In this document: piece by piece, positions 1 through 53,838 of the stretch
Layout of the letters: every line of letters begins with the position of its first letter
Numbering within the stretch: the stretch's first letter is position 1
Origin: a virus
Reading direction: 5' to 3' (one strand)
IMG/VR virus record: IMGVR_UViG_3300025425_000025
Coordinates: 1 to 53,838 of that record
DNA: 53,838 bases
The notes under the pieces: generated by a model
What the model saw: only the letters and a program-made list of their open reading frames with translations
Databases searched by the model: none
Told to the model about the DNA's origin: nothing
Program-made: the position numbers and the translations under genes

Positions 1-405
1 CGTCACACAAAGAATGTTCTAGATGTGTGGGAAGATGGTTTTAAGCAAATCGCTAAGTATGCTGATTCTAAGGCAAGCGAAGAACAAACTAAGCTTCTAG
101 AAGCCGTTAATTACCGGATTGTTGATATAGATAAGACGGTAACTAATGAAAGTGAGGCTGATAGGGATTTGCGCCGGTCAAAAGAGGCTAGTGCATTCCT
201 TACCTCTAAGCTGGCATTGCCAGTAGTATCCAAGAAGCTGGTTGAAAGTATCAAATCTAGCTTCATTGTTGCTGAAAAGCGCCCGATTGATAGTTTGTTT
301 GATTGCGTTACAGCAGTAACGGAACATGCAAAGACTATTAAGTTTCAAGATGAACGGATTAAGTTGGAAACTGCGGGTGGTAAGCTTATGCGGTTGATCA
401 ACTAG
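1..405 (+). CDS. DUF932-like phage protein, C-terminal part (5' end cut by window edge)
   Basis: The frame is open from base 1, so the gene begins outside the window; a GTG at 25 is internal. The last 40 residues, with the pattern SLFDCVTAVTEHAKTI, then QDERIKLETAGGKLM, resemble the C-terminal end of DUF932/phage DUF945-type proteins as I remember them. These are abundant on phages and plasmids and of unknown biochemical function. It is followed directly by a block of three stem-loops. The family call is by eye and could be wrong; the coding call is firm. Confidence 0.6.
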   Translation, partial: RHTKNVLDVWEDGFKQIAKYADSKASEEQTKLLEAVNYRIVDIDKTVTNESEADRDLRRSKEASAFLTSKLALPVVSKKLVESIKSSFIVAEKRPIDSLFDCVTAVTEHAKTIKFQDERIKLETAGGKLMRLIN

Positions 406-407
406 AG

Positions 408-577
408 GTCATACATTCTAAGTCTAGGCGGGGTAATTCTTGCCTAGGCTTATTGAGTATGACGATAAAATTAAAATACATGATTAGCTCACCCTAATAA
501 TGGGCTAACTACAAGTCATGTATCCCTAGCTAACGAGGTTTAAAAGCTAAGTTATACAAGCTTAGTCGTTTGTTAGC
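408..577 (+). other. Block of three consecutive two-stem hairpins
   Basis: Three hairpins lie head to tail in the gap after the first gene. Hairpin 1 pairs GTCATAC (408-414) with GTATGAC (457-463) around an inner stem AAGTCTAGGC (420-429) / GCCTAGGCTT (442-451, one mismatch). Hairpin 2 pairs ATACATGA (476-483) with TCATGTAT (516-523) around TTAGC/CCC : GGGCTAA. Hairpin 3 pairs GCTAAC (529-534) with GTTAGC (572-577) around CTAAG/CTTAG. None ends in a clear U tract, so they are not ordinary terminators. RNA processing sites or a structured RNA are the likeliest readings. Confidence 0.55.
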
Positions 578-617
578 GTACTCGACTTAATTCCAAACCA
601 TTTAGGAGAATGGTAAA

Positions 618-692
618 ATGAAACTAACAAAACCGCAACAGAACGCATTGTTGAAGGTCTTTAACCGGCATGATAGGAGAGTTTCAATATGA
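618..692 (+). CDS. 24-residue peptide, possible N-terminal remnant
   Basis: The ATG at 618 follows TTAGGAGAATGGTAAA, a good Shine-Dalgarno. The reading MKLTKPQQNALLKVFNRH looks like the start of a longer phage protein that stops after 24 codons. Its stop overlaps the next start (ATG at 689). It is either a short leader coupled to the next gene or a truncated gene; which one cannot be decided here. Confidence 0.35.
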   Translation: MKLTKPQQNALLKVFNRHDRRVSI

Positions 693-865
693 AGTATGAA
701 ATCCGTGATGGTAAAGGCGAGGCTGTAGATACCACCATGATCGAAGATCAAGCTATTGAGAAGGTCAAAGCGCTTAAGGTGGCCACTCCTAAGGCTGATT
801 TCATGGTTGTCCAACTGGTGCCAGTGTATGACACTTCTAACCCACCTGTTGAAATTGAGTTTTGA
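689..865 (+). CDS. Hypothetical small protein, 58 aa
   Basis: The start at 689 is preceded by AGGAGAG (675-681). The product is mixed-charge and soluble (starts MKYEIRDGKGEAVD, ends PVYDTSNPPVEIEF) with no motif I recognise. It overlaps the stop of the 24-codon frame upstream, so the two are probably translationally coupled. Codon use looks like its A+T-rich neighbours. Confidence 0.65.
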   Translation: MKYEIRDGKGEAVDTTMIEDQAIEKVKALKVATPKADFMVVQLVPVYDTSNPPVEIEF

Positions 866-912
866 TAAAAGGCAAAGGTCTTTTCTGTTGATGAAATATG
901 AGTGTAAATAAG

Positions 913-1002
913 ATGAATTATGATCTTAGACAGTACATAGCGTTTAACATTATAGGAGGTATTATAATCCTAGCCCTATTCGGACTAGCGTATCTAAGTT
1001 AG
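913..1002 (+). CDS. Tiny single-span membrane peptide, 29 aa
   Basis: Reads MNYDLRQYIAFNIIGG followed by a hydrophobic stretch IIILALFGLAYLS, i.e. one membrane span. The Shine-Dalgarno is weak. It sits in a run of tiny early-type genes, next to a second one-span peptide. Function unknown; could be a host-membrane modulator. Confidence 0.4.
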   Translation: MNYDLRQYIAFNIIGGIIILALFGLAYLS

Positions 1003-1042
1003 CTAATATTTAGGGGATTGTGAGTTAATGAAAGGGGAGAGT

Positions 1043-1123
1043 ATGAAAACACCGGTCAGAACTGCCATAATTTTTTGTATAGTTGTGTCTGTCTTGTTAT
1101 ATGTCTTTCTTGCAATGTATTAA
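1043..1123 (+). CDS. Tiny single-span membrane peptide, 26 aa
   Basis: Starts at the ATG after AAGGGGAGAGT; an in-frame ATG 15 bases upstream lies before that Shine-Dalgarno and is disfavoured. After MKTPVRT, residues 8-26 are almost wholly hydrophobic (AIIFCIVVSVLLYVFLAMY), one predicted membrane span with N-terminal positive charge. Function unknown. Confidence 0.45.
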   Translation: MKTPVRTAIIFCIVVSVLLYVFLAMY

Positions 1124-1194
1124 TTAGTTTCTACGCGCAGGTAGGAAAAGGCAAATTGACGCGCGTAACGGTAAAATTAACCAAGGAGAAAGAA

Positions 1195-1509
1195 ATGTTT
1201 AGCTACAAAACAAAAGAGCTAATTCCTGATTTCACTAATCGGCTTATTGCTTTTGTTAAGACTAAAAACCCTAAGGAAGAATACCATTCACTTAATCTTA
1301 CGGAATGTGCCTTAGGCCAGTTCGTGGCCACATATGGATATGTTGGCCAGTCCACTTTTTTTATGGATAAAACTAAGCAGTACGTGCAATATTATAACAC
1401 TACTCTATACCATACTGTACTTGGTTACAGTCCTGTTGATCCTGATACGTATAAGGTTAGTACTCATACATTTGGTGATCTTGCTAAGAGGTTAGAATTG
1501 GTATACTAA
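1195..1509 (+). CDS. Hypothetical protein, 104 aa
   Basis: The start was chosen at 1195 because CCAAGGAGAAAGAA precedes it directly; the frame is open further upstream but with no ribosome-binding site. The product (MFSYKTKELIPDFTNRL...) is rich in Tyr and Thr, soluble, with no recognised domain. It is followed by a strong hairpin that precedes the next gene. Confidence 0.7.
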   Translation: MFSYKTKELIPDFTNRLIAFVKTKNPKEEYHSLNLTECALGQFVATYGYVGQSTFFMDKTKQYVQYYNTTLYHTVLGYSPVDPDTYKVSTHTFGDLAKRLELVY

Positions 1510-1516
1510 TCCCTCT

Positions 1517-1568
1517 ATTAATCATTCTATAGGGAGCTTGAAATATAGCTCTCTATATTGGGATTAAT
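1517..1568 (+). other. Intergenic two-stem hairpin before a ribosome-binding site
   Basis: ATTAATC (1517-1523) pairs with GATTAAT (1562-1568). Inside, ATAGGGAGCT (1529-1538) pairs with AGCTCTCTAT (1547-1556) with one wobble or mismatch. The AAAGGAG of the next gene begins three bases after the outer stem. Same architecture as the hairpins at 408-577 and 1993-2044. Confidence 0.6.
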
Positions 1569-1584
1569 ACAAAAGGAGTATCCC

Positions 1585-1992
1585 ATGAAGAAAGTTAGAC
1601 GAGAGTTAGTTAATTGGGCTAAACGCAATAACATTGATTTAGTTATTGAGCAACGCTCTAAACATTGCCTTCTTGACGTGTCAAGCAGCCTTGTTGTTAC
1701 GGTGAATTATCTTTTGAAGGATATGTATAATTTCGATTATACCTCATATGACACCTTGTCAGATGCATTTGACGGCTTTGCAGCGATAGGGGCTGCTATT
1801 ATCGCTCTTGAAACTGAGGTAAAGAAGAATAATAAGTATACAGTAGACGATGAACAGTATGTACATCTTGCTGTTGATCTAATGTCTGGTATTGGGTATT
1901 TTGTGTTTATGGAGCACTTGTCAGAGTTCTTTTCTTATGCACAACAAAAGGCAAGAGAGGCTTATACTGATTCTCTACTTCTGCTCAGCTAG
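1585..1992 (+). CDS. Hypothetical helical protein, 135 aa
   Basis: The ATG at 1585 follows AAAAGGAGTATCCC, so the upstream in-frame start (1558) is rejected. The N-terminus is basic (MKKVRRELVNWAKRNN); the middle and C-terminal parts look all-helical (LSDAFDGFAAIGAAIIALE, HLAVDLMSGIGYFVFMEHL). No family recognised. It is flanked on both sides by two-stem hairpins. Confidence 0.7.
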   Translation: MKKVRRELVNWAKRNNIDLVIEQRSKHCLLDVSSSLVVTVNYLLKDMYNFDYTSYDTLSDAFDGFAAIGAAIIALETEVKKNNKYTVDDEQYVHLAVDLMSGIGYFVFMEHLSEFFSYAQQKAREAYTDSLLLLS

Positions 1993-2044
1993 GTTAAACT
2001 TACTGGCAGGATCAATTAACTTTGGTCTTGCTACTTGGTTTAAC
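1993..2044 (+). other. Intergenic long hairpin before a ribosome-binding site
   Basis: Starts on the base after the stop codon. GTTAAAC (1993-1999) pairs with GTTTAAC (2038-2044). The inner arm TGGCAGGATCAA pairs with TTTGGTCTTGCTA over about 12 pairs including G-U. AAAGGAG follows immediately. The fit of the hairpin exactly between stop codon and Shine-Dalgarno suggests a processing or translation-control element. Confidence 0.6.
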
Positions 2045-2060
2045 AAAGGAGAAAACCAAA

Positions 2061-2111
2061 ATGTATGACTATGTTATTTTAGGCCCTATTGGGGCGTATG
2101 GTGAGCGTTGA
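2061..2111 (+). pseudogene. Possible N-terminal remnant of an FAD/NAD(P)-dependent reductase
   Basis: Well placed after AAAGGAGAAAACCAAA, the frame reads MYDYVILGPIGAYGER and stops. The first residues look like the opening beta strand and glycine-rich turn of a Rossmann FAD-binding domain. A clear C-terminal piece of a thioredoxin-reductase-like protein lies at 2681-3016, so this may be the 5' stump of the same gene. The stump is short, and chance resemblance is possible. The stop coincides with the -35 of an inserted promoter. Confidence 0.35.
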
Positions 2112-2135
2112 CACCATCCAACCAGCATGTATGAT
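2108..2135 (+). promoter_or_regulatory. Sigma70-like promoter of the inserted G+C-rich gene
   Basis: TTGACA (2108-2113), 16 bp spacer, TATGAT (2130-2135), matching 6/6 and 5/6 of the consensus. It lies at the left border of the G+C-rich block and reads into the gene at 2161. That gives the cassette its own expression signal. Confidence 0.6.
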
Positions 2136-2160
2136 GGGGACATCGAAACAGGAGGACGAC

Positions 2161-2448
2161 ATGACCAACCGCACCACATTCCAGATTGGCCGCACCCACA
2201 AATTCTCTGCCAACGTCACCAGCCAAATCACTTGGTCAGATACCAAGTCCATCGCAGGCGTTAAGGCCTGGGCTCGCGACGAAGCGACCGGCCACTATGT
2301 CCGCGTATTCGAAACTGGCCCCACCGAGTGGGTCGATAACGAGCCGCAGGCTTGGTCAACGGGCAACTTTGAGACTGTTGCCGATGCCCAGCGGTGGGCG
2401 AGCGCTGCCTACCATTGGATCAATAAGAACCGGAGGGCGGCGGCGTGA
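2161..2448 (+). CDS. G+C-rich cargo ('moron') protein, 95 aa
   Basis: ATG at 2161 follows CAGGAGGACGAC, a near-perfect Shine-Dalgarno. The base composition jumps visibly: G/C-ending codons dominate here against A/T-ending codons on both sides. The product starts MTNRTTFQIGRTHKFSANV, contains WVDNEPQAWSTG and FETVADAQRWASAAYHWI, and ends KNRRAAA; it is soluble, with no known domain. With its own promoter upstream and a G+C-rich hairpin downstream it has the form of a moron gene. Codon use suggests recent transfer from a high-G+C bacterium. Confidence 0.75.
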   Translation: MTNRTTFQIGRTHKFSANVTSQITWSDTKSIAGVKAWARDEATGHYVRVFETGPTEWVDNEPQAWSTGNFETVADAQRWASAAYHWINKNRRAAA

Positions 2449-2455
2449 GCCCCTC
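2433..2455 (+). terminator. Terminator-like hairpin ending the cargo cassette
   Basis: GAGGGC (2433-2438) pairs with GCCCCTC (2449-2455, one bulged C) around a G+C-rich loop. TTCCTTC follows, only a poor U tract. It overlaps the stop codon region of the cargo gene. Reasonable but weak as an intrinsic terminator. Confidence 0.35.
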
Positions 2456-2479
2456 TTCCTTCACCGAGGCAACTAGACT

Positions 2480-2674
2480 ATGATAAAGATTGTAAAGAAC
2501 ACTATCGTAGTCGGTGACATTGTTATTATTACTGATACTGACAATGAAGGTGAGGTACTTGCGATAGAGGATCAACCTAATAAGTTTGATTATATGTGCA
2601 AACATGCTTATGTAATGTTTGAAGATAATTCAGACTGGATTGAATTAACAAACTTGGAGTTAGTGGATGGATAA
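2480..2674 (+). CDS. Hypothetical small beta-rich protein, 64 aa
   Basis: Starts MIKIVKNTIVVGDIVIITD and has the alternating hydrophobic pattern of a small SH3/KOW-like barrel (DIVIITDTDNEGEVLAI ... AYVMFEDNSDWIELTNLELV). A/T-rich codon use resumes here, so it is native to the phage rather than part of the cargo gene. It lies between the two putative reductase fragments. Its role is unknown. Confidence 0.65.
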   Translation: MIKIVKNTIVVGDIVIITDTDNEGEVLAIEDQPNKFDYMCKHAYVMFEDNSDWIELTNLELVDG

Positions 2675-2680
2675 GAAAAG

Positions 2681-3016
2681 ATGGACAGTTACGATTGCAT
2701 GTGTATTTTTATCGGAGCTTCACCTAGAACGCTTTGGCTTGAAGAGACTTTAAATCTGTCTAGTAATAAATATATTCTTACTGGATTTGATTTGTTACAG
2801 GATCAAATGTTCTGCTCAGCTAATGGCATAGCGAAGGAAAGCCCCATAGATGGCTCAGGAACGCCGATTATACCTCTCCCCTATGAGACTAGCCTGTCAG
2901 GCGTGTTTGCTGCTGGTGACGTGCGTAGCGGCTCTACAAAGCGTGTTGCGGTTGCGGCTGGTGAAGGTGCCGGGGCGTTGCAGAATGTTCATAAATATCT
3001 AAGTGGATTGGAATAA
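2681..3016 (+). pseudogene. Thioredoxin-reductase-like C-terminal fragment
   Basis: The 111 residues match the last third of pyridine-nucleotide disulfide reductases: FIGASPRTLWLEE, ILTGFDLL, then ETSLSGVFAAGDVRSGSTKR and VAVAAGEGAGALQNVHKYL. This is the conserved FAD-contacting GVFAAGD motif and final helix. Full-length relatives have about 300 or more residues. The FAD Rossmann fold, NADPH domain and redox CxxC are all absent. The ATG at 2681 has only a weak Shine-Dalgarno. Most likely the 3' remnant of a broken gene; a stand-alone function is not excluded. Confidence 0.65.
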
Positions 3017-3180
3017 TGAAAAGAGAAACAAAAGCTATAGTTCAAGATTATGCAACTACGGACGTTCTACCTGAATTTGTAGAAAGTGTCAGGAAACGTA
3101 CTATTAAAGAAGCAGTACATAAAGGAACCCATAACTTTGAAACGTTTTATGGTGATCCAGAGGATTATAAATCCAAATAA
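3016..3180 (+). CDS. Hypothetical small protein, 54 aa
   Basis: Start overlaps the previous stop (TAATG), indicating translational coupling. The product is charged and helical (MKRETKAIVQDYATTDVLPE ... ends GDPEDYKSK). It is the last gene of the left + strand block and is followed by a strong terminator. Confidence 0.6.
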   Translation: MKRETKAIVQDYATTDVLPEFVESVRKRTIKEAVHKGTHNFETFYGDPEDYKSK

Positions 3181-3207
3181 TTAAACTACCTACTAGGCAA
3201 AATTAAA

Positions 3208-3245
3208 CCCCGCTAAGGATTGATTTCCAAAGCGGGGCTTTTTTT
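3208..3245 (+). terminator. Rho-independent terminator
   Basis: CCCCGCT (3208-3214) pairs with AGCGGGG (3231-3237), followed by C and eight T. It ends the left + strand operon. On the opposite strand the stem is followed by GGTTTAATTTTG-like sequence, so it may also serve the convergent - strand gene. Confidence 0.9.
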
Positions 3246-3259
3246 CGTCTTAAATTTGA

Positions 3260-3505
3260 TTAGAGGCAGCGATCACCGCTAGGCGTGTTATGGACAGTTT
3301 CAGGCAGGACACACACAAGAGGGGCACTCTTCCGCGACGTGCTACCGTTCCAATTCTTCAACGCATCACAGTAACCCTGCGGGGAAGTACCGTCAATACA
3401 GCCCTGCGGGATATGAGTACCAGCAGCAGACACAAGGCCAGCAGTACCAAACAGCATACCAGCAGCGAGAGCAAGAGAAATAATCTTATACATAATATTT
3501 TCCAT
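3260..3505 (-). CDS. Small secreted Cys-containing protein, about 81 aa
   Basis: The N-terminus is a classic signal peptide: MYKIISLALAAGMLFGTAGLV then SAAG, giving an AxA-like cleavage site near residue 28. The mature part is about 53 residues with four Cys (GCIDG, YCDAL, LVCVL, DRCL), enough for two disulfides. The true start may be the second Met (residue 5, position 3493). Such exported phage peptides may act at the host envelope; no family recognised. Confidence 0.7.
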   Translation of the reverse strand: MENIMYKIISLALAAGMLFGTAGLVSAAGTHIPQGCIDGTSPQGYCDALKNWNGSTSRKSAPLVCVLPETVHNTPSGDRCL

Positions 3506-3583
3506 TTCATGTTATGCCCGTTAAAGTTTAATTACATTCTGCTGGGCTACACAGTAATGTAAGTTGGTTTGATTAGTTTTTAG

Positions 3584-3937
3584 TTACTTCTTTGCGGTCT
3601 TAACCTCAGACTTAACTTCCTCAAGAACAGGATCAGCTTCAGACTTAACTTCAGTAGTGATAGGATCAGCCAGACGCCAAATCTGGATTACCTTAGTGCC
3701 ATCCTGTTCAACAGTCCGAGACCCAAACTTACTAGGTGCGCGGGTCTTACTACCACGAGAGAATGCAGTAGCAGATGCACGAGCTTTAATACCACTAGCA
3801 TCATTGGGGAAATCACGATGATCGCCAACTTCAAATTCGTCCCAGTTATGCTTAACAGCAACAGCACGAGACTTAATGGTATCAGGGATATCTGAAATAG
3901 TTCCCTTAACAATACCCTGAAACTTAGGAACAGACAT
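3584..3937 (-). CDS. Hypothetical protein with acidic/basic C-terminal repeats, 117 aa
   Basis: The start is set by CCGGAGTAAATAA just upstream. The first 90 residues look folded (MSVPKFQGIVKGTISDIPD, AVKHNWDEFEVGDHRDFPND). The tail repeats VKSE twice (EVKSEADPVLEEVKSEVKTAKK region) and ends Lys-rich. A consensus-like promoter lies 55 bp upstream, so it heads its own short operon with the secreted gene at 3260. Function unknown; possibly nucleic-acid binding from the basic stretch GSKTRAPSKFGSR. Confidence 0.75.
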   Translation of the reverse strand: MSVPKFQGIVKGTISDIPDTIKSRAVAVKHNWDEFEVGDHRDFPNDASGIKARASATAFSRGSKTRAPSKFGSRTVEQDGTKVIQIWRLADPITTEVKSEADPVLEEVKSEVKTAKK

Positions 3938-3991
3938 TTTATTTACTCCGGTTTGTTGGTTTCAAATTTGCTCTTTCGTGAGCATAGATGA

Positions 3992-4020
3992 CATATAGCC
4001 AATGGTTAGGAACCTGTCAA
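3992..4020 (-). promoter_or_regulatory. Sigma70-like promoter
   Basis: On the - strand TTGACA (4020-4015), exactly 17 bp, TATATG (3997-3992). It faces the gene ending at 3584. The -35 matches 6/6 and the -10 4/6 of the consensus. Confidence 0.65.
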
Positions 4021-4126
4021 GCGCTATTTTGGCATGTTCGCCATTATGGATATGAGCCAGCCCCAAACGACGAAAAAACCCACAATCTTGTATAGGGGGA
4101 TCATTTGACGCTTTCAAAATAATAGT

Positions 4127-4465
4127 CTAGTTATGTCTCCAACCATTAACATGAGCCATTTCATGTTTTAATATACAGGCATTAGCTTTTGAGTTGCCAG
4201 TATCATACAACATAATTAGGGTTTTACCTGTTACTCCACTTTTATAGAAGCAACCATATGCCACATGAGTAACTGGTATTTTACAGAATATTCTAACTCT
4301 TTCCTTATCCTTAGTAAGTACTAGTTCATCTGGCCATTGAGATATATTAGTAACAAATTCATCAGGTGGCACACTAAATGAACAAGGATCAAAGTCTAAT
4401 TCTTGACTAAAGCTAATTGAAGTACTAGCTAATAGTAGTGCTACAGTACACAATATCTTATTCAT
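4127..4465 (-). CDS. Secreted metzincin-type zinc protein, 112 aa
   Basis: Signal peptide at residues 1-20 (MNKILCTVALLLASTSISFS, cleavage before QE). The C-terminus reads KHEMAHVNGWRHN and ends two residues later. It therefore contains a complete HExxHxxGxxH zinc site (H101, E102, H105, H111), the metzincin signature. Cys at 28, 61, 72 and 97 could form disulfides in the periplasm. True metzincins continue to a Met-turn, which is missing here, so this is a minimal or divergent peptidase. It has its own promoter at 4492-4520. Confidence 0.7.
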   Translation of the reverse strand: MNKILCTVALLLASTSISFSQELDFDPCSFSVPPDEFVTNISQWPDELVLTKDKERVRIFCKIPVTHVAYGCFYKSGVTGKTLIMLYDTGNSKANACILKHEMAHVNGWRHN

Positions 4466-4491
4466 CTAGGTAACTCCGGTTCAATGGGTGT

Positions 4492-4520
4492 AGTGTATGG
4501 GCCTTCTGTACCCATGTCAA
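4492..4520 (-). promoter_or_regulatory. Sigma70-like promoter
   Basis: On the - strand TTGACA (4520-4515), 17 bp, TACACT (4497-4492). It lies about 27 bp upstream of the metzincin-like gene and matches the pattern of the other promoters here. Confidence 0.55.
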
Positions 4521-4532
4521 GGAAAAACATAA

Positions 4533-4664
4533 CTATTCTATATCTATCTGTTTTTTATTAACTAGTCTATCGTATTTCTTACGGTCACGAACTATTCTCT
4601 TTCTGAATACTGGGTCTTTAAGTTTGCTTGCTATCGGGTTTCTTTTCTTTATTGTTCTTTTCAT
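4533..4664 (-). CDS. Small basic DUF7230-like protein, 43 aa
   Basis: MKRTIKKRNPIASKLKDPVF then RKRIVRDRKKYDR and a short tail. The KRNPIA-K-L-DP-F-R--V pattern matches a very small basic phage protein family (DUF7230-like as I recall it). Its first 47 bases overlap the 3' end of the Cys-rich gene in another frame. AGGA stands very close to the ATG. Unknown function; strongly basic, so RNA or DNA contact is plausible. Confidence 0.65.
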   Translation of the reverse strand: MKRTIKKRNPIASKLKDPVFRKRIVRDRKKYDRLVNKKQIDIE

Positions 4665-4902
4665 AATCCTGCCATGCAACTAACTTACCGTCTACTATAG
4701 TAGAGAAGAAGAAGATAACATTCTCTTTGTTATGTCCATGCTTAACTACATAGTCAAATATCCACGTAGGTTCTGCTTGGTTATTATAACACTCATTACA
4801 TGTTGGGTAACATGCAGATATCAATGATGACGTTATAATTGATTTAGCCATTCTATCGTGACATACTCCGCAAGGCAGATTTACACAAACTCCACAAGCC
4901 AT
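4618..4902 (-). CDS. Cys-rich putative zinc-binding protein, 94 aa
   Basis: Starts four bases after the thyX stop, with AAAGGAATAGAAAG as Shine-Dalgarno. It has CGVC and CGVCHD in the first 16 residues and then CYPTCNECYN, giving three Cys pairs in zinc-ribbon-like spacing. The C-terminus is Lys-rich. An internal Met at residue 18 would give MAKSIITSSLISAC, which resembles a lipoprotein signal with lipobox ISAC. The zinc-finger reading is preferred because the upstream start is better coupled. Confidence 0.6.
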   Translation of the reverse strand: MACGVCVNLPCGVCHDRMAKSIITSSLISACYPTCNECYNNQAEPTWIFDYVVKHGHNKENVIFFFSTIVDGKLVAWQDYEKNNKEKKPDSKQT

Positions 4903-4906
4903 CTTT

Positions 4907-5605
4907 CTATTCCTTTAAAGCGTTCCAACTATTCGATAACTCTGATAATGACCCAATTTCATTATCCCACTGTTTTGCTAGAAATTGAATTTCTTTTTGT
5001 GCGTGTCCATGTACTCTCTGCTTATAGGCTCTACCCCAAGCTGCAAGGGAGCCAGTAACATAATATGAAGTAAACATAGACTGCGGTAGCATCATTCTAG
5101 CTTGTTCTGGTGCAACATCATTAGCTAACATAGTTTTGTACAGCTTTGTTGCTGAATCTATAAACTCATCATATTCATCATCTATATAGCTATGATTTAA
5201 TATGCGTTCATCATCCGAGCCCTGTTTCTTATCTTGTGAGCGTTTTCTCCAAAAGTCTGGATAATAGAAAACAGGATCATCATCTACATATCGTCGGCTA
5301 ATTTCATTATATGTGAAACCAACCATATGTTTAAATCGCTGTCTAGCAACAAAGATAGGAACTGTCTCTCTCATTTGAATCTGAACATGGCTAAATGGAG
5401 TCCAGTGTCCATTTTTTGCTAGATACTTAATAAGCTTTTTATCTTTATCTGATAATACATAAGATACACTATTATTGTGTATAATATCATCTTCTATTGT
5501 AGTATCCCAAATTGCCTCCCATTCGCTTTCCTTATCAAAGCTTACTCTAGCACTGTTAACAACAGTTAAGTCTGATCCCATATAATCAATTAAGTCTGCC
5601 CGCAT
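4907..5605 (-). CDS. thyX: Flavin-dependent thymidylate synthase ThyX
   Basis: Makes dTMP from dUMP using methylene-tetrahydrofolate, FAD and NADPH. The start was set at 5605 (MRADLIDYMGSDLTVVNSAR) because AAGGAAAATA precedes it; the frame is open further upstream without support. The signature region reads RQRFKHMVGFTYNEISRRY, the KHxVGxxxNExSRRY variant of the ThyX motif (RHRxxSxNExSxRY). About 232 residues, normal for the family. It heads the - strand small operon and complements RNR on the other strand for thymidine supply. Confidence 0.93.
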   Translation of the reverse strand: MRADLIDYMGSDLTVVNSARVSFDKESEWEAIWDTTIEDDIIHNNSVSYVLSDKDKKLIKYLAKNGHWTPFSHVQIQMRETVPIFVARQRFKHMVGFTYNEISRRYVDDDPVFYYPDFWRKRSQDKKQGSDDERILNHSYIDDEYDEFIDSATKLYKTMLANDVAPEQARMMLPQSMFTSYYVTGSLAAWGRAYKQRVHGHAQKEIQFLAKQWDNEIGSLSELSNSWNALKE

Positions 5606-5680
5606 TATTTTCCTTATTTCCGGTTGAACTGGGTCTAGCCTGCCTTTATACCTGTCCCCACCAGAAAAGTCAATAGGGGA

Positions 5681-5710
5681 TTGACAGGAGCCAGCCAATT
5701 GGGTTATAGA
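5681..5710 (+). promoter_or_regulatory. Candidate sigma70-like promoter for the integrase operon
   Basis: TTGACA (5681-5686), 18 bp, TATAGA (5705-5710), or TTATAG at 17 bp spacing. It lies in the divergent gap between thyX and the integrase-side genes and faces the integrase. The -35 is perfect, the -10 moderate. Confidence 0.5.
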
Positions 5711-5763
5711 GATTAAGGCGTTCCATATATGGGAGGCTGGGAACCCTAACAGGAGTTAAACAG

Positions 5764-5871
5764 ATGAAACAGCAAATTCTACAAGGTATTGTGGATAAGA
5801 ATATTGAGACATTCACATTTATTAAGTCCCTTGCTGATAAGTATGATAACAATTCTAAGCTTTCTACTTAG
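5764..5871 (+). CDS. Small protein before the integrase, 35 aa
   Basis: AACAGGAGTTAAACAG precedes the ATG. It reads MKQQILQGIVDKNIETFTF, IKSLADKYDNNSKLST. A second frame opens inside it (5843-5932), ends LLSEKAINEINKELKG and overlaps the integrase start (ATGA at 5929). The two frames could be one frameshifted gene or two overlapping small genes. Function unknown; a position beside the integrase is typical for small regulators, but no helix-turn-helix is visible. Confidence 0.5.
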   Translation: MKQQILQGIVDKNIETFTFIKSLADKYDNNSKLST

Positions 5872-5928
5872 GGTGATTAGTCTACTATCTGAAAAAGCTA
5901 TTAATGAAATCAATAAGGAACTAAAGGG

Positions 5929-6780
5929 ATGAAACTATCAGCATTATTTGACTGGTATAGAGAAACTAGAGAATACAGAAAGCTTGCTACTAATAGTAAG
6001 ATTATGTATGAACAGATGATGCAACATGCTCTTACTAAGTTTATGTTTATGAACAAAGTAGAGCGCATTAATGAAAGAACTGCTGATGATTGGTATGACG
6101 AGTTAGTAGCTACTGGTAAGACTAATAAAGCAGTAGCCACAATGAAAGTACTAAGAAGAATCTGGAATGTTGCTAAGCGTAAGGGAGTTGTGGATAATAA
6201 TCCATTTGAAAAAATGGGGTTAGCTACTCCTGAACCTAGATCACAAGTATGGTCTAAAGACATAATTGAAATGTTTAGGTTAAGAGCACTAAAAGAAGGT
6301 AAGCATAATATATCACTACTAATTGATATGTCTTACAATCTTGGTCAACGGCCCGGTGATCTTATAAAGCTACCTGTAAAAGCCTATAATCAAAAAGATG
6401 AGTATGTTACTATTAAACAACAGAAAACAGGTACTACTGTTCAAATCCCTGTCTATTCACCTTTTAAGGAACGTCTTAAGAATGAGATGAATAATAGGAA
6501 TGTAAGACAATGGGGTACTTTCCTGCCTCAATATCACTACAGTCAATACAATAAAGATTATAGGCTAATTCGTGATCTATTGCTATTGCCTAATACTCTA
6601 CAACTGAGAGACATTAGAAGAACAGTACTAACTGAGATTCTAGAAACTGGTGCAAGTGATGCACAAGGACAGTCAATCAGTGGACACGTTGACCGGGATC
6701 AGCTAAACACCTATGGCCCGTATAATTTGGCTATGGCAAGGTCTGCAATGGAGAAAAGATTTGGAATATCAAAGGCTTAA
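5929..6780 (+). CDS. int: Tyrosine recombinase / integrase, 283 aa
   Basis: Site-specific recombinase expected to join phage attP to host attB. The N-terminal SAM-like core-binding domain is about residues 1-100. The catalytic domain shows R141 (GQRPGDL), K166 (QQKTGTT), R227-xx-R230 (LRDIRRT), H253 (ISGH) and nucleophile Y262 (NTYGPY). Usual enzymes have HxxR; here the His is Arg (R227), a known tolerated variation but notable. No excisionase or repressor is recognised and no attP was found. The phage may be temperate or a relic of one. Confidence 0.92.
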   Translation: MKLSALFDWYRETREYRKLATNSKIMYEQMMQHALTKFMFMNKVERINERTADDWYDELVATGKTNKAVATMKVLRRIWNVAKRKGVVDNNPFEKMGLATPEPRSQVWSKDIIEMFRLRALKEGKHNISLLIDMSYNLGQRPGDLIKLPVKAYNQKDEYVTIKQQKTGTTVQIPVYSPFKERLKNEMNNRNVRQWGTFLPQYHYSQYNKDYRLIRDLLLLPNTLQLRDIRRTVLTEILETGASDAQGQSISGHVDRDQLNTYGPYNLAMARSAMEKRFGISKA

Positions 6781-6798
6781 CCAAATTAATTTTCCCTC

Positions 6799-6826
6799 TT
6801 GACAGATTAACTTTTGGGGGTATAAT
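6799..6826 (+). promoter_or_regulatory. Near-consensus promoter of the replication operon
   Basis: TTGACA (6799-6804), 16 bp, TATAAT (6821-6826); both hexamers are perfect. Downstream is a small hairpin CCTGC/GCAGG (6830-6844) at the expected transcript start. It drives the long + strand block beginning at 6891. Confidence 0.85.
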
Positions 6827-6890
6827 AGACCTGCGTTTAGCAGGCTTCTATCTACACTACCCCTCTAACCCTATAATAGAGAGATAAGAC

Positions 6891-7265
6891 ATGCTTCCTA
6901 CTATACTACACCCCAAATTTATCTTTAGAGGTCTAGATGACTACAATAAAGATAACATCTATATTATTAAAGAGGTATCATGGTTTAAAGACAGAACAAC
7001 TCCTACACCTATTAATAAGCTTTTAGCTTCAGTAGAAGCATTAGGTTTCATTCCTATTAATGAAGACTATGAGGCAAATGATAATACTTATGTTCATCAA
7101 GTAGCAGTAATGAATCATCCTAGTACTGGTGAAATGCATATTGGAATTGTAGGAGGGCCAGACTTTGATGTAATTAAGGCCTTGTATGAACCATTGGATA
7201 AGATAATTGAAGAGAAGGCACAGTTTAAACTTAACGTTCATCCTGTACATATAACGGAGCAATGA
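6891..7265 (+). CDS. Hypothetical protein, 124 aa
   Basis: First gene after the strong promoter. Reads MLPTILHPKFIFRGLDDYNK and later VHQVAVMNHPSTGEMHIG, GGPDFDVIKALYEPLDKII. Soluble alpha/beta look, no recognised family. Its stop overlaps the next start (ATGA). Confidence 0.7.
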   Translation: MLPTILHPKFIFRGLDDYNKDNIYIIKEVSWFKDRTTPTPINKLLASVEALGFIPINEDYEANDNTYVHQVAVMNHPSTGEMHIGIVGGPDFDVIKALYEPLDKIIEEKAQFKLNVHPVHITEQ

Positions 7266-7501
7266 AAATGGATAATTCATTTCCTAGAGAAATTACGGAA
7301 CAACAAGAAGATGGTACTTTTTATATAGTGTATGACCGGGAGTATGATGAAGTAAATTGGTATAGGGCTTATTTTAAGCGTTTTAATAAGGAATGGATTA
7401 CTACTAATACTGGTGATGTTATCCATCCTACTCATTATGTCAATATATCCTACTCATTATGTCAATATAATGTGGTAATTAGACATGACATAACAATCTA
7501 G
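7262..7501 (+). pseudogene. Hypothetical gene broken by a tandem duplication (5' part)
   Basis: Starts MKMDNSFPREITEQQEDGTF and looks normal up to GDVIHPTHYVNI. There a perfect 22-bp duplication (7425-7446 and 7447-7468) shifts the frame, giving a low-quality tail that ends at 7501. Removing one copy restores the frame of the coding-like segment 7494-7652, although two stops remain between. The original gene was probably longer. Confidence 0.55.
7425..7468 (+). repeat. Perfect 22-bp tandem duplication
   Basis: The unit ATCCTACTCATTATGTCAAT plus AT occurs twice back to back (7425-7446, 7447-7468). Twenty-two is not a multiple of three, so the event changes reading frame within a gene. Confidence 0.95.
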
Positions 7502-7652
7502 AGAGTTTGTTTATCCTAATGGTAAGAATATATTCGTTGTGTATTCCAAAGAGTTCGGATTACTTAAACTAGAAGATGAGCACCATAATGAAATTGTAAT
7601 GCAAAAGCATACATTTGAAGATATTGTTCAATGGATTAAGGATAGTAGATGA
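7494..7652 (+). pseudogene. Coding-like segment without start (3' part of broken gene)
   Basis: An open frame reads REFVYPNGKNIFVVYSKEFG ... HNEIVMQKHTFEDIVQWIKD and its stop overlaps the primase start (ATGA at 7649), as expected of a real gene. No ATG, GTG or TTG with a Shine-Dalgarno lies near its upstream end. Stops at 7476 and 7491 separate it from the gene before. Best read as the 3' end of the duplicated and shifted gene; a GTG at 7539 is a weak alternative start. Confidence 0.5.
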
Positions 7653-8461
7653 GCTATAATGAGCAATTAACTACAGTTAGAAAACTTAAAGTCCATGACG
7701 GGGAATCATCTAGGTTTAACTGTCCATTTTGTAATGGATGGAATACATTAGGTGTGAGTAAAATAAATGGAGTCTTAGAATGGCATTGTTTTAAGTCTTC
7801 CTGTGTTGCTCATGGTATATCTGAGGACGGTATGTCAATTGCCGGGATGAGGGAAAAACTTACTTCAAAGGAATATAATAAACTCGACGCGCCTGTTAGT
7901 GGAAAACCAATACCAGAATTTCTTACAGTAGTTAGGTCAAACGAAGAAGTCTTAGATTATTTGAAATCAGTAAATTCATATCTATCTTATGAGAATAAAC
8001 TGGTTGATATTAAGTTTTCACCTTCTGAAAATAGGGTAATGTTCCCAATACGAGACTCAAGGACTAAAAACGGTCCCATAATTGGATACTCTGGCCGTAG
8101 ACTAGGCCATTATGGGGCTAAATGGGTAAAATATGGTGATCTTAGCTCATTTTTCGCTTGCGGAGTCGGTCCAGTTGGTGTATTAGTGGAGGATGCCCCT
8201 TCAGCCTGTGCGGTTGGCATCATTCCAGACTATACCGGAATCTCATTATTGGGGACAAATTTAACAGATAACTACAAACGTAGGATTATTGACAACTTCA
8301 ATGAGGTAATCATATGCCTCGACCCTGATGCAAATATGAAAGCATTAGATATATCACGTAAACTATCAGGAACCATAAAAACTAATGTAATCTTCATCCC
8401 TGATGATCTTAAATACTATACACCAGAGAAAATAAAGGAACTATTAAATGGAAAAGATTGA
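7649..8461 (+). CDS. DNA primase, zinc-ribbon plus TOPRIM, 270 aa
   Basis: Makes RNA primers for phage replication. The N-terminal zinc ribbon uses C25, C28, C47 and C52 (CPFC...HCFKSSC). The TOPRIM domain shows the catalytic Glu in LVEDAPSA (E181) and the metal-binding DPD in ICLDPDA (D225, D227). It resembles the primase half of T7 gp4 without the helicase; the helicase is a separate gene at 10440. Start overlaps the previous stop. Confidence 0.9.
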   Translation: MSYNEQLTTVRKLKVHDGESSRFNCPFCNGWNTLGVSKINGVLEWHCFKSSCVAHGISEDGMSIAGMREKLTSKEYNKLDAPVSGKPIPEFLTVVRSNEEVLDYLKSVNSYLSYENKLVDIKFSPSENRVMFPIRDSRTKNGPIIGYSGRRLGHYGAKWVKYGDLSSFFACGVGPVGVLVEDAPSACAVGIIPDYTGISLLGTNLTDNYKRRIIDNFNEVIICLDPDANMKALDISRKLSGTIKTNVIFIPDDLKYYTPEKIKELLNGKD

Positions 8462-8771
8462 TATCCCTAACATTAAGTTTAATGAAGATGTTGATGCCGC
8501 TGTATTTAGTGACAATAAGCATCCTAACGACTTGTATGTTGTATATGGAACTGGCTACCATAGTGATGTTGATGAATACGATAGGGCTATGATGTCATAT
8601 ACTATGCGTGAACTTATCTCTGATGCAGAAGAAACTCTTGATTTTACCTTCACTGGTGATTTTAAGAGTTTTGCAGCAGAGCATCCGTTTACGGCGGATA
8701 AGGCAGAATATTCTAGCAATATTTTTAAAGCTCTTACTGGCGTATTTGTTGCCGCAACTAAGATCAACTAA
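8448..8771 (+). CDS. Hypothetical acidic protein, 107 aa
   Basis: Overlaps the primase by 14 bases. MEKIDIPNIKFNEDVDAAVF, then acidic stretches (SDVDEYDRAMMSY, ISDAEETLDF). No known domain; tight overlap suggests a replication-associated role. Confidence 0.7.
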   Translation: MEKIDIPNIKFNEDVDAAVFSDNKHPNDLYVVYGTGYHSDVDEYDRAMMSYTMRELISDAEETLDFTFTGDFKSFAAEHPFTADKAEYSSNIFKALTGVFVAATKIN

Positions 8772-8775
8772 GATC

Positions 8776-8925
8776 ATGGTAATCAGATCAACTAGCTATG
8801 ATTTAGCAGAGTATGACTTGTATTCTGATTATGCAGATCAGGTTATTTCAAAGAAAGAGTTTGAAGAAAAACTAAAGGCTCTTAAAGAGAAATACGAAAA
8901 CTTAGAAATGAGTAATAAGAAATGA
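8776..8925 (+). CDS. Small coiled-coil protein, 49 aa
   Basis: Begins at ATG 8776, four bases after the previous stop. Residues 22-45 (ISKKEFEEKLKALKEKYENL) look like a coiled coil. Its stop overlaps the following start (ATGA at 8922). Function unknown. Confidence 0.55.
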   Translation: MVIRSTSYDLAEYDLYSDYADQVISKKEFEEKLKALKEKYENLEMSNKK

Positions 8926-9734
8926 GTAGACTAACATTTAATATAGCTGATCTTCATGGTCGATCTGATATTCTTAACATGGCACTTAAAACGATCCGTA
9001 ACTACATGGCAGATAAATACATGGCAGATAAGGATAAGTTTAATATTCCTAACATAGTATTCACAGGAAACTATATAGATCGGGGTCCTGATAGTAAGGG
9101 AGTTATTGATCGGCTTATTAAACTTACTAAAACTAAAACAGCCTATGGATTGAAATACAATAGTGTAGTTACTCTTAAGGGTAATCATGAATCCTTTATG
9201 CTAGATGCTTACCTAGGTATTGGCATAGACTTTTGGGTTATGTATAATGGTGGGGCTCAAACCTATAAATCATATGGTCTTGCTCCATTTACTGCTAATT
9301 ATCAATTCCCTGAAGAACATATCAGGTTTGTTCTAGGTCTACCTTTGTATCGTGACGATGGTAAGCGTCTATATGTTCATGCAGGAGTAGATAACGGTAA
9401 ATCTCTTGAAGATCAGGAAGAATCTAGACTTAGATGGAAGATGTATAATAGTCACCCGTCTAGACTATCACAAAGAGAAGATGGTCTAGAGGATAGTGAT
9501 ATGTACAATATCTATGGCGAAACTCATGATATGGATATTGGAGTTAGACATGTAGTTCATGGTCATCATCAGTTTGAAGACGGGCCAATGCTATTCACAA
9601 ATAGGTCTAATTTCGATACATTAGCTTGGTATACTGGTAGACTAGTTATCGGAGTATTCGATAGTGATACAAAGGGTGGTCCAATTGATACCATTGAAGT
9701 TAACGGTTCACACTACAACAGAAGATATCGTTAA
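8922..9734 (+). CDS. PPP-type metallophosphatase with altered metal motif, 270 aa
   Basis: Calcineurin-like Ser/Thr-type phosphatase, related to lambda-type phosphatases. Motifs in order: ADLHGR, GNYIDRGP, LKGNHES, VHAGVD and VVHGHHQ. In the second motif the usual GDxxDRG Asp, which bridges both metals, is Asn. That change often lowers activity, so catalysis may be altered. The local sequence also has a duplicated YMADK (residues about 28-37). Confidence 0.82.
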   Translation: MSRLTFNIADLHGRSDILNMALKTIRNYMADKYMADKDKFNIPNIVFTGNYIDRGPDSKGVIDRLIKLTKTKTAYGLKYNSVVTLKGNHESFMLDAYLGIGIDFWVMYNGGAQTYKSYGLAPFTANYQFPEEHIRFVLGLPLYRDDGKRLYVHAGVDNGKSLEDQEESRLRWKMYNSHPSRLSQREDGLEDSDMYNIYGETHDMDIGVRHVVHGHHQFEDGPMLFTNRSNFDTLAWYTGRLVIGVFDSDTKGGPIDTIEVNGSHYNRRYR

Positions 9735-9745
9735 TGCGTGAGGAA
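9724..9745 (+). repeat. 22-bp direct repeat, copy 1
   Basis: GATATC, one base, then TTAATGCGTGAGGAA; the same 22 bp recur at 9931-9952 with one mismatch. This copy covers the phosphatase stop codon. The two copies bracket the 62-codon gene. Confidence 0.85.
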
Positions 9746-9759
9746 AGGGAATAAAAATA

Positions 9760-9948
9760 ATGGCGAAGAATAGAGAACTGATTTCTTTACGTGAACGTGT
9801 TCGGGGGCTTAATAAGCGGAATAAGCAGCTTGTTAGTGGCCTTAACAGCGCACATGAGGGACTACATTACTGGAAAGATAGGGCTTTGTTCCTAGAGGAT
9901 AGTCTTAAGTACAGCCTTAAAACAACAGATGATATCTTTAATGCGTGA
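9760..9948 (+). CDS. Small coiled-coil protein, 62 aa
   Basis: Basic and helical: LISLRERVRGLNKRNKQLV, then LHYWKDRALFLEDSL. Probably a short coiled coil. It is flanked by 22-bp direct repeats at its upstream side and its own 3' end, suggesting insertion or duplication by recombination between short repeats. Confidence 0.6.
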   Translation: MAKNRELISLRERVRGLNKRNKQLVSGLNSAHEGLHYWKDRALFLEDSLKYSLKTTDDIFNA

Positions 9949-9952
9949 GGAA
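9931..9952 (+). repeat. 22-bp direct repeat, copy 2
   Basis: Second copy of GATATC-N-TTAATGCGTGAGGAA. Here the ATGCGTGA inside the repeat holds both the start of the next gene (9941) and the stop of the previous one. Confidence 0.85.
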
Positions 9953-10165
9953 TATGTCTTATCATTAGAAGATTATACCTTCTTAGTTGAATATGCTAAT
10001 AGACTAGACAAATTTGATAGATTGGATAATATATTCCCTTCAGAAAATATGTCTGGTGTTAAGTTAGCATGGATAGAACTAGGAAAAAAGTACAAGTTCA
10101 ATCCTTGGACAGTAGAAAAATTACCCAACTCATATTATAAATTCACAGCAGAAAGTGTAGCATAA
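9941..10165 (+). CDS. Hypothetical protein, 74 aa
   Basis: MREEYVLSLEDYTFLVEYAN start at 9941 is preferred over the in-frame ATG at 9929 because it overlaps the previous stop by only 8 bases. Contains MSGVKLAWIELGKKYKF. No family recognised; stop overlaps the next start (TAATG). Confidence 0.65.
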   Translation: MREEYVLSLEDYTFLVEYANRLDKFDRLDNIFPSENMSGVKLAWIELGKKYKFNPWTVEKLPNSYYKFTAESVA

Positions 10166-10428
10166 TGACAATTACTAAATCACATAATGATCCGTCCCTT
10201 GTTTGGAAACAGTGGACAGGTGGAGAAAATCCAATTAAGCCCGGTGAATATTTTCATCTTAGGTTCCGGGGAGACTCTGATCCTGATCTTAAAGAGTTTA
10301 TGAATATTATGCTACCTCCACCAATGCAAGGCGATTATGAAGAGGCAACCCATCTAGTGTGGAAGCATCACAGTGCTAATTCCATTATGTATGTCGGTGA
10401 TATTGTTGAATACGCGGTATTTAAGTAA
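10165..10428 (+). CDS. Hypothetical protein, 87 aa
   Basis: Starts MTITKSHNDPSLVWKQWTGG and ends SIMYVGDIVEYAVFK. The GGENPIKPGEYFHLRFRGDS region suggests a small beta fold. Coupled to the gene before it by TAATG overlap. Function unknown. Confidence 0.65.
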   Translation: MTITKSHNDPSLVWKQWTGGENPIKPGEYFHLRFRGDSDPDLKEFMNIMLPPPMQGDYEEATHLVWKHHSANSIMYVGDIVEYAVFK

Positions 10429-10439
10429 GGGATAATATA

Positions 10440-11654
10440 ATAGATAAGCAGATTTTAAAGAGCCTGCTATCCTATGACTTTTGGAGCGATCATAAAGCAC
10501 AAGTGGTCGCTCCACTTTTTTCTGAGGAACTTAGAGAACTGTTTGAAGTTATTGTAGCCGCTCATAATAAGTATCACAAAGACGTTTCAACTGATGAGCT
10601 ACTAGCATTATGGAAGGATGAAAATCCTGTTGCAACTCGTGCTGAAGTAGACGCAGTTTCTAATATAGTAGCTGATATAGAGCTACAAGAAGTTATGTCA
10701 GATGATGTAACCTCTGATGTAATTGACGGATTATGGAAAAGAGAGATAGGCCGTAACATTGCTGGTCTAGGTATATCTATATCTGAAGGTCGTACTGAGG
10801 CTTTTGAAAAGCTAAAACGACTATTAGAACAGGTTGATGCTGGTTTTACTCCTGATGATTTCGGAGAGCTAGTATCAAACGACATACTTGCATTGTTAGC
10901 AGTTAGTGATGACGCTAATAGATGGAAGTTTAATATCAGTTCCCTATCAAATAGGGTATATGGTATTGGCCCTGCCGAATTTATGATTGTATTTGCTAGA
11001 CCGGAGACAGGTAAAACTGCTTTCGGTGTTAGTCTTGCTTGCGCTCCCGGTGGGTGGATTGATCAAGGCGCTAAGGTCGTATACCTAGTTAATGAAGAAG
11101 CTGCTATTCGTACAAAGTTACGGGCAGTCTCAGCTTATACAGGTATGAGTAAAGAGCAAATAGTAAAGGCTCCATTACTTGCAAATAGTAAGTTCTCAGA
11201 AATAGCAGATAGATGCATTATCCATGACTCTCATGGTTGGGATACAGTTAAGCTTGAGGCATTCTTAGAGCTACACAAGCCTGATATCGTAGTAATTGAT
11301 CAGCTTGATAAGATTAACATTGATACCAATCAAGAAGGCCATGCCAAGCTTAGAGAGTTGTACATCTGGTTTCGAACTTACCTTTCAAAACATACAATAG
11401 CTGGAATAGGATTATCACAGGCTTCTATTGAGGCGGATAATAAAACTATTCTACTTCCTAATATGATGGAAGGATCAAAGACTGGTAAATACGCAGAAGG
11501 TGATCTGATTATTGGTATTGGTAAGATGCCAGATAATGCTGATGGTACTCCTGAACTACTTAGGTATCTTACAGTTGGTAAGAATAAGTTAAATGGGTAT
11601 CATGGAACAGAGATTTGTAAGATTGAACCGGAGATAAGTAGATATGTCAATTAA
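10440..11654 (+). CDS. DnaB-like replicative helicase, probable ATA start
   Basis: RecA-fold ATPase unwinding DNA at the phage fork. Walker A is RPETGKTAF (K192 counted from 10440), Walker B is IVVIDQLDKI, and GIGLSQAS forms the next conserved segment. The N-terminal part (IDKQILKSLLSYDFW, LFSEELRELFEVIVAAHNKY) is like the helical N-domain of DnaB. No ATG, GTG or TTG precedes this in frame. ATA at 10440 stands 9 bases after AAGG and aligns where relatives have Met. GTG at 10503 would cut off the conserved residues and has no Shine-Dalgarno. Confidence 0.85.
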   Translation: MDKQILKSLLSYDFWSDHKAQVVAPLFSEELRELFEVIVAAHNKYHKDVSTDELLALWKDENPVATRAEVDAVSNIVADIELQEVMSDDVTSDVIDGLWKREIGRNIAGLGISISEGRTEAFEKLKRLLEQVDAGFTPDDFGELVSNDILALLAVSDDANRWKFNISSLSNRVYGIGPAEFMIVFARPETGKTAFGVSLACAPGGWIDQGAKVVYLVNEEAAIRTKLRAVSAYTGMSKEQIVKAPLLANSKFSEIADRCIIHDSHGWDTVKLEAFLELHKPDIVVIDQLDKINIDTNQEGHAKLRELYIWFRTYLSKHTIAGIGLSQASIEADNKTILLPNMMEGSKTGKYAEGDLIIGIGKMPDNADGTPELLRYLTVGKNKLNGYHGTEICKIEPEISRYVN

Positions 11655-13782
11655 ATACTTAGTACTTGATATTGAAAACTCTGTACAATTCATTGAAGAA
11701 GTAGATGAAGATGGAAAGATCAAGAAGGTAATTGATAACGCCCCATTCAATCCATTAAACAAGTTAGTAGCTGTAGGTTGGGTTACTGTAGTTGACAGTG
11801 TATTAGGAGAATACAACAAGTCATTCTTCAATCATAATGATCTTACAGAGTTTGACACTAAGGAACGACTACAACAAGCTATTGATGACTGTGATGTAAT
11901 TGTAGGTCATAACGTCAAATATGATATAATGTGGCTTATCGAATCGGGGTTTGACCTTGATGGTAAGGATGCATATGACACTATGATTGGGGAATACATT
12001 CTTGCTCGTGGAGTAAGGGCCAAGCTTAGCCTAGAATATGTATCTCAGAATAGAGACGTAACTCATAAGAAAGCTGACCTTGTTAATGGTTATTTCAAGA
12101 GTGGTGTTGGTTTTGAAGAAATCCCGTATCCTATTGTTGACGAGTATCTTGAAGCAGACGTAATGTCAACTGCCGAAATTTTAGTTAAGCAACTTTCTGA
12201 CTGGCTTAGACCAGAGAATTCATCACTTACTACAATTGTAACTCTGATGAATGAAATGCTACTATTCTTAGTAGAGATTGAGCGTAACGGTATTGCGATT
12301 GATACTGAAGAACTAGCACGAATTGAGAAGGACTATATCAGTGAACGTGATTCTCTTGAAACTGATCTGAATATAATTGGTCAAGAGGTATTAGGCGATA
12401 CTCCGTTTAGTCTAACATCACCCGTAGATATTTCAAAGATTGTATATAGTAGGGAAGTTACTAATCCTGAATTACATAAGTCCTCATTTAATCTTGGACT
12501 AGTAAATGGGAAAAAACAGTATCCACCATATCTTACTAATACTGCTTTTGGTGATATTGTTAGACAAACTACAAATATCATTCGTAAGACAAAAGCAGAC
12601 CAATGTACTGTTTGTTATGGTAAGGGATTTATAAGAAAGGCAAAGAAGGATGGTTCCCCGTTTAAGAATGATAGTAAGTGTGCTACATGCGAGGGAAGGG
12701 GGTTTACCCTATCAGATACATCGGCTGTAGCAGGCCTTAAGCTAGTACCGGAGGGGGCACAAGATGCGTCTGTACATGGCTTCAGTGTCTCTAAGGTGCA
12801 GTTTGACCGTCTTACCAGGCAGGCAGAAGTTTCTGGTAAGGATAAGGCCAAAGAATTCCTTGAAAAGAAGAAACGACTAAATGCTGTTAATACTTATCTA
12901 AATTCATTCGTAGAAGGTATTAAAAGGTGGACAAGAGAAGACAATATACTTCACCCTAATTTTAATCAGACTGTTGCTAGAACTGGTAGACTATCTTCAT
13001 CTAGACCTAATTTTCAGAATCAACCTAAAGAACGTAAGTTCCCTATTCGTGGTTGTGTGATTAGTAGGTTTAAAGATGGTGTTATTACTGAATGTGATTT
13101 CAGTGGTCTAGAATTCGTTGTTGCTGGTGAACTGTCTCGTGATCCTCAAATCATTCAAGATATTAATGATGGTAAGGATATTCATAGACAGACAGCTTCT
13201 ATTGTTCATAGAAAGCCTAAAGAGGATATTACTAAAGATGAACGCAATGAGGTTAAACCTTACACATTTGCCCCGCTCTATGGTGGACAGGGTGCATCAG
13301 AGCCCGATCACATTAAGAAGTACTTTAATGAATTCTTCAAAATCTACAAGCGTCATGGGGAATGGCAAGTAGAACAAATGGAAGGGGTTCTAAATGATGG
13401 CTTTATTAGAACTCCATCTGGTAGAGAATATATGTTCCCCGGAACTAAAAGAACTAGAAATGGACGTACTACTAATGCTACTGCTATTGTTAATTATCCG
13501 GTGCAGGGATTTGCTACTGGCGATATTGTTCCTCTAGCTTGTATTAGAGCTTTCGATGAGTTTAAACGTAGGGAGCTAAAATCAGTACTTATTCTAACTG
13601 TACATGATAGTATTGTTGCTGATACTCACCCTGATGAAAAAGATGAGGTTAAAGAAATCCTAGAGTGGGCTACTACTGGTTGCCCGATTGAAATCAAAGA
13701 ACGTTGGAATTACGACATGGTATTACCTCTTAAGTCTGAAACTGCTAGAGGTATTAACTGGATGGAATTGGAGACTGTATAA
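11644..13782 (+). CDS. Family A DNA polymerase with inserted zinc finger, 712 aa
   Basis: Replicative polymerase. The 3'-5' exonuclease domain shows LDIENS (Exo I), VGHNVKYDIMWL (Exo II) and YDTMIGEYIL. The polymerase domain shows TGRLSSSRPNFQN, motif A ECDFSGLEFVVAGELS, motif B KPYTFAPLYGG and motif C LTVHDSIVA. Between the domains, residues 321-353 hold CTVCYGKG and CATCEGRG, two CxxCxGxG repeats as in DnaJ zinc fingers, which are unusual in PolA enzymes. Start overlaps the helicase by 11 bases. Confidence 0.95.
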   Translation: MSIKYLVLDIENSVQFIEEVDEDGKIKKVIDNAPFNPLNKLVAVGWVTVVDSVLGEYNKSFFNHNDLTEFDTKERLQQAIDDCDVIVGHNVKYDIMWLIESGFDLDGKDAYDTMIGEYILARGVRAKLSLEYVSQNRDVTHKKADLVNGYFKSGVGFEEIPYPIVDEYLEADVMSTAEILVKQLSDWLRPENSSLTTIVTLMNEMLLFLVEIERNGIAIDTEELARIEKDYISERDSLETDLNIIGQEVLGDTPFSLTSPVDISKIVYSREVTNPELHKSSFNLGLVNGKKQYPPYLTNTAFGDIVRQTTNIIRKTKADQCTVCYGKGFIRKAKKDGSPFKNDSKCATCEGRGFTLSDTSAVAGLKLVPEGAQDASVHGFSVSKVQFDRLTRQAEVSGKDKAKEFLEKKKRLNAVNTYLNSFVEGIKRWTREDNILHPNFNQTVARTGRLSSSRPNFQNQPKERKFPIRGCVISRFKDGVITECDFSGLEFVVAGELSRDPQIIQDINDGKDIHRQTASIVHRKPKEDITKDERNEVKPYTFAPLYGGQGASEPDHIKKYFNEFFKIYKRHGEWQVEQMEGVLNDGFIRTPSGREYMFPGTKRTRNGRTTNATAIVNYPVQGFATGDIVPLACIRAFDEFKRRELKSVLILTVHDSIVADTHPDEKDEVKEILEWATTGCPIEIKERWNYDMVLPLKSETARGINWMELETV

Positions 13783-14034
13783 ATGGAAGATATTGATGAA
13801 CTAGAGAAGTATAAAGGTAATCTTATAAGAGAGGTTCATGAGGTAGAGTACAAGAATAACGAGTTGCGTATAGAACTAGAAGATAAGGATGACCATATAC
13901 TAACCCTACAACGCTTCTTGAATTCCTTACTACTTAATATGCCTATTGATATTGTATATAACACTACACACTATTATGATATTGCTAAAGCGATACAAGC
14001 AAGACTGGATAGATTGGAAGGATTAGATAAATGA
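13783..14034 (+). CDS. Coiled-coil protein, 83 aa
   Basis: Begins on the base after the polymerase stop. The first 50 residues (EVEYKNNELRIELEDKDD) are a likely coiled coil. Position suggests a polymerase accessory or structural role; no evidence beyond context. Confidence 0.6.
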   Translation: MEDIDELEKYKGNLIREVHEVEYKNNELRIELEDKDDHILTLQRFLNSLLLNMPIDIVYNTTHYYDIAKAIQARLDRLEGLDK

Positions 14035-14237
14035 GAATAGTTGATAATGAAGTGATCATCACTATAAAAGAATATTATGGATTACTAAGAGATTCTGAAA
14101 TCTTATTGAGAGTAGGTGGAGTTGATACTTGGGATTGGGATGGGTACGGGGATTCAATATGGAGTAAGGATTTCAATTATGAATCTATGGATGATTGGGA
14201 ACTTAGAACCAAAAAAGAATTGGGCCTTTCCGACTAG
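14031..14237 (+). CDS. Hypothetical acidic protein, 68 aa
   Basis: ATGA overlap with the gene before. Trp/Asp-rich middle (GGVDTWDWDGYGDSIW) and acidic end. Last gene before an internal promoter. No family recognised. Confidence 0.6.
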   Translation: MRIVDNEVIITIKEYYGLLRDSEILLRVGGVDTWDWDGYGDSIWSKDFNYESMDDWELRTKKELGLSD

Positions 14238-14245
14238 AATTTGGC

Positions 14246-14274
14246 TTGACATGGCCGGAAATACCCGGTATAGT
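14246..14274 (+). promoter_or_regulatory. Internal sigma70-like promoter
   Basis: TTGACA (14246-14251), 17 bp, TATAGT (14269-14274). The spacer ATGGCCGGAAATACCCGG resembles that of the promoter at 21848. It would boost the SSB-like gene and those beyond. Confidence 0.75.
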
Positions 14275-14341
14275 ACCTGTTCCCTCATGGGGATTGGAGC
14301 GGTATATAGACACATAATACCAACAAATATAAAAGGACTAA

Positions 14342-15208
14342 ATGACAAAAAATCTCCCAGCACAAATTAATCAAGCAGAACTAGACGCCTTCATTTCCGA
14401 TAACAGACTATCGGCTGAAGACCTATCAGGTGGAGGTGATTTTCTACCTCAACTTAGAATTGAGTATACAGACGAAGTAGAGTTTAACGGCGAGAAACTA
14501 GAAGTTAAGCCCGGACTCTTTACATTATCAGGACAGGAAGTACCGTCCTATGCTAAGAATGTAACCTTCCGCCCACTACTACAAACATACCAGTACATTA
14601 ACTTTGATAGCGTCAAGAAGGTCGTTGTCAATAGATCAGTTCTGTTTAATGACTTCTCAGAAGAAGCACGAGACGAACTAGGTACTCTGCGTTGTGGTAA
14701 GCCAGAGGGTAAGGTTCTTAGAGACAATCCATCACTTAAAAAGAAGTATGAAGATATTAAGCTTTACCGTTCTGTTGACGGACTAGTATCCTATAATGGT
14801 ACTGATCCTAAGGGGAATGAAGTAAAGGTTGAGAATATCCTTTGCACATTTAGAGGCAAGGGGGCTAACTTCATGCCGTTTAGTGAGGAATATACTAAGC
14901 TGATGCCTAAGGGTTCCCTACTATGGGACTTCAATCTGAAGCTTGGTGTTACTCGCCATAAGAATGATCCTAGTAGCGCTGTATACTACTATGTAGCTCG
15001 TTTTGATCCTGACTTCACTAACAAGCTAACTCTTGATATTGATACCTTTGGTCAAGTTAAGGAACTTAAGCGTCGTATTGATGCGACTAATAAGGAAATT
15101 AATAAGAAGTATTACCAAGCTCTTGAGGAACATAGTGTTACCGCACAGGCTGAAAAGGTAATTGAAGGCAATCTTAATGAAGATTTCGATGATGATGAGG
15201 AAGTATAA
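14342..15208 (+). CDS. Putative single-stranded DNA-binding protein, 288 aa
   Basis: Role inferred from three points: a place in the replication block behind its own promoter; a compact beta-rich body (VKPGLFTLSGQEVPSYAKNV, YQYINFDSVKKVVV); and an acidic, disordered C-terminus ending NEDFDDDEEV. Such an acidic tail is the partner-recruiting feature of phage SSBs such as T7 gp2.5. It also has Lys/Arg-rich helices near the end. An alternative is another abundant replication factor; the OB fold is not proven from sequence alone. Confidence 0.55.
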   Translation: MTKNLPAQINQAELDAFISDNRLSAEDLSGGGDFLPQLRIEYTDEVEFNGEKLEVKPGLFTLSGQEVPSYAKNVTFRPLLQTYQYINFDSVKKVVVNRSVLFNDFSEEARDELGTLRCGKPEGKVLRDNPSLKKKYEDIKLYRSVDGLVSYNGTDPKGNEVKVENILCTFRGKGANFMPFSEEYTKLMPKGSLLWDFNLKLGVTRHKNDPSSAVYYYVARFDPDFTNKLTLDIDTFGQVKELKRRIDATNKEINKKYYQALEEHSVTAQAEKVIEGNLNEDFDDDEEV

Positions 15209-15213
15209 GAATA

Positions 15214-15429
15214 ATGCATGACTCAACATTTGAATATCTAAAGCCTACAGAAGAACAAATAGAAACTATGGCTACTGTTAGAGCAGCCACTAAGACATTC
15301 TATACTGTTCTTGAGGATAATTTACCATTAGGTCCAGATAGAACATACACACTACGGACACTGCGTACTGTAGGAATGTGGGCTAATGTTTCTATCACAA
15401 GAACAGAAGATGGTACTCCTAGAAAATAA
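15214..15429 (+). CDS. Acb2/Tad1-like small helical protein, anti-CBASS candidate, 71 aa
   Basis: The pattern P-EEQIETMATVRAATKTF, LEDNLPLGPDRTYTLRTL, TVGMWANVSITR matches the helical-hairpin Acb2/Tad1 domain family as I remember it (LP-G-DR--AL-KL---MWAN-AI). Acb2 (T4 Vs.4 type) binds cyclic oligonucleotides and blocks CBASS and some Thoeris signalling. The length is a little shorter than described members (about 90). It is coupled to the next gene by overlap. Call by pattern; key ligand residues not verified. Confidence 0.62.
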   Translation: MHDSTFEYLKPTEEQIETMATVRAATKTFYTVLEDNLPLGPDRTYTLRTLRTVGMWANVSITRTEDGTPRK

Positions 15430-16304
15430 TGGCAGACACTGGATTTAATGAAATTCAAACTGCTATTCATATGACTCTTGATCGGCTCTCTAATAATGAG
15501 CCGGTCGAGGTTGATGAAAAGTGGATTGATGAGGCGGCAGAGCAATTTAAAGCCTCTCTTAAACGGCAATTAGTTCCTAGGTCTGAAGAGTTCAGACTAC
15601 GAATGTCTAATCTAGGAAAGCCACTATGTCAGCTTCAAAACGAACAGGAGAAAGCTCCTAAGGGCCGTATGCCATACAACCATATCATGCGAATGATTAT
15701 TGGTGATGCTGTAGAAGCGGCTATGCTTGTTGTGATCAAAGCATCAGATGTTAATTTAACAGATCAAAAATCCCAAGTTAGTATGAAGATTAATTCAACT
15801 CTTGTTAGAGGTGAGGATGATCTACAAATTGATGGTAAGGTATGGGACGTTAAATCTTCAGCACCTTGGGCCTTTGCTAATAAATGGGCGTATGGTTGGA
15901 ATGGTGTATATGAAGGGGATACATTCGGATATGTAGAGCAACTATATGGTTATGCTACTGCCCAAGGAAAAGAAATGGGTGGATGGATAGTTGTTGATAA
16001 GTCTTCTGGCGAAATTAAAGTAGTTGAAGCAAATCCCACAGCATCACAGCTTAATAGCATTAAAGAGAAAGTCAACTTTACTGAAAGAGCATTAGCTACA
16101 AAGATGCCTTTTAAACGAGGGTTTGAAGAACAGCCGGAAACATTTTATAAAAAGCCAACAGGTAATATGTTAGTTCCTAGAACCTGTACGTTTTGTAACT
16201 TCTTGGGACACTGTTGGCCAGATGCTACTCTTAAACCTAAAGCAAGATCAACTGCAAAGGTAGTAAATCCTGTATGGTACAGTCAGTGGACGAAAGAAGA
16301 GTAA
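15429..16304 (+). CDS. Cas4/RecB-like PD-(D/E)XK exonuclease with Fe-S cysteines, 291 aa
   Basis: Nuclease core: DLQIDGKVWDVKSS supplies the D...(D)xK residues and GYVEQLYGYA the QxxxY motif of RecB/Cas4 nucleases. A distant Cys (PLCQLQ, about residue 64) plus CTFCNFLGHC near residues 253-262 match the 4-Cys iron-sulfur clamp of AddB and Cas4. Likely a replication or recombination exonuclease acting with the SSB-like protein and helicase. No Cas1 or CRISPR is present. Confidence 0.85.
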   Translation: MADTGFNEIQTAIHMTLDRLSNNEPVEVDEKWIDEAAEQFKASLKRQLVPRSEEFRLRMSNLGKPLCQLQNEQEKAPKGRMPYNHIMRMIIGDAVEAAMLVVIKASDVNLTDQKSQVSMKINSTLVRGEDDLQIDGKVWDVKSSAPWAFANKWAYGWNGVYEGDTFGYVEQLYGYATAQGKEMGGWIVVDKSSGEIKVVEANPTASQLNSIKEKVNFTERALATKMPFKRGFEEQPETFYKKPTGNMLVPRTCTFCNFLGHCWPDATLKPKARSTAKVVNPVWYSQWTKEE

Positions 16305-16531
16305 AGGATGATAGAAAGTATTGTGGTAATCACCAACCACCTATCAAACCATATAGTATAAGAGACAAGGTGTACATTATATCCCTCTTTAAGTATGGTG
16401 AAGGTGAGCCAGCATTCTTTGAAACAATTATACTGGCTAATACTTCCGATCATGCATTATTCTATTACACAAAGTCAAAAGATAAATTACCTGAACATAA
16501 AGCCATTAGCATAAAGCTACAAGGAGAGTAA
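16274..16531 (+). CDS. Hypothetical protein, 85 aa
   Basis: Overlaps the nuclease by 31 bases; no later start has better support. Core reads IRDKVYIISLFKYGEGEPAF and ETIILANTSDHALFYYTK, a likely small beta fold. Function unknown. Confidence 0.55.
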   Translation: MVQSVDERRVKDDRKYCGNHQPPIKPYSIRDKVYIISLFKYGEGEPAFFETIILANTSDHALFYYTKSKDKLPEHKAISIKLQGE

Positions 16532-16532
16532 A

Positions 16533-16739
16533 ATGGATGATAAACTAAAGAGTGATTTCTGGAATATTAAGTACTACGGACTTATTGAATCAAAGGTTGT
16601 ATTTGACGAACCTGTAAATCAAGAAACTGCTCTAGATTACTTTTATACTTACAAGCATCAAGATGTAACAGAATCACATGAGATTTGTATTGATGAAGTA
16701 GTCGATATGGAAGCCATCGGTGAGATTGTAATTGACTGA
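16533..16739 (+). CDS. Hypothetical protein, 68 aa
   Basis: Preceded by AAGGAGAGTAAA. MDDKLKSDFWNIKYYGLIES, then an acidic C-terminus (IDEVVDMEAIGEIVID). Small alpha/beta; no family recognised. Confidence 0.65.
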   Translation: MDDKLKSDFWNIKYYGLIESKVVFDEPVNQETALDYFYTYKHQDVTESHEICIDEVVDMEAIGEIVID

Positions 16740-17001
16740 AATACCTGTACGTCTAAGAGATAAGGGATCATGGCGGCATGTAGATGGTGGATTGAATCTA
16801 ACTAAAAAGAGGTTAGGTGATTTCTTATATTCTCTGTTGTCTCATGGTGTACATATAGGGGGCTGGTATGTATTTGATCGTAGATATAGATTCACACATG
16901 TATCAGCCGCTATATACTTAACAAAAGAAATGGAACAGGAAGTAATGAATGATTGCCCTTGGTTGATCTTAGTTGACCCGCCTGTAATTAGTTTAAATTA
17001 A
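16732..17001 (+). CDS. Hypothetical protein with TTG start, 89 aa
   Basis: The start is TTG at 16732, overlapping the previous stop, with GGTGAG upstream; there is no ATG near. Sequence MTEIPVRLRDKGSWRHVDGG ... GWYVFDRRYRFTHVSAAIYL. No family recognised. Stop overlaps the next start. Confidence 0.6.
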   Translation: MTEIPVRLRDKGSWRHVDGGLNLTKKRLGDFLYSLLSHGVHIGGWYVFDRRYRFTHVSAAIYLTKEMEQEVMNDCPWLILVDPPVISLN

Positions 17002-17354
17002 TGAAAACACAATCAGCTAAAGCTAAAGGTAGGAAGCTACAACAATGGGTTAGGGATAAGCTATTGTATGAATTTGACTTAGATGAAGGTGAGGTTATTT
17101 CAACGTCTATGGGTGCTGGCGGTATGGATATTCAATTATCACCAAAAGCAAGGACACTAATACCTCTAGCTATTGAATGTAAGGCCCATCATAAGTTTGC
17201 TGTGTATTCTATGTATGAGCAGGCTATTAGTAATAGTAAAAACCTAGAACCTGTTGTAATTATAAAAGGCGATAGGAAAAAACCTTTAGCCCTAGTTGAT
17301 GCTGAATACCTGTTTGCGTTACTACATAAGTCTAATTATAGTGGAATAGCATAA
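17001..17354 (+). CDS. Holliday-junction-resolvase-like / VRR-NUC-type nuclease, 117 aa
   Basis: Basic N-terminal helix (AKAKGRKLQQWVRDKLL), then MGAGGMDIQLSP and LAIECKAHHKF: the E...GxDI...ECK arrangement of a PD-(D/E)XK nuclease. Similar 110-120 residue proteins occur beside phage replication genes and are annotated as resolvases. It probably cuts branched DNA. Target specificity cannot be told from sequence. Confidence 0.75.
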   Translation: MKTQSAKAKGRKLQQWVRDKLLYEFDLDEGEVISTSMGAGGMDIQLSPKARTLIPLAIECKAHHKFAVYSMYEQAISNSKNLEPVVIIKGDRKKPLALVDAEYLFALLHKSNYSGIA

Positions 17355-17548
17355 TGCCAGTAAGTAATAGACGGCTACGTCATGGATATGACATTAAGAA
17401 GGATTTGAATTATCTTGATGTTAAGATATGGATGCCGACTGATGTTAATAATGCACCGATAATTAAGGCTTTTGCTGTATTCGTAGACTTGATAGTAAGA
17501 GCAAACAAACTGGATAAATATAACCGAAAGAGTAAATATGACACTTAA
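17354..17548 (+). CDS. Hypothetical basic protein, 64 aa
   Basis: TAATG overlap with the nuclease gene. MPVSNRRLRHGYDIKKDLNY, hydrophobic middle (APIIKAFAVFVDLIVRAN) and Lys-rich end. Function unknown. Confidence 0.55.
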   Translation: MPVSNRRLRHGYDIKKDLNYLDVKIWMPTDVNNAPIIKAFAVFVDLIVRANKLDKYNRKSKYDT

Positions 17549-18071
17549 AGAAGGCGATATATTTTATAATGACGAGGGTAGCCCCCTAAAGGTACTGAAA
17601 GTTTATTTTGATGCTTCATTTTTAGCTTCGTATAATCTAGAAGAAGAATTTAAAGTTGATGAGGAACACAGATATGAAGCATTCAATGATGTAAATCTGT
17701 ATGCACCTAAGACTACCACTCTACAACCTTCATACGTTGGTCAAGATGGTGCTAATGGTATGAAGTATGATAACGGTAAAGTTCTAGCTTCAATTATTAT
17801 TGATGATTTTCCTAGGGCGCTGAATGCTGTAGCACAAATTGCAACATATGGAGCTAATAAGTATGCTAGGTCATCATGGACTACCGTTCCTGATGCTGAA
17901 ACTAGATACCGTGATGCTATGGTACGACACCAATTAGCCTTTAGTACTGAAGGATTGTATTCTATAGATGAGGAAAGTGGACTACTGCATCTTGCTCATT
18001 TCGCATGGAATGCTTTAGCTATACTAGAACTACAGGAGTTAAAGAAGGACAAGAGCCATAGCAACAATTGA
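17538..18071 (+). CDS. DUF5664 dATP/dGTP diphosphohydrolase-like protein, 177 aa
   Basis: The C-terminal 110 residues fit DUF5664, a MazG-like family: MKYDNGKVLASIIIDDFPRA, ATYGANKYA, RYRDAMVRHQLAF, HLAHFAWNALAILEL. The family includes MazZ, which makes dGMP from dGTP in 2-aminoadenine phages. The N-terminal about 60 residues form an extra beta-rich segment. With HD and MazG enzymes downstream it likely tunes the dNTP pool. PurZ is not in the window, so base replacement is not implied. Confidence 0.8.
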   Translation: MTLKEGDIFYNDEGSPLKVLKVYFDASFLASYNLEEEFKVDEEHRYEAFNDVNLYAPKTTTLQPSYVGQDGANGMKYDNGKVLASIIIDDFPRALNAVAQIATYGANKYARSSWTTVPDAETRYRDAMVRHQLAFSTEGLYSIDEESGLLHLAHFAWNALAILELQELKKDKSHSNN

Positions 18072-18285
18072 AGATCAGATTGACGAGTTACAACAGGCAC
18101 CAGATAACAGGCTAAGTTCATATGAAGTTAGAGTAAGACGACTATTAGTAGACATATATGAATTACTTGCAGACCTTCAAATCCAGAATAGAGATTTAAG
18201 TAACAGAATTGAGAGCTTGTCAACCGACATAATTAAAGAATTGCCAGTAATTCCTACTGGTAAAAAGACAAAGAAATCTGTATAA
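18058..18285 (+). CDS. Coiled-coil protein with probable ATA start, 75 aa
   Basis: A clear coding frame without ATG/GTG/TTG: read from ATA at 18058 it gives (M)ATIEDQIDELQQAPDNR, YEVRVRRLLVDIYELLAD, and a Lys-rich end. GAAGGA stands 8 bases before the ATA, ideal spacing. The helix-rich middle (NRDLSNRIESLSTDIIK) suggests a coiled coil. This is the second gene here with an apparent ATA start. It overlaps the DUF5664 gene by 14 bases. Confidence 0.6.
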   Translation: MATIEDQIDELQQAPDNRLSSYEVRVRRLLVDIYELLADLQIQNRDLSNRIESLSTDIIKELPVIPTGKKTKKSV

Positions 18286-18301
18286 TAAAGGATTACACTA
18301 A

Positions 18302-18901
18302 ATGAAAAGAATAGCTTCTTCTAAGAGGCTGTCTTCAGGAAAGTATGTCAATTTATCCGAACTAACTAAAGATGATATTGATATTGCAGATATTTCACGC
18401 TCACTGAATTATATCTATAGATTTACTGGGCATTGGAAAGATAAGGAACCGCTAACTGTAGCACAACATACACGGTTAGCGGTTCATCTTTCTGGAATTC
18501 TATTTCCTGATGATGCGCTTATTAAGTTAGACGTAACAATTCATGATTTTGCAGAAGCCTATACAGGTGATGTAGCTACCCCACTCAAAAAGCTATTTGG
18601 TATTGGGTTTAAAGATTATGAAAAGGCAATTGAAGATGTTGTCTATGAAAAGCTTTGGGTTGCTAGTAGCCCGCACACAAAAGAAATCTATGAAGCTAGA
18701 AAAATCTGTGATCTATTAGCTCTTGATATTGAGCGTAGAAATCTTTGGTCAAGTCAAACTGGTAAGGATAATTGGCCGGATATTCCACATGAAGGATTAT
18801 TCTCAGTAAAAGAAAAGAAAGATATTTTTGATACTATTGCTAAGGAACGTTATGTTGATATTGAAGCAATGTATTATGACGCAATAAAAGGACTTAAATG
18901 A
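18302..18901 (+). CDS. HD-domain phosphohydrolase (YfbR/DatZ-like), 199 aa
   Basis: Metal-dependent nucleotidase of the HD superfamily. AQHTRLAVH supplies the first His, TIHDFAEAYTGDVATPLK the HD pair and following segment, ICDLLALDIERRN the last Asp. The Q-H-T...HD-AEAYTGD-P-PLK pattern is that of YfbR 5'-nucleotidases and phage DatZ (dATP triphosphohydrolase). Overlaps mazG by four bases. Substrate (dATP or dNMP) is undetermined. Confidence 0.85.
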   Translation: MKRIASSKRLSSGKYVNLSELTKDDIDIADISRSLNYIYRFTGHWKDKEPLTVAQHTRLAVHLSGILFPDDALIKLDVTIHDFAEAYTGDVATPLKKLFGIGFKDYEKAIEDVVYEKLWVASSPHTKEIYEARKICDLLALDIERRNLWSSQTGKDNWPDIPHEGLFSVKEKKDIFDTIAKERYVDIEAMYYDAIKGLK

Positions 18902-19278
18902 AACTAACATTCGAAGACTATCAAGCAATGTCAGAAGAAACGGCAATCTATCCGGGTAAGGGTAGCCTAGTAGGACTTATGTATGTGGGACTTGGACTAG
19001 GAGAGTCTGGTGAAGCCCAAGGTAAGATTAAGAAGATTCTACGTGATGATTTCGATAATGAAGATATCGACGCTATCGGTTTGCTAGCTCTTAATAGTGT
19101 TCTCACTAATGAGAAGAAGTATGACCTTAAGAAAGAATTAGGTGATCAGCTATGGTATATAGCACAAGCTGCTACAGAGCTTGACCTATCACTAGAAGAT
19201 ATTGCTTCTGCTAATCTAGAAAAGCTACAATCTCGTAAAGAACGTGGAGTACTGAAAGGATCAGGTGATGACAGATAA
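18898..19278 (+). CDS. mazG: MazG-like nucleotide pyrophosphohydrolase, 126 aa
   Basis: GLGESGEAQGKIKK holds the ExxE metal site, KELGDQLWYIAQAATEL the ExxD pair, and LEKLQSRKERG the C-terminal basic motif. It hydrolyses NTP or dNTP to NMP and PPi. Phage versions may alter ppGpp or the dNTP pool. ATGA overlap with the HD gene. Confidence 0.88.
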   Translation: MKLTFEDYQAMSEETAIYPGKGSLVGLMYVGLGLGESGEAQGKIKKILRDDFDNEDIDAIGLLALNSVLTNEKKYDLKKELGDQLWYIAQAATELDLSLEDIASANLEKLQSRKERGVLKGSGDDR

Positions 19279-19435
19279 GAAAAAGAAAGCTACAGATATA
19301 GAATGGCTACGGTATTTCTTTGACAATGCAGACTTTGGACCAGCGCATGAAGATGTTGTTAGTATCCTAGTTGACTCATTTGAAAGCGATACTGGTAAGC
19401 TAGTCCCTTCAAAGTATGATTATAGGAAGTATTAA
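19268..19435 (+). CDS. Hypothetical protein, 55 aa
   Basis: Overlaps mazG by 11 bases. MTDKKKKATDIEWLRYFFDN, then AHEDVVSILVDSFES; charged, helical. Function unknown. Confidence 0.6.
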   Translation: MTDKKKKATDIEWLRYFFDNADFGPAHEDVVSILVDSFESDTGKLVPSKYDYRKY

Positions 19436-19436
19436 T

Positions 19437-19607
19437 ATGCCACAATTCATAGACATTGATGATCCCCGCGTAGTAAAGATTGCTTTAGATGTTAAAGAAA
19501 AAAACAGCAGTAGACGTGAATTTGTAACGGCATTAGAAGACCTAGAAATTTCTGAGGATATGATTGATGACATTATCGAATGGTATAGAGGGTATTACCG
19601 CCACTAA
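19437..19607 (+). CDS. Hypothetical acidic helical protein, 56 aa
   Basis: Start at 19437 follows AGGAAG; an upstream in-frame ATG would overlap the previous gene. MPQFIDIDDPRVVKIALDVK, ending IIEWYRGYYRH. No family recognised. Confidence 0.6.
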   Translation: MPQFIDIDDPRVVKIALDVKEKNSSRREFVTALEDLEISEDMIDDIIEWYRGYYRH

Positions 19608-19800
19608 CACGCCTTATTATGTATTTGCCTATCTAGATGCTTTGCGAGATAGCGGAGTAACCAATATGTTTGGCTCAAGTAGGTATGTAGTTGAAGACTT
19701 TAATATCAGTAAAGAAGTAGCTGATGCATTAGTAGGAGCATGGATGAGAACCTTTGATGGAGAATCCTCTATTGAAGATAGATTAAGAAACGTACAATAA
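19567..19800 (+). CDS. Hypothetical protein, 77 aa
   Basis: ATG 19567 stands 8 bases after GAGGA. MTLSNGIEGITATNTPYYVF ... YLDALRDSGVTNMFGSSRYV. The phrase ALRDSGVTNMFGS occurs in several small phage proteins, but no function is known to me. It overlaps the previous gene by 41 bases and directly precedes RNR. Confidence 0.6.
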   Translation: MTLSNGIEGITATNTPYYVFAYLDALRDSGVTNMFGSSRYVVEDFNISKEVADALVGAWMRTFDGESSIEDRLRNVQ

Positions 19801-19816
19801 AAAGAATTGGAGAAAA

Positions 19817-21541
19817 ATGTACAAAAGCAACCTGAACCCTATGTTTCGAAGTAAATTTTCTGAGGACATATTTAACCAAAAATACAAACATGAGCGAGCC
19901 GAAACGTGGGAGCAGCTAGCAGAAACACTAGTAAAAGATGTTAATGGTACTCTAGACATATATCAGCCCGGAGTAATAATTTCTAATAATGACGGCCACC
20001 TATCTAAGACTGAAGAAGATCAATTAATTCAATATATTAAGGAATTAAAATTCATTCCCGGTGGAAGATATCTGTATTATGCTGGACGAAAGAAAAAGTT
20101 CTTTAATAACTGCTTCCTTCTAAAGTCAGAGAAAGATACAAGAGAAGATTGGGCCGATCTATCGTGGAAAGCTGAAAGCTGCCTTATGACTGGTGGCGGT
20201 ATTGGAAATGATTATTCCGTCTATCGTGGTAAAGGTCATACTCTAAGCCAAACAGGCGGTCTATCTTCTGGTCCTATTCCTAAGATGAATATGATTAATG
20301 AGATTGGGCGTAATGTAATGCAAGGCGGATCAAGACGATCTGCTATCTATGCTTCCTTGAATTGGCAGCATGATGATATTGATGCTTTTCTAGTTGCTAA
20401 AGACTGGAAGAATATGATGGTTGGAGATACTGGAAAGTCTCTATGGGATATCAAGCAAAACGATTTCAATTTCCCTGCACAATTAGACATGACTAATATT
20501 AGTGTTAACTATGACACTGCATGGCTTAAGAACTACTGGAATACAGGTAAAGTTGGTGAGGTATTCTCTAAGAATGTTCGACAAGCTCTAGAGACTAGTG
20601 AACCGGGATTTTCATTTAACTTCTTTGATAAAGAGAATGAGACATTACGAAATGCGTGTACTGAAGTAACCTCAGAAGATGATAGTGATGTATGTAATCT
20701 AGGCTCTATCAATATGGGTCGAATTGATAATATTACTGAGTTCATTGATATCATTACTCTATCAACTAAATTCTTGTTACTTGGTACGTTACGTGCTGAT
20801 CTACCTTATGATAAGGTGTATGAGACACGAGAAAAGAACCGCCGATTAGGTCTTGGCTTAATGGGTATCCACGAATGGCTAATTAAAAAAGGCTATAAAT
20901 ATGAAGTCGTTCCAGAACTTAAGAAATGGCTTAAAGCGTATGAATCACAGTCTGATAACGTTAGTAGGACTTATGCCGATCAACTGGGAATTAGTCGTCC
21001 TGTCGCAAACCGTGCTATTGCCCCAACAGGAAGCATAGGTATCCTAGCAGGTACTACTACTGGTATTGAGCCTATCTTTGCTGTAGCATACAAGAGACGC
21101 TATCTTACTTCAGGTACTAAATGGAAGTACCAATATGTAGTCGATAGTGCAGCACAAGAAATGATTGATATCTATGGGGTTAATCCAGATGAAATTGAAA
21201 GTGCCTTAACTCTTGCTGAAGATTATGAACGTAGAATTAAGTTCCAAGCAGACATTCAAGACTTTGTTGATATGTCAATTTCATCTACTATTAACTTACC
21301 AGCTTGGGGTAGTACTCTAAATAATGAAGACACGGTTGAAGGCTTCTCTAATACTCTAGCATCCTATGCTCATAGGCTTAGAGGATTTACTGCATATGCG
21401 GATGGATCAAGAGGCGGTCAACCATTAACTAGCGTACCATATCTAGAAGCTAAAGAAAAACTAGGTGAGGTATTTGAAGAAGGAATTTCTACCCATGATA
21501 TTTGTGTTATCGGTAAAGGTGGAGAGTCTGGTTGTAACTAA
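19817..21541 (+). CDS. nrdJ: Class II (B12-dependent) ribonucleotide reductase, 574 aa
   Basis: Reduces ribonucleotides for phage DNA synthesis. Active-site features: NNCFLL and DVCNLGSINMG (redox pair), NACTEV (thiyl-radical Cys), and APTGSIGILAGTTTGIEP (phosphate-binding loop). A C-terminal redox pair reads CVIGKGGESGC. No small radical subunit gene is present, so adenosylcobalamin class II is most likely. It is compact compared with bacterial NrdJ. An HNH endonuclease gene starts at its stop codon. Confidence 0.9.
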   Translation: MYKSNLNPMFRSKFSEDIFNQKYKHERAETWEQLAETLVKDVNGTLDIYQPGVIISNNDGHLSKTEEDQLIQYIKELKFIPGGRYLYYAGRKKKFFNNCFLLKSEKDTREDWADLSWKAESCLMTGGGIGNDYSVYRGKGHTLSQTGGLSSGPIPKMNMINEIGRNVMQGGSRRSAIYASLNWQHDDIDAFLVAKDWKNMMVGDTGKSLWDIKQNDFNFPAQLDMTNISVNYDTAWLKNYWNTGKVGEVFSKNVRQALETSEPGFSFNFFDKENETLRNACTEVTSEDDSDVCNLGSINMGRIDNITEFIDIITLSTKFLLLGTLRADLPYDKVYETREKNRRLGLGLMGIHEWLIKKGYKYEVVPELKKWLKAYESQSDNVSRTYADQLGISRPVANRAIAPTGSIGILAGTTTGIEPIFAVAYKRRYLTSGTKWKYQYVVDSAAQEMIDIYGVNPDEIESALTLAEDYERRIKFQADIQDFVDMSISSTINLPAWGSTLNNEDTVEGFSNTLASYAHRLRGFTAYADGSRGGQPLTSVPYLEAKEKLGEVFEEGISTHDICVIGKGGESGCN

Positions 21542-21873
21542 TGAGGAACCCTGTACAGAAGATGTACACGGATGCCAAACTAAGAGCAGCTAAAAGGGGA
21601 TTTGATTTTAATATTGATATTGCAGATATACAAATACCTGAACAATGTCCAATATTAGGATTGACTTTAATGCACAATAAAGGTCATAGTAAATCAAACT
21701 CACCTTCCATAGATAGATTAGATAATACTAAGGGATATGTAAAAGGCAATGTATGGGTTATTAGCACTCTGGCTAATAATATGAAAAATTCAGCCGGATT
21801 TAAAGATTTGCATATTTTTGCTGATTGGGTGAAGGCCAACATTCCCCTTGACAAGCCCGGAGCTATCCCGTAG
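21541..21873 (+). CDS. Free-standing HNH homing-type endonuclease, 110 aa
   Basis: CPILGLTL, then SPSIDRLDNTKGYVKGNVWV and ISTLANNMK: the H/D-N-K pattern of small phage HNH nucleases that flank or enter conserved genes. Coupled to RNR by TAATG. RNR genes are common homing targets, so it probably cuts RNR alleles lacking it. The promoter for the next operon lies within its 3' end. Confidence 0.8.
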   Translation: MRNPVQKMYTDAKLRAAKRGFDFNIDIADIQIPEQCPILGLTLMHNKGHSKSNSPSIDRLDNTKGYVKGNVWVISTLANNMKNSAGFKDLHIFADWVKANIPLDKPGAIP

Positions 21874-21876
21874 TAT
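21848..21876 (+). promoter_or_regulatory. Sigma70-like promoter
   Basis: TTGACA (21848-21853), 17 bp, TAGTAT (21871-21876). The spacer (AGCCCGGAGCTATCCCG) resembles that of the promoter at 14246. It overlaps the end of the HNH gene and reads into the hairpin at 21884. Confidence 0.6.
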
Positions 21877-21883
21877 CCCCCCA

Positions 21884-21953
21884 ATGCCCGTTCATTCTAG
21901 TATTCATATGTTCAGCATACGCAGTTAATAGTCTCTTAAGAGTGAACGGGCAT
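21884..21953 (+). other. Long hairpin at the operon head
   Basis: ATGCCCGTTCA (21884-21894) pairs perfectly with TGAACGGGCAT (21943-21953), an 11-bp stem closing a 48-base loop. It starts 8 bases after the -10 box, so it would form the 5' end of the transcript. The AAGGAG of the next gene follows 30 bases later. Confidence 0.7.
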
Positions 21954-21993
21954 ACTCTCCTAATAATTTAATAAGAACACTTAAGGAGCTAAT

Positions 21994-22185
21994 ATGCAGT
22001 ATATTAATAAGAAGGCCTTTGATAGAGGCTTCAAAGATTTTAAAAGCGGTTCTCTATGGGATAATCCATATGATGCCGCTTTATGGGATGGTAAGGAATG
22101 GATGAGGGGTCAAAACTACGCCTTCTCTATTGTCCTTGGTAGAAACCTTCAAAGAGAGAGATATAGGAAAACACTCAATGCATAA
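21994..22185 (+). CDS. Hypothetical protein, 63 aa
   Basis: Preceded by AAGGAGCTAAT. MQYINKKAFDRGFKDFKSGS, then DAALWDGKEWMRGQNYAF: the fold-back 'F-RG---- G--WDN' pattern of small phage proteins of unknown role. Confidence 0.65.
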   Translation: MQYINKKAFDRGFKDFKSGSLWDNPYDAALWDGKEWMRGQNYAFSIVLGRNLQRERYRKTLNA

Positions 22186-22603
22186 GTTTAAAGTAGGCGA
22201 TAGGGTTGTACGTAGTGTTTCTGATCATCATACAAGTGTATTTGATGTTGGAGATACGGGGACTGTAATAGGCGCTATTGATCCTGCTACGTATTATGTT
22301 AGGGCAGATAAGACGGGTAATGTTCATTACTGTACGGAAAAGTATCTAGAGAAAGTCTACAGTAAGCCTACAAAGTATAATATGTTAGTTCCTCCTAATC
22401 CTAGGCCAACTCTTACTCTTAGAACTACTTCCGTTGAGATTAATGGGCATACAATTAATGTAGAGACTTTCGGTTCCGTTAATTCAGAAGAAGTTCTTAT
22501 TGATGTTGATCCTAAAATTTCTAGATGGAGTGAAAAGTCTCTAAGAGAAACAGCAGAACTATTCATTGAAATTGCAGATGCACTAAAGGAAGTAAATGGT
22601 TAA
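22178..22603 (+). CDS. KOW/SH3-like N-terminal domain protein, 141 aa
   Basis: Start 22178 overlaps the previous stop. MHKFKVGDRVVRSVSDHH, FDVGDTGTVIGAIDPATY is a typical small SH3/KOW barrel opening. The second half (TLRTTSVEINGHTINVETFG) and a helical tail follow. Function unknown. Confidence 0.65.
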   Translation: MHKFKVGDRVVRSVSDHHTSVFDVGDTGTVIGAIDPATYYVRADKTGNVHYCTEKYLEKVYSKPTKYNMLVPPNPRPTLTLRTTSVEINGHTINVETFGSVNSEEVLIDVDPKISRWSEKSLRETAELFIEIADALKEVNG

Positions 22604-22739
22604 ATCATTAGCAGTACTTGGTCTAGTGGTACTATTACCAGTATTTGGATTAGGTATCTACTGGCTAACTATGGTTCCCAGTGGTGCAGTTCCATTCTTG
22701 AATGTTGATCCTAATGCTACTGGTGCAACTAGAGACTAA
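22596..22739 (+). CDS. Single-span membrane protein, 47 aa
   Basis: MVKSLAVLGLVVLLPVFGLG, IYWLTMV: one membrane span or uncleaved signal anchor, then a short polar tail (GAVPFLNVDPNATGATRD). Starts inside the previous gene's end and its stop overlaps an ATG. Function unknown. Confidence 0.6.
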   Translation: MVKSLAVLGLVVLLPVFGLGIYWLTMVPSGAVPFLNVDPNATGATRD

Positions 22740-22812
22740 TGTCTGACAGGGTGTATGTAACCATAATCTTCCACTGTCTTATTGTGGATAGTGTTAGCAC
22801 CACAAGTCTAAA
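22733..22812 (+). other. Imperfect long hairpin before a ribosome-binding site
   Basis: Paired arms in order: AGACT/AGTCT, GGTG/CACC, TAAC/GTTA and CACT/AGTG, with bulges, covering about 80 bases. AAAGGAAC and the ATG at 22823 follow at once. Similar placement to the hairpins at 1517 and 1993. Confidence 0.4.
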
Positions 22813-22822
22813 GGAACAGAGT

Positions 22823-23080
22823 ATGAAATTTTCTAGTAGGCTTAATGAGGATTATCCTGATAAGAAATCTATTGATAATCTGACTATTAATACAATGAAA
22901 GATATGTCTCTTTATGCTCCTATGGGATATTTCCAGAAAGGGTCAAATCTAGTTATGTATTTTTTCAGTCTTCTTGATCCTTCAATGTCGAATGAAGACT
23001 GGAAGATTTTTGAAACTGAATATGACAAACGTGTAACCGAAGAAAAGGAAAAAGTAAATGGCAAGACTAAACTTAACTAG
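22823..23080 (+). CDS. Hypothetical protein, 85 aa
   Basis: Start placed at 22823 (MKFSSRLNEDYPDKKSIDNL) behind AAAGGAACAGAGT. The frame also opens at 22739, but that would translate the hairpin. Soluble, mixed charge. No family recognised. Confidence 0.6.
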   Translation: MKFSSRLNEDYPDKKSIDNLTINTMKDMSLYAPMGYFQKGSNLVMYFFSLLDPSMSNEDWKIFETEYDKRVTEEKEKVNGKTKLN

Positions 23081-23279
23081 GAAAACTATTTCTAGTCTTC
23101 TAAAGGACTTTGGTACTAAGGTTCATGATCTGGGACTAGTTGTTGAAGAAGAACAGATCCGTATTGATTTTATTGATAAGACTAAAGAGCATACTAAAGA
23201 GCTATCTCTAGCTCGTAAGGTTGCTAAGAATACTAGTGCCATAATTGGCGAGGATGATAGTGGGGTTTCAAATGGTTAA
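23058..23279 (+). CDS. Hypothetical helical protein, 73 aa
   Basis: Overlaps the previous gene by 23 bases. MARLNLTRKTISSLLKDFGT ... KEHTKELSLARKVAKN; basic, helical. Function unknown. Confidence 0.6.
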   Translation: MARLNLTRKTISSLLKDFGTKVHDLGLVVEEEQIRIDFIDKTKEHTKELSLARKVAKNTSAIIGEDDSGVSNG

Positions 23280-23544
23280 TTCAAAGATTACAGAAACGAT
23301 TACGCCAGTAGATAATACTATTACGTATCCTACATTGCGTGAGTATAATAGTATTTTTAATCTTAGCCCCGATAAACGTCTGATTGTACTGTTTACTACT
23401 GAGACTTATGGTACTGTAGTTTTCAATAGCCGGCCAACTATGCAACATCTTAAAGTTGGTAGGCAGTATATACTTAGTGACGCTACAACTGAATACAGAG
23501 AGTTTAAAGGTACTGTTATTCTTAGTAATGAGGAATTTGACTAA
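23272..23544 (+). CDS. Hypothetical beta-rich protein, 90 aa
   Basis: ATG 23272 overlaps the previous stop. LIVLFTTETYGTVVFNSRPT and TEYREFKGTVILSNEEFD suggest a small beta barrel. Stop overlaps the next start. Confidence 0.6.
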   Translation: MVNSKITETITPVDNTITYPTLREYNSIFNLSPDKRLIVLFTTETYGTVVFNSRPTMQHLKVGRQYILSDATTEYREFKGTVILSNEEFD

Positions 23545-24062
23545 TGGCTAGAACATTCTTTGCATCTGATCATCACCTAAATCATACTAAGATCATTACC
23601 TTTACTGATGCGTATGGAAATAGAATTAGGGGGTTCAATACCATTGAAGGCCATAATAATTATGTAATCAGCAATCATAATGATGTTGTCACTGATGAAG
23701 ACACCGTGTATTTCCTAGGTGATCTTGTGTGGAAGACTAATAAGGAAAGTCTAGCACTTGTAAGTCAGCTTAAAGGTAAGAAGCGTATTTGTGTTGGTAA
23801 TCATGATAACGCTGATTGGCTATTCCGTACCCAACTGTTTGAGCGGGTATATCTATGGAAGTATTTCCCTGATCATAGCCTGATTGCTAGCCATGTACCC
23901 CTGACTGATGCTGATCTTAAGCGGACAGGTCATAACGTTCATGGTCATACACATCAGAAAAGTGCTGTTGAGCTAGGGTATGGTACTGATTTTCATAAGT
24001 ATACAAATGTGTCAATGGAGGCTATTGATTATAGACCTATTGCTCTAGAGGATATTTATTAA
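23544..24062 (+). CDS. Calcineurin-like metallophosphoesterase, 172 aa
   Basis: Motifs FASDHHLNH, FLGDLVW, CVGNHDN, ASHVPL and VHGHTHQ make the full set of a YfcE/MPE-type phosphoesterase. Similar phage enzymes are annotated as ligase-associated or nucleotide phosphoesterases. Unlike the enzyme at 8922, its GD motif is intact. Substrate unknown. Confidence 0.88.
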   Translation: MARTFFASDHHLNHTKIITFTDAYGNRIRGFNTIEGHNNYVISNHNDVVTDEDTVYFLGDLVWKTNKESLALVSQLKGKKRICVGNHDNADWLFRTQLFERVYLWKYFPDHSLIASHVPLTDADLKRTGHNVHGHTHQKSAVELGYGTDFHKYTNVSMEAIDYRPIALEDIY

Positions 24063-24437
24063 ATGGTAGATAAGAAAACAATTGAGAAGAATATTAAAAA
24101 CTGGATCAAGGCACTAGAGAGTGGTGAATATACCCAAGGAAAAAGGGCATTGAAGGATCTTTTTGGTTCATACTGTTGTCTTGGATTAGCATGTGAGCAT
24201 GTTCTAGGACTAGAGCCGAAGCTGTACAATAGCTTCTTCTTTGAGGAAGAACAGGGCGGAGTTCTAACTCGTTCTCAAGCTGATCAACTAGGATTAAATC
24301 ACAGTGAGGGTGTCTATGGTGAGTCTTCACTAGTTTCAGATAATGATGACTATAATAGATCATTTAAAGACATAGCTACAATTATTCGTAGTCAGCCTGA
24401 TGGATTGTTTAAAGAACACTATAACCTAGATGACTAA
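24063..24437 (+). CDS. Conserved hypothetical 'YCCLGLAC' protein, 124 aa
   Basis: NWIKALESGEYTQGKRALK, then SYCCLGLACEHVLGL, and later LTRSQADQLGLN and FKDIATIIRSQPDGLF. The W--AL-SG-Y-Q...YCCLGVLC signature is shared by many phage and bacterial proteins of unknown function. Last gene of the + strand operon; its end overlaps the end of the converging - strand gene. Confidence 0.75.
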   Translation: MVDKKTIEKNIKNWIKALESGEYTQGKRALKDLFGSYCCLGLACEHVLGLEPKLYNSFFFEEEQGGVLTRSQADQLGLNHSEGVYGESSLVSDNDDYNRSFKDIATIIRSQPDGLFKEHYNLDD

Positions 24438-24895
24438 GTAATAGTAAATGTATTAGAGGTGTTCTTTACCTCTTTAGCAACTACATTTACGTTTAACGTC
24501 CATGTAGTAACTGCCCTATATTTACCCGGCTCTGATGGAATGCAATTGGTTGGATACGTCCACCAGTCAAGCGTCACAGGGTCGGGTAAATCATTATCAG
24601 TGTCATAGTTATTGTGTCCATAGGCTGAACATACTCCTGTAAATCTACCCTTACTTTGTTCTTGTTCAATATTAACTACCTATATACCTACATATGTATA
24701 GTTCTATCAACTTCCATTACTGGTAATTTCACCTAAAGCTGTGTCATGTATGTATACTGATTCAACTTCATACCATAAGGATACAGGAATAAGATGCTGA
24801 CTATAAGATAGTAAAATAGTAGCTACCCATAGACCGAGTAATACTATTTCCCATCTTATGTTGATCTTATTTCTTATCGTTTTTAGTCCCGCCAT
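24434..24895 (-). pseudogene. Broken membrane-anchored protein of the lysis region
   Basis: The first frame (24895-24707) reads MAGLKTIRNKINIRWEIVL, a membrane span, then SLWYEVESVYIHDTALGEIT and stops. The +1 frame there continues the expected text PVMEVDRTIHM. The first frame then resumes VVNIEQEQSKGRFTGVCSAY, LPDPVTLDWWTYPTNCIP, down to the stop at 24434. So two frameshifts and one TAG (where TGG would suit) disrupt one gene of about 150 codons. Intact phage relatives, as I recall, run through this motif order. Either a pseudogene or sequence errors. Confidence 0.7.
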
Positions 24896-25193
24896 TTTTC
24901 CATACCTTAAACCATTCTAATGCCTCTTTTGGATTGTCTAATATTGATAACGCCCATCTAGCTATACTCTCACCAGTTAAAGCAACAATAGCTGTTACTC
25001 CTACTTTATGTATATCAGGGTCTAAATTTAAATACGCTACTACGCTATCTGTGAATACAACAGCAAAGAATATTGCTGAAGCAAAGGATACTATAGATTT
25101 AACAAATCCTACCCACGGCGTTAATATAATACGGATGACTCCGGCTCCTATTGTAGTTAGCCAGAAACTTAAGTCGTGGTTGAAGAGGTTCAT
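24867..25193 (-). CDS. Holin candidate, three membrane spans, 108 aa
   Basis: MNLFNHDLSFWLTTIGAGVI, then WVGFVKSIVSFASAIFFAVV, and VGVTAIVALTGESIARWAL give three hydrophobic spans. The tail is polar and Lys-rich (WKNGGTKNDKK). Location two genes from the lysozyme suits a pore-forming holin. No holin family signature is firmly recognised. Confidence 0.6.
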   Translation of the reverse strand: MNLFNHDLSFWLTTIGAGVIRIILTPWVGFVKSIVSFASAIFFAVVFTDSVVAYLNLDPDIHKVGVTAIVALTGESIARWALSILDNPKEALEWFKVWKNGGTKNDKK

Positions 25194-25552
25194 ACATTAT
25201 CCCATTCGCCAGTTGTTTGATTGAATTTTTGCCATCTTCCATTAACTAAACGTCTTCCATTGAAGACGCGATAAGGGAAAGGAATAGGATACTTTGTTTC
25301 ATTGTATTTAACTATTTTTTCTTGCTTTAGTTGTTCTCTAGGCCATATAACAGCAATTAAAGTAACTATGATACCGACTATACCAGCTACACCCGGCCAT
25401 CCTGCAATCTTATGAATGAGTACTAGGATATCTTTGAGTCTCCATAATAATCCAATTATGAAAGTAACTGCAAAGAATCCTAGCAACCACCATGCCCAAG
25501 CCGGGATCATGTTTGTTATAGAGCCTATAGGGTCAAATAGTATGTCTAGCAT
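25190..25552 (-). CDS. Two-span membrane protein of the lysis cassette, 120 aa
   Basis: Two spans: WAWWLLGFFAVTFIIGLLW and GWPGVAGIVGIIVTLIAVIW, then a polar C-terminal domain ending NGRWQKFNQTTGEWDNV. It could be a holin/antiholin partner or a spanin-like protein. ATGA-type overlap with the gene downstream and adjacent to lysozyme. Confidence 0.6.
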   Translation of the reverse strand: MLDILFDPIGSITNMIPAWAWWLLGFFAVTFIIGLLWRLKDILVLIHKIAGWPGVAGIVGIIVTLIAVIWPREQLKQEKIVKYNETKYPIPFPYRVFNGRRLVNGRWQKFNQTTGEWDNV

Positions 25553-26221
25553 TTACTTAGCTTTTCTACTATCAAAGAATAAGTATAGTCCTACTCCAAA
25601 TGCTACTACCATAATAAAGGCAAACACCCAAGGGACAGGCCCCATACCATTGCTGAATGCAGCGGCTACTGTTGAGGCAATACCAGCACCCCAACTGACT
25701 GATTCTTTGGTCACTAGGGCAGGCACAGTAGGCCCTACAGCGACGTTTGAAGATGAAACGAACTCACCCTTAGCCCACAGACCCGCCTCCGCAGCACGGC
25801 GATTTACAAGGCCCTTCATTGGCTTTCCATCATTATTAATCCATTTAGCTAACTCTGATGGTACTCGTGCATAATTACCTTTATTCAATTCTCTAACAAG
25901 TGTTGATTTTGAAAAGGCACCTACACCAATATTATGTACGAAAGAGCTTAATGCACCGTACTGATTATCTGATAGTTCTACTGTAACATATTTATCAACT
26001 GCCTCAGTAGCTTCTTTAAGATCGTGTACTAGAAGTTCTTCTGCTTTAGCTTCACTAATAGTAAGACCTTTATACACCTTAAAGAAGTCATCTGAAGTAT
26101 GGCCATATCCAATAGTCCAAGGATGTCCATTACTAGAGCCGGGATCAGGATAGGCTGTTAGCTCTATCCCTTCCCATTGTTTGATTAGTGCAATTGATTC
26201 TTTATTTAAATTTCGTGTCAT
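25553..26221 (-). CDS. GH24 lysozyme (endolysin) with C-terminal membrane anchor, 222 aa
   Basis: T4-type muramidase cutting peptidoglycan glycan chains. Catalytic residues: E17 (KQWEG) and D26 (YPDPGS), with the same nine-residue spacing as E11/D20 of T4 lysozyme, and T36 of TIGYGHT. Then FVHNIGVGAFSKSTLVRELN and KWINNDGKPMKGLVNRRAAE complete the fold (about 150 residues). The extra C-terminus has a Gly/Ala linker and a membrane span (PWVFAFIMVVAFGVGLYLFF). That makes it membrane-tethered, unusual for GH24 endolysins, which normally carry an N-terminal signal if any. Confidence 0.9.
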   Translation of the reverse strand: MTRNLNKESIALIKQWEGIELTAYPDPGSSNGHPWTIGYGHTSDDFFKVYKGLTISEAKAEELLVHDLKEATEAVDKYVTVELSDNQYGALSSFVHNIGVGAFSKSTLVRELNKGNYARVPSELAKWINNDGKPMKGLVNRRAAEAGLWAKGEFVSSSNVAVGPTVPALVTKESVSWGAGIASTVAAAFSNGMGPVPWVFAFIMVVAFGVGLYLFFDSRKAK

Positions 26222-26224
26222 TTA

Positions 26225-29200
26225 TTATTCCTTTGTTGTTTGATTTGGATCAGAGTACAGACCTTGTTTCCTAATAAACCCATCTTCATCGAAGTAGAAT
26301 TCATTTTCATCCATGTATGAGTCTAGATCAAATGCTTCATCAGTTTGTTGATCAGTTGTACGTTGTTCTAGAGCAAAGGCTTTACCCATTCTATCAGTAG
26401 CAATTCTAGTAGTTCCGCTAGTTATGTTATCCACATAAATTCTGATCTTGTCAGGGATACGGAGCCCTGTAGGGTCTTTAGCAAAGTACTTCAATGCATC
26501 TATTGCCGTTTCAGGATTAGTAGATAGGGTTCCCATAATTTCCCTAGCAGCAGCAAGTCTAGATTCTTCAATACCTTGTGTTAAAAGCGCACCAGCACTC
26601 TTAAGTCTAGTACCTGTTCTATTAAGAGGTCCGACTGTGAAGTTAACTAATGCGTTGATACCCTGTCTAATAGTAGTATCCATAGCAGTGTTTGATCCGA
26701 ATGGATTAGGTCTAGAACCTCTAATATTTAGTGACAGATTACCTAGTTCCATAAGCTGATAGATAGCTGTTTGAACATCAGGATTATCAGGGAATACTTG
26801 TTTAATCAGTTCAACATCACCACTAGAATTACCTTCTACCGCTCTTTTAAGCGCACCCTTTGATGCATCCTTAATAGAGTTACCTTCAGCATCCATAGCA
26901 ATTGAAGTACCGGCAAAGTAACGGTCTTGTAAGAATCGTAGGAATTCAGATTGGACTCCCTCTTTAGCAAGAATATCACCGCTAGCATCCATCTTTTCCA
27001 TTAGCTGTTTAACAATATCTGGACCATCTTTATGTCCAAACAGTTCTTTAAATCCTCCACCAGTTTCTAACTTAGTAGCAATATCACCATTACCAGTTAG
27101 ATTAGCAATGAAGAATCTGGCAGAACTTCTACGAGTTTCTTCAATTACATCGGTATATGCTTGTTGTGCTGATTTAAGGGCAGTATCCATATCATCCATA
27201 TTAGCATCAGCCATTCGTAGATTTGAAATAGCATCACGAATTTTTACAGAAGTAGCAGGATCAGTAGCGTCTAATGTTTTAAGTTGCGGCTCAATAGCAC
27301 CCCATAGAACTTCGGCATTCATAGGCTTACCACTCTCAGCAGACTTAACAGCAACATTAAGACCTTCAGCTAGAAGAGCCTTAGTAACTTGCTCATTGCC
27401 GTTAGCTACTTCAGAACTAAATGCCTCAACGAACTTTTGTACATATCCCGGTCCATTAGGGGCTCTAGCAGCCGCAAAAGCATCCTCACCAGCCTTATAG
27501 ACGTTCTCTACACCCTGTAGGCCATTTCCATAGTCTTTAGGAGTACGGGCAATGGTGTCATAATCAGCTAGAGGCTTAATACCGTGCCATGTTTCTGAGA
27601 ACTTCTTATACGAATCAAACGCGCCTTTAATAGTAGGATCACCAGACTTATTAACAAGAAGATCAAGTTCATCTCTAAGGACTACAAGCTGTTCAACAAC
27701 GCTCATATCACCTGCGTCTTTAGCAGCGGATATTCTCTTTGATAGCTTAGGTCTTATGTCTTTAATAATAGTAGACACATCTGTACGACCATTAGCTTCT
27801 AGTAGTTTAGCTAATTCATCAATATCATCTACAGGCGTCATTCCACCAGCACTAGTAGGAATGTTAAAGTCTTGAAGTGCATTAGTTTCTTTTGAAGCCT
27901 TAGAAATAACTTCTGCTAATTCAGTAGGATCAACGTCTTGTGGAGGAATTTGATTGAAGGCTTCATCTACACGAGTTTTAGCTTTTGTCCATGCATTGAA
28001 TAGTTCCTCACCAGTTAGATTAGCTAGTAGTGGATTTGAACTAAACGAACCCTTAAGCTTAGCCTTCTTAAATATACCCATAAGATAATTTTGATCATAT
28101 TTAGACGCACGTTCGCCAACAGCCCTATCAACATTAGATTTAGCTGCTTGGACACCTTCATTAGCATCATTTATTCTAGTAGTGAAAGGCTCAGCTATAC
28201 TTTGTCCAGCAGCATTACCTTCAGCGGGAGAAGCAATTCTATTAGCAGCAGTTTCTAATTCATTACCCATAGCACTAGCTAAGGCAGAATCGCTTTTTGA
28301 TACAGAAGTAGTATCAGCAAGTCCCTTTTTAATTGCAGCAATTTGTTGTACAAAGTCTTGTGCTTTAGTCTCTACGAATTCATTAAACTTCTTGGCACCC
28401 ATAGAACCTTCTAGGTAGTTATAGGATTGACGTACATAGTCCTTAGCACCCATAACCATAGATGTAGTAGTATCAATAGGAATCTTACGGCCAGACAGTT
28501 CTGCATCGAAGAATGAGTACTTCTTAATAACATCAGCTAGAATAGCCCCACGTCTCTGTACTTCTTCCTTAGGAAGATCAGGAGTTATGTCTTCGTCAAT
28601 AGCTTGAAGCCAACGCGTAACTTGGTCATCTGGTTCTTTACCTCTATTGGTTATTGATCCAGTAAGTCTTTTTGCTAGGCCAACTACACCGACAGCTTTT
28701 AGTACAGTAACAATACCTTTAACACCACCCATAAAGGCAGCATTATCGGCCATGTTACCAACAAAGTTATCATCTGTTTCAGGAACAATACCTAGGCCTT
28801 CTGACAACGGTTGTACATCTGATGGTGTAGTAGCTGAAGTACCAATAATTTCACCGAATGCACCACCTAGAGATTTAACAAATAGTTCAAACTTCTTGTT
28901 TGCATTTACAGGATCAGCTTTCTTAAACCCAGCCATTGTTTGTAGAAGCGGACCAGCAAACTTAGCACCTTGAGCGCCTAATAGTCCACCAAGTCTAACA
29001 CCTACAGCAGTACCAGTAGCACCACCAATAATCATTGATGTGATTTCTTGTACAGCTTTTTCTGCCGGATTATTAGCAGGCATAGTCGGGAATGACTCAC
29101 GAATATATTTCTCGTCATTAGGATCAAGGCCAACAGTTTCAGCTAGGTATTCAGCAAGTTCTAATGGAGCCTTAATAGACTCTAGAACACCGCCACCTAC

Positions 29201-29539
29201 CATTCTTTGAATTGATCCCTCACCAGTTATACCTTCAATTCCCCTCATCACAGGACCAGCTACAGGTATATTATACGCTCCACTAGCTTCCATAGGAAGT
29301 GGAGTTAAATAAGAGCGAGGTTCACCCTGATCATTAATACCCTTTTGAGTAGGCACACCTAAGAAGTCACCAGAAGTTGCCCCCTGTTGTTCCTCCATAG
29401 TTTGTGGATTAGTAACAATAGGATCAGCCTGTCTAGGGATATTTTGTGTATCCGTTACTCTAGGTTGTTCCCAAGGGGCTAATTCAAGATCATCTTCTTC
29501 TTGTTCCCAAGGTACTAGTTCTAGTTCTTCATTTGCCAT
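26225..29539 (-). CDS. Large internal virion protein, 1104 aa
   Basis: Starts with acidic repeats (MANEELELVPWEQEEDDLEL then APWEQ), followed by a Gly-rich hydrophobic zone about residues 155-220 (SMIIGGATGTAVGVRLGGLL) and long helices. Size, helix content and position next to lysis and tail genes match ejection or internal-core proteins of podoviruses (T7 gp15/gp16-like function). The repeated -PWEQ- start is also seen in other phage structural proteins. It probably enters the host with the DNA. Confidence 0.7.
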   Translation of the reverse strand: MANEELELVPWEQEEDDLELAPWEQPRVTDTQNIPRQADPIVTNPQTMEEQQGATSGDFLGVPTQKGINDQGEPRSYLTPLPMEASGAYNIPVAGPVMRGIEGITGEGSIQRMVGGGVLESIKAPLELAEYLAETVGLDPNDEKYIRESFPTMPANNPAEKAVQEITSMIIGGATGTAVGVRLGGLLGAQGAKFAGPLLQTMAGFKKADPVNANKKFELFVKSLGGAFGEIIGTSATTPSDVQPLSEGLGIVPETDDNFVGNMADNAAFMGGVKGIVTVLKAVGVVGLAKRLTGSITNRGKEPDDQVTRWLQAIDEDITPDLPKEEVQRRGAILADVIKKYSFFDAELSGRKIPIDTTTSMVMGAKDYVRQSYNYLEGSMGAKKFNEFVETKAQDFVQQIAAIKKGLADTTSVSKSDSALASAMGNELETAANRIASPAEGNAAGQSIAEPFTTRINDANEGVQAAKSNVDRAVGERASKYDQNYLMGIFKKAKLKGSFSSNPLLANLTGEELFNAWTKAKTRVDEAFNQIPPQDVDPTELAEVISKASKETNALQDFNIPTSAGGMTPVDDIDELAKLLEANGRTDVSTIIKDIRPKLSKRISAAKDAGDMSVVEQLVVLRDELDLLVNKSGDPTIKGAFDSYKKFSETWHGIKPLADYDTIARTPKDYGNGLQGVENVYKAGEDAFAAARAPNGPGYVQKFVEAFSSEVANGNEQVTKALLAEGLNVAVKSAESGKPMNAEVLWGAIEPQLKTLDATDPATSVKIRDAISNLRMADANMDDMDTALKSAQQAYTDVIEETRRSSARFFIANLTGNGDIATKLETGGGFKELFGHKDGPDIVKQLMEKMDASGDILAKEGVQSEFLRFLQDRYFAGTSIAMDAEGNSIKDASKGALKRAVEGNSSGDVELIKQVFPDNPDVQTAIYQLMELGNLSLNIRGSRPNPFGSNTAMDTTIRQGINALVNFTVGPLNRTGTRLKSAGALLTQGIEESRLAAAREIMGTLSTNPETAIDALKYFAKDPTGLRIPDKIRIYVDNITSGTTRIATDRMGKAFALEQRTTDQQTDEAFDLDSYMDENEFYFDEDGFIRKQGLYSDPNQTTKE

Positions 29540-31263
29540 TATTGTGTTGCCTTACGTAGTTCTTCCGCTCTGTCATTTACTTGATTGGGATCAGGTTGCC
29601 CTTCAGGTTCCCAGTTAGATGGATCATTAAAGTCTCCACCCTTAAATACTAGAACTTGACCAGAAGAGGTTTTGCGTCTTGTTCCTTTTTCTTGTCCAAC
29701 TGGACTAGTAGTTTCTACAGGAGTAGTTGCATCATTTGTATTTGGTTCTAGATTAGTCTTTCTGGCAGTACTTTTCTTGAAGTCTTCAGATAACCATGTA
29801 AGTACATCTTTATCCATCATAGTATCCACCTGCTTTAGGTCTTTCTCAATAGCGGCATATACTTCAGGATAGTCAGTTGAGATAACTTGCATTTCTGCTA
29901 GACTTAGTAGATCAGTTGTTCTACTATTGATACCACTAACCTGCCCTTGTATAAGTCTCTTAATATTGTTCTCAAACGCTATAGGGTCTTTGATTGCAAT
30001 TACTGAATTATAGATATTATCAAAGTCCTTGTTCGAGAAACCATTACCAGATTGTCCCATAGCTCTACCTACAGCGTATGCATATTGAATAGCAGCAGAG
30101 TGGAATTCTAGAACTTGTCTACCTTCTTCAGCAGTATATGATCCGTTTTCAATTTCACCATTAACGAAAGAATTAGCAGCTTGTAGCAGTGTATTCTCAG
30201 CGGGATCACCACCAGCATCTTCAATGATACCTCCGAACAGACCTATGATACCATTAGCTTCACGCTTGATTCCTTCAAAGCCAGCAATACCCATTCCAAC
30301 TAATGTAGTAACTCTACCATTAGACTGAGTTACCATATCTACTAGAGTTTTACCCTCGTTAGACATGCTTACGATATCGGCTCGTTCAGTTCCCATTTTA
30401 ACACGAAGGTCTAATGTTCCTTTAAGAACGTTTAATGCGCCTTCACTTGCAACTGGGTCTTTCATAGCTTCTTCCGCCATTAAGATATCAGGAAGAATAG
30501 CATTGAATCTTTCAGCTTTAGCTCTAACTCTAGGATCATCTGATTTAATACCTTGCGCCGCTTCTACTCTAGCAGCTTTTAGTTTAGAATCAGTAATACC
30601 ATCAGCTAGGCCAAACTCTTCTAGAGGGTTTAAACTAGTCTTCTGTAGAGACATTTCAATAGTTGGGGCTTCAGGTTGAGTAAATCCCTTATTAGTTTGT
30701 GCAAACTCTTCTTCAGTAACACCTAGGGATTCTTTAAGTCTACCAGCCGCCTTAGCTTCTGGTGATTTACCAGCATTAGGGAATATATTAGATGCAGCAT
30801 CAAGTAGACCATCTAGCACACCCGGTTCTTTTGCAGGAGTTTGATCGTTAGGTTGATTAACTGGATCAGGAAGTGGAGATGCAGAAGCTTCTAAACCAGA
30901 GTCAGCCATTTGGGTATCCATATTAGGGTCTTCAACGGCAGTAGGTTCCTCTACAGCATCAGGTACTGCGAACTTAGTAGTACTCATCATTTCATCTACA
31001 TCACTCATAGAGTATCCAGCACCAAGCCATTCAGCAGCCTTAATAGCAGCTTCTTTAGGGGCACCATATCTCTCTGCCATAAGTTCGCCAGCTTTGACGT
31101 TCTTATTCCAAGTAGATTCATCTTCCACATATTGAGACCGCTTATTAGTCCAATCGTCATATGCTACTTTGAACATATCTGATCGGGTTTCGTGGGCTCT
31201 TTGTTGGGTAGACTCAAATGACTTAGAAAAGCCCTTGCCAAACCCGCTCATAAATCCAGCCAT
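29539..31263 (-). CDS. Internal virion protein, 574 aa
   Basis: N-terminus MAGFMSGFGKGFSKSFESTQ is Gly/Phe-rich, as in many phage internal proteins. The middle has a low-complexity Pro/Asp/Glu stretch about residues 100-150, then mostly helix. It overlaps the 1104-residue gene by one base and is likely part of the same internal core. Ends with a charged linker. Confidence 0.65.
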   Translation of the reverse strand: MAGFMSGFGKGFSKSFESTQQRAHETRSDMFKVAYDDWTNKRSQYVEDESTWNKNVKAGELMAERYGAPKEAAIKAAEWLGAGYSMSDVDEMMSTTKFAVPDAVEEPTAVEDPNMDTQMADSGLEASASPLPDPVNQPNDQTPAKEPGVLDGLLDAASNIFPNAGKSPEAKAAGRLKESLGVTEEEFAQTNKGFTQPEAPTIEMSLQKTSLNPLEEFGLADGITDSKLKAARVEAAQGIKSDDPRVRAKAERFNAILPDILMAEEAMKDPVASEGALNVLKGTLDLRVKMGTERADIVSMSNEGKTLVDMVTQSNGRVTTLVGMGIAGFEGIKREANGIIGLFGGIIEDAGGDPAENTLLQAANSFVNGEIENGSYTAEEGRQVLEFHSAAIQYAYAVGRAMGQSGNGFSNKDFDNIYNSVIAIKDPIAFENNIKRLIQGQVSGINSRTTDLLSLAEMQVISTDYPEVYAAIEKDLKQVDTMMDKDVLTWLSEDFKKSTARKTNLEPNTNDATTPVETTSPVGQEKGTRRKTSSGQVLVFKGGDFNDPSNWEPEGQPDPNQVNDRAEELRKATQ

Positions 31264-31273
31264 TTAATTTCCT

Positions 31274-31378
31274 TTAGTCGTTATTCTTGTTGTCAAATAG
31301 GCCCTTAACAAATGACCAGATATCATCTTTAAAATGGTAGATTACTCCACCAACTATTACACCGATTACAAATTCCAT
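31274..31378 (-). CDS. Tiny single-span membrane protein, 34 aa
   Basis: MEFVIGVIVGGVIYHFKDDI then WSFVKGLFDNKNND, preceded by AAAGGAAGAATA. One short membrane span. Similar tiny proteins sit among virion genes of other podoviruses; role unknown. Confidence 0.6.
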   Translation of the reverse strand: MEFVIGVIVGGVIYHFKDDIWSFVKGLFDNKNND

Positions 31379-31388
31379 TATTCTTCCT

Positions 31389-31775
31389 TTATTTTGGACC
31401 TCTATATTGTCCATCTTTTCTCATTGACGAATTAGACATTTTCTTTTTAATTACCGGCTTCATACGCATACGTTCTTTTTTAATTCGTTCACCAGCAGTA
31501 GGTTTCTTCTTAGGAGGCATTAAGCCTTTCTTAGTGTATCCCATAACCATCTTATCTCTAAGAGACATACCAACACCATCTTCAATAATCTCACTTATAT
31601 CATGAGCAAGAGGTGGCTGATCTTTTTTATGAAAGGCTGATTTACGTTTACGTCTATCTTCAATATTCTTAGACTTAGTACCAGCCGCAGTTATAGCACC
31701 CTTAAAAGTTGACCCTTTTTTTCTAGCTGAACCTAATTTAGTAATAGGTTTCTTTTTCTTAGTAGCTGTTGCCAT
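31389..31775 (-). CDS. Very basic protein, 128 aa
   Basis: Lys/Arg-dense throughout (ATKKKKPITKLGSARKKGST, EDRRKRKSAFHKKD, RIKKERMRMKPVIKKKM). It lacks hydrophobic segments. Likely a DNA-binding virion component; overlaps the next gene by one base. Confidence 0.65.
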   Translation of the reverse strand: MATATKKKKPITKLGSARKKGSTFKGAITAAGTKSKNIEDRRKRKSAFHKKDQPPLAHDISEIIEDGVGMSLRDKMVMGYTKKGLMPPKKKPTAGERIKKERMRMKPVIKKKMSNSSMRKDGQYRGPK

Positions 31776-32296
31776 TATACACTCTCTGGTTCTGGTTTAG
31801 GCATAAATCCTTTTGGTGATTCCATAGGAGCTTCTTGTGCAGGAGGTTTAATAGTTTCTTTATTAGCCTGTAGAGCATTGCCTGCCTTATCAGCAATATC
31901 ATTAGTAATCTTAGCTTTAGACTTATAGTAGCCAATAGTCTTCTCTGGTAAATCTTCAAGACCTAAGTCGTATTCAATTTCTGAATCCTTAGCCATGATT
32001 TCCATCATACGAGCAACTGGGCCAGCAAGTAAGATTGCCATGTCTGGTGTCCACTTACCTTTACCAATACCACTAGTAACTAATATATCAGCCGCTTTAA
32101 CAATACTAACCCCTGATTGAAGATTATTCAATAGGCCATACGCACCTTTAGTAGTAGTAAGTTGTTTAACTACTGTTTCAATAGCTTTATCCATATCCGT
32201 TACCTCTGGCGGTCTATGCCAAGGATAGTTACGGGTATCTGATGTGTAATTCTCACCGGGGATTGGTCCGTTAGGAGTAACGTTAGGATTATCCAT
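31775..32296 (-). CDS. Putative virion-associated protein, 173 aa
   Basis: Pro-rich N-terminus (MDNPNVTPNGPIPGENY), a helical core (DKAIETVVKQLTTTKGAYGL, AILLAGPVARMMEIM) and a Pro/Glu-rich tail. Coupled on both sides by one-base overlaps within the late operon. Structural role inferred from context. Confidence 0.6.
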   Translation of the reverse strand: MDNPNVTPNGPIPGENYTSDTRNYPWHRPPEVTDMDKAIETVVKQLTTTKGAYGLLNNLQSGVSIVKAADILVTSGIGKGKWTPDMAILLAGPVARMMEIMAKDSEIEYDLGLEDLPEKTIGYYKSKAKITNDIADKAGNALQANKETIKPPAQEAPMESPKGFMPKPEPESV

Positions 32297-32499
32297 TATA
32301 TCTCACTTACATCTTTCTTAACAGGTGTCTTCTTTTTACTTGTACTAGTAGTTTTCTTACTCATAACTTCTTCTTCGAAGTCATCAAAGTACTTCTTATT
32401 ATACACCCTATCTTTTTCTAGTTTAGAATATTCCCACTCGTCATCACCTTTAGCGTAGTACGACTGGATTGACTTCTTAATTGCTTCCTCAAATGTCAT
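32296..32499 (-). CDS. Small charged protein, 67 aa
   Basis: MTFEEAIKKSIQSYYAKGDD, ending with a Lys/Ser/Thr-rich tail (MSKKTTSTSKKKTPVKKD). Acidic front and basic end. Preceded by AAGGAAACAAA. No family recognised. Confidence 0.6.
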   Translation of the reverse strand: MTFEEAIKKSIQSYYAKGDDEWEYSKLEKDRVYNKKYFDDFEEEVMSKKTTSTSKKKTPVKKDVSEI

Positions 32500-32641
32500 T
32501 TTGTTTCCTTATTTTAATTTTATTGTGCCTACACCATATACTGGTACTGGTTATTTCGACTAATCAACGCTAGGGGGCCTTAAACAGCCGTACAGTGGAT
32601 TCTCTGTGTCCCAGTATGATTCCACCTGAGCATATACAAAC

Positions 32642-32667
32642 GCCTCTCCTGAGCAGGATATGGAGGC
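32642..32667 (-). terminator. Strong hairpin downstream of the endonuclease gene
   Basis: GCCTC/GAGGC encloses TCCTG-AG-CAGGA, a nearly continuous 10-bp stem. On the - strand it is followed only by GTTTGT, so terminator strength is doubtful. It may instead stabilise or process late mRNA. Confidence 0.4.
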
Positions 32668-32673
32668 TGTATT

Positions 32674-32985
32674 TCAAAATTTACGGCAATTTGCGTCGTA
32701 ATCAGTAAGTTCGTCTTTTCCTGTTGCTTTTTGTAGGTAATTAATAGCAGATAGTAGTGTTTTTTGATTATCCCTAAACATTCCTAGTCCTATATTGCAA
32801 TTATTGCATAGTAGTACTCTCGTATTATGATCATGGTCTACAACTAGTGGTCGATTTAGTTCTGTAATAGGCCTGCTACAAATTGCACAGTTATTACTTT
32901 GTTCTTCTAGCATGTCATCGTATTCTTCTAGGTTTAATCCATAAACCTTTATTAATCTATATTCTCTATTCTTTATTTTTGACAT
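32674..32985 (-). CDS. Endonuclease VII-like HNH nuclease, 103 aa
   Basis: NNCAICSRP, then LVVDHDHNTRVLLCNNCNIG and LGMFRDN: zinc Cys pairs around the DHDH site of recombination endonuclease VII. Start MSKIKNREYR at 32985 lies just after the stop of the gene before; the longer start would overlap it. Placed among virion genes, so it may be a homing-type intruder or a resolvase for packaging. No good Shine-Dalgarno. Confidence 0.8.
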   Translation of the reverse strand: MSKIKNREYRLIKVYGLNLEEYDDMLEEQSNNCAICSRPITELNRPLVVDHDHNTRVLLCNNCNIGLGMFRDNQKTLLSAINYLQKATGKDELTDYDANCRKF

Positions 32986-32990
32986 TAAAC

Positions 32991-34544
32991 TTAGAACAGC
33001 CAATCAAAGAATGTCCCTGCTCCGGCCCCAACTATGGTTCCTAGTATGTTTCCAAAGCCTTCTGAGTCTGCAACTTCAGCATTTAGATCACCAGTCAGCT
33101 TAATCATAGCAAGTTGGTTGTTTCGTTCTGATTGATTATCAGCAGTCTTCCATAGATAGTCTAGAAGTGCGTCTGATCTATCCCAAACCTGATTTAGTTG
33201 TTCTACAGATATGCCAACCATATTCTTAACATCAGTAGCAGCAGCTTCAAACTTTTGATCTAGTTCTTTAGTTGTTAATTCCTGTCTCCATTTAGCATTG
33301 GCAGTATCAACAGCAAATTGCATACTGGAATAGAATTGTTCACGAGAATCCTCCATACTTGCATTGAATTTCGATACGTCCGTAGAATTCGTAGCATTGT
33401 ATTGTGACATAGCATCTGATTGTGCTTTATTAAATTGATCAATAGAAGCCTCTAGACTTGCATAGTATTTGTCTTTATCGTTTTGACTATCTGCCATGAA
33501 TAGTCTATTAGCATTCTCTGCCTTACCATCTTCAAGGATAGACTGGATTCTAGCTTGGTTGTTAATAACTCTAGTTTGCTGATCATTACTAAGATTAGCC
33601 ATATCCATTTGTAGGAAAGCTTGACTGTTAGTAACAGCAGCCGTAAGCCGAGCATCCATATTAGCAAGATCAAGTTTAGCTAACACGTTAGCCTTATTAA
33701 TAGTTGCCTCTTGTCTATTGTTTAGATTAGTAACTGTTAGAGTTTGAAAGAATTCAGCATCTTGTTGAGCAATAGGAATACTGGCTTCCATTAAGGCTTG
33801 TGACAATGCAGCCGTAGCAGCACTACCAGTCATTCCGTTGAAAGCAGCAATCTTTTGTACATTTCTAGCAGTAGCAGAAGCCCATGACGGAACCTTAGGA
33901 TTACCATTAGGATCAGTAAATTCGGATTGCAACATTTCAAGCTGCCCTTTAAGAGTAGCCTTGCTATCAGTATAATTACCATCACCAAGTTGTTCAGCTA
34001 ATAGTTTACCAGCAGAAGTTGTAGTATCAATAATATTACTCATATTTTGAGCAGCATATTGATTTAACGAATCCCCTAGTGCATTCTCCCCATTATTAGT
34101 AGCGTCTAGATCAGCAACAATTTGATTAGGATCAACTGAAGCTTGATTACTAACCGTACCTTGTGCGGCAGTCATAGTATTATTAGCTACGTCTTGTTGC
34201 GTAGTAGCAGTTTGTACTTGGGCAGCTTGATTATTAGAGGTGTTTGTCTGTACATCAGGAGAGCTAGTAGCCTGTTGTGCATTAGCTTGTACACCTTGAG
34301 GATCACCATTATATGCAGGATTATTAGGGTCTATTTGTCCATCAGCAGTTTGTTGTGCTGTAGAAGTAGGCACACGATCACTTAACTCCATACTTTCATT
34401 TTGAAGTGGAGTGCTAGGATCATCCTGTGTAAGTAATAATGAAGGATCAGTAACAAGTTGACCAGCAAAGTCAGCAACATTAATCTGACTATTACCTTCT
34501 GGCATAGTTGGTACTACTTGAGGATTTAGTGTAGTTTGTGTCAT
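32991..34544 (-). CDS. Internal virion / ejection protein, 517 aa
   Basis: The first 150 residues are Gln/Asn/Thr-rich and disordered (QADGQIDPNNPAYNGDPQG-like text). Then come long amphipathic helices with repeated Asn/Gln (ANMDARLTAAVTNSQAFLQM) and a Gly-rich hydrophobic C-terminus (GNILGTIVGAGAGTFFDWLF). That end could insert in membrane. Fits podovirus internal core proteins. Confidence 0.65.
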   Translation of the reverse strand: MTQTTLNPQVVPTMPEGNSQINVADFAGQLVTDPSLLLTQDDPSTPLQNESMELSDRVPTSTAQQTADGQIDPNNPAYNGDPQGVQANAQQATSSPDVQTNTSNNQAAQVQTATTQQDVANNTMTAAQGTVSNQASVDPNQIVADLDATNNGENALGDSLNQYAAQNMSNIIDTTTSAGKLLAEQLGDGNYTDSKATLKGQLEMLQSEFTDPNGNPKVPSWASATARNVQKIAAFNGMTGSAATAALSQALMEASIPIAQQDAEFFQTLTVTNLNNRQEATINKANVLAKLDLANMDARLTAAVTNSQAFLQMDMANLSNDQQTRVINNQARIQSILEDGKAENANRLFMADSQNDKDKYYASLEASIDQFNKAQSDAMSQYNATNSTDVSKFNASMEDSREQFYSSMQFAVDTANAKWRQELTTKELDQKFEAAATDVKNMVGISVEQLNQVWDRSDALLDYLWKTADNQSERNNQLAMIKLTGDLNAEVADSEGFGNILGTIVGAGAGTFFDWLF

Positions 34545-35039
34545 TTAGTTTCCTTTTGTAGCACCTTTAAGTACTAATGGAACAGCCTTTTTCAATTCAT
34601 CTACTGTAGAGGCATTAGAAATGCTAATATCGTCTGTTACATCACGTAAGGCTTTCTTTTGTTGAGCAATACTTGCCTTTTTAGCTGTATCACCCACTTC
34701 ATCTGCCATTTGATACTCAATGTCTAATTTAGCTAATAGTGGGGCTCTAAGTTTGCGTAATTCCTTCTTTTGAATTTCACGAGCCTTAGGCATATCGACT
34801 TTAATTCCTTCTTTAGAGTTTTCAATATCCCATGCACCACGATAAGTTCTATCAGAAGGTGGAACCCAATCAGACGGCATGATTTTAACGTCATTTCTGG
34901 TAAAGCCATGTCTTTCTAATACGAAGTCTTCATATTCGATATCAGTAAGCTCTCTACCTAAAAGACGCTCTATATTATACTTAGGTGCGGCAGAAGTTAT
35001 ACTAACTGTATCCTCTTCATTTTTTCTTATAAATTTCAT
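34545..35039 (-). CDS. Tail fibre assembly-like (DUF4376-type) protein, 164 aa
   Basis: WVPPSDRTYRGAWDIENS, VDMPKAREIQKKELRKLRAP, then LLAKLDIEY and KKALRDVTDDISISNASTVD. The PSDRTFRGAW...MPKA--I----IR-AR-P-L--LD pattern is common next to tail fibre genes. A fibre-folding or virion protein role is inferred. Shares one base with the fibre gene stop. Confidence 0.7.
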   Translation of the reverse strand: MKFIRKNEEDTVSITSAAPKYNIERLLGRELTDIEYEDFVLERHGFTRNDVKIMPSDWVPPSDRTYRGAWDIENSKEGIKVDMPKAREIQKKELRKLRAPLLAKLDIEYQMADEVGDTAKKASIAQQKKALRDVTDDISISNASTVDELKKAVPLVLKGATKGN

Positions 35040-36724
35040 TATTGGTCTCCAAAGGCTACGAAGTAGATTGCGTTGGGGTCATTGGGGTCTTCTTCGTTAC
35101 CTGACCATGAGGCGTTGCCCAAATTACCGGCCCTGATACGCAGTTGACCTGCGGTTGGCCCTGTTGCATCTGAAATCGAGTAATTGATCATGTAGTTGCC
35201 GCCATTGTGCATACCGCCGCTGACGAGTGCCGCATAATTTGCGTTTGAGAAATCTGTCGCGATGTTGACCGTCCAGTCACCCTCACCGTTATCGGTGATG
35301 CTAGTAGTATTATAGCTATCCGCTATAGTTCCAGAACTATTGAATTTAACCCAACATTTAGCTGCGCTCTCATGATAATGCTGTCTACCCGGTGTAACAG
35401 CTACAGTAGTAGATGATCCTGCCTCTTGTTCTGCTTGAGACGCAGCAGCCATACCACCATTATTATCTACATAATCTTTAACAGCAGCAGTAGTTGGTAA
35501 GCTCGTATCATTATCACTTGAACCTAATCCTTCCGATTCTGTAACAATAGCACTAGCAGCAAAATTATCTACTTCAACGTTAGATAAGGAATTTCCAGTA
35601 CCATTAGCATCGAATGTCTTATTAGTTAATGAAGCAGAAGATGAGGCAGTTATCTTTGTATCAAGTTGTGTTTGAATAGCAGAAGTAACACCATTAAGAT
35701 AGTTGTACTCAGTTGTTGAAACTGCACCACCACCAATCTTACTAGCATCAATAGCAGCCGAGGCATTAATATCAGCATTTACAATAACACCAGCATCAAT
35801 ACTCCATACAGTCCCACTACTAGATACAACAATATCGCCTTTGTCTCCATCAGCAATAGCTCCACCACTAACCGCACTATCTACATAATCTTTAACAGCA
35901 GCAGAAGTAGGGATAGTTGTATCATTATCATTAGAAGCAATATCATCAGATTCAGTAACAAGAGTAGCAGCCGCAATCAATGAAGTTGTAATTTCATCTT
36001 CGCTAGCTAATGCACCTGCGTCTGTTACATCAGATAGAGTATGTGTATGTCCTGTTGCAGATTTTCCATCAATCTGTGCTTGAATATCTGAAGTAACTCC
36101 ATCAACATAATTCAATTCAGTTACAGTAGCAGTAATACCATCAAGTACATTTATTTCAGTAGCCGTAGCTGTTAATCCTAATGTTACTAATTGAGCGGCA
36201 GCATTTGCATCATCTAATAATGCTCTACCAGCAGACGTTAAGTCTGTAGTACTAAATGTATCAGCACCAGTAGCGTATATTAGTTTATCAGCAGAAACAG
36301 TAACACCAGCTAAGGCGGTTAGAGTAGCATCTAAAGATTGCCATCCAGTTGTGTTTCCGATATAAAGCCATACAGCAGAAGTTGCCGTAGCATCCACACA
36401 TACATACGCTCTATCATTCGTTGTATCAATCCATTGTGAACCAACAGCATAATCACTATCTTCGTCATCAGTTGCAGTAGGGGCAGTAGTAGCATTCAAC
36501 TTGTGAATACCATTAATACCACCTTGAGATACACCTAATATACCAGCAGTGCTTGTATTTAGATTAATCTTAGGGCCTTCACCAGTAGTTCCGTCATGGG
36601 AATGACCAGAGCTTAAATGGAAAGCAGATTGAATCTGATTGAATTCAGCATTTAGTGGAGACGCTTCAACTGTATTACCTGAAACGATTTCACCAGATGA
36701 TTGTCTTACGTAGCCATCACCCAT
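35039..36724 (-). CDS. Tail fibre / receptor-binding protein, 561 aa
   Basis: The N-terminal part (MGDGYVRQSSGEIVSGNTVE) should attach to the tail. The shaft carries phage tail-fibre repeats: TATEINVLDGIT, VTELNYVDGVT, TTEYNYLNGVTSAIQTQLDT, and two PTSAAVKDYVD-type blocks. The C-terminal 100 residues (WVKFNSSGTIADSYNTTSIT, DNGEGDWTVNIATDFSNANY) are a common receptor-binding tip domain. That tip is encoded by visibly more G+C-rich DNA (about 35042-35300), suggesting domain exchange. Confidence 0.85.
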   Translation of the reverse strand: MGDGYVRQSSGEIVSGNTVEASPLNAEFNQIQSAFHLSSGHSHDGTTGEGPKINLNTSTAGILGVSQGGINGIHKLNATTAPTATDDEDSDYAVGSQWIDTTNDRAYVCVDATATSAVWLYIGNTTGWQSLDATLTALAGVTVSADKLIYATGADTFSTTDLTSAGRALLDDANAAAQLVTLGLTATATEINVLDGITATVTELNYVDGVTSDIQAQIDGKSATGHTHTLSDVTDAGALASEDEITTSLIAAATLVTESDDIASNDNDTTIPTSAAVKDYVDSAVSGGAIADGDKGDIVVSSSGTVWSIDAGVIVNADINASAAIDASKIGGGAVSTTEYNYLNGVTSAIQTQLDTKITASSSASLTNKTFDANGTGNSLSNVEVDNFAASAIVTESEGLGSSDNDTSLPTTAAVKDYVDNNGGMAAASQAEQEAGSSTTVAVTPGRQHYHESAAKCWVKFNSSGTIADSYNTTSITDNGEGDWTVNIATDFSNANYAALVSGGMHNGGNYMINYSISDATGPTAGQLRIRAGNLGNASWSGNEEDPNDPNAIYFVAFGDQ

Positions 36725-36734
36725 TATTTATTCC

Positions 36735-38375
36735 TTATCTTCGTCCTTTAACACTATATTCAAGTACAATACCATGAACTGTGTGAGGGGCTTCTGTTCC
36801 GTTTGTCGTATATGAAAGCTGTATAGAGAAGAAACTTCCTTCTAGGGCTTTAATAGCTATAGGGGTTACAGCACCACCATATAGAGTTGATAGGTCATTA
36901 TATAGTGATGTTGGATCATCGTATAGTGTAGTAACAAACTGTAGAACTAATGAGTACGGCGTAGGGATTGCTACATCAATAGAACCCCAATCATATCTTA
37001 CTCCTAGAATAAGGTCTACCGTTTCTTCACCATTCATAAATGTCGTTACTTTTTCAATTACCTTACGAGTCTCAGTATCACCTAAGTCTAGATAAGGAGT
37101 CATATAGATTGAAACAACATTACTACCATTGAAATCATTACCTGATTCCTGTCTATATACTACACCATCATAGTCGCCATGTAAAACTATTTCTGTTCCA
37201 TTGACATATTTAGACGCACAGCATGATGCTCTAATACCTAGTAGTTCTCCAAATTCCCAACCTTTTTGTTGATCAGAAGTTCTAAGAGACCCAATGATAC
37301 CTTTAGAGTCAGCAACATTAATAGAGCTACTACTAAAGAATACTCTAAATTGTGACTTACCTCTAATAGCAACAATATTCATATTGGCACCGGAATTACC
37401 TTCAACTCTATTTTTAACTAGGCTTTGAATAGCCTTGGATAAAGCTTCGATTTGAATATCGTTAATTCTGTCAGTACCGGCAATAGGTCTAAATCCATCA
37501 GGAGCTAAGAAGATTAATTGTCCACCTAACTCAACTACAGCATCAGAAGAAATTAAACCAATATCCTTAGTTACGTCTTCCACTAAGAAAGTAGTGTCTG
37601 ATATGACAATCTTCTTAATGATGTTAATTCCGAATATAAACAGATTGTCTCTGAAAGGTTTAATCTGTGTGACTTCAAGTCCCGGTATAATCTGTCCAGA
37701 ACCGTTAGCGGATATGAAGTCATAGAATACATTAGGAGCAGAATGGGCGACAACACCTTTATAGCTGTTCTTTGTGTCACTAGCTAAAAATAGATGCTTC
37801 TGGAAGAATGACACATATGTAGGCGCGTCTAATGCCATAGCTCCACCTGCATGGTCCATATCAGCACCAGTAGAACCACTATCAATGAATTCCCAATCTG
37901 TACCATCATATAGCACAGCGTTATTAACACCATCAACAATACATAGTACATTAGCAACACCATTGTTACCAACGTCATATCGTAACTTATCTACTGTTGA
38001 ACCCCCTGTTACAAAGTAATGAGTTAGTCCAGTTGAAATAGCAACCCAACCAGTAGCGAATTCGTACTTATACAAAGTATATTCATCTACTCCTAGGTCT
38101 TTTCTAGCAGCTATAATATCTGTAGCACCAGATACGCTATTTTCAAATAGGATAATACCTAGAATCTTACCTTCAGCAACGCCTACACCTACTTCAGCAT
38201 AGTTTGAATCATAAGGTTGAAACCCTTCAATACGCTTATATCCACCGTCAAGACCAACTTCATAATTAGTCAGTACTACACCAGCACCGGGCTTATTAGC
38301 AGATAGATTGATATGGTTATTAGAGGTGTCTAGTCCACCTTCACAAATAACTCTTGATGATGTTTTATAGTCCAT
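36735..38375 (-). CDS. Tail nozzle (tubular protein B-like), 546 aa
   Basis: GGLDTSNNHINLSANKPGAG, then many beta segments with YKRIEGF, LFIFGINIIKKIV and VELGGQLIFLAPDGFRPI. Repeated beta blades fit the beta-propeller nozzle of podovirus tails. It follows the adaptor gene as in T7-like gene order. Overlaps that gene by one base. Confidence 0.75.
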   Translation of the reverse strand: MDYKTSSRVICEGGLDTSNNHINLSANKPGAGVVLTNYEVGLDGGYKRIEGFQPYDSNYAEVGVGVAEGKILGIILFENSVSGATDIIAARKDLGVDEYTLYKYEFATGWVAISTGLTHYFVTGGSTVDKLRYDVGNNGVANVLCIVDGVNNAVLYDGTDWEFIDSGSTGADMDHAGGAMALDAPTYVSFFQKHLFLASDTKNSYKGVVAHSAPNVFYDFISANGSGQIIPGLEVTQIKPFRDNLFIFGINIIKKIVISDTTFLVEDVTKDIGLISSDAVVELGGQLIFLAPDGFRPIAGTDRINDIQIEALSKAIQSLVKNRVEGNSGANMNIVAIRGKSQFRVFFSSSSINVADSKGIIGSLRTSDQQKGWEFGELLGIRASCCASKYVNGTEIVLHGDYDGVVYRQESGNDFNGSNVVSIYMTPYLDLGDTETRKVIEKVTTFMNGEETVDLILGVRYDWGSIDVAIPTPYSLVLQFVTTLYDDPTSLYNDLSTLYGGAVTPIAIKALEGSFFSIQLSYTTNGTEAPHTVHGIVLEYSVKGRR

Positions 38376-39109
38376 TATCTAAAATAGTCACTGCTAACTA
38401 TTCCTCCTGCGATACTAGGTCTATTTATAATAGTACCTTTCATAGTATCATAATTATTAATTAACATGCTTCTCATTCTGCCTAGCCAACCAGTGAAGTT
38501 ACGTTCAGCTTTATCCGCCTGTTCACTATTGTCTCTAAACATATAGAAATGGTATAGGGCTCCTTGAATAATAGCTTCATCAAACATTGGAGGGATAGTA
38601 GATTGATCATCATAGGCTACTAGTCTAACTGGGTATGTGAAGTATTCATATGTTACTTCATAAGCCTCATCAGGACTAGGACTTATACCAAAGCCTGCAC
38701 CATGTTTAGGATATACGTATAGAGGAACATTCAGTCCAGCAGCACCAGCATTATCATCATCATTCTTTAGATATCTATTTCGAACATCACGATCAATAAA
38801 CTGTAGTCTATGCCCATTTGTTCCTAGAGAAGCGTCTTTTACTAAATGAAAGGTATCCCATTTAACTGTCTTAACTGTTGCTCCAAAAGTGTATTCTTCT
38901 GTTCCTGCAACTAATGTTTCAGTAGCCATAGCAGAGTTAAACGGCCATTCAAACTCTTGTATATTAATAGCTTCAATTGAAGAGTTAATAACCGTCTTAG
39001 CCATAGCCTGTACGCCTCTAGTAGAAGCGAAATCTGACTGAGCAATAATAACTTCATTGAGTCTTTCAAGAAGTCTATTTGTCAGAGTCATATAAGTTGT
39101 TATTGCCAT
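38375..39109 (-). CDS. Head-tail adaptor (tubular protein A-like), 244 aa
   Basis: LTNRLLERLNEVIIAQSDFA, INIQEFEWPFNSAMATETL, YTFGATVKTVKWDTFHL and DEAIIQGALYHFYMFRDN fit the gp11-type adaptor/gatekeeper of short-tailed phages. Length is right (about 200-250). Lies directly before the nozzle gene. Confidence 0.75.
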   Translation of the reverse strand: MAITTYMTLTNRLLERLNEVIIAQSDFASTRGVQAMAKTVINSSIEAINIQEFEWPFNSAMATETLVAGTEEYTFGATVKTVKWDTFHLVKDASLGTNGHRLQFIDRDVRNRYLKNDDDNAGAAGLNVPLYVYPKHGAGFGISPSPDEAYEVTYEYFTYPVRLVAYDDQSTIPPMFDEAIIQGALYHFYMFRDNSEQADKAERNFTGWLGRMRSMLINNYDTMKGTIINRPSIAGGIVSSDYFR

Positions 39110-39125
39110 TTACTGTGATTTCCAT

Positions 39126-39162
39126 AAAAAAAGGGTTGAGGCATATTTTACACCCCAACCCT
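39126..39162 (-). terminator. Rho-independent terminator after the capsid operon
   Basis: On the - strand AGGGTTGGGG pairs with CCTCAACCCT and is followed by seven T (39132-39126). It lies between the decoration gene and the adaptor gene. It likely sets the high capsid to low tail ratio. Confidence 0.9.
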
Positions 39163-39194
39163 ATTAGGTAGTTAGTTTTTAGTTGTCATTTGGA

Positions 39195-39692
39195 TTAGCT
39201 CTTTAGAGCAACTAATCCGGGCTTACGTTGATCAGAAATATCACCATAAATTACCCAAACTCGTAGTTCACCGGCAGAGAGAGTTCCGCCAGAAAGTGTT
39301 TGCAGTTCTACATCTACTGTATCGCTAGCAGCGAATACAACAGGATAGAAAGCGGCAGGCTGTACGCCAAAGTCACCAACACCACCAGCAGCCCAATCAT
39401 ATCCATCAACGAATATGTCAACCGCTGTTCCAGTTACACCAAGGTCTACGGTTAAAGTAGTAGGTCCAACTGCGTCGGTAATAACTTCAAAACCAGCAGC
39501 CAGTACAATAGAGTTTGCAGGAAGTCTTACGGCTTCGATGATATCACCGGCAGCAAGTCCAGAACCCTTAGCTGTAGCAGCAGCCCCCATTTCGATGTTA
39601 TTTTCAACATAGTGAAGAGGAAAACGAGTTGCAGTAACAGATGGAGCTAAATCAGCGCCAATAACATTGTCAAGAGTTTCGACTGTAGACAT
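39195..39692 (-). CDS. Head decoration-like protein, 165 aa
   Basis: Small beta-rich protein immediately after the capsid gene: GAAATAKGSGLAAGDIIEAV, ANSIVLAAGFEVITDAVGP, AGELRVWVIYGD. Gly/Ala/Val-rich like capsid-stabilising proteins. Preceded by AGGAGATAAATA. Shares the capsid transcript. Decoration role is inferred. Confidence 0.65.
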   Translation of the reverse strand: MSTVETLDNVIGADLAPSVTATRFPLHYVENNIEMGAAATAKGSGLAAGDIIEAVRLPANSIVLAAGFEVITDAVGPTTLTVDLGVTGTAVDIFVDGYDWAAGGVGDFGVQPAAFYPVVFAASDTVDVELQTLSGGTLSAGELRVWVIYGDISDQRKPGLVALKS

Positions 39693-39705
39693 TATTTATC
39701 TCCTA

Positions 39706-40761
39706 TTACTTGCTTGCATTCCAGATAGAACGTACTAGAGCTTCTGAACGAAGAACCTTACGACCATATAGATGCATACCACGTACAACGTCACCGAACG
39801 TATCAGTAGCACGAAGTCTTTCTGTCTTAGTTAATTGTTGCGCCGTAGCAGTAGCGCCATGATGACCAGCAACCACAACACCGTAGTTAGTTGATGAACC
39901 AGCAGTACTTAGTACTGAAGGTCCACTACCAATTAGAGGAAGGTTGTTTGATTCATACATAGTAAATCCACGAATCTTACCGCGTAGGACTTGTCCGTTA
40001 CGTAGCTGTTCGTCTCCACGACTGTCATAGTCACGGTTTACCAGCTTAGAATCTTCATCATTTAGAAGTTCAATGAACACAGGATCAACTACGCACCAAC
40101 GATCTTCTTCAGGAACGTTCTGTTCGTCTAGTAGACGCTTAAAACGGTTCAGTAGACCAAGTGGCGTAATATCATAAGTTCCGCTTACTCCAACTGGAAT
40201 ACTGTTAGTGCCAGTACCAGAAGTAGAGAAAGCATTCTTAGTTAGCTTATGTGCAGAAAGTAGTTCATCCGCATCAGCAGACGCACGAGCTAGAGTACCT
40301 ACAGTTGTAGTACGAGCCGTCCATACAGCAGATTCAGGATTGGCTAGTTCGAAACCAGATAGATAACCTAGAATGTCGCGGTCAATAGCCTGTGCCATCT
40401 TATATGCAGCACGGTTAGACGCTAGAGATTCCCAATTCACATGAGACTGTGAAGTTTCGATATCATCCACACGAAAGGCAAAATAGTTTGCACGATCAAC
40501 CGTTAGGGTGAAGTCTGAATCCTCTAGGTCTTGTGGGGTAATCTTAGCACCACGCGAATAGGGAGTAACTGTGATTTCAGGTTCTACGATGATCTTAACA
40601 GAGTCACCAAAAGATGAGATTTCTCCAAAGTAATCATTATTCGTGATCGCTTCAGTTACCGAACTCTTGCGGTAAATCTTTTGAACCTTCTTAGAGTAAA
40701 TTGTTGGGCTAAACACACCATTAGGTAAGTTATTCCAGCCTGTTGCAGCTTGAAAAGCCAT
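39706..40761 (-). CDS. Major capsid protein, 351 aa
   Basis: VFSPTIYSKKVQKIYRKSSV, YFGEISSFGDSVKIIVEPE, DFTLTVDRANYFAFRVDDIE and YKMAQAIDRDILGYLSGFE form the typical phage coat pattern. Later text WCVVDPVFIELLND, GFTMYESNNLP and VVAGHHGATATAQQLTKTER agrees. Follows scaffold and has its own promoter with a 5' hairpin leader. AAGGAGGTTTTAGACA is its ribosome-binding site. Confidence 0.92.
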   Translation of the reverse strand: MAFQAATGWNNLPNGVFSPTIYSKKVQKIYRKSSVTEAITNNDYFGEISSFGDSVKIIVEPEITVTPYSRGAKITPQDLEDSDFTLTVDRANYFAFRVDDIETSQSHVNWESLASNRAAYKMAQAIDRDILGYLSGFELANPESAVWTARTTTVGTLARASADADELLSAHKLTKNAFSTSGTGTNSIPVGVSGTYDITPLGLLNRFKRLLDEQNVPEEDRWCVVDPVFIELLNDEDSKLVNRDYDSRGDEQLRNGQVLRGKIRGFTMYESNNLPLIGSGPSVLSTAGSSTNYGVVVAGHHGATATAQQLTKTERLRATDTFGDVVRGMHLYGRKVLRSEALVRSIWNASK

Positions 40762-40998
40762 TGTCTAAAACCTCCTTATAGGTTTTGTTAAAAATTAATA
40801 ACTTATCTCATATACGGGATAGTTACTAAACTAGAACATTATCTATCTTAGAGGCTTGTTTTTTAGGGTGGCGCTAGCAAGGCGGGTCTATACTTACAAG
40901 GTAGTCTGAGTGATTATTTGTTCTTTAATGTATCGTTTTATTTTAATGTTACTTATATAGTAGCATTAATATTCGGTAGCCATTAAAGGGGCGAATGA

Positions 40999-41037
40999 TA
41001 GGGTGGCATAACGGGAGCAGAGCATTACACCACCCTA
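40999..41037 (-). other. 5'-terminal hairpin of the capsid mRNA
   Basis: TAGGGTGG pairs with CCACCCTA (8 bp) around a 23-base loop. With the -10 box at 41050-41045 transcription should begin near 41038. The hairpin would then be the very 5' end of the mRNA, a layout known to slow RNA decay. Confidence 0.6.
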
Positions 41038-41044
41038 AGTATTA

Positions 41045-41073
41045 TTTATACGACATTTTGTGACTAATGTCAA
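41045..41073 (-). promoter_or_regulatory. Capsid promoter
   Basis: On the - strand TTGACA (41073-41068), 17 bp, TATAAA (41050-41045). Faces the capsid gene across a 280-base leader. A second, stronger start inside the late block would explain high capsid output. Confidence 0.75.
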
Positions 41074-41130
41074 CACCTTAATGTATAGTATCTAATACAT
41101 TAAGTTACCTAGTGTACAATTAACTGTACA

Positions 41131-41907
41131 TTATCTAGCTGCACCAGTCATGTCATATAGGATACGGCCATCACGTTGAGCTTTCTCAATTGCAGCTTCG
41201 TTATCGTCGTATTGCTTACCAGTCATAGCTTGAATCTGCGACTCTGTGAACTCGTAGTCAACGCTTCCATCATTAGGAGATACAGATGATCTACTAGGGA
41301 TATCATCAGCAGCATTGTTCTTTTGAGCAGACTTCTTAGTCCTAATTCCTTTTTCAGCCTTATATAGTGAAATTACTTCAGATGCAGCAATCGGATCATC
41401 ATCTTCATATAGGGCGTCTTGCATTCTCTTTGACTTACCATCTAGCCAATCCTTAAACTCCACACTAGGCATGATAGTGCTAAAGAAATCAGGGTGCAGC
41501 TTCTCTAGTTGCATTTCAGCCCGTTCTTTATGATTTGCAGCTTCTCTAGCTTGAAGTTCATCAAAGCGTGAGGACACATCTTCAGTAACAGAACCTAAGT
41601 CCATACCAATTATGCTCTTAACAAAAGCATAGGGCTCTGGATACTTCTTAGACCAATTCTCAACCTCTTCCTTAGTCTTAGGAAGATTAACTTGAGGCTG
41701 ATTGACTTGTTTAGTTAAGGCGTCAACCTTCTTTTCTAAAGTATTAATCTGTTTCTGAGAGTGACTTCGTAAATTACTATAGCGACTTTTCCAATTTAGA
41801 TTTTCATCTTCGTGAGCCTCTTGTCCCTTATTCTTTTCAGTAGGGGCATTAGGATCAACTACGATTTCATTATCTTCGTCTTCATAATCTCTTTTATATA
41901 TTGCCAT
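41131..41907 (-). CDS. Capsid scaffolding protein, 258 aa
   Basis: Highly charged and helical, with coiled coil (SYRNL-type stretch HSQKQINTLEKKVDALTKQV). The C-terminus reads TGKQYDDNEAAIEKAQRDGR. Upstream of the capsid gene, as scaffolds are. Preceded by ACGGAGAAAAACGA. Calling it scaffold rests on position and composition. Confidence 0.75.
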   Translation of the reverse strand: MAIYKRDYEDEDNEIVVDPNAPTEKNKGQEAHEDENLNWKSRYSNLRSHSQKQINTLEKKVDALTKQVNQPQVNLPKTKEEVENWSKKYPEPYAFVKSIIGMDLGSVTEDVSSRFDELQAREAANHKERAEMQLEKLHPDFFSTIMPSVEFKDWLDGKSKRMQDALYEDDDPIAASEVISLYKAEKGIRTKKSAQKNNAADDIPSRSSVSPNDGSVDYEFTESQIQAMTGKQYDDNEAAIEKAQRDGRILYDMTGAAR

Positions 41908-41951
41908 TCGTTTTTCTCCGTTGGGGCTATTAAGTAGCTCAAACTAATCAG

Positions 41952-41969
41952 TGTGACGTAATTGTCACA
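41952..41969 (-). promoter_or_regulatory. Perfect palindrome upstream of the scaffold gene
   Basis: TGTGAC, six bases, GTCACA, about 45 bases before the scaffold start. Could be an operator or a small hairpin in the late mRNA. The half-site spacing differs from the CRP consensus. Confidence 0.35.
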
Positions 41970-42009
41970 AAGTTGATCGAGGGTTAAAGGGTAGCCAACC
42001 TTTATATTA

Positions 42010-42130
42010 CTACATAAAACTATTCAATGTGCTATTCGATGGAGTAGACCTTGGAGAAGATGACCCTGAACTTGTAGTAGTCGTTCCTGTTCCACTATTA
42101 GTTGTCTTAGTAGAGGTAGGACCATGACCC
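42010..42130 (-). pseudogene. Displaced original C-terminus of the wall hydrolase
   Basis: In the frame shifted from the gene at 42107, the sequence reads GPTSTKTTNSGTG, TSSGSSSP, then RSTPSNSTLNSFM and stops at 42010. This continues the repeat text of the upstream gene. Compared with the preceding repeat, 17 bases (from TCA to ATGGC) are missing at the GGGTCA/TGG junction (42121-42130), which breaks the frame. So this was probably the ancestral C-terminus. Confidence 0.6.
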
Positions 42131-42320
42131 TGAACTTGTAATAGTCGTTCCTGTTCCACTATTAGTTGTCTTATCAGATGTACTCTTAGTAGTCGTTCCT
42201 GTTCCACTATTAGTTGTCTTAGTAGATGTAGGACCAGCCATAAAGCCACTTGATGACCCTGAACTTGTAGTAGTCGTTCCTGTTCCACTATTAGTTGTCT
42301 TAGTAGATGTAGGATCAGCC
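42074..42320 (-). repeat. Four degenerate tandem repeats coding Ser/Thr/Gly tail
   Basis: A core of about 30 bases, TAAGACAACTAATAGTGGAA then CAGGAACGACTA, occurs four times (near 42079, 42143, 42191, 42273). Units encode TSTKTTNSGTGTTTTSSG-like text. Repeats differ in flanks, which points to slippage or unequal recombination. Confidence 0.85.
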
Positions 42321-45181
42321 ATAAAGCTACTTAGGCTCCCAAATGAAGGCATTGAACCTACAGGACTATAATTAGAACTACCACCTGAGCTGCTAGTACT
42401 ACTACTGTTACTAGATGAGCTACTATTTTTATCAGACGTAGGCGTAGCTGAGTTATCAATAGAAGTATTACTAGATACATTACTACCATCTGATGCTTTA
42501 CTCATTAATCCAGTAGTCTTTTGATCAGCATCAGAACTGAAGTTACTTAGACTCCCAAATGAAGGCATTGAACCTACAGGACTAGAATTAGAACTAGCAT
42601 CAGAACTGAAGTTACTTAGACTCCCAAATGAAGGCATTGAACCTACAGGACTAGAATTAGAACTAACACTTAATGCTGGCATAATATCAATAGGAGTATT
42701 CTTATCAGGCTGTTTAGTCATGAATGCTTCTTTAGCTCCAAATGATGAAGCCGGAGTGAACACAGGGCTAGGTTCCTTCGTAGGATAGAAGGTATGATTA
42801 CCAATACTCATGGCACCTACACCCTCAGTTATAGCCTCATCAGCCCAATATGGAGTAATATTATTAGTATGAAATTGTAAGCTTCCATATGTATTATCAG
42901 GCATAGTATTATTAAATACGCTTTGTACGATCTTCAATGCTTCTTTATATTCAGGACTTCCTACAGGGAATGTAGCTGCCGGATTATTTCCACCTTCACT
43001 AACAGCATTCCATGCAGAGAATTGCTTCTTCTGAGTAGCTACATCTTTAGGATCAGGAGGGTATGCACCACTAAGGGCACGATTCTTAATGACATTAGCA
43101 ACAGCTAACATACCTTCAACACCCTCACCAGATGCTTCACCTAGAACTGTCTGTACAAGAATACGTTCTCTTTCCTTATCATTAAGAGAGTAAGGACCAG
43201 TCATATCCTTTGTACTTTCTTCAGTATTAGGAGCATATGCACTAGCCTGTGAAGATGTATTAGTACTACCACCAAAGGCGTCATCAATAGCCCCTACATC
43301 ATCCACTTTAGTAGTAGGTGCAGCGGCCATAAGGTCATCTTGCATATTGGTATTTGTGTTATTCACAAATGATGATGGATTAACAGCACTAGATGGTAGA
43401 CTAGTAGGAGTAGTATGCGTAGGTTCCCAAGGAATTACTAATCCATCAGCAGCGGTAAGAGGTGGCTTAGCTACAGGAGGTGTAGGTGTAGGGAAACCTT
43501 GATTAGAGTATGATTTATTTAGAGACTCTAATACAGAAGCAAGTCTAGGATTAACATAAGACACTTCTTCTTGTATAGAAGTTTGACCTTTAGCAATAGC
43601 TTGCATTACATTAGGATCATTAAGTTCTTGTTCTACAGCAGGTTTGGTTACTCGTCTAAACCCTACTACATTATTAGCTCCATAAGTTGAAATACTTACA
43701 GAATTATTTTGGTTTCCTCCTAGTACTTGATATGTTCCATCAGGATTAATACTAGAAACAATACCAACATGTCCATCCCAAGTAGCATTAGTTGCAGGTC
43801 TATCCAGTACTATAATGTCTCCAACCTGTACATCACCATTTCCTACAGATTCACCTACATCTAGGAAAGACTTAGCAACAGGGCTACCCGAACCTTCTAT
43901 ACCTGATTCAAATAGAACACCATTTAACCATGCCGCGCACCATGCAGTTTTGTTAGGGTCTAATGCTCCACCAGTAGAAGGATCAGAAATACCAGCTTTA
44001 GTAAAAAATGCACTTAATGCTTGGGCTTGTTCTGGATTAGCTTCATCATACCCTAACCATGCTTTAGCGACTTCAAGAGGATCATTAGTTTTCTTAGCCG
44101 CAGCTACAGCAGCTTGAACATTAGGAGCATTTTGTTGATCTATAATCCCCTGAGTTTTAGTTGCAGGAATAGGAGTTTGGCTATATGTGCTACCAGATGA
44201 TTGTGTAGAGCTAGGCGGCAGTAATCTACCAATAAAGTCTTCAACCTGTTGAATACTATTAACACTATTACCAAATGTTTCTGCTAGATTACCAATGTTA
44301 CCAAATATTTCTGCTAGATTAGAAGTAATTGAAACAGGAACACTATCCAGACTTTCTTTAAGCGGACCACGAGCAACACCTGGAGCTACAGCTAATGTAG
44401 CAGCTTCAAATATATTTAGTGGCTTTCCAGATGCCTCTCCCATAATTTTAGCAAAGTTACCAACTTCCTGATCACTCATGCCATCCACAATCTTTAACAT
44501 TGTTTCTTTTGGATTAACACTTGCTAAGGCTACGTCAATAGCTTCACCAATACTACGAATTCCGTCACTAACATTAGGAACACTAACACCATTAGATGTA
44601 TTACCTGTAGATACTAGTTGGCTACCTACAGTACTATCATAAGACTTACCTGTTGAAGTACCTTCTACTACATTAGGGCTTATAGACCCGTGAGTTGTGG
44701 GTATAGCTTCATCAGTAGCGCCAGTCTTGAATTCTTGAACTTTGTTATAATCCGACTTACTAAGAAATCCTACTGGATCAGCAGTAGTTAATCCTAGGGC
44801 TTCAGCAACAGTACCTTTAACATTTAATGGTATGTCTCTCTTTAGATCACTGGCAGTATGAAATGCAGCTTTAAGGTCTTCAATAATATTACCTGAACCC
44901 TTAGATACATTAGGATTTTCATACCATTCTTTCCAGTAGTTACTATTATCAGAAGATGAACCACCTCCACCACCAGAAGACGAATCAGAATCAGTATTTG
45001 TACTACCTTCAGATGGAGTATCAGCACCAACAGGAGGATTAACTCCTTGATCTATAACTGTATAGCCCTCTAAACTAGATAGCTCTGCTCCTGTTTCAGC
45101 ATCGAAGAATGCTACTCGTAACCCTATACCATTGGAATTACGTACTACTCTACGATATGCTTTTTTTAGTGCTTCTGGCAT
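42107..45181 (-). CDS. Virion-associated bifunctional cell-wall hydrolase, 1024 aa
   Basis: Two enzymatic domains are visible. A TIGR02594/CHAP-like Cys peptidase has TAWCAAWLNGVLFESG and DGHVGIVSSINPDGTYQVLG (Cys and His of the catalytic pair). A SleB/hydrolase-2 domain has LVQTVLGEASGEGVEGMLAV, ANVIKNRALSG and FSAWN. The SleB-type Glu (GEASGEG) is present. The C-terminus is Ser/Thr/Gly repeats, including two 23-residue units with SPVGSMPSFGSLSNFSSDA. A tail-associated lysin for entry is likely. The last residues are frameshifted relative to the ancestral end. Confidence 0.82.
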   Translation of the reverse strand: MPEALKKAYRRVVRNSNGIGLRVAFFDAETGAELSSLEGYTVIDQGVNPPVGADTPSEGSTNTDSDSSSGGGGGSSSDNSNYWKEWYENPNVSKGSGNIIEDLKAAFHTASDLKRDIPLNVKGTVAEALGLTTADPVGFLSKSDYNKVQEFKTGATDEAIPTTHGSISPNVVEGTSTGKSYDSTVGSQLVSTGNTSNGVSVPNVSDGIRSIGEAIDVALASVNPKETMLKIVDGMSDQEVGNFAKIMGEASGKPLNIFEAATLAVAPGVARGPLKESLDSVPVSITSNLAEIFGNIGNLAETFGNSVNSIQQVEDFIGRLLPPSSTQSSGSTYSQTPIPATKTQGIIDQQNAPNVQAAVAAAKKTNDPLEVAKAWLGYDEANPEQAQALSAFFTKAGISDPSTGGALDPNKTAWCAAWLNGVLFESGIEGSGSPVAKSFLDVGESVGNGDVQVGDIIVLDRPATNATWDGHVGIVSSINPDGTYQVLGGNQNNSVSISTYGANNVVGFRRVTKPAVEQELNDPNVMQAIAKGQTSIQEEVSYVNPRLASVLESLNKSYSNQGFPTPTPPVAKPPLTAADGLVIPWEPTHTTPTSLPSSAVNPSSFVNNTNTNMQDDLMAAAPTTKVDDVGAIDDAFGGSTNTSSQASAYAPNTEESTKDMTGPYSLNDKERERILVQTVLGEASGEGVEGMLAVANVIKNRALSGAYPPDPKDVATQKKQFSAWNAVSEGGNNPAATFPVGSPEYKEALKIVQSVFNNTMPDNTYGSLQFHTNNITPYWADEAITEGVGAMSIGNHTFYPTKEPSPVFTPASSFGAKEAFMTKQPDKNTPIDIMPALSVSSNSSPVGSMPSFGSLSNFSSDASSNSSPVGSMPSFGSLSNFSSDADQKTTGLMSKASDGSNVSSNTSIDNSATPTSDKNSSSSSNSSSTSSSGGSSNYSPVGSMPSFGSLSSFMADPTSTKTTNSGTGTTTTSSGSSSGFMAGPTSTKTTNSGTGTTTKSTSDKTTNSGTGTTITSSGSWSYLY
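42528..42665 (-). repeat. Two 69-bp tandem repeats in the wall-hydrolase gene
   Basis: Copies at 42528-42596 and 42597-42665 are virtually identical, coding 23 residues (SSPVGSMPSFGSLSNFSSDA and flanks). A third, partial copy lies at about 42326-42391. Length in multiples of three keeps frame. Confidence 0.9.
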
Positions 45182-45189
45182 TTATTATC

Positions 45190-45414
45190 CTATTTTTTAA
45201 CGCTATATTCAGACGCTAGTACTTCGTCTCTTAGAGACTTAAACCTTCTTAGTTCTCTTATCTGTCCCTGAATAATAGTTGCATCCCTTCCTTCTGATGT
45301 TTCTAGTATCTTATGAAGGGATGCAATTCTATAATCAACATACTCTAATACTATGTTAAAATAGTCTACATTATTAACTAATGGTAACAGCTTTTCACCG
45401 TCTTGTTTATTCAT
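45190..45414 (-). CDS. Small helical protein, 74 aa
   Basis: MNKQDGEKLLPLVNNVDYFN, DYRIASLHKILETSEG, GQIRELRRFKSLRDEVL: all-helical. Small helical proteins near portal genes in podoviruses are common. Role unknown. One-base spacing to neighbours. Confidence 0.65.
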   Translation of the reverse strand: MNKQDGEKLLPLVNNVDYFNIVLEYVDYRIASLHKILETSEGRDATIIQGQIRELRRFKSLRDEVLASEYSVKK

Positions 45415-45813
45415 TTATACTTTCTTTGCATACGCTGATAAAGAAGTAGTACCGGCACTTGATATAGCTGCTCTTACATAACCAGAAGGGAGAGCAAATG
45501 CTACTCCACCATCAGTAGTTAAAGCATATGTAGAACCAAAACCAATCCAAGTACTATTATCAGCAGACCATTCTAGTGCAGCCGTAGCACCATCCCATGT
45601 GCCATTTACGAAGAAGATACCATTACCTCCGGTCCAAGCTTTACCAGCACCCGTTGTGTCACCATCTTCTAGTAGCTCAATAGTAGCCTCATTTGATCCG
45701 CCAGACACGCTTGATACGATAAGTCTACCACTAGCATCAACTTGAAGGTCTGCCCATTGATCATTAGCTACAGTAGGTGGAGTTGTATTATGTTTTGCAC
45801 GAATATTAGCCAT
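45415..45813 (-). CDS. Beta-rich virion protein, 132 aa
   Basis: MANIRAKHNTTPPTVANDQW, ADLQVDASGRLIV is a frequent opening of phage structural proteins. The second half (ALEWSADNSTWIGFGSTYAL, GYVRAAISSAGTTSLSAY) is an Ig-like beta pattern. Probably decoration or adsorption-associated. Confidence 0.65.
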   Translation of the reverse strand: MANIRAKHNTTPPTVANDQWADLQVDASGRLIVSSVSGGSNEATIELLEDGDTTGAGKAWTGGNGIFFVNGTWDGATAALEWSADNSTWIGFGSTYALTTDGGVAFALPSGYVRAAISSAGTTSLSAYAKKV

Positions 45814-45867
45814 TTTATTTTCCTTTTTGCTATTCCGATTTATCCAACCGGAGAATTTATATTACTT

Positions 45868-46152
45868 TTATGAAACCTGTACAGCTAGAATCTTATAGTA
45901 TGTACCAGTTGAGTCTTTAATCATTAGTGTATGTGTTCCAGAAGCTTGAGCATCTTCTGCTGCTGCGTTGTCTAGAGTTAGATCACCAGTAAGTACTAGA
46001 TCATCTACTGATAAACTATCTAGGTCATCCTTATGGACAACGCTATCTAAAATATCTAAGATTAGTTGTGGCTTAACACCATCGACAGTAGACTTATTGC
46101 TATCTCCATAACGAAGTCTTGATTGTAGTTCAGTTAAAGTTCTTTCAGTCAT
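45868..46152 (-). CDS. Small virion-region protein, 94 aa
   Basis: MTERTLTELQSRLRYGDSNK, then helical DILDSVVHKDDLDSLSVDDL and a short beta end (HTLMIKDSTGTYYKILAVQV). Directly follows the portal gene. No family recognised; structural role by context. Confidence 0.65.
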   Translation of the reverse strand: MTERTLTELQSRLRYGDSNKSTVDGVKPQLILDILDSVVHKDDLDSLSVDDLVLTGDLTLDNAAAEDAQASGTHTLMIKDSTGTYYKILAVQVS

Positions 46153-46162
46153 TTATTTTCCT

Positions 46163-48298
46163 TTATGCGTTTGCATTACCGGCAGCATTACTACCGCCAT
46201 TATCTCCACCACCACTACCAGAGAAACCAGCAGCACCTGGTTCAGGGGCAGCACCGGGAGCTATATTACCCCCGCCATTGCCTGTAGGATCAGAAGGATT
46301 AGGGGTACTCATATTGCCCTGTCCACCTTGTCCTTGTTGTTGTGGTTGTATACCCATAGCATCATTCATCTTTTTTAATAGATGAGCTTGGATAGCTGCT
46401 TCTCTAGGATCATTAACAACCTTATCTTCTTCAAGATCAAGAGTAATAGCAAGCTCACGAAGTAGATAGTCTCTCTTAACAAACGGCGCATCCATAGGAG
46501 TAGCTGTAAGTTGTAAGAACTGTAGAAGCTTTTGGCTTCTTACTTCATTACGCATTAGGCTTTCAGTACCCTTTGCAATGATAGCTAGATCACCAATAGT
46601 ATCCTTATCATAGTTGAATTGCATATTAAACGCAAACGAATCTTTACCTAGAGGTAGAAGAATATAATCATCAACATTACGAACTACTGCTTTAATATTC
46701 AAACTAGCAGCACCCATAAGCATACTCATACCGGCAGCAGTACGGCCCATACCTTGAACACCAGTACCACCATGAGCATATGACGGCATACCAGTTGATT
46801 CGTCTGTTAGTTGTCTTGCCTTCTCATACACTTGAAGAAGTTCATTTGTAACAGTAGGGAACTTTACTCCATGAACTGACTGTCCAACTTGACCACCTTG
46901 TCTTCTGAAAATCTTACCGGGATAAATACGCATATCTTGACCGGGAACTAGATTAGTTTCGTCAATATCAAATACTAGGCTTGCTGATAGTGCGAGATTA
47001 TCAATAGCCATACGCATAGTGCCGTTCATAAGCCTCTGTGTATCAACCATATTCTCAGCAACACCAATACCAAAGAATGAATATGGATTCATTTCATATG
47101 GGCAAGCATGATACGGAATTCTTGTAGGAGTAAACGGATTAAGAACTAATCTAATAGTTTGTCCATTACATACCCATACATTAACTTGGAACTCTTCAGA
47201 ATCTTCTAACTCTTCAGGAATTTCAATCTCTGTATCTTCAAAGATAGTTCTGTCCATAACTCCCCAATATTCTAGAACTTCATAACTCTCATTTGATACC
47301 ATTGACTCATTGTCATCTAGAATTGACTCCCATGTTTCAGGTGAGTAATTAGGACCACGATCAATAGCAGCATCAATACTTGAATTTCTAAAATGAGGTC
47401 TACGCTTTAATTCTCTAAGCTTAGATTTACTCATCTTATGACGTTCTACAACATATTCAGCTTCAGCCATATTCTTAGCTTCTGCATCAGGGTAGAAATT
47501 CCAAATACTACATGAAGAAATCTTGGGTACTCTCTTTTTAATTGGAGTGTACTTACCTTCCTCATCCCATTTAGGATAATCTTTATTAGTTACGAATGGA
47601 CCTTTAATAACACCATGTCCAAATAGAGATAATTCAAAAGCCATGAATCTTAAATGTGTACTGGCTTCTGATTCTTCTAATTGATCATGGATTTGCTTTT
47701 CCATTTTCCTAGCAGCAATACGCACAGGTTCCCACGTAGCCGATGACGGGGTTAGCCCTACGCCCTCTTTGAGACTGTCTGTAATGCGCGAGAGAGTCTT
47801 GCGTAGTGACCCTAGCTGTGGACGGGCCATAGACGCTCTAGGGGCTTCCTCTTTGTCCCCTGTCTGGTCTTTAGGATCAAACATAACGTTGTCTGGCGTG
47901 TCGCCAATACTGACAGGAGTAGGTTCAACACCAATAGGGAATTTCCCACCAGCAAATAGCACATCTACTACTTGAGCATATGCAGCTAGAACTTTAGTCT
48001 TAGTAACCTTAATGAAAGCTCTAGACTTCTCTTCTTCACTGAATTGAACTTCAGGACTATAGCGACCACGATAATTACGATAGGCTTCTAGCCAACGATG
48101 TTCATCAGGTTCTCTTCTAGTTCGTGATCTATTGAATCGTTCATTAACGTATTCTACAATCTGATCCAGACGATATACGTTTTCTTCAGGATTTTTTTCT
48201 TCTTCTAAAGATATAGAATGATCCTCAGTAGAAGGAACAGATGTTTCTGCCCCCTCTTGATTATCCGCTCCTGAAGTTTTGTCTGTTATAAATGCCAT
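46163..48298 (-). CDS. Portal protein, 711 aa
   Basis: RLDQIVEYVNERFNRSRTRR, LEAYRNYRGRYSPEVQFS, KTKVLAAYAQVVDVLF, then WNFYPDAEAKNMAEAEYVVE, FFGIGVAENMVDTQRLMNGT and ALSASLVFDIDETNLVPGQD fit the 12-fold portal of podoviruses. The C-terminus is Gly/Asn-rich. DNA at about 47700-47960, encoding a linker (DTPDNVMFDPKDQTGDKEEA), looks more G+C-rich than its surroundings, so it may be a replaced segment. Starts one base after the terminase stop. Confidence 0.9.
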   Translation of the reverse strand: MAFITDKTSGADNQEGAETSVPSTEDHSISLEEEKNPEENVYRLDQIVEYVNERFNRSRTRREPDEHRWLEAYRNYRGRYSPEVQFSEEEKSRAFIKVTKTKVLAAYAQVVDVLFAGGKFPIGVEPTPVSIGDTPDNVMFDPKDQTGDKEEAPRASMARPQLGSLRKTLSRITDSLKEGVGLTPSSATWEPVRIAARKMEKQIHDQLEESEASTHLRFMAFELSLFGHGVIKGPFVTNKDYPKWDEEGKYTPIKKRVPKISSCSIWNFYPDAEAKNMAEAEYVVERHKMSKSKLRELKRRPHFRNSSIDAAIDRGPNYSPETWESILDDNESMVSNESYEVLEYWGVMDRTIFEDTEIEIPEELEDSEEFQVNVWVCNGQTIRLVLNPFTPTRIPYHACPYEMNPYSFFGIGVAENMVDTQRLMNGTMRMAIDNLALSASLVFDIDETNLVPGQDMRIYPGKIFRRQGGQVGQSVHGVKFPTVTNELLQVYEKARQLTDESTGMPSYAHGGTGVQGMGRTAAGMSMLMGAASLNIKAVVRNVDDYILLPLGKDSFAFNMQFNYDKDTIGDLAIIAKGTESLMRNEVRSQKLLQFLQLTATPMDAPFVKRDYLLRELAITLDLEEDKVVNDPREAAIQAHLLKKMNDAMGIQPQQQGQGGQGNMSTPNPSDPTGNGGGNIAPGAAPEPGAAGFSGSGGGDNGGSNAAGNANA

Positions 48299-50230
48299 TT
48301 AGTATCCCATTGTTGGGTCTGATGGACGGTAGGTTTGTCCAAAATCCATTCCACCAAAGTCAAAAGGTGAGATTGCTCTAGGTCGAGTCATTATACCATA
48401 CCTTAAAGCATCATACGTATGATCGCTTAAATACCTATCGTCAATATCTTCTTTTCCATCAGGATGAGAAGGCAACATAGGAAGGTCAGTAATTAGTTGT
48501 CTGCATGTATTGAATATCTTTATTCCGGGCTCATTAATTATTTCGTTGTAGTCATTAGTTCCTACGTCTCTCACACGTAATAGTTCATGAAGTCGATTCT
48601 TTCCATTAGTCCTAGAACCAGCACCACGATCAGAAGGACGCCATCTACAACCTCTAGCAATCATTTCTTCAGCAATAGAAGGTCCAGTTTGACCTCTTTG
48701 ATGCCATACAGAACTATCCATAACTCCATACTGCATGTGTTCACCAGCTTCTAGCTCAAGAATCATATCAGCTAGTTGAGCGCCAGTCTTTCTAGTAACA
48801 TACAACTCTCTATATAATATCAGAGTTTCATACACCGGGTCAATAGCAAACCACAAAACAGCAGCATTACTTGAATAACCATAGTCACAACTTCTAAATC
48901 GTTTCCATGATGATGGAATAGTGAAAGGCTCTATAACATGTACAGATTGTTTAAATTCACTAAATGCCGCACCTTCAACCATATTCCAGTCACCTTCAAG
49001 AAGTTGTCTTCTCTGAGCTTCAGGTAGGGATAGTAGCGAGGCTTCATATCTTCCATCAGCATATAGATATGGATTATCACTTAGCTTAGCAGGTATGAAA
49101 CGTCTTTGAAATAGTGGCGCATTAGGATGAATAGGATGATCAGGAGGATATCTTAGTATATTACCAGTATCAGTATCAGTCGCATAAAATGCTTCTCCCC
49201 AAGGAGCAGGATCAATAAACATTTTCTTAATCCATGTGCCCCCAACACCACCGGGGTTAGCTGTAGCTCTTTGACTAAGAGGAATGTTTGAATCAGTAGA
49301 ACGTAGTCTAGAACGCATATAGTTCCAAGTGTAGGGGCTTGCCCAATGTCCTAGTTCATCAAATCCAATCCAAGTAAAAGCCTGTCCCTGATATCTCTCA
49401 ACGTCTTCATCACGATCAAGATACGTCATCCATAGTTGTGCGCCACTAGGGAATACCCATGATGACGTTTGTTCTTTCCACTTTGCACCGGGAAAGGCTC
49501 TAGGATATATTAGACGAGACTTTTGTTTTAGTTCTCTAAGTTCGTCATTTGTCTTTCTGAATAGGATAGCATTACAACTAGGACTATTGAAATATCTCAT
49601 AGGGTCAGCTAACATAGCGTAGGATTTACCTCCACCAGCAGCGCCACCATATAGTACTTCTTGTTCAGGTGCAGCTAGGAAATCAGTTTGAGGACCACTA
49701 TTAGGTTTGAATACTACATCAAGATCACTATCATCTTTAGGTTCAGCAGGGATAGAATACTCAGATGCTTTAACTTGATCATCAGCAGTAGTAATAGCCT
49801 CTTCAAGATTCTTAGTACGAATGGATAAAGAACGCTTAGCACCAGATACCTTATCTTTAAGCTTCTTTAACTGTTGTTCTTCTTTCGTTCTTGAAACACG
49901 TCTATTCTTACTTTTTTCTTTTAGTAAGGCTGCCCGTTCATTACCGGCAATACCTTTTCTATGCTTCTCCCAAATCACTTTGATACCCTGGTGAGATATA
50001 GGCTTACCACCAATTGCAGGAGAGCGATCAGAATACCAATCAGCTACAGATCGAAAGGAATTACCCTGATCTACAAAATCCATAGCCTCTTCTAGAAGTT
50101 CAATTACTCTAAGATCAGGGACGAATACTTTTGTATTTTTATCGTCTTTTGTATAACCATGCGGCGTTCTAGCTGTTAGGTTTATTCGTGGAATATTATC
50201 CCATGTGTCTTTTGGAGTAAATTTAGGCAA
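48299..50230 (-). CDS. terL: Large terminase with N-terminal DNA-binding extension, 643 aa
   Basis: Packaging motor. Walker A GGAAGGGKSYAM (K202), Walker B TWIGFDELGHW, and the nuclease domain with SCDYGYSS, YGVMDSSVW and LSDHTYDALRYG. Residues about 40-92 (DLRVIELLEEAMDFVDQGNS, PISHQGIKVIWEKH) look like a resolvase-type helix-turn-helix, then a Lys-rich coiled coil up to 150. No separate small terminase was recognised, so this extension may do that job. Promoter 26 bp upstream. Confidence 0.92.
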   Translation of the reverse strand: MPKFTPKDTWDNIPRINLTARTPHGYTKDDKNTKVFVPDLRVIELLEEAMDFVDQGNSFRSVADWYSDRSPAIGGKPISHQGIKVIWEKHRKGIAGNERAALLKEKSKNRRVSRTKEEQQLKKLKDKVSGAKRSLSIRTKNLEEAITTADDQVKASEYSIPAEPKDDSDLDVVFKPNSGPQTDFLAAPEQEVLYGGAAGGGKSYAMLADPMRYFNSPSCNAILFRKTNDELRELKQKSRLIYPRAFPGAKWKEQTSSWVFPSGAQLWMTYLDRDEDVERYQGQAFTWIGFDELGHWASPYTWNYMRSRLRSTDSNIPLSQRATANPGGVGGTWIKKMFIDPAPWGEAFYATDTDTGNILRYPPDHPIHPNAPLFQRRFIPAKLSDNPYLYADGRYEASLLSLPEAQRRQLLEGDWNMVEGAAFSEFKQSVHVIEPFTIPSSWKRFRSCDYGYSSNAAVLWFAIDPVYETLILYRELYVTRKTGAQLADMILELEAGEHMQYGVMDSSVWHQRGQTGPSIAEEMIARGCRWRPSDRGAGSRTNGKNRLHELLRVRDVGTNDYNEIINEPGIKIFNTCRQLITDLPMLPSHPDGKEDIDDRYLSDHTYDALRYGIMTRPRAISPFDFGGMDFGQTYRPSDPTMGY

Positions 50231-50255
50231 ACTGTATTCCTTTTAAGTATACCAA

Positions 50256-50284
50256 ATGATAACAGATATTTAGCTACTTGTAAA
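50256..50284 (-). promoter_or_regulatory. Late promoter at the terminase gene
   Basis: On the - strand TTTACA (50284-50279), 17 bp, TATCAT (50261-50256); each hexamer matches 5/6. It would begin the structural operon. Confidence 0.65.
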
Positions 50285-50295
50285 GTAAGACAAAC

Positions 50296-50332
50296 AAAAA
50301 AAATCCCCAAGGCCAATTAAGACCAAGGGGAT
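50296..50332 (-). terminator. Rho-independent terminator before the late operon
   Basis: On the - strand TCCCC(TT)GG and CC(TT)GGGGA pair around TCTTAATT, followed by eight T. Ends the tRNA/metalloprotein transcript just upstream of the late promoter. Confidence 0.85.
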
Positions 50333-50390
50333 ATAAGTTTAGTGACAACGGTTTATTTATAGATTCTCTAGAAACGTCCTAAATAAAGGC

Positions 50391-50684
50391 TTATTGTCCT
50401 TCATAAGAGTTGTTAATCCAGGTTGATAATCTAGATACAACTTCTTCTTCTGTATCCTTTTCCTTAATTCTAAATAGCGCGTATAATGCATGTAACATTT
50501 CATGGATAATAGTATCTACATTATCTGACTCATGATGATGACGTACCCATTCTATCTTATTTAGTATTTCATAATGGTTTCCATATGACTCCATATCAAT
50601 AATGGCTGAAGGTTCTGTTCGTTCTACAAGATCATATGTCTTATGAAGTATTTTAATGTGTTTTGGGTATGTTACTTTAGTCAA
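50391..50684 (-). CDS. HExxH zinc metallopeptidase-like protein, 97 aa
   Basis: TIIHEMLHALYALF has HEMLH at residues 61-65, with acidic EEEVV 14 residues on as third ligand, the SprT/ImmA-like phage type. No signal peptide, so cytoplasmic. Possibly host protein cleavage; substrate unknown. Followed by a terminator and preceded by tRNA-Phe. Confidence 0.75.
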   Translation of the reverse strand: MTKVTYPKHIKILHKTYDLVERTEPSAIIDMESYGNHYEILNKIEWVRHHHESDNVDTIIHEMLHALYALFRIKEKDTEEEVVSRLSTWINNSYEGQ

Positions 50685-50701
50685 TAAATTATAACTCCAT
50701 T

Positions 50702-50777
50702 TGGTGCTAAGAGTAGGATTCGAACCTACAGCGCGTAATGCTTCAAACTACCGTTCTACCATTGGAACTATCTTAGC
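50702..50777 (-). tRNA. tRNA-Phe (GAA)
   Basis: Acceptor GCTAAGA/TCTTAGC, T arm with GGTTCGAATCC, anticodon loop TTGAAGC, encoded CCA. First of the tRNA array counted from the left; 76 bases. Confidence 0.88.
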
Positions 50778-50787
50778 TAATATTCTT

Positions 50788-50841
50788 TTAACCATGACGA
50801 CCAGCAAGATTAGAACCAAATACTAATATATGAGTAATCAT
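50788..50841 (-). pseudogene. N-terminal stump of an 'FGSNLAGRHG' family protein
   Basis: MITHILVFGSNLAGRHG then stop. The hydrophobic-FGSNLAGRHG signature begins a known phage protein family of about 150 residues (A1S_2505-type). It stops ten bases before the tRNA-Phe gene, so the rest was lost, probably during tRNA acquisition. It overlaps the previous stop by TAATG, so it is still coupled. Confidence 0.65.
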
Positions 50842-51005
50842 TATGTGACCCTTATATCCTTACTACGAATATACTCATCTTCATTTAGATGTATTACAAC
50901 CATAGTTGAAGCTATAGCTGCTGATAGGCTATCTGCATTTACTTTAATATACCTATCGAATTTATGTGTGCTATATAAATAGATTGGAATTGTATATGTA
51001 TTCAT
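50841..51005 (-). CDS. Hypothetical protein, 54 aa
   Basis: MNTYTIPIYLYSTHKFDRYI, KVNADSLSAAIASTMVVIHL, ending SKDIRVT. Small alpha/beta fold, weak Shine-Dalgarno. Lies between tRNA-Thr and the broken gene at 50788. Confidence 0.55.
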   Translation of the reverse strand: MNTYTIPIYLYSTHKFDRYIKVNADSLSAAIASTMVVIHLNEDEYIRSKDIRVT

Positions 51006-51022
51006 ATAGTCTATCTTTCATT

Positions 51023-51098
51023 TGGAGCCGGAACAAGGAATCGAACCCTGATCAACTGATTACAAAACAGTGGTAATAGGCCATTATACTACACCGGC
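51023..51098 (-). tRNA. tRNA-Thr (TGT)
   Basis: Encoded CCA, T arm with GGTTCGATTCC, anticodon loop TTTGTAA. The anticodon stem ACTGT/TCAGT has one T-T mismatch and the acceptor one T-T. Reads ACA. Confidence 0.82.
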
Positions 51099-51103
51099 AA
51101 AAT

Positions 51104-51175
51104 TGGATCGGGGAGTAGGGGTCGAACCTACGCTTAGAGGGTCAAGGCCTCTTTGTCTACCATTAACACCCCCGA
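51104..51175 (-). tRNA. tRNA-Gln (TTG)
   Basis: Acceptor TCGGGGG/TCCCCGA, perfect anticodon stem AGAGG/CCTCT with loop CCTTGAC, T arm GGTTCGACCCC, CCA encoded. Reads CAA. Confidence 0.88.
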
Positions 51176-51394
51176 TTAAGTCTCTGATACTATCCTATTA
51201 ATTATATATACAAAACCAAGTATGACAGTAGAAAAGAATAGAAGAAATCCTAAGTTAGCGAATACATATATACCAAATGTCATTGATGTACTAAAGAAAA
51301 CAAAACTGAATATTCCTGATATTATTGTCAATGATGTTATATTCTTAGAAAGCCATGTTCCAAAATCTGGAAGATCAGGTAACTTACTATTCAT
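51176..51394 (-). CDS. Two-span membrane protein, 72 aa
   Basis: MNSKLPDLPDFGTWLSKNIT, then spans SLTIISGIFSFVFFSTSMTF and ANLGFLLFFSTVILGFVYII. Its stop is one base from tRNA-Gln. Could be holin-like or a superinfection-exclusion protein; nothing decides it. Confidence 0.6.
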   Translation of the reverse strand: MNSKLPDLPDFGTWLSKNITSLTIISGIFSFVFFSTSMTFGIYVFANLGFLLFFSTVILGFVYIINRIVSET

Positions 51395-51409
51395 TTCTAC
51401 TCCTATATT

Positions 51410-51485
51410 TGGTAGTCACACTACGATTCGAACGTAGATCGAGGTTCTTATGAGGAACCGGCATTAGCCATTATGCTATGTGACT
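51410..51485 (-). tRNA. tRNA-Met (CAT)
   Basis: Acceptor AGTCACA/TGTGACT perfect, anticodon stem GGTTC/GAACC with loop CTCATAA, T arm CTACG/CGTAG with TTCGAAT, CCA encoded. Could be elongator Met or a lysidine-modified Ile tRNA. Confidence 0.85.
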
Positions 51486-51490
51486 TTCTT

Positions 51491-51731
51491 TTAATAAAGA
51501 ATATGATTTCTAATATGCATTCCGTATCTATGCAATGAATTGTATATGTCCTTGGCATCTTTTTCAGAATCGAATACTAGTCTAGTAATATCATAGTCAA
51601 TAATAGGTATACCTTCTATCTCACCAGCATTATCCCAATATCCATCTAAATTATCATTAGATAAAGCCTACACCACCTCTAGACACTACAGTATCTTTTT
51701 CTCTTAATTCATCTATTTACTTCCATTCATA
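51491..51731 (-). pseudogene. Frameshifted small gene between tRNAs
   Basis: One frame reads IDELREKDTVVSRGGVGFI and stops; the adjacent frame continues LSNDNLDGYWDNAGEIEGIP, IIDYDITRLVFDSEKDAKDI and YNSLHRYGMHIRNHILY to the stop at 51491. A single shift near 51670 would join them. No good ATG starts the second part. Either a broken gene or a sequence error; programmed shifting is unproven. Confidence 0.5.
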
Positions 51732-51734
51732 ATT

Positions 51735-51809
51735 TGGTTGATCCTGAGAATTTCGAAATCTCGACTTTCAGTATGTAACACTGACACTCTGCCTCTGAGT
51801 TAAGGATCA
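51735..51809 (-). tRNA. tRNA-Val (TAC)
   Basis: Acceptor TGATCCT/AGGATCA, anticodon stem TCAGT/ACTGA perfect with loop GTTACAT, CCA encoded. T stem has one mismatch. Reads GTA. Confidence 0.82.
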
Positions 51810-51810
51810 A

Positions 51811-51887
51811 TGGTGGAATCGGTGAGAATCGAACTCACTACAGTATGCTTGCAAAGCACTCTCGCTACCCTTAGTACATGCGACCCC
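51811..51887 (-). tRNA. tRNA-Ala (TGC)
   Basis: Acceptor GGGGTCG/CGATTCC with two G-U, anticodon loop TTTGCAA, T arm GTGAG/CTCAC, CCA encoded. The anticodon stem AGTGC/GCATA has an A-A mismatch and G-U. One base from tRNA-Val. Confidence 0.82.
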
Positions 51888-51894
51888 ATTTGTT

Positions 51895-51983
51895 TGGCGG
51901 TTAGGGTAGGATTCGAACCCACGGAACATTACGTTCGTCTGCTTTCAAAACAGGTGCCTTAAGCCAGACTCGGCCACCTAACC
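51895..51983 (-). tRNA. tRNA-Ser (TGA)
   Basis: Class II tRNA with long variable arm (GAAC/GTTC), acceptor GGTTAGG/CCTAACC, anticodon loop TTTGAAA, CCA encoded. Anticodon stem has one mismatch. Reads TCA. Confidence 0.85.
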
Positions 51984-51997
51984 ATTATTATCTTACT

Positions 51998-52072
51998 TGG
52001 CATAGGGTGTAGGATTCGAACCCACATCATACGGGATTGGAAGCCGGTATTTTGCCATTAAACTAACCCTAC
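51998..52072 (-). tRNA. tRNA-Gly (TCC)
   Basis: Acceptor GTAGGGT/ACCCTAT (G-U first pair), loop CTTCCAA, T arm with GGTTCGAATCC, CCA encoded. The anticodon stem ACCGG/CCCGT has a C-C mismatch. Reads GGA. Confidence 0.78.
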
Positions 52073-52079
52073 AGATTAT

Positions 52080-52161
52080 TGGAGTCTAGCGTAGATTATC
52101 GCATCTACATTCAGATGGGGGAACGTTTCTTTTCCCTTCTAGTACCTATACCAAACTAGAC
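52080..52161 (-). tRNA. Degenerate tRNA-like element
   Basis: A 7-bp acceptor GTCTAGT/GCTAGAC followed by TCCA marks a tRNA-derived end. Inside there is no TTCGA T loop; GTAGAT/ATCTAC closes GCGATA instead. No 7-base loop with U33 can be assigned an anticodon. A GGGAA/TTCCC stem is present. Either a decayed tRNA or a tRNA mimic. Its 5' end overlaps the small gene at 52146. Confidence 0.45.
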
Positions 52162-52268
52162 ATATATGGTAGTTGTGATACGTCTACGGTCCATCCTAGG
52201 CCTACATACATATTTAGAGTATTTTCTAAATCATAAGCATTTGAGTGATGTATTACCATATACTTCAT
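52146..52268 (-). CDS. DUF1737-like small protein, 40 aa
   Basis: MKYMVIHHSNAYDLENTLNM, YVGLGWTVDV resembles the KY-V--S----LE--VN-----GW pattern of DUF1737. Very short, with a weak Shine-Dalgarno. It overlaps the 5' end of the tRNA-like element by 16 bases. Confidence 0.5.
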   Translation of the reverse strand: MKYMVIHHSNAYDLENTLNMYVGLGWTVDVSQLPYMSSLV

Positions 52269-52288
52269 AGTTAATATTACCTTATGTA

Positions 52289-52362
52289 TGGCGGATCATA
52301 CGGGACTCGAACCCGTTTCACAGACTAGACAGGTGAGTGTAATACCTATATACTAATGATCC
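52289..52362 (-). tRNA. tRNA-Asp (GTC)
   Basis: Acceptor GGATCAT/ATGATCC perfect, T arm ACGGG/CCCGT with TTCGAGT, loop CTGTCTA, CCA encoded. The anticodon stem CTCAC/GTCTG has two mismatches, the worst in the set. Confidence 0.75.
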
Positions 52363-52402
52363 AGTAGTACCTTTCGTCTCTTTAATTATTCAAATGATTA
52401 TT

Positions 52403-52576
52403 CTAATTAATTTTCTTCATAGCCATAGGAATTCCACCTTCAACTTTACTACGTTCAATTCTATCGTAGTTCGTACCCCAAGTCAATGATGAATTCAAAG
52501 CCTGTTCGTCTTTTGAAGGCAAATCCCATTCATTAAATTTACCTTTATACAAATCATAAGCCTTAATGGTCTGCAT
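52403..52576 (-). CDS. Hypothetical protein, 57 aa
   Basis: MQTIKAYDLYKGKFNEWDLP, SKDEQALNSSLTWGTNYDRI, ends MAMKKIN. Sits between tRNA-Asp and tRNA-Leu. No family recognised. Confidence 0.55.
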   Translation of the reverse strand: MQTIKAYDLYKGKFNEWDLPSKDEQALNSSLTWGTNYDRIERSKVEGGIPMAMKKIN

Positions 52577-52593
52577 GATATCTACTTTCTAAT

Positions 52594-52678
52594 TGGTGTT
52601 CCTGATAGGACTCGAACCTACAAAGCTACGGCTTCTAAGACCGCATAGTATACCAATTCCTAACTAAGCCACAGGAAC
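52594..52678 (-). tRNA. tRNA-Leu (TAG)
   Basis: Acceptor GTTCCTG/CAGGAAC, long variable arm, loop CTTAGAA, T arm GGTTCGAGTCC, CCA encoded. Reads CTA, a very frequent codon in this phage. Paralog of the next gene. Confidence 0.87.
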
Positions 52679-52685
52679 GTTAATT

Positions 52686-52770
52686 TGGTGTCTAACCGGG
52701 GACTCGAACCCCGAAAGCTACCGGGCTTAAACCGGCATAGTGTGCCCATTCCTAATTAAGCCAGTTAGAC
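52686..52770 (-). tRNA. tRNA-Leu (TAA)
   Basis: Acceptor GTCTAAC/GTTAGAC, anticodon stem GCCGG/CCGGT with loop TTTAAGC, long variable arm, CCA encoded. D arm and variable region closely match tRNA-Leu(TAG), so the two arose by duplication or from one source. Confidence 0.88.
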
Positions 52771-52816
52771 GATTGTTTGTTTATACATCAAAAGTAATAA
52801 TTACTTCTCTTTTGTT

Positions 52817-52894
52817 TGGCTGACTCTGTAGGCATCGAACCTACCTAAATACTGCTTAACAGGCAGTCGCGTACACCTTGTTCGCCTAGAGCCA
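52817..52894 (-). tRNA. tRNA-Asn (GTT)
   Basis: Acceptor TGGCTCT/AGAGTCA with one G-U, anticodon stem ACTGC/GCAGT perfect, loop CTGTTAA, T arm GTAGG/CCTAC with TTCGATG, CCA encoded. Confidence 0.85.
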
Positions 52895-53098
52895 TTATAG
52901 TTCTTTCCATTCCACTTCTGAATATACCACTTTAGCATCCACACCGTGTTTTTTAAGATTAGTTACAATACTTTTTGGTCCAGTAAGAGAAATGTATATT
53001 TTTTCTTTTCCATCACTACGTTGTTCATACCATCGTCTAGATACAGAACCTTTTCTAATTTCACCGTTTATAACAACTGTGTATACTTTAGCAAGCAT
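52895..53098 (-). CDS. Small protein between tRNAs, 67 aa
   Basis: MLAKVYTVVINGEIRKGSVS ... IYISLTGPKSIVTNLKKHGV and ends VVYSEVEWKEL. The last residues resemble the end of the protein at 53195 (SEVEWEVV). Basic, alpha/beta. It abuts tRNA-Asn. Function unknown. Confidence 0.65.
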   Translation of the reverse strand: MLAKVYTVVINGEIRKGSVSRRWYEQRSDGKEKIYISLTGPKSIVTNLKKHGVDAKVVYSEVEWKEL

Positions 53099-53113
53099 TA
53101 TGCACCTTAAATT

Positions 53114-53188
53114 TGGAGTGCCGGGTGGGATTCGAACCCACGTCTTATGGTTTAAAAGACCAACGCTAAACCTCTCAGCTACCGGCGC
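53114..53188 (-). tRNA. tRNA-Lys (TTT)
   Basis: Anticodon loop CTTTTAA, T arm GTGGG/CCCAC with TTCGAAT, CCA encoded. Acceptor GCGCCGG/CCGGCAC has a C-A mismatch at the second pair; the anticodon stem has one T-T. Reads AAA. Confidence 0.82.
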
Positions 53189-53194
53189 ATTAAT

Positions 53195-53371
53195 TTAGAC
53201 TACTTCCCATTCTACTTCAGATTGAACGGTTTCATATTCTTCATTAGAAATATGATTTTGAGCATTTCTAGCCGCTCTTGCATCATTCAATCTATAATAA
53301 AAAGGATTAGAAGTGTTATATTTAGTAACTAATCTTTTAGTTTCTTTATTTCTAACTGCATATACTAACAT
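53195..53371 (-). CDS. Small protein between tRNAs, 58 aa
   Basis: Start set at MLVYAVRNKETKRLVTKYN because an upstream start would run through tRNA-Lys(CTT). Helical middle (NDARAARNAQNHISNEEYE), ends TVQSEVEWEVV. Possible paralog of the 67-residue protein at 52895 by its C-terminal motif. Confidence 0.6.
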   Translation of the reverse strand: MLVYAVRNKETKRLVTKYNTSNPFYYRLNDARAARNAQNHISNEEYETVQSEVEWEVV

Positions 53372-53387
53372 AGTGTATACCCAAATT

Positions 53388-53464
53388 TGGAAGACCAACC
53401 GAGATTCGAACTCGGACAACACGACTTAAGAGGACGTTGCTCTACCATTTGAAGCTATTGGTCT
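53388..53464 (-). tRNA. tRNA-Lys (CTT)
   Basis: Acceptor AGACCAA/TTGGTCT perfect, loop CTCTTAA, T arm CCGAG/CTCGG with TTCGAAT, CCA encoded. The anticodon stem ACGTC/GTCGT has one T-T. Its first two bases overlap the stop of the next gene. Confidence 0.82.
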
Positions 53465-53777
53465 ATTGTGTATTACGTATCTTACGATTATCAAAAATCT
53501 CTTTTAGCTTATTAAGCTTTTGTTCATCGGTATCAAGAACCCATTTATCTTGACCATCATATGCGTCTCTCTTAGACGGATCAAATACTGCCCAGATATC
53601 ATAGAACGTATTATTGTATGCTCTGATAGCACTTTCCATAGAGTTACCATGCTGTTGTACTCTTTCAATAGTAGCCTTAAGACCACTAAAATCACTAGTC
53701 TCAACCATTGTTCTCATGGAATCTAACTCATCACATAGAACCTTATTCAATTCCAGAACTAGAGTAACTTTAGCCAT
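53463..53777 (-). CDS. Hypothetical helical protein, 104 aa
   Basis: MAKVTLVLELNKVLCDELDS, then FSGLKATIERVQQHGNSMES and DEQKLNKLKEIFDNRKIR; all-helical. TAATG overlap with the gene to the right (3' end at 53777). No family recognised. Confidence 0.65.
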   Translation of the reverse strand: MAKVTLVLELNKVLCDELDSMRTMVETSDFSGLKATIERVQQHGNSMESAIRAYNNTFYDIWAVFDPSKRDAYDGQDKWVLDTDEQKLNKLKEIFDNRKIRNTQ

Positions 53778-53838
53778 TAAACAAATTCCTGCTTGTAAGA
53801 TACAATAGTACCGCGTACAGTGTTATTAACAGTCTTGG
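53777..53838 (-). CDS. 3' end of a gene cut by the right window edge
   Basis: The last 19 codons read KTVNNTVRGTIVSYKQEFV and stop; the rest lies beyond the window. Coupled to the next gene by TAATG. It cannot be joined to the left-edge gene, which is on the opposite strand. Confidence 0.55.
   Translation of the reverse strand, partial: KTVNNTVRGTIVSYKQEFV

What the first reader, a model, noticed from the sequence alone, without database searches (positions are those of the whole stretch)
2061..3016. Self-contained moron cassette inside a broken thioredoxin-reductase-like gene
Seen: a perfect -35/TATGAT promoter at 2108-2135, a strong Shine-Dalgarno, a 95-codon gene with visibly higher G+C, and a G+C-rich hairpin at 2433-2455. 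The block is flanked by an FAD-type N-terminal stump (2061-2111) and a clear reductase C-terminus (2681-3016). Known: morons carry their own promoter and terminator and often encode lysogenic conversion or defence functions. Inference: a cargo gene from a high-G+C host entered and destroyed, or sits beside, a redox gene. The product is unrecognised.
Basis: partly seen in the sequence, partly recalled or inferred. Interest (0 to 1): 0.75.

Follow-up and report, generated by a model that had tools for sequence, protein, structure and literature searches.

The report
Borrowed phage gene beside reductase relic
A small gene carrying its own "on" switch was acquired by this phage from a G+C-rich relative and sits two genes upstream of the leftover tail end of a redox enzyme gene; it is a modest, ordinary example of phage gene shuffling, and what the small protein does remains untested.

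Summary
The promoter (TTGACA-16-TATGAT, 2108-2135), strong Shine-Dalgarno and G+C-rich 95-codon gene (2161-2448; GC 59%, GC3 72%) are real. The gene belongs to a known but uncharacterised phage family (phrog_22809), with relatives in Sinorhizobium phages phiM12/phiN3/phiM7/phiM19 and several other phage-like contigs. A sigma-70-like promoter sits 53-71 nt upstream of the gene in the relatives too (weakly in two), so 'own promoter' is a trait of the unit. 'Own terminator' is wrong: the G+C-rich block at 2433-2455 is the Shine-Dalgarno plus overlapping GTG start of the donor's next gene, cut after about 9-12 codons; it folds no better than shuffles. The real terminator is at about 3207-3244. ORF 2681-3016 is a genuine C-terminal relic of a thioredoxin-reductase-like flavoprotein: the other 17 viral relatives are full-length. 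The host genome is an HMO-2011-type podovirus with integrase. New member of a known kind; low interest.

The parts
2061..2111 (+). 16-codon mini-ORF (MYDYVILGPIGAYGER*) behind a good Shine-Dalgarno; claimed FAD stump, not established
   Evidence: similarity to TrxR N-termini ranks about 15th of 941 stop-free ATG 16-mers in the window; shuffle p 0.02-0.29
2108..2135 (+). sigma-70-like promoter TTGACA-N16-TATGAT of the cassette gene
   Evidence: 11/12, best in 1-6000; comparable sites 53-71 nt upstream of the start in relatives
2161..2448 (+). 95-codon G+C-rich gene, phrog_22809 family, function unknown; small basic protein (pI 9.3), secondary structure predicted as three strands and a C-terminal helix at low confidence
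   Evidence: E=4.2e-6; L019 58%; L024 66%; Sinorhizobium phages and others; pI; model, mean pLDDT 55
2432..2483 (+). Shine-Dalgarno GGAGGG (2432-2437) and truncated start of the donor's next gene (GTG 2445, 12 codons, TGA 2481-2483); this is the block read as a terminator hairpin
   Evidence: CCGGAGGGyGGCGGCGTGAGCCCC shared with L024, where GTGAGC begins the next gene, in the frame of the ORF listed at L024:6926-7114 (weak match to phrog_37587); no terminator
2480..2674 (+). 64-codon low-GC ORF between cassette and relic; its ATG overlaps the stub's stop (ATGA); looks SH3-like by eye, not assigned
   Evidence: ORF; GC 0.33; best Pfam MSSS E=0.014, below cut-off; no phage match
2681..3016 (+). 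C-terminal relic (about 107 aa) of a TrxR-like FAD/NAD(P) oxidoreductase; lacks the N-terminal FAD motif and the NADPH domain
   Evidence: near-identical copy in L001/L022 beginning at 2693
3016..3180 (+). 54-codon ORF coupled to the relic (start overlaps its stop)
3207..3244 (+). intrinsic terminator (CCCCGCT...AGCGGGG followed by a T run) that would end the transcription unit
   Evidence: -22 kcal/mol, z -3.4

Best explanation
The block is a fragment of another phage's operon: a sigma-70-type promoter, the 95-codon phrog_22809 gene and the first codons of the next gene. It was brought by illegitimate recombination from a G+C-rich phage, probably of an alphaproteobacterium, into the accessory region left of the integrase in an HMO-2011-type, probably temperate podovirus. 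Host RNA polymerase could transcribe the gene without phage factors. With no terminator of its own, the transcript would run through the 64-codon gene, the reductase relic and the 54-codon gene to the terminator at about 3207-3244. The reductase ORF is a decayed C-terminus that cannot work as an oxidoreductase; its loss need not have been caused by this insert. Shown: homology, promoter-like sites in relatives, truncated next gene, relic status. Inferred: donor type, transcription, decay history, and a guess that the protein is a small nucleic-acid-binding early protein.
For: phrog_22809 match end to end; relatives at 56-67% (L019, L024) and 28-33% (phiN3, L037, L038) in varied phage contexts; 71% nt identity with L024 (205 of 288), shared sequence continuing past the stop into the next gene's start; a promoter-like site upstream of the start in all six loci tested; GC steps at about 2090 and 2480; all other viral TrxR relatives full-length and no further TrxR segment in the window; no terminator at 2433-2455, strong one at 3207-3244; phage type from portal and polymerase and gene order like CRP-3.
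Against: No close relative without the cassette was available, so the insertion event itself is not seen. The fold models are poor (mean pLDDT 48 and 55) and structure searches found nothing, so the function is a guess. The promoter significance treats related phages as independent, uses all ATG/GTG sites as control, and two of the six loci score weakly. An assembly chimera near 2693 cannot be ruled out: the near-identical contig stops exactly there.
Confidence: 0.66

Rival explanations
1. One reading: a moron inserted into an intact TrxR-like gene starting at 2061 and broke it; the 64-codon ORF came in with it or later.
For: A strong SD and a truncated ORF at 2061 starting MYDYVILG, compatible with a Rossmann strand; the missing TrxR length (about 215 codons, from L002) is roughly the 585 nt between 2108 and 2693.
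Against: Stump similarity is not significant; the 64-codon low-GC gene is of different composition from the cassette; no obvious flanking direct repeats at the cassette ends.
Confidence: 0.2
2. The 2681-3016 ORF is a functional, reduced small protein rather than a decaying relic.
For: Open frame, conserved GVFAAGDVRSGSTKR motif intact, stop-start coupling to the 54-codon gene; no difference to L022 across 2693-3016.
Against: No stand-alone short form among the other 17 viral loci; it lacks the FAD GxGxxG motif and the NADPH domain.
Confidence: 0.15
3. The junction near 2680-2693 is an assembly chimera of two phages.
For: The 99.9% identical contig ends at exactly 2693, where TrxR homology begins.
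Against: Tight operon spacing (stop 2674, start 2681), similar base composition on both sides, the end sequence occurs only once in the window.
Confidence: 0.1

Closest known systems
phrog_22809 / Sinorhizobium phage phiM12 gp337 (AB690_gp337) and phiN3 gp169
   Same: About 28% identity over the whole length (phiN3), same size, conserved G-[VF]-[KR]-A-[WF]-A-R-[DN]-E-x-T-G-x-Y core, TTGACA-N17-TATGTT promoter-like site 61 nt upstream in phiM12
   Different: phiM12 and phiN3 are about 200 kb Emdodecaviruses; their downstream gene is unrelated to the stub here
L024 (phage-like contig binned in an Acidobacteria MAG)
   Same: 66-67% aa and 71% nt identity; same gene end, SD and GTG start of the next gene
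   Different: The next gene runs on there and is cut here; no match in 100 other genomes of that MAG's class
Morons of temperate phages (lambda bor and lom, from general knowledge)
   Same: Foreign composition, own promoter, accessory region near the integrase
   Different: No terminator of its own; function unknown
TrxR-like flavoproteins of other viral contigs (L002, L004, L005)
   Same: 38-46% identity to the relic over its last ~107 residues
   Different: Full-length there (about 310-340 aa), only the C-terminal third here; those relatives show no CxxC at the TrxR active-site position (read)
HMO-2011-type phages (CRP-3, CRP-235, phiM6; PMC9038755, PMC6256558)
   Same: Portal 55-58% and DNA polymerase up to 51% identity, integrase, ThyX, MazG and ribonucleotide reductase; CRP-3 is reported to integrate into its host genome (PMC9038755)
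   Different: The left accessory region with cassette and relic has no counterpart in CRP-3, where the integrase starts at 448

Membership tests
phrog_22809 | Whole-length profile match | tested here: met
   E=4.2e-6, residues 7-90, profile 3-88 of 91
Moron | Own promoter | tested here: met
   (sequence only; transcription not tested)
Moron | Own terminator | tested here: not met
Moron | Base composition unlike the rest of the phage | tested here: met
Moron | Absent from close relatives at the same locus | tested here: inconclusive
   CRP-3 lacks the whole region, but no close relative covers this locus; L022 ends at 2693
Moron | Expressed from the prophage | not testable with these tools
   needs RNA data
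Thioredoxin reductase | C-terminal FAD-domain motif (GVFAAGD) | tested here: met
Thioredoxin reductase | N-terminal FAD motif, NADPH domain and CxxC | tested here: not met
Arm DNA-binding domain (PF13356) | Profile match above the curated cut-off | tested here: not met
   one relative only, L034, E=0.007, 16.9 bits against a cut-off of 27; none for the window protein
HMO-2011-type phages | Homologous polymerase and portal, shared gene order | tested here: met

The most novel reading that the evidence does not exclude
The promoter plus phrog_22809 gene is a tiny mobile unit of phages of alphaproteobacteria that spreads between unrelated phage types and encodes an early DNA-binding (arm/AP2-like) host-takeover or superinfection protein.
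Probability: 0.12. Interest if true: 0.45.

Novelty: new member of a known kind. Interest (0 to 1): 0.2.

Why it matters
It ties an uncharacterised phage gene family to a promoter-like site that recurs ahead of it in different phages, giving a small, testable early gene. Otherwise it is a routine case of phage mosaicism with a decayed metabolic gene next to it.

Tried and rejected
Looking for close relatives spanning the locus: only the near-identical L022, which ends at 2693; an exact search for the 2061 start found nothing. Terminator at 2433-2455: rejected. FAD stump: not significant. Rest of the reductase elsewhere in the window: not found. Homology of the 64-codon ORF to the reductase: it is in the same frame as the relic, and one alignment ran on across its stop by a few residues, but its sequence reads as a complete small protein; judged chance. 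Defence function: no PADLOC match. Fold: two models with mean pLDDT 48 and 55, no significant structure match. PDB sequence hits for the family at E 0.02 and above (mostly GFP variants) treated as chance. Acidobacteria origin of L024: the contig looks viral and the family is absent from 100 other genomes of the class. Plasmids: no match.

Full report
Observation. The promoter TTGACA-N16-TATGAT at 2108-2135 is the strongest consensus match in the first 6 kb; the whole window holds seven sites of 11/12 or better on both strands with spacers of 15-19. The AGGAGG and the 95-codon ORF at 2161-2448 are there. The ORF's GC is 0.594 and GC3 0.719 against a window average of 0.384 and GC3 of 0.18-0.44 for other genes. 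GC steps up at about 2090 and down at about 2480.

What the gene is. It matches phrog_22809 over its whole length. Relatives: L019/L034 (58%), L024 (66%; a phage-like contig with a phage-type methyltransferase and other PHROG matches, sitting in an Acidobacteria MAG), Sinorhizobium phages phiM12, phiM7, phiM19 and phiN3 (found with the L019 protein), and L037 and L038. Identity to the window protein is 56, 67, 28, 31 and 33% for L034, L024, L035 (phiN3), L037 and L038. Family function is unknown; PADLOC gives nothing. The model (mean pLDDT 55) suggests strands at 33-39, 46-52 and 65-70 and a helix at 73-94; one relative scores weakly against an integrase arm-binding domain (E=0.007, under the cut-off). 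A DNA-binding role is a guess only.

Its promoter. In all six loci examined (window, L024, L034, phiM12, L037, L038) a sigma-70-like site lies 53-71 nt upstream of the start. The fraction of ATG/GTG sites in each locus with an equal or better site is 0.0013, 0.0076, 0.041, 0.0078, 0.0033 and 0.093; combined p about 2e-7. This overstates the case, because phiM12 and L037 are related and genuine gene starts would be a stricter control.

Not a terminator. At 2431-2453 the window reads CGGAGGGCGGCGGCGTGAGCCCC; L024 has the same with one difference, and there GGAGGG and GTGAGC lead into the next gene, overlapping the stop. In the window that frame ends after 12 codons (MSPSSFTEATRL*), with its stop overlapping the ATG of the next ORF. 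The RNA of 2415-2490 folds no better than shuffles (z 0.16) and has no U-tract. The unit's real terminator is at 3207-3244 (z -3.4). So the cassette is a cut-out of a donor operon rather than a self-contained unit.

The reductase relic. ORF 2681-3016 matches the last 40 positions of TRX_reduct and is 46% identical to L002 over 106 alignment columns. In the 17 viral loci other than L001 (the same phage), the relative is part of a full-length protein of about 310 aa or more. Hence it is a C-terminal relic. The closest full-length relatives (L002-L006) have no CxxC at the TrxR position, read directly from the sequences, so the ancestor may not have been a true thioredoxin reductase.

Was it destroyed by the cassette? 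A complete 64-codon, low-GC ORF (2480-2674) separates the two, and the stump at 2061 scores no better than about 15th of 941 ATG 16-mers. The near-identical contig L022 (8 differences in 11,114 bases) ends at exactly 2693, where reductase homology starts; this may mark a variable locus in that sample or a chance contig end, and it leaves a small possibility of misassembly. Disruption by this insert is therefore open.

Setting. Portal and polymerase place the phage with the HMO-2011 type; gene order resembles temperate CRP-3 (integration of CRP-3 is reported in PMC9038755), with an extra region of about 5 kb left of the integrase in which the cassette lies.

Noticed in passing
window 51998-52072: tRNA gene that ARAGORN gives a four-base anticodon (tcca), in a cluster of 12 tRNA genes; Rfam also calls it a tRNA (52 bits). 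Possible frameshift-suppressor tRNA.
   Followed up: no
window 17538-18071 and 18302-18901: dATP/dGTP diphosphohydrolase-like (PF18909, E=8e-24) and YfbR-like (weak, E=0.0024) proteins next to MazG and RNR; recalls, from memory, the MazZ/DatZ pair of 2-aminoadenine phages; PurZ was not looked for.
   Followed up: no
window 1979-1991 and 2810-2822: Exact 13-nt direct repeat TTCTGCTCAGCTA, only these two copies in the window, the second inside the reductase relic.
   Followed up: partly
window 3194-3245: The terminator region is 83% identical over 52 nt to a stretch of Roseobacter phage CRP-4.
   Followed up: no
window 6799-6826: Perfect 12/12 sigma-70 promoter match (TTGACA-N16-TATAAT) just after the integrase gene.
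   Followed up: no
L019:4645-4668 and 5907-5930: Repeated palindromic stretch ATTTTTGGTATTGCCAAAAA upstream of two genes, one of them the phrog_22809 relative; looks like a repressor operator.
   Followed up: no
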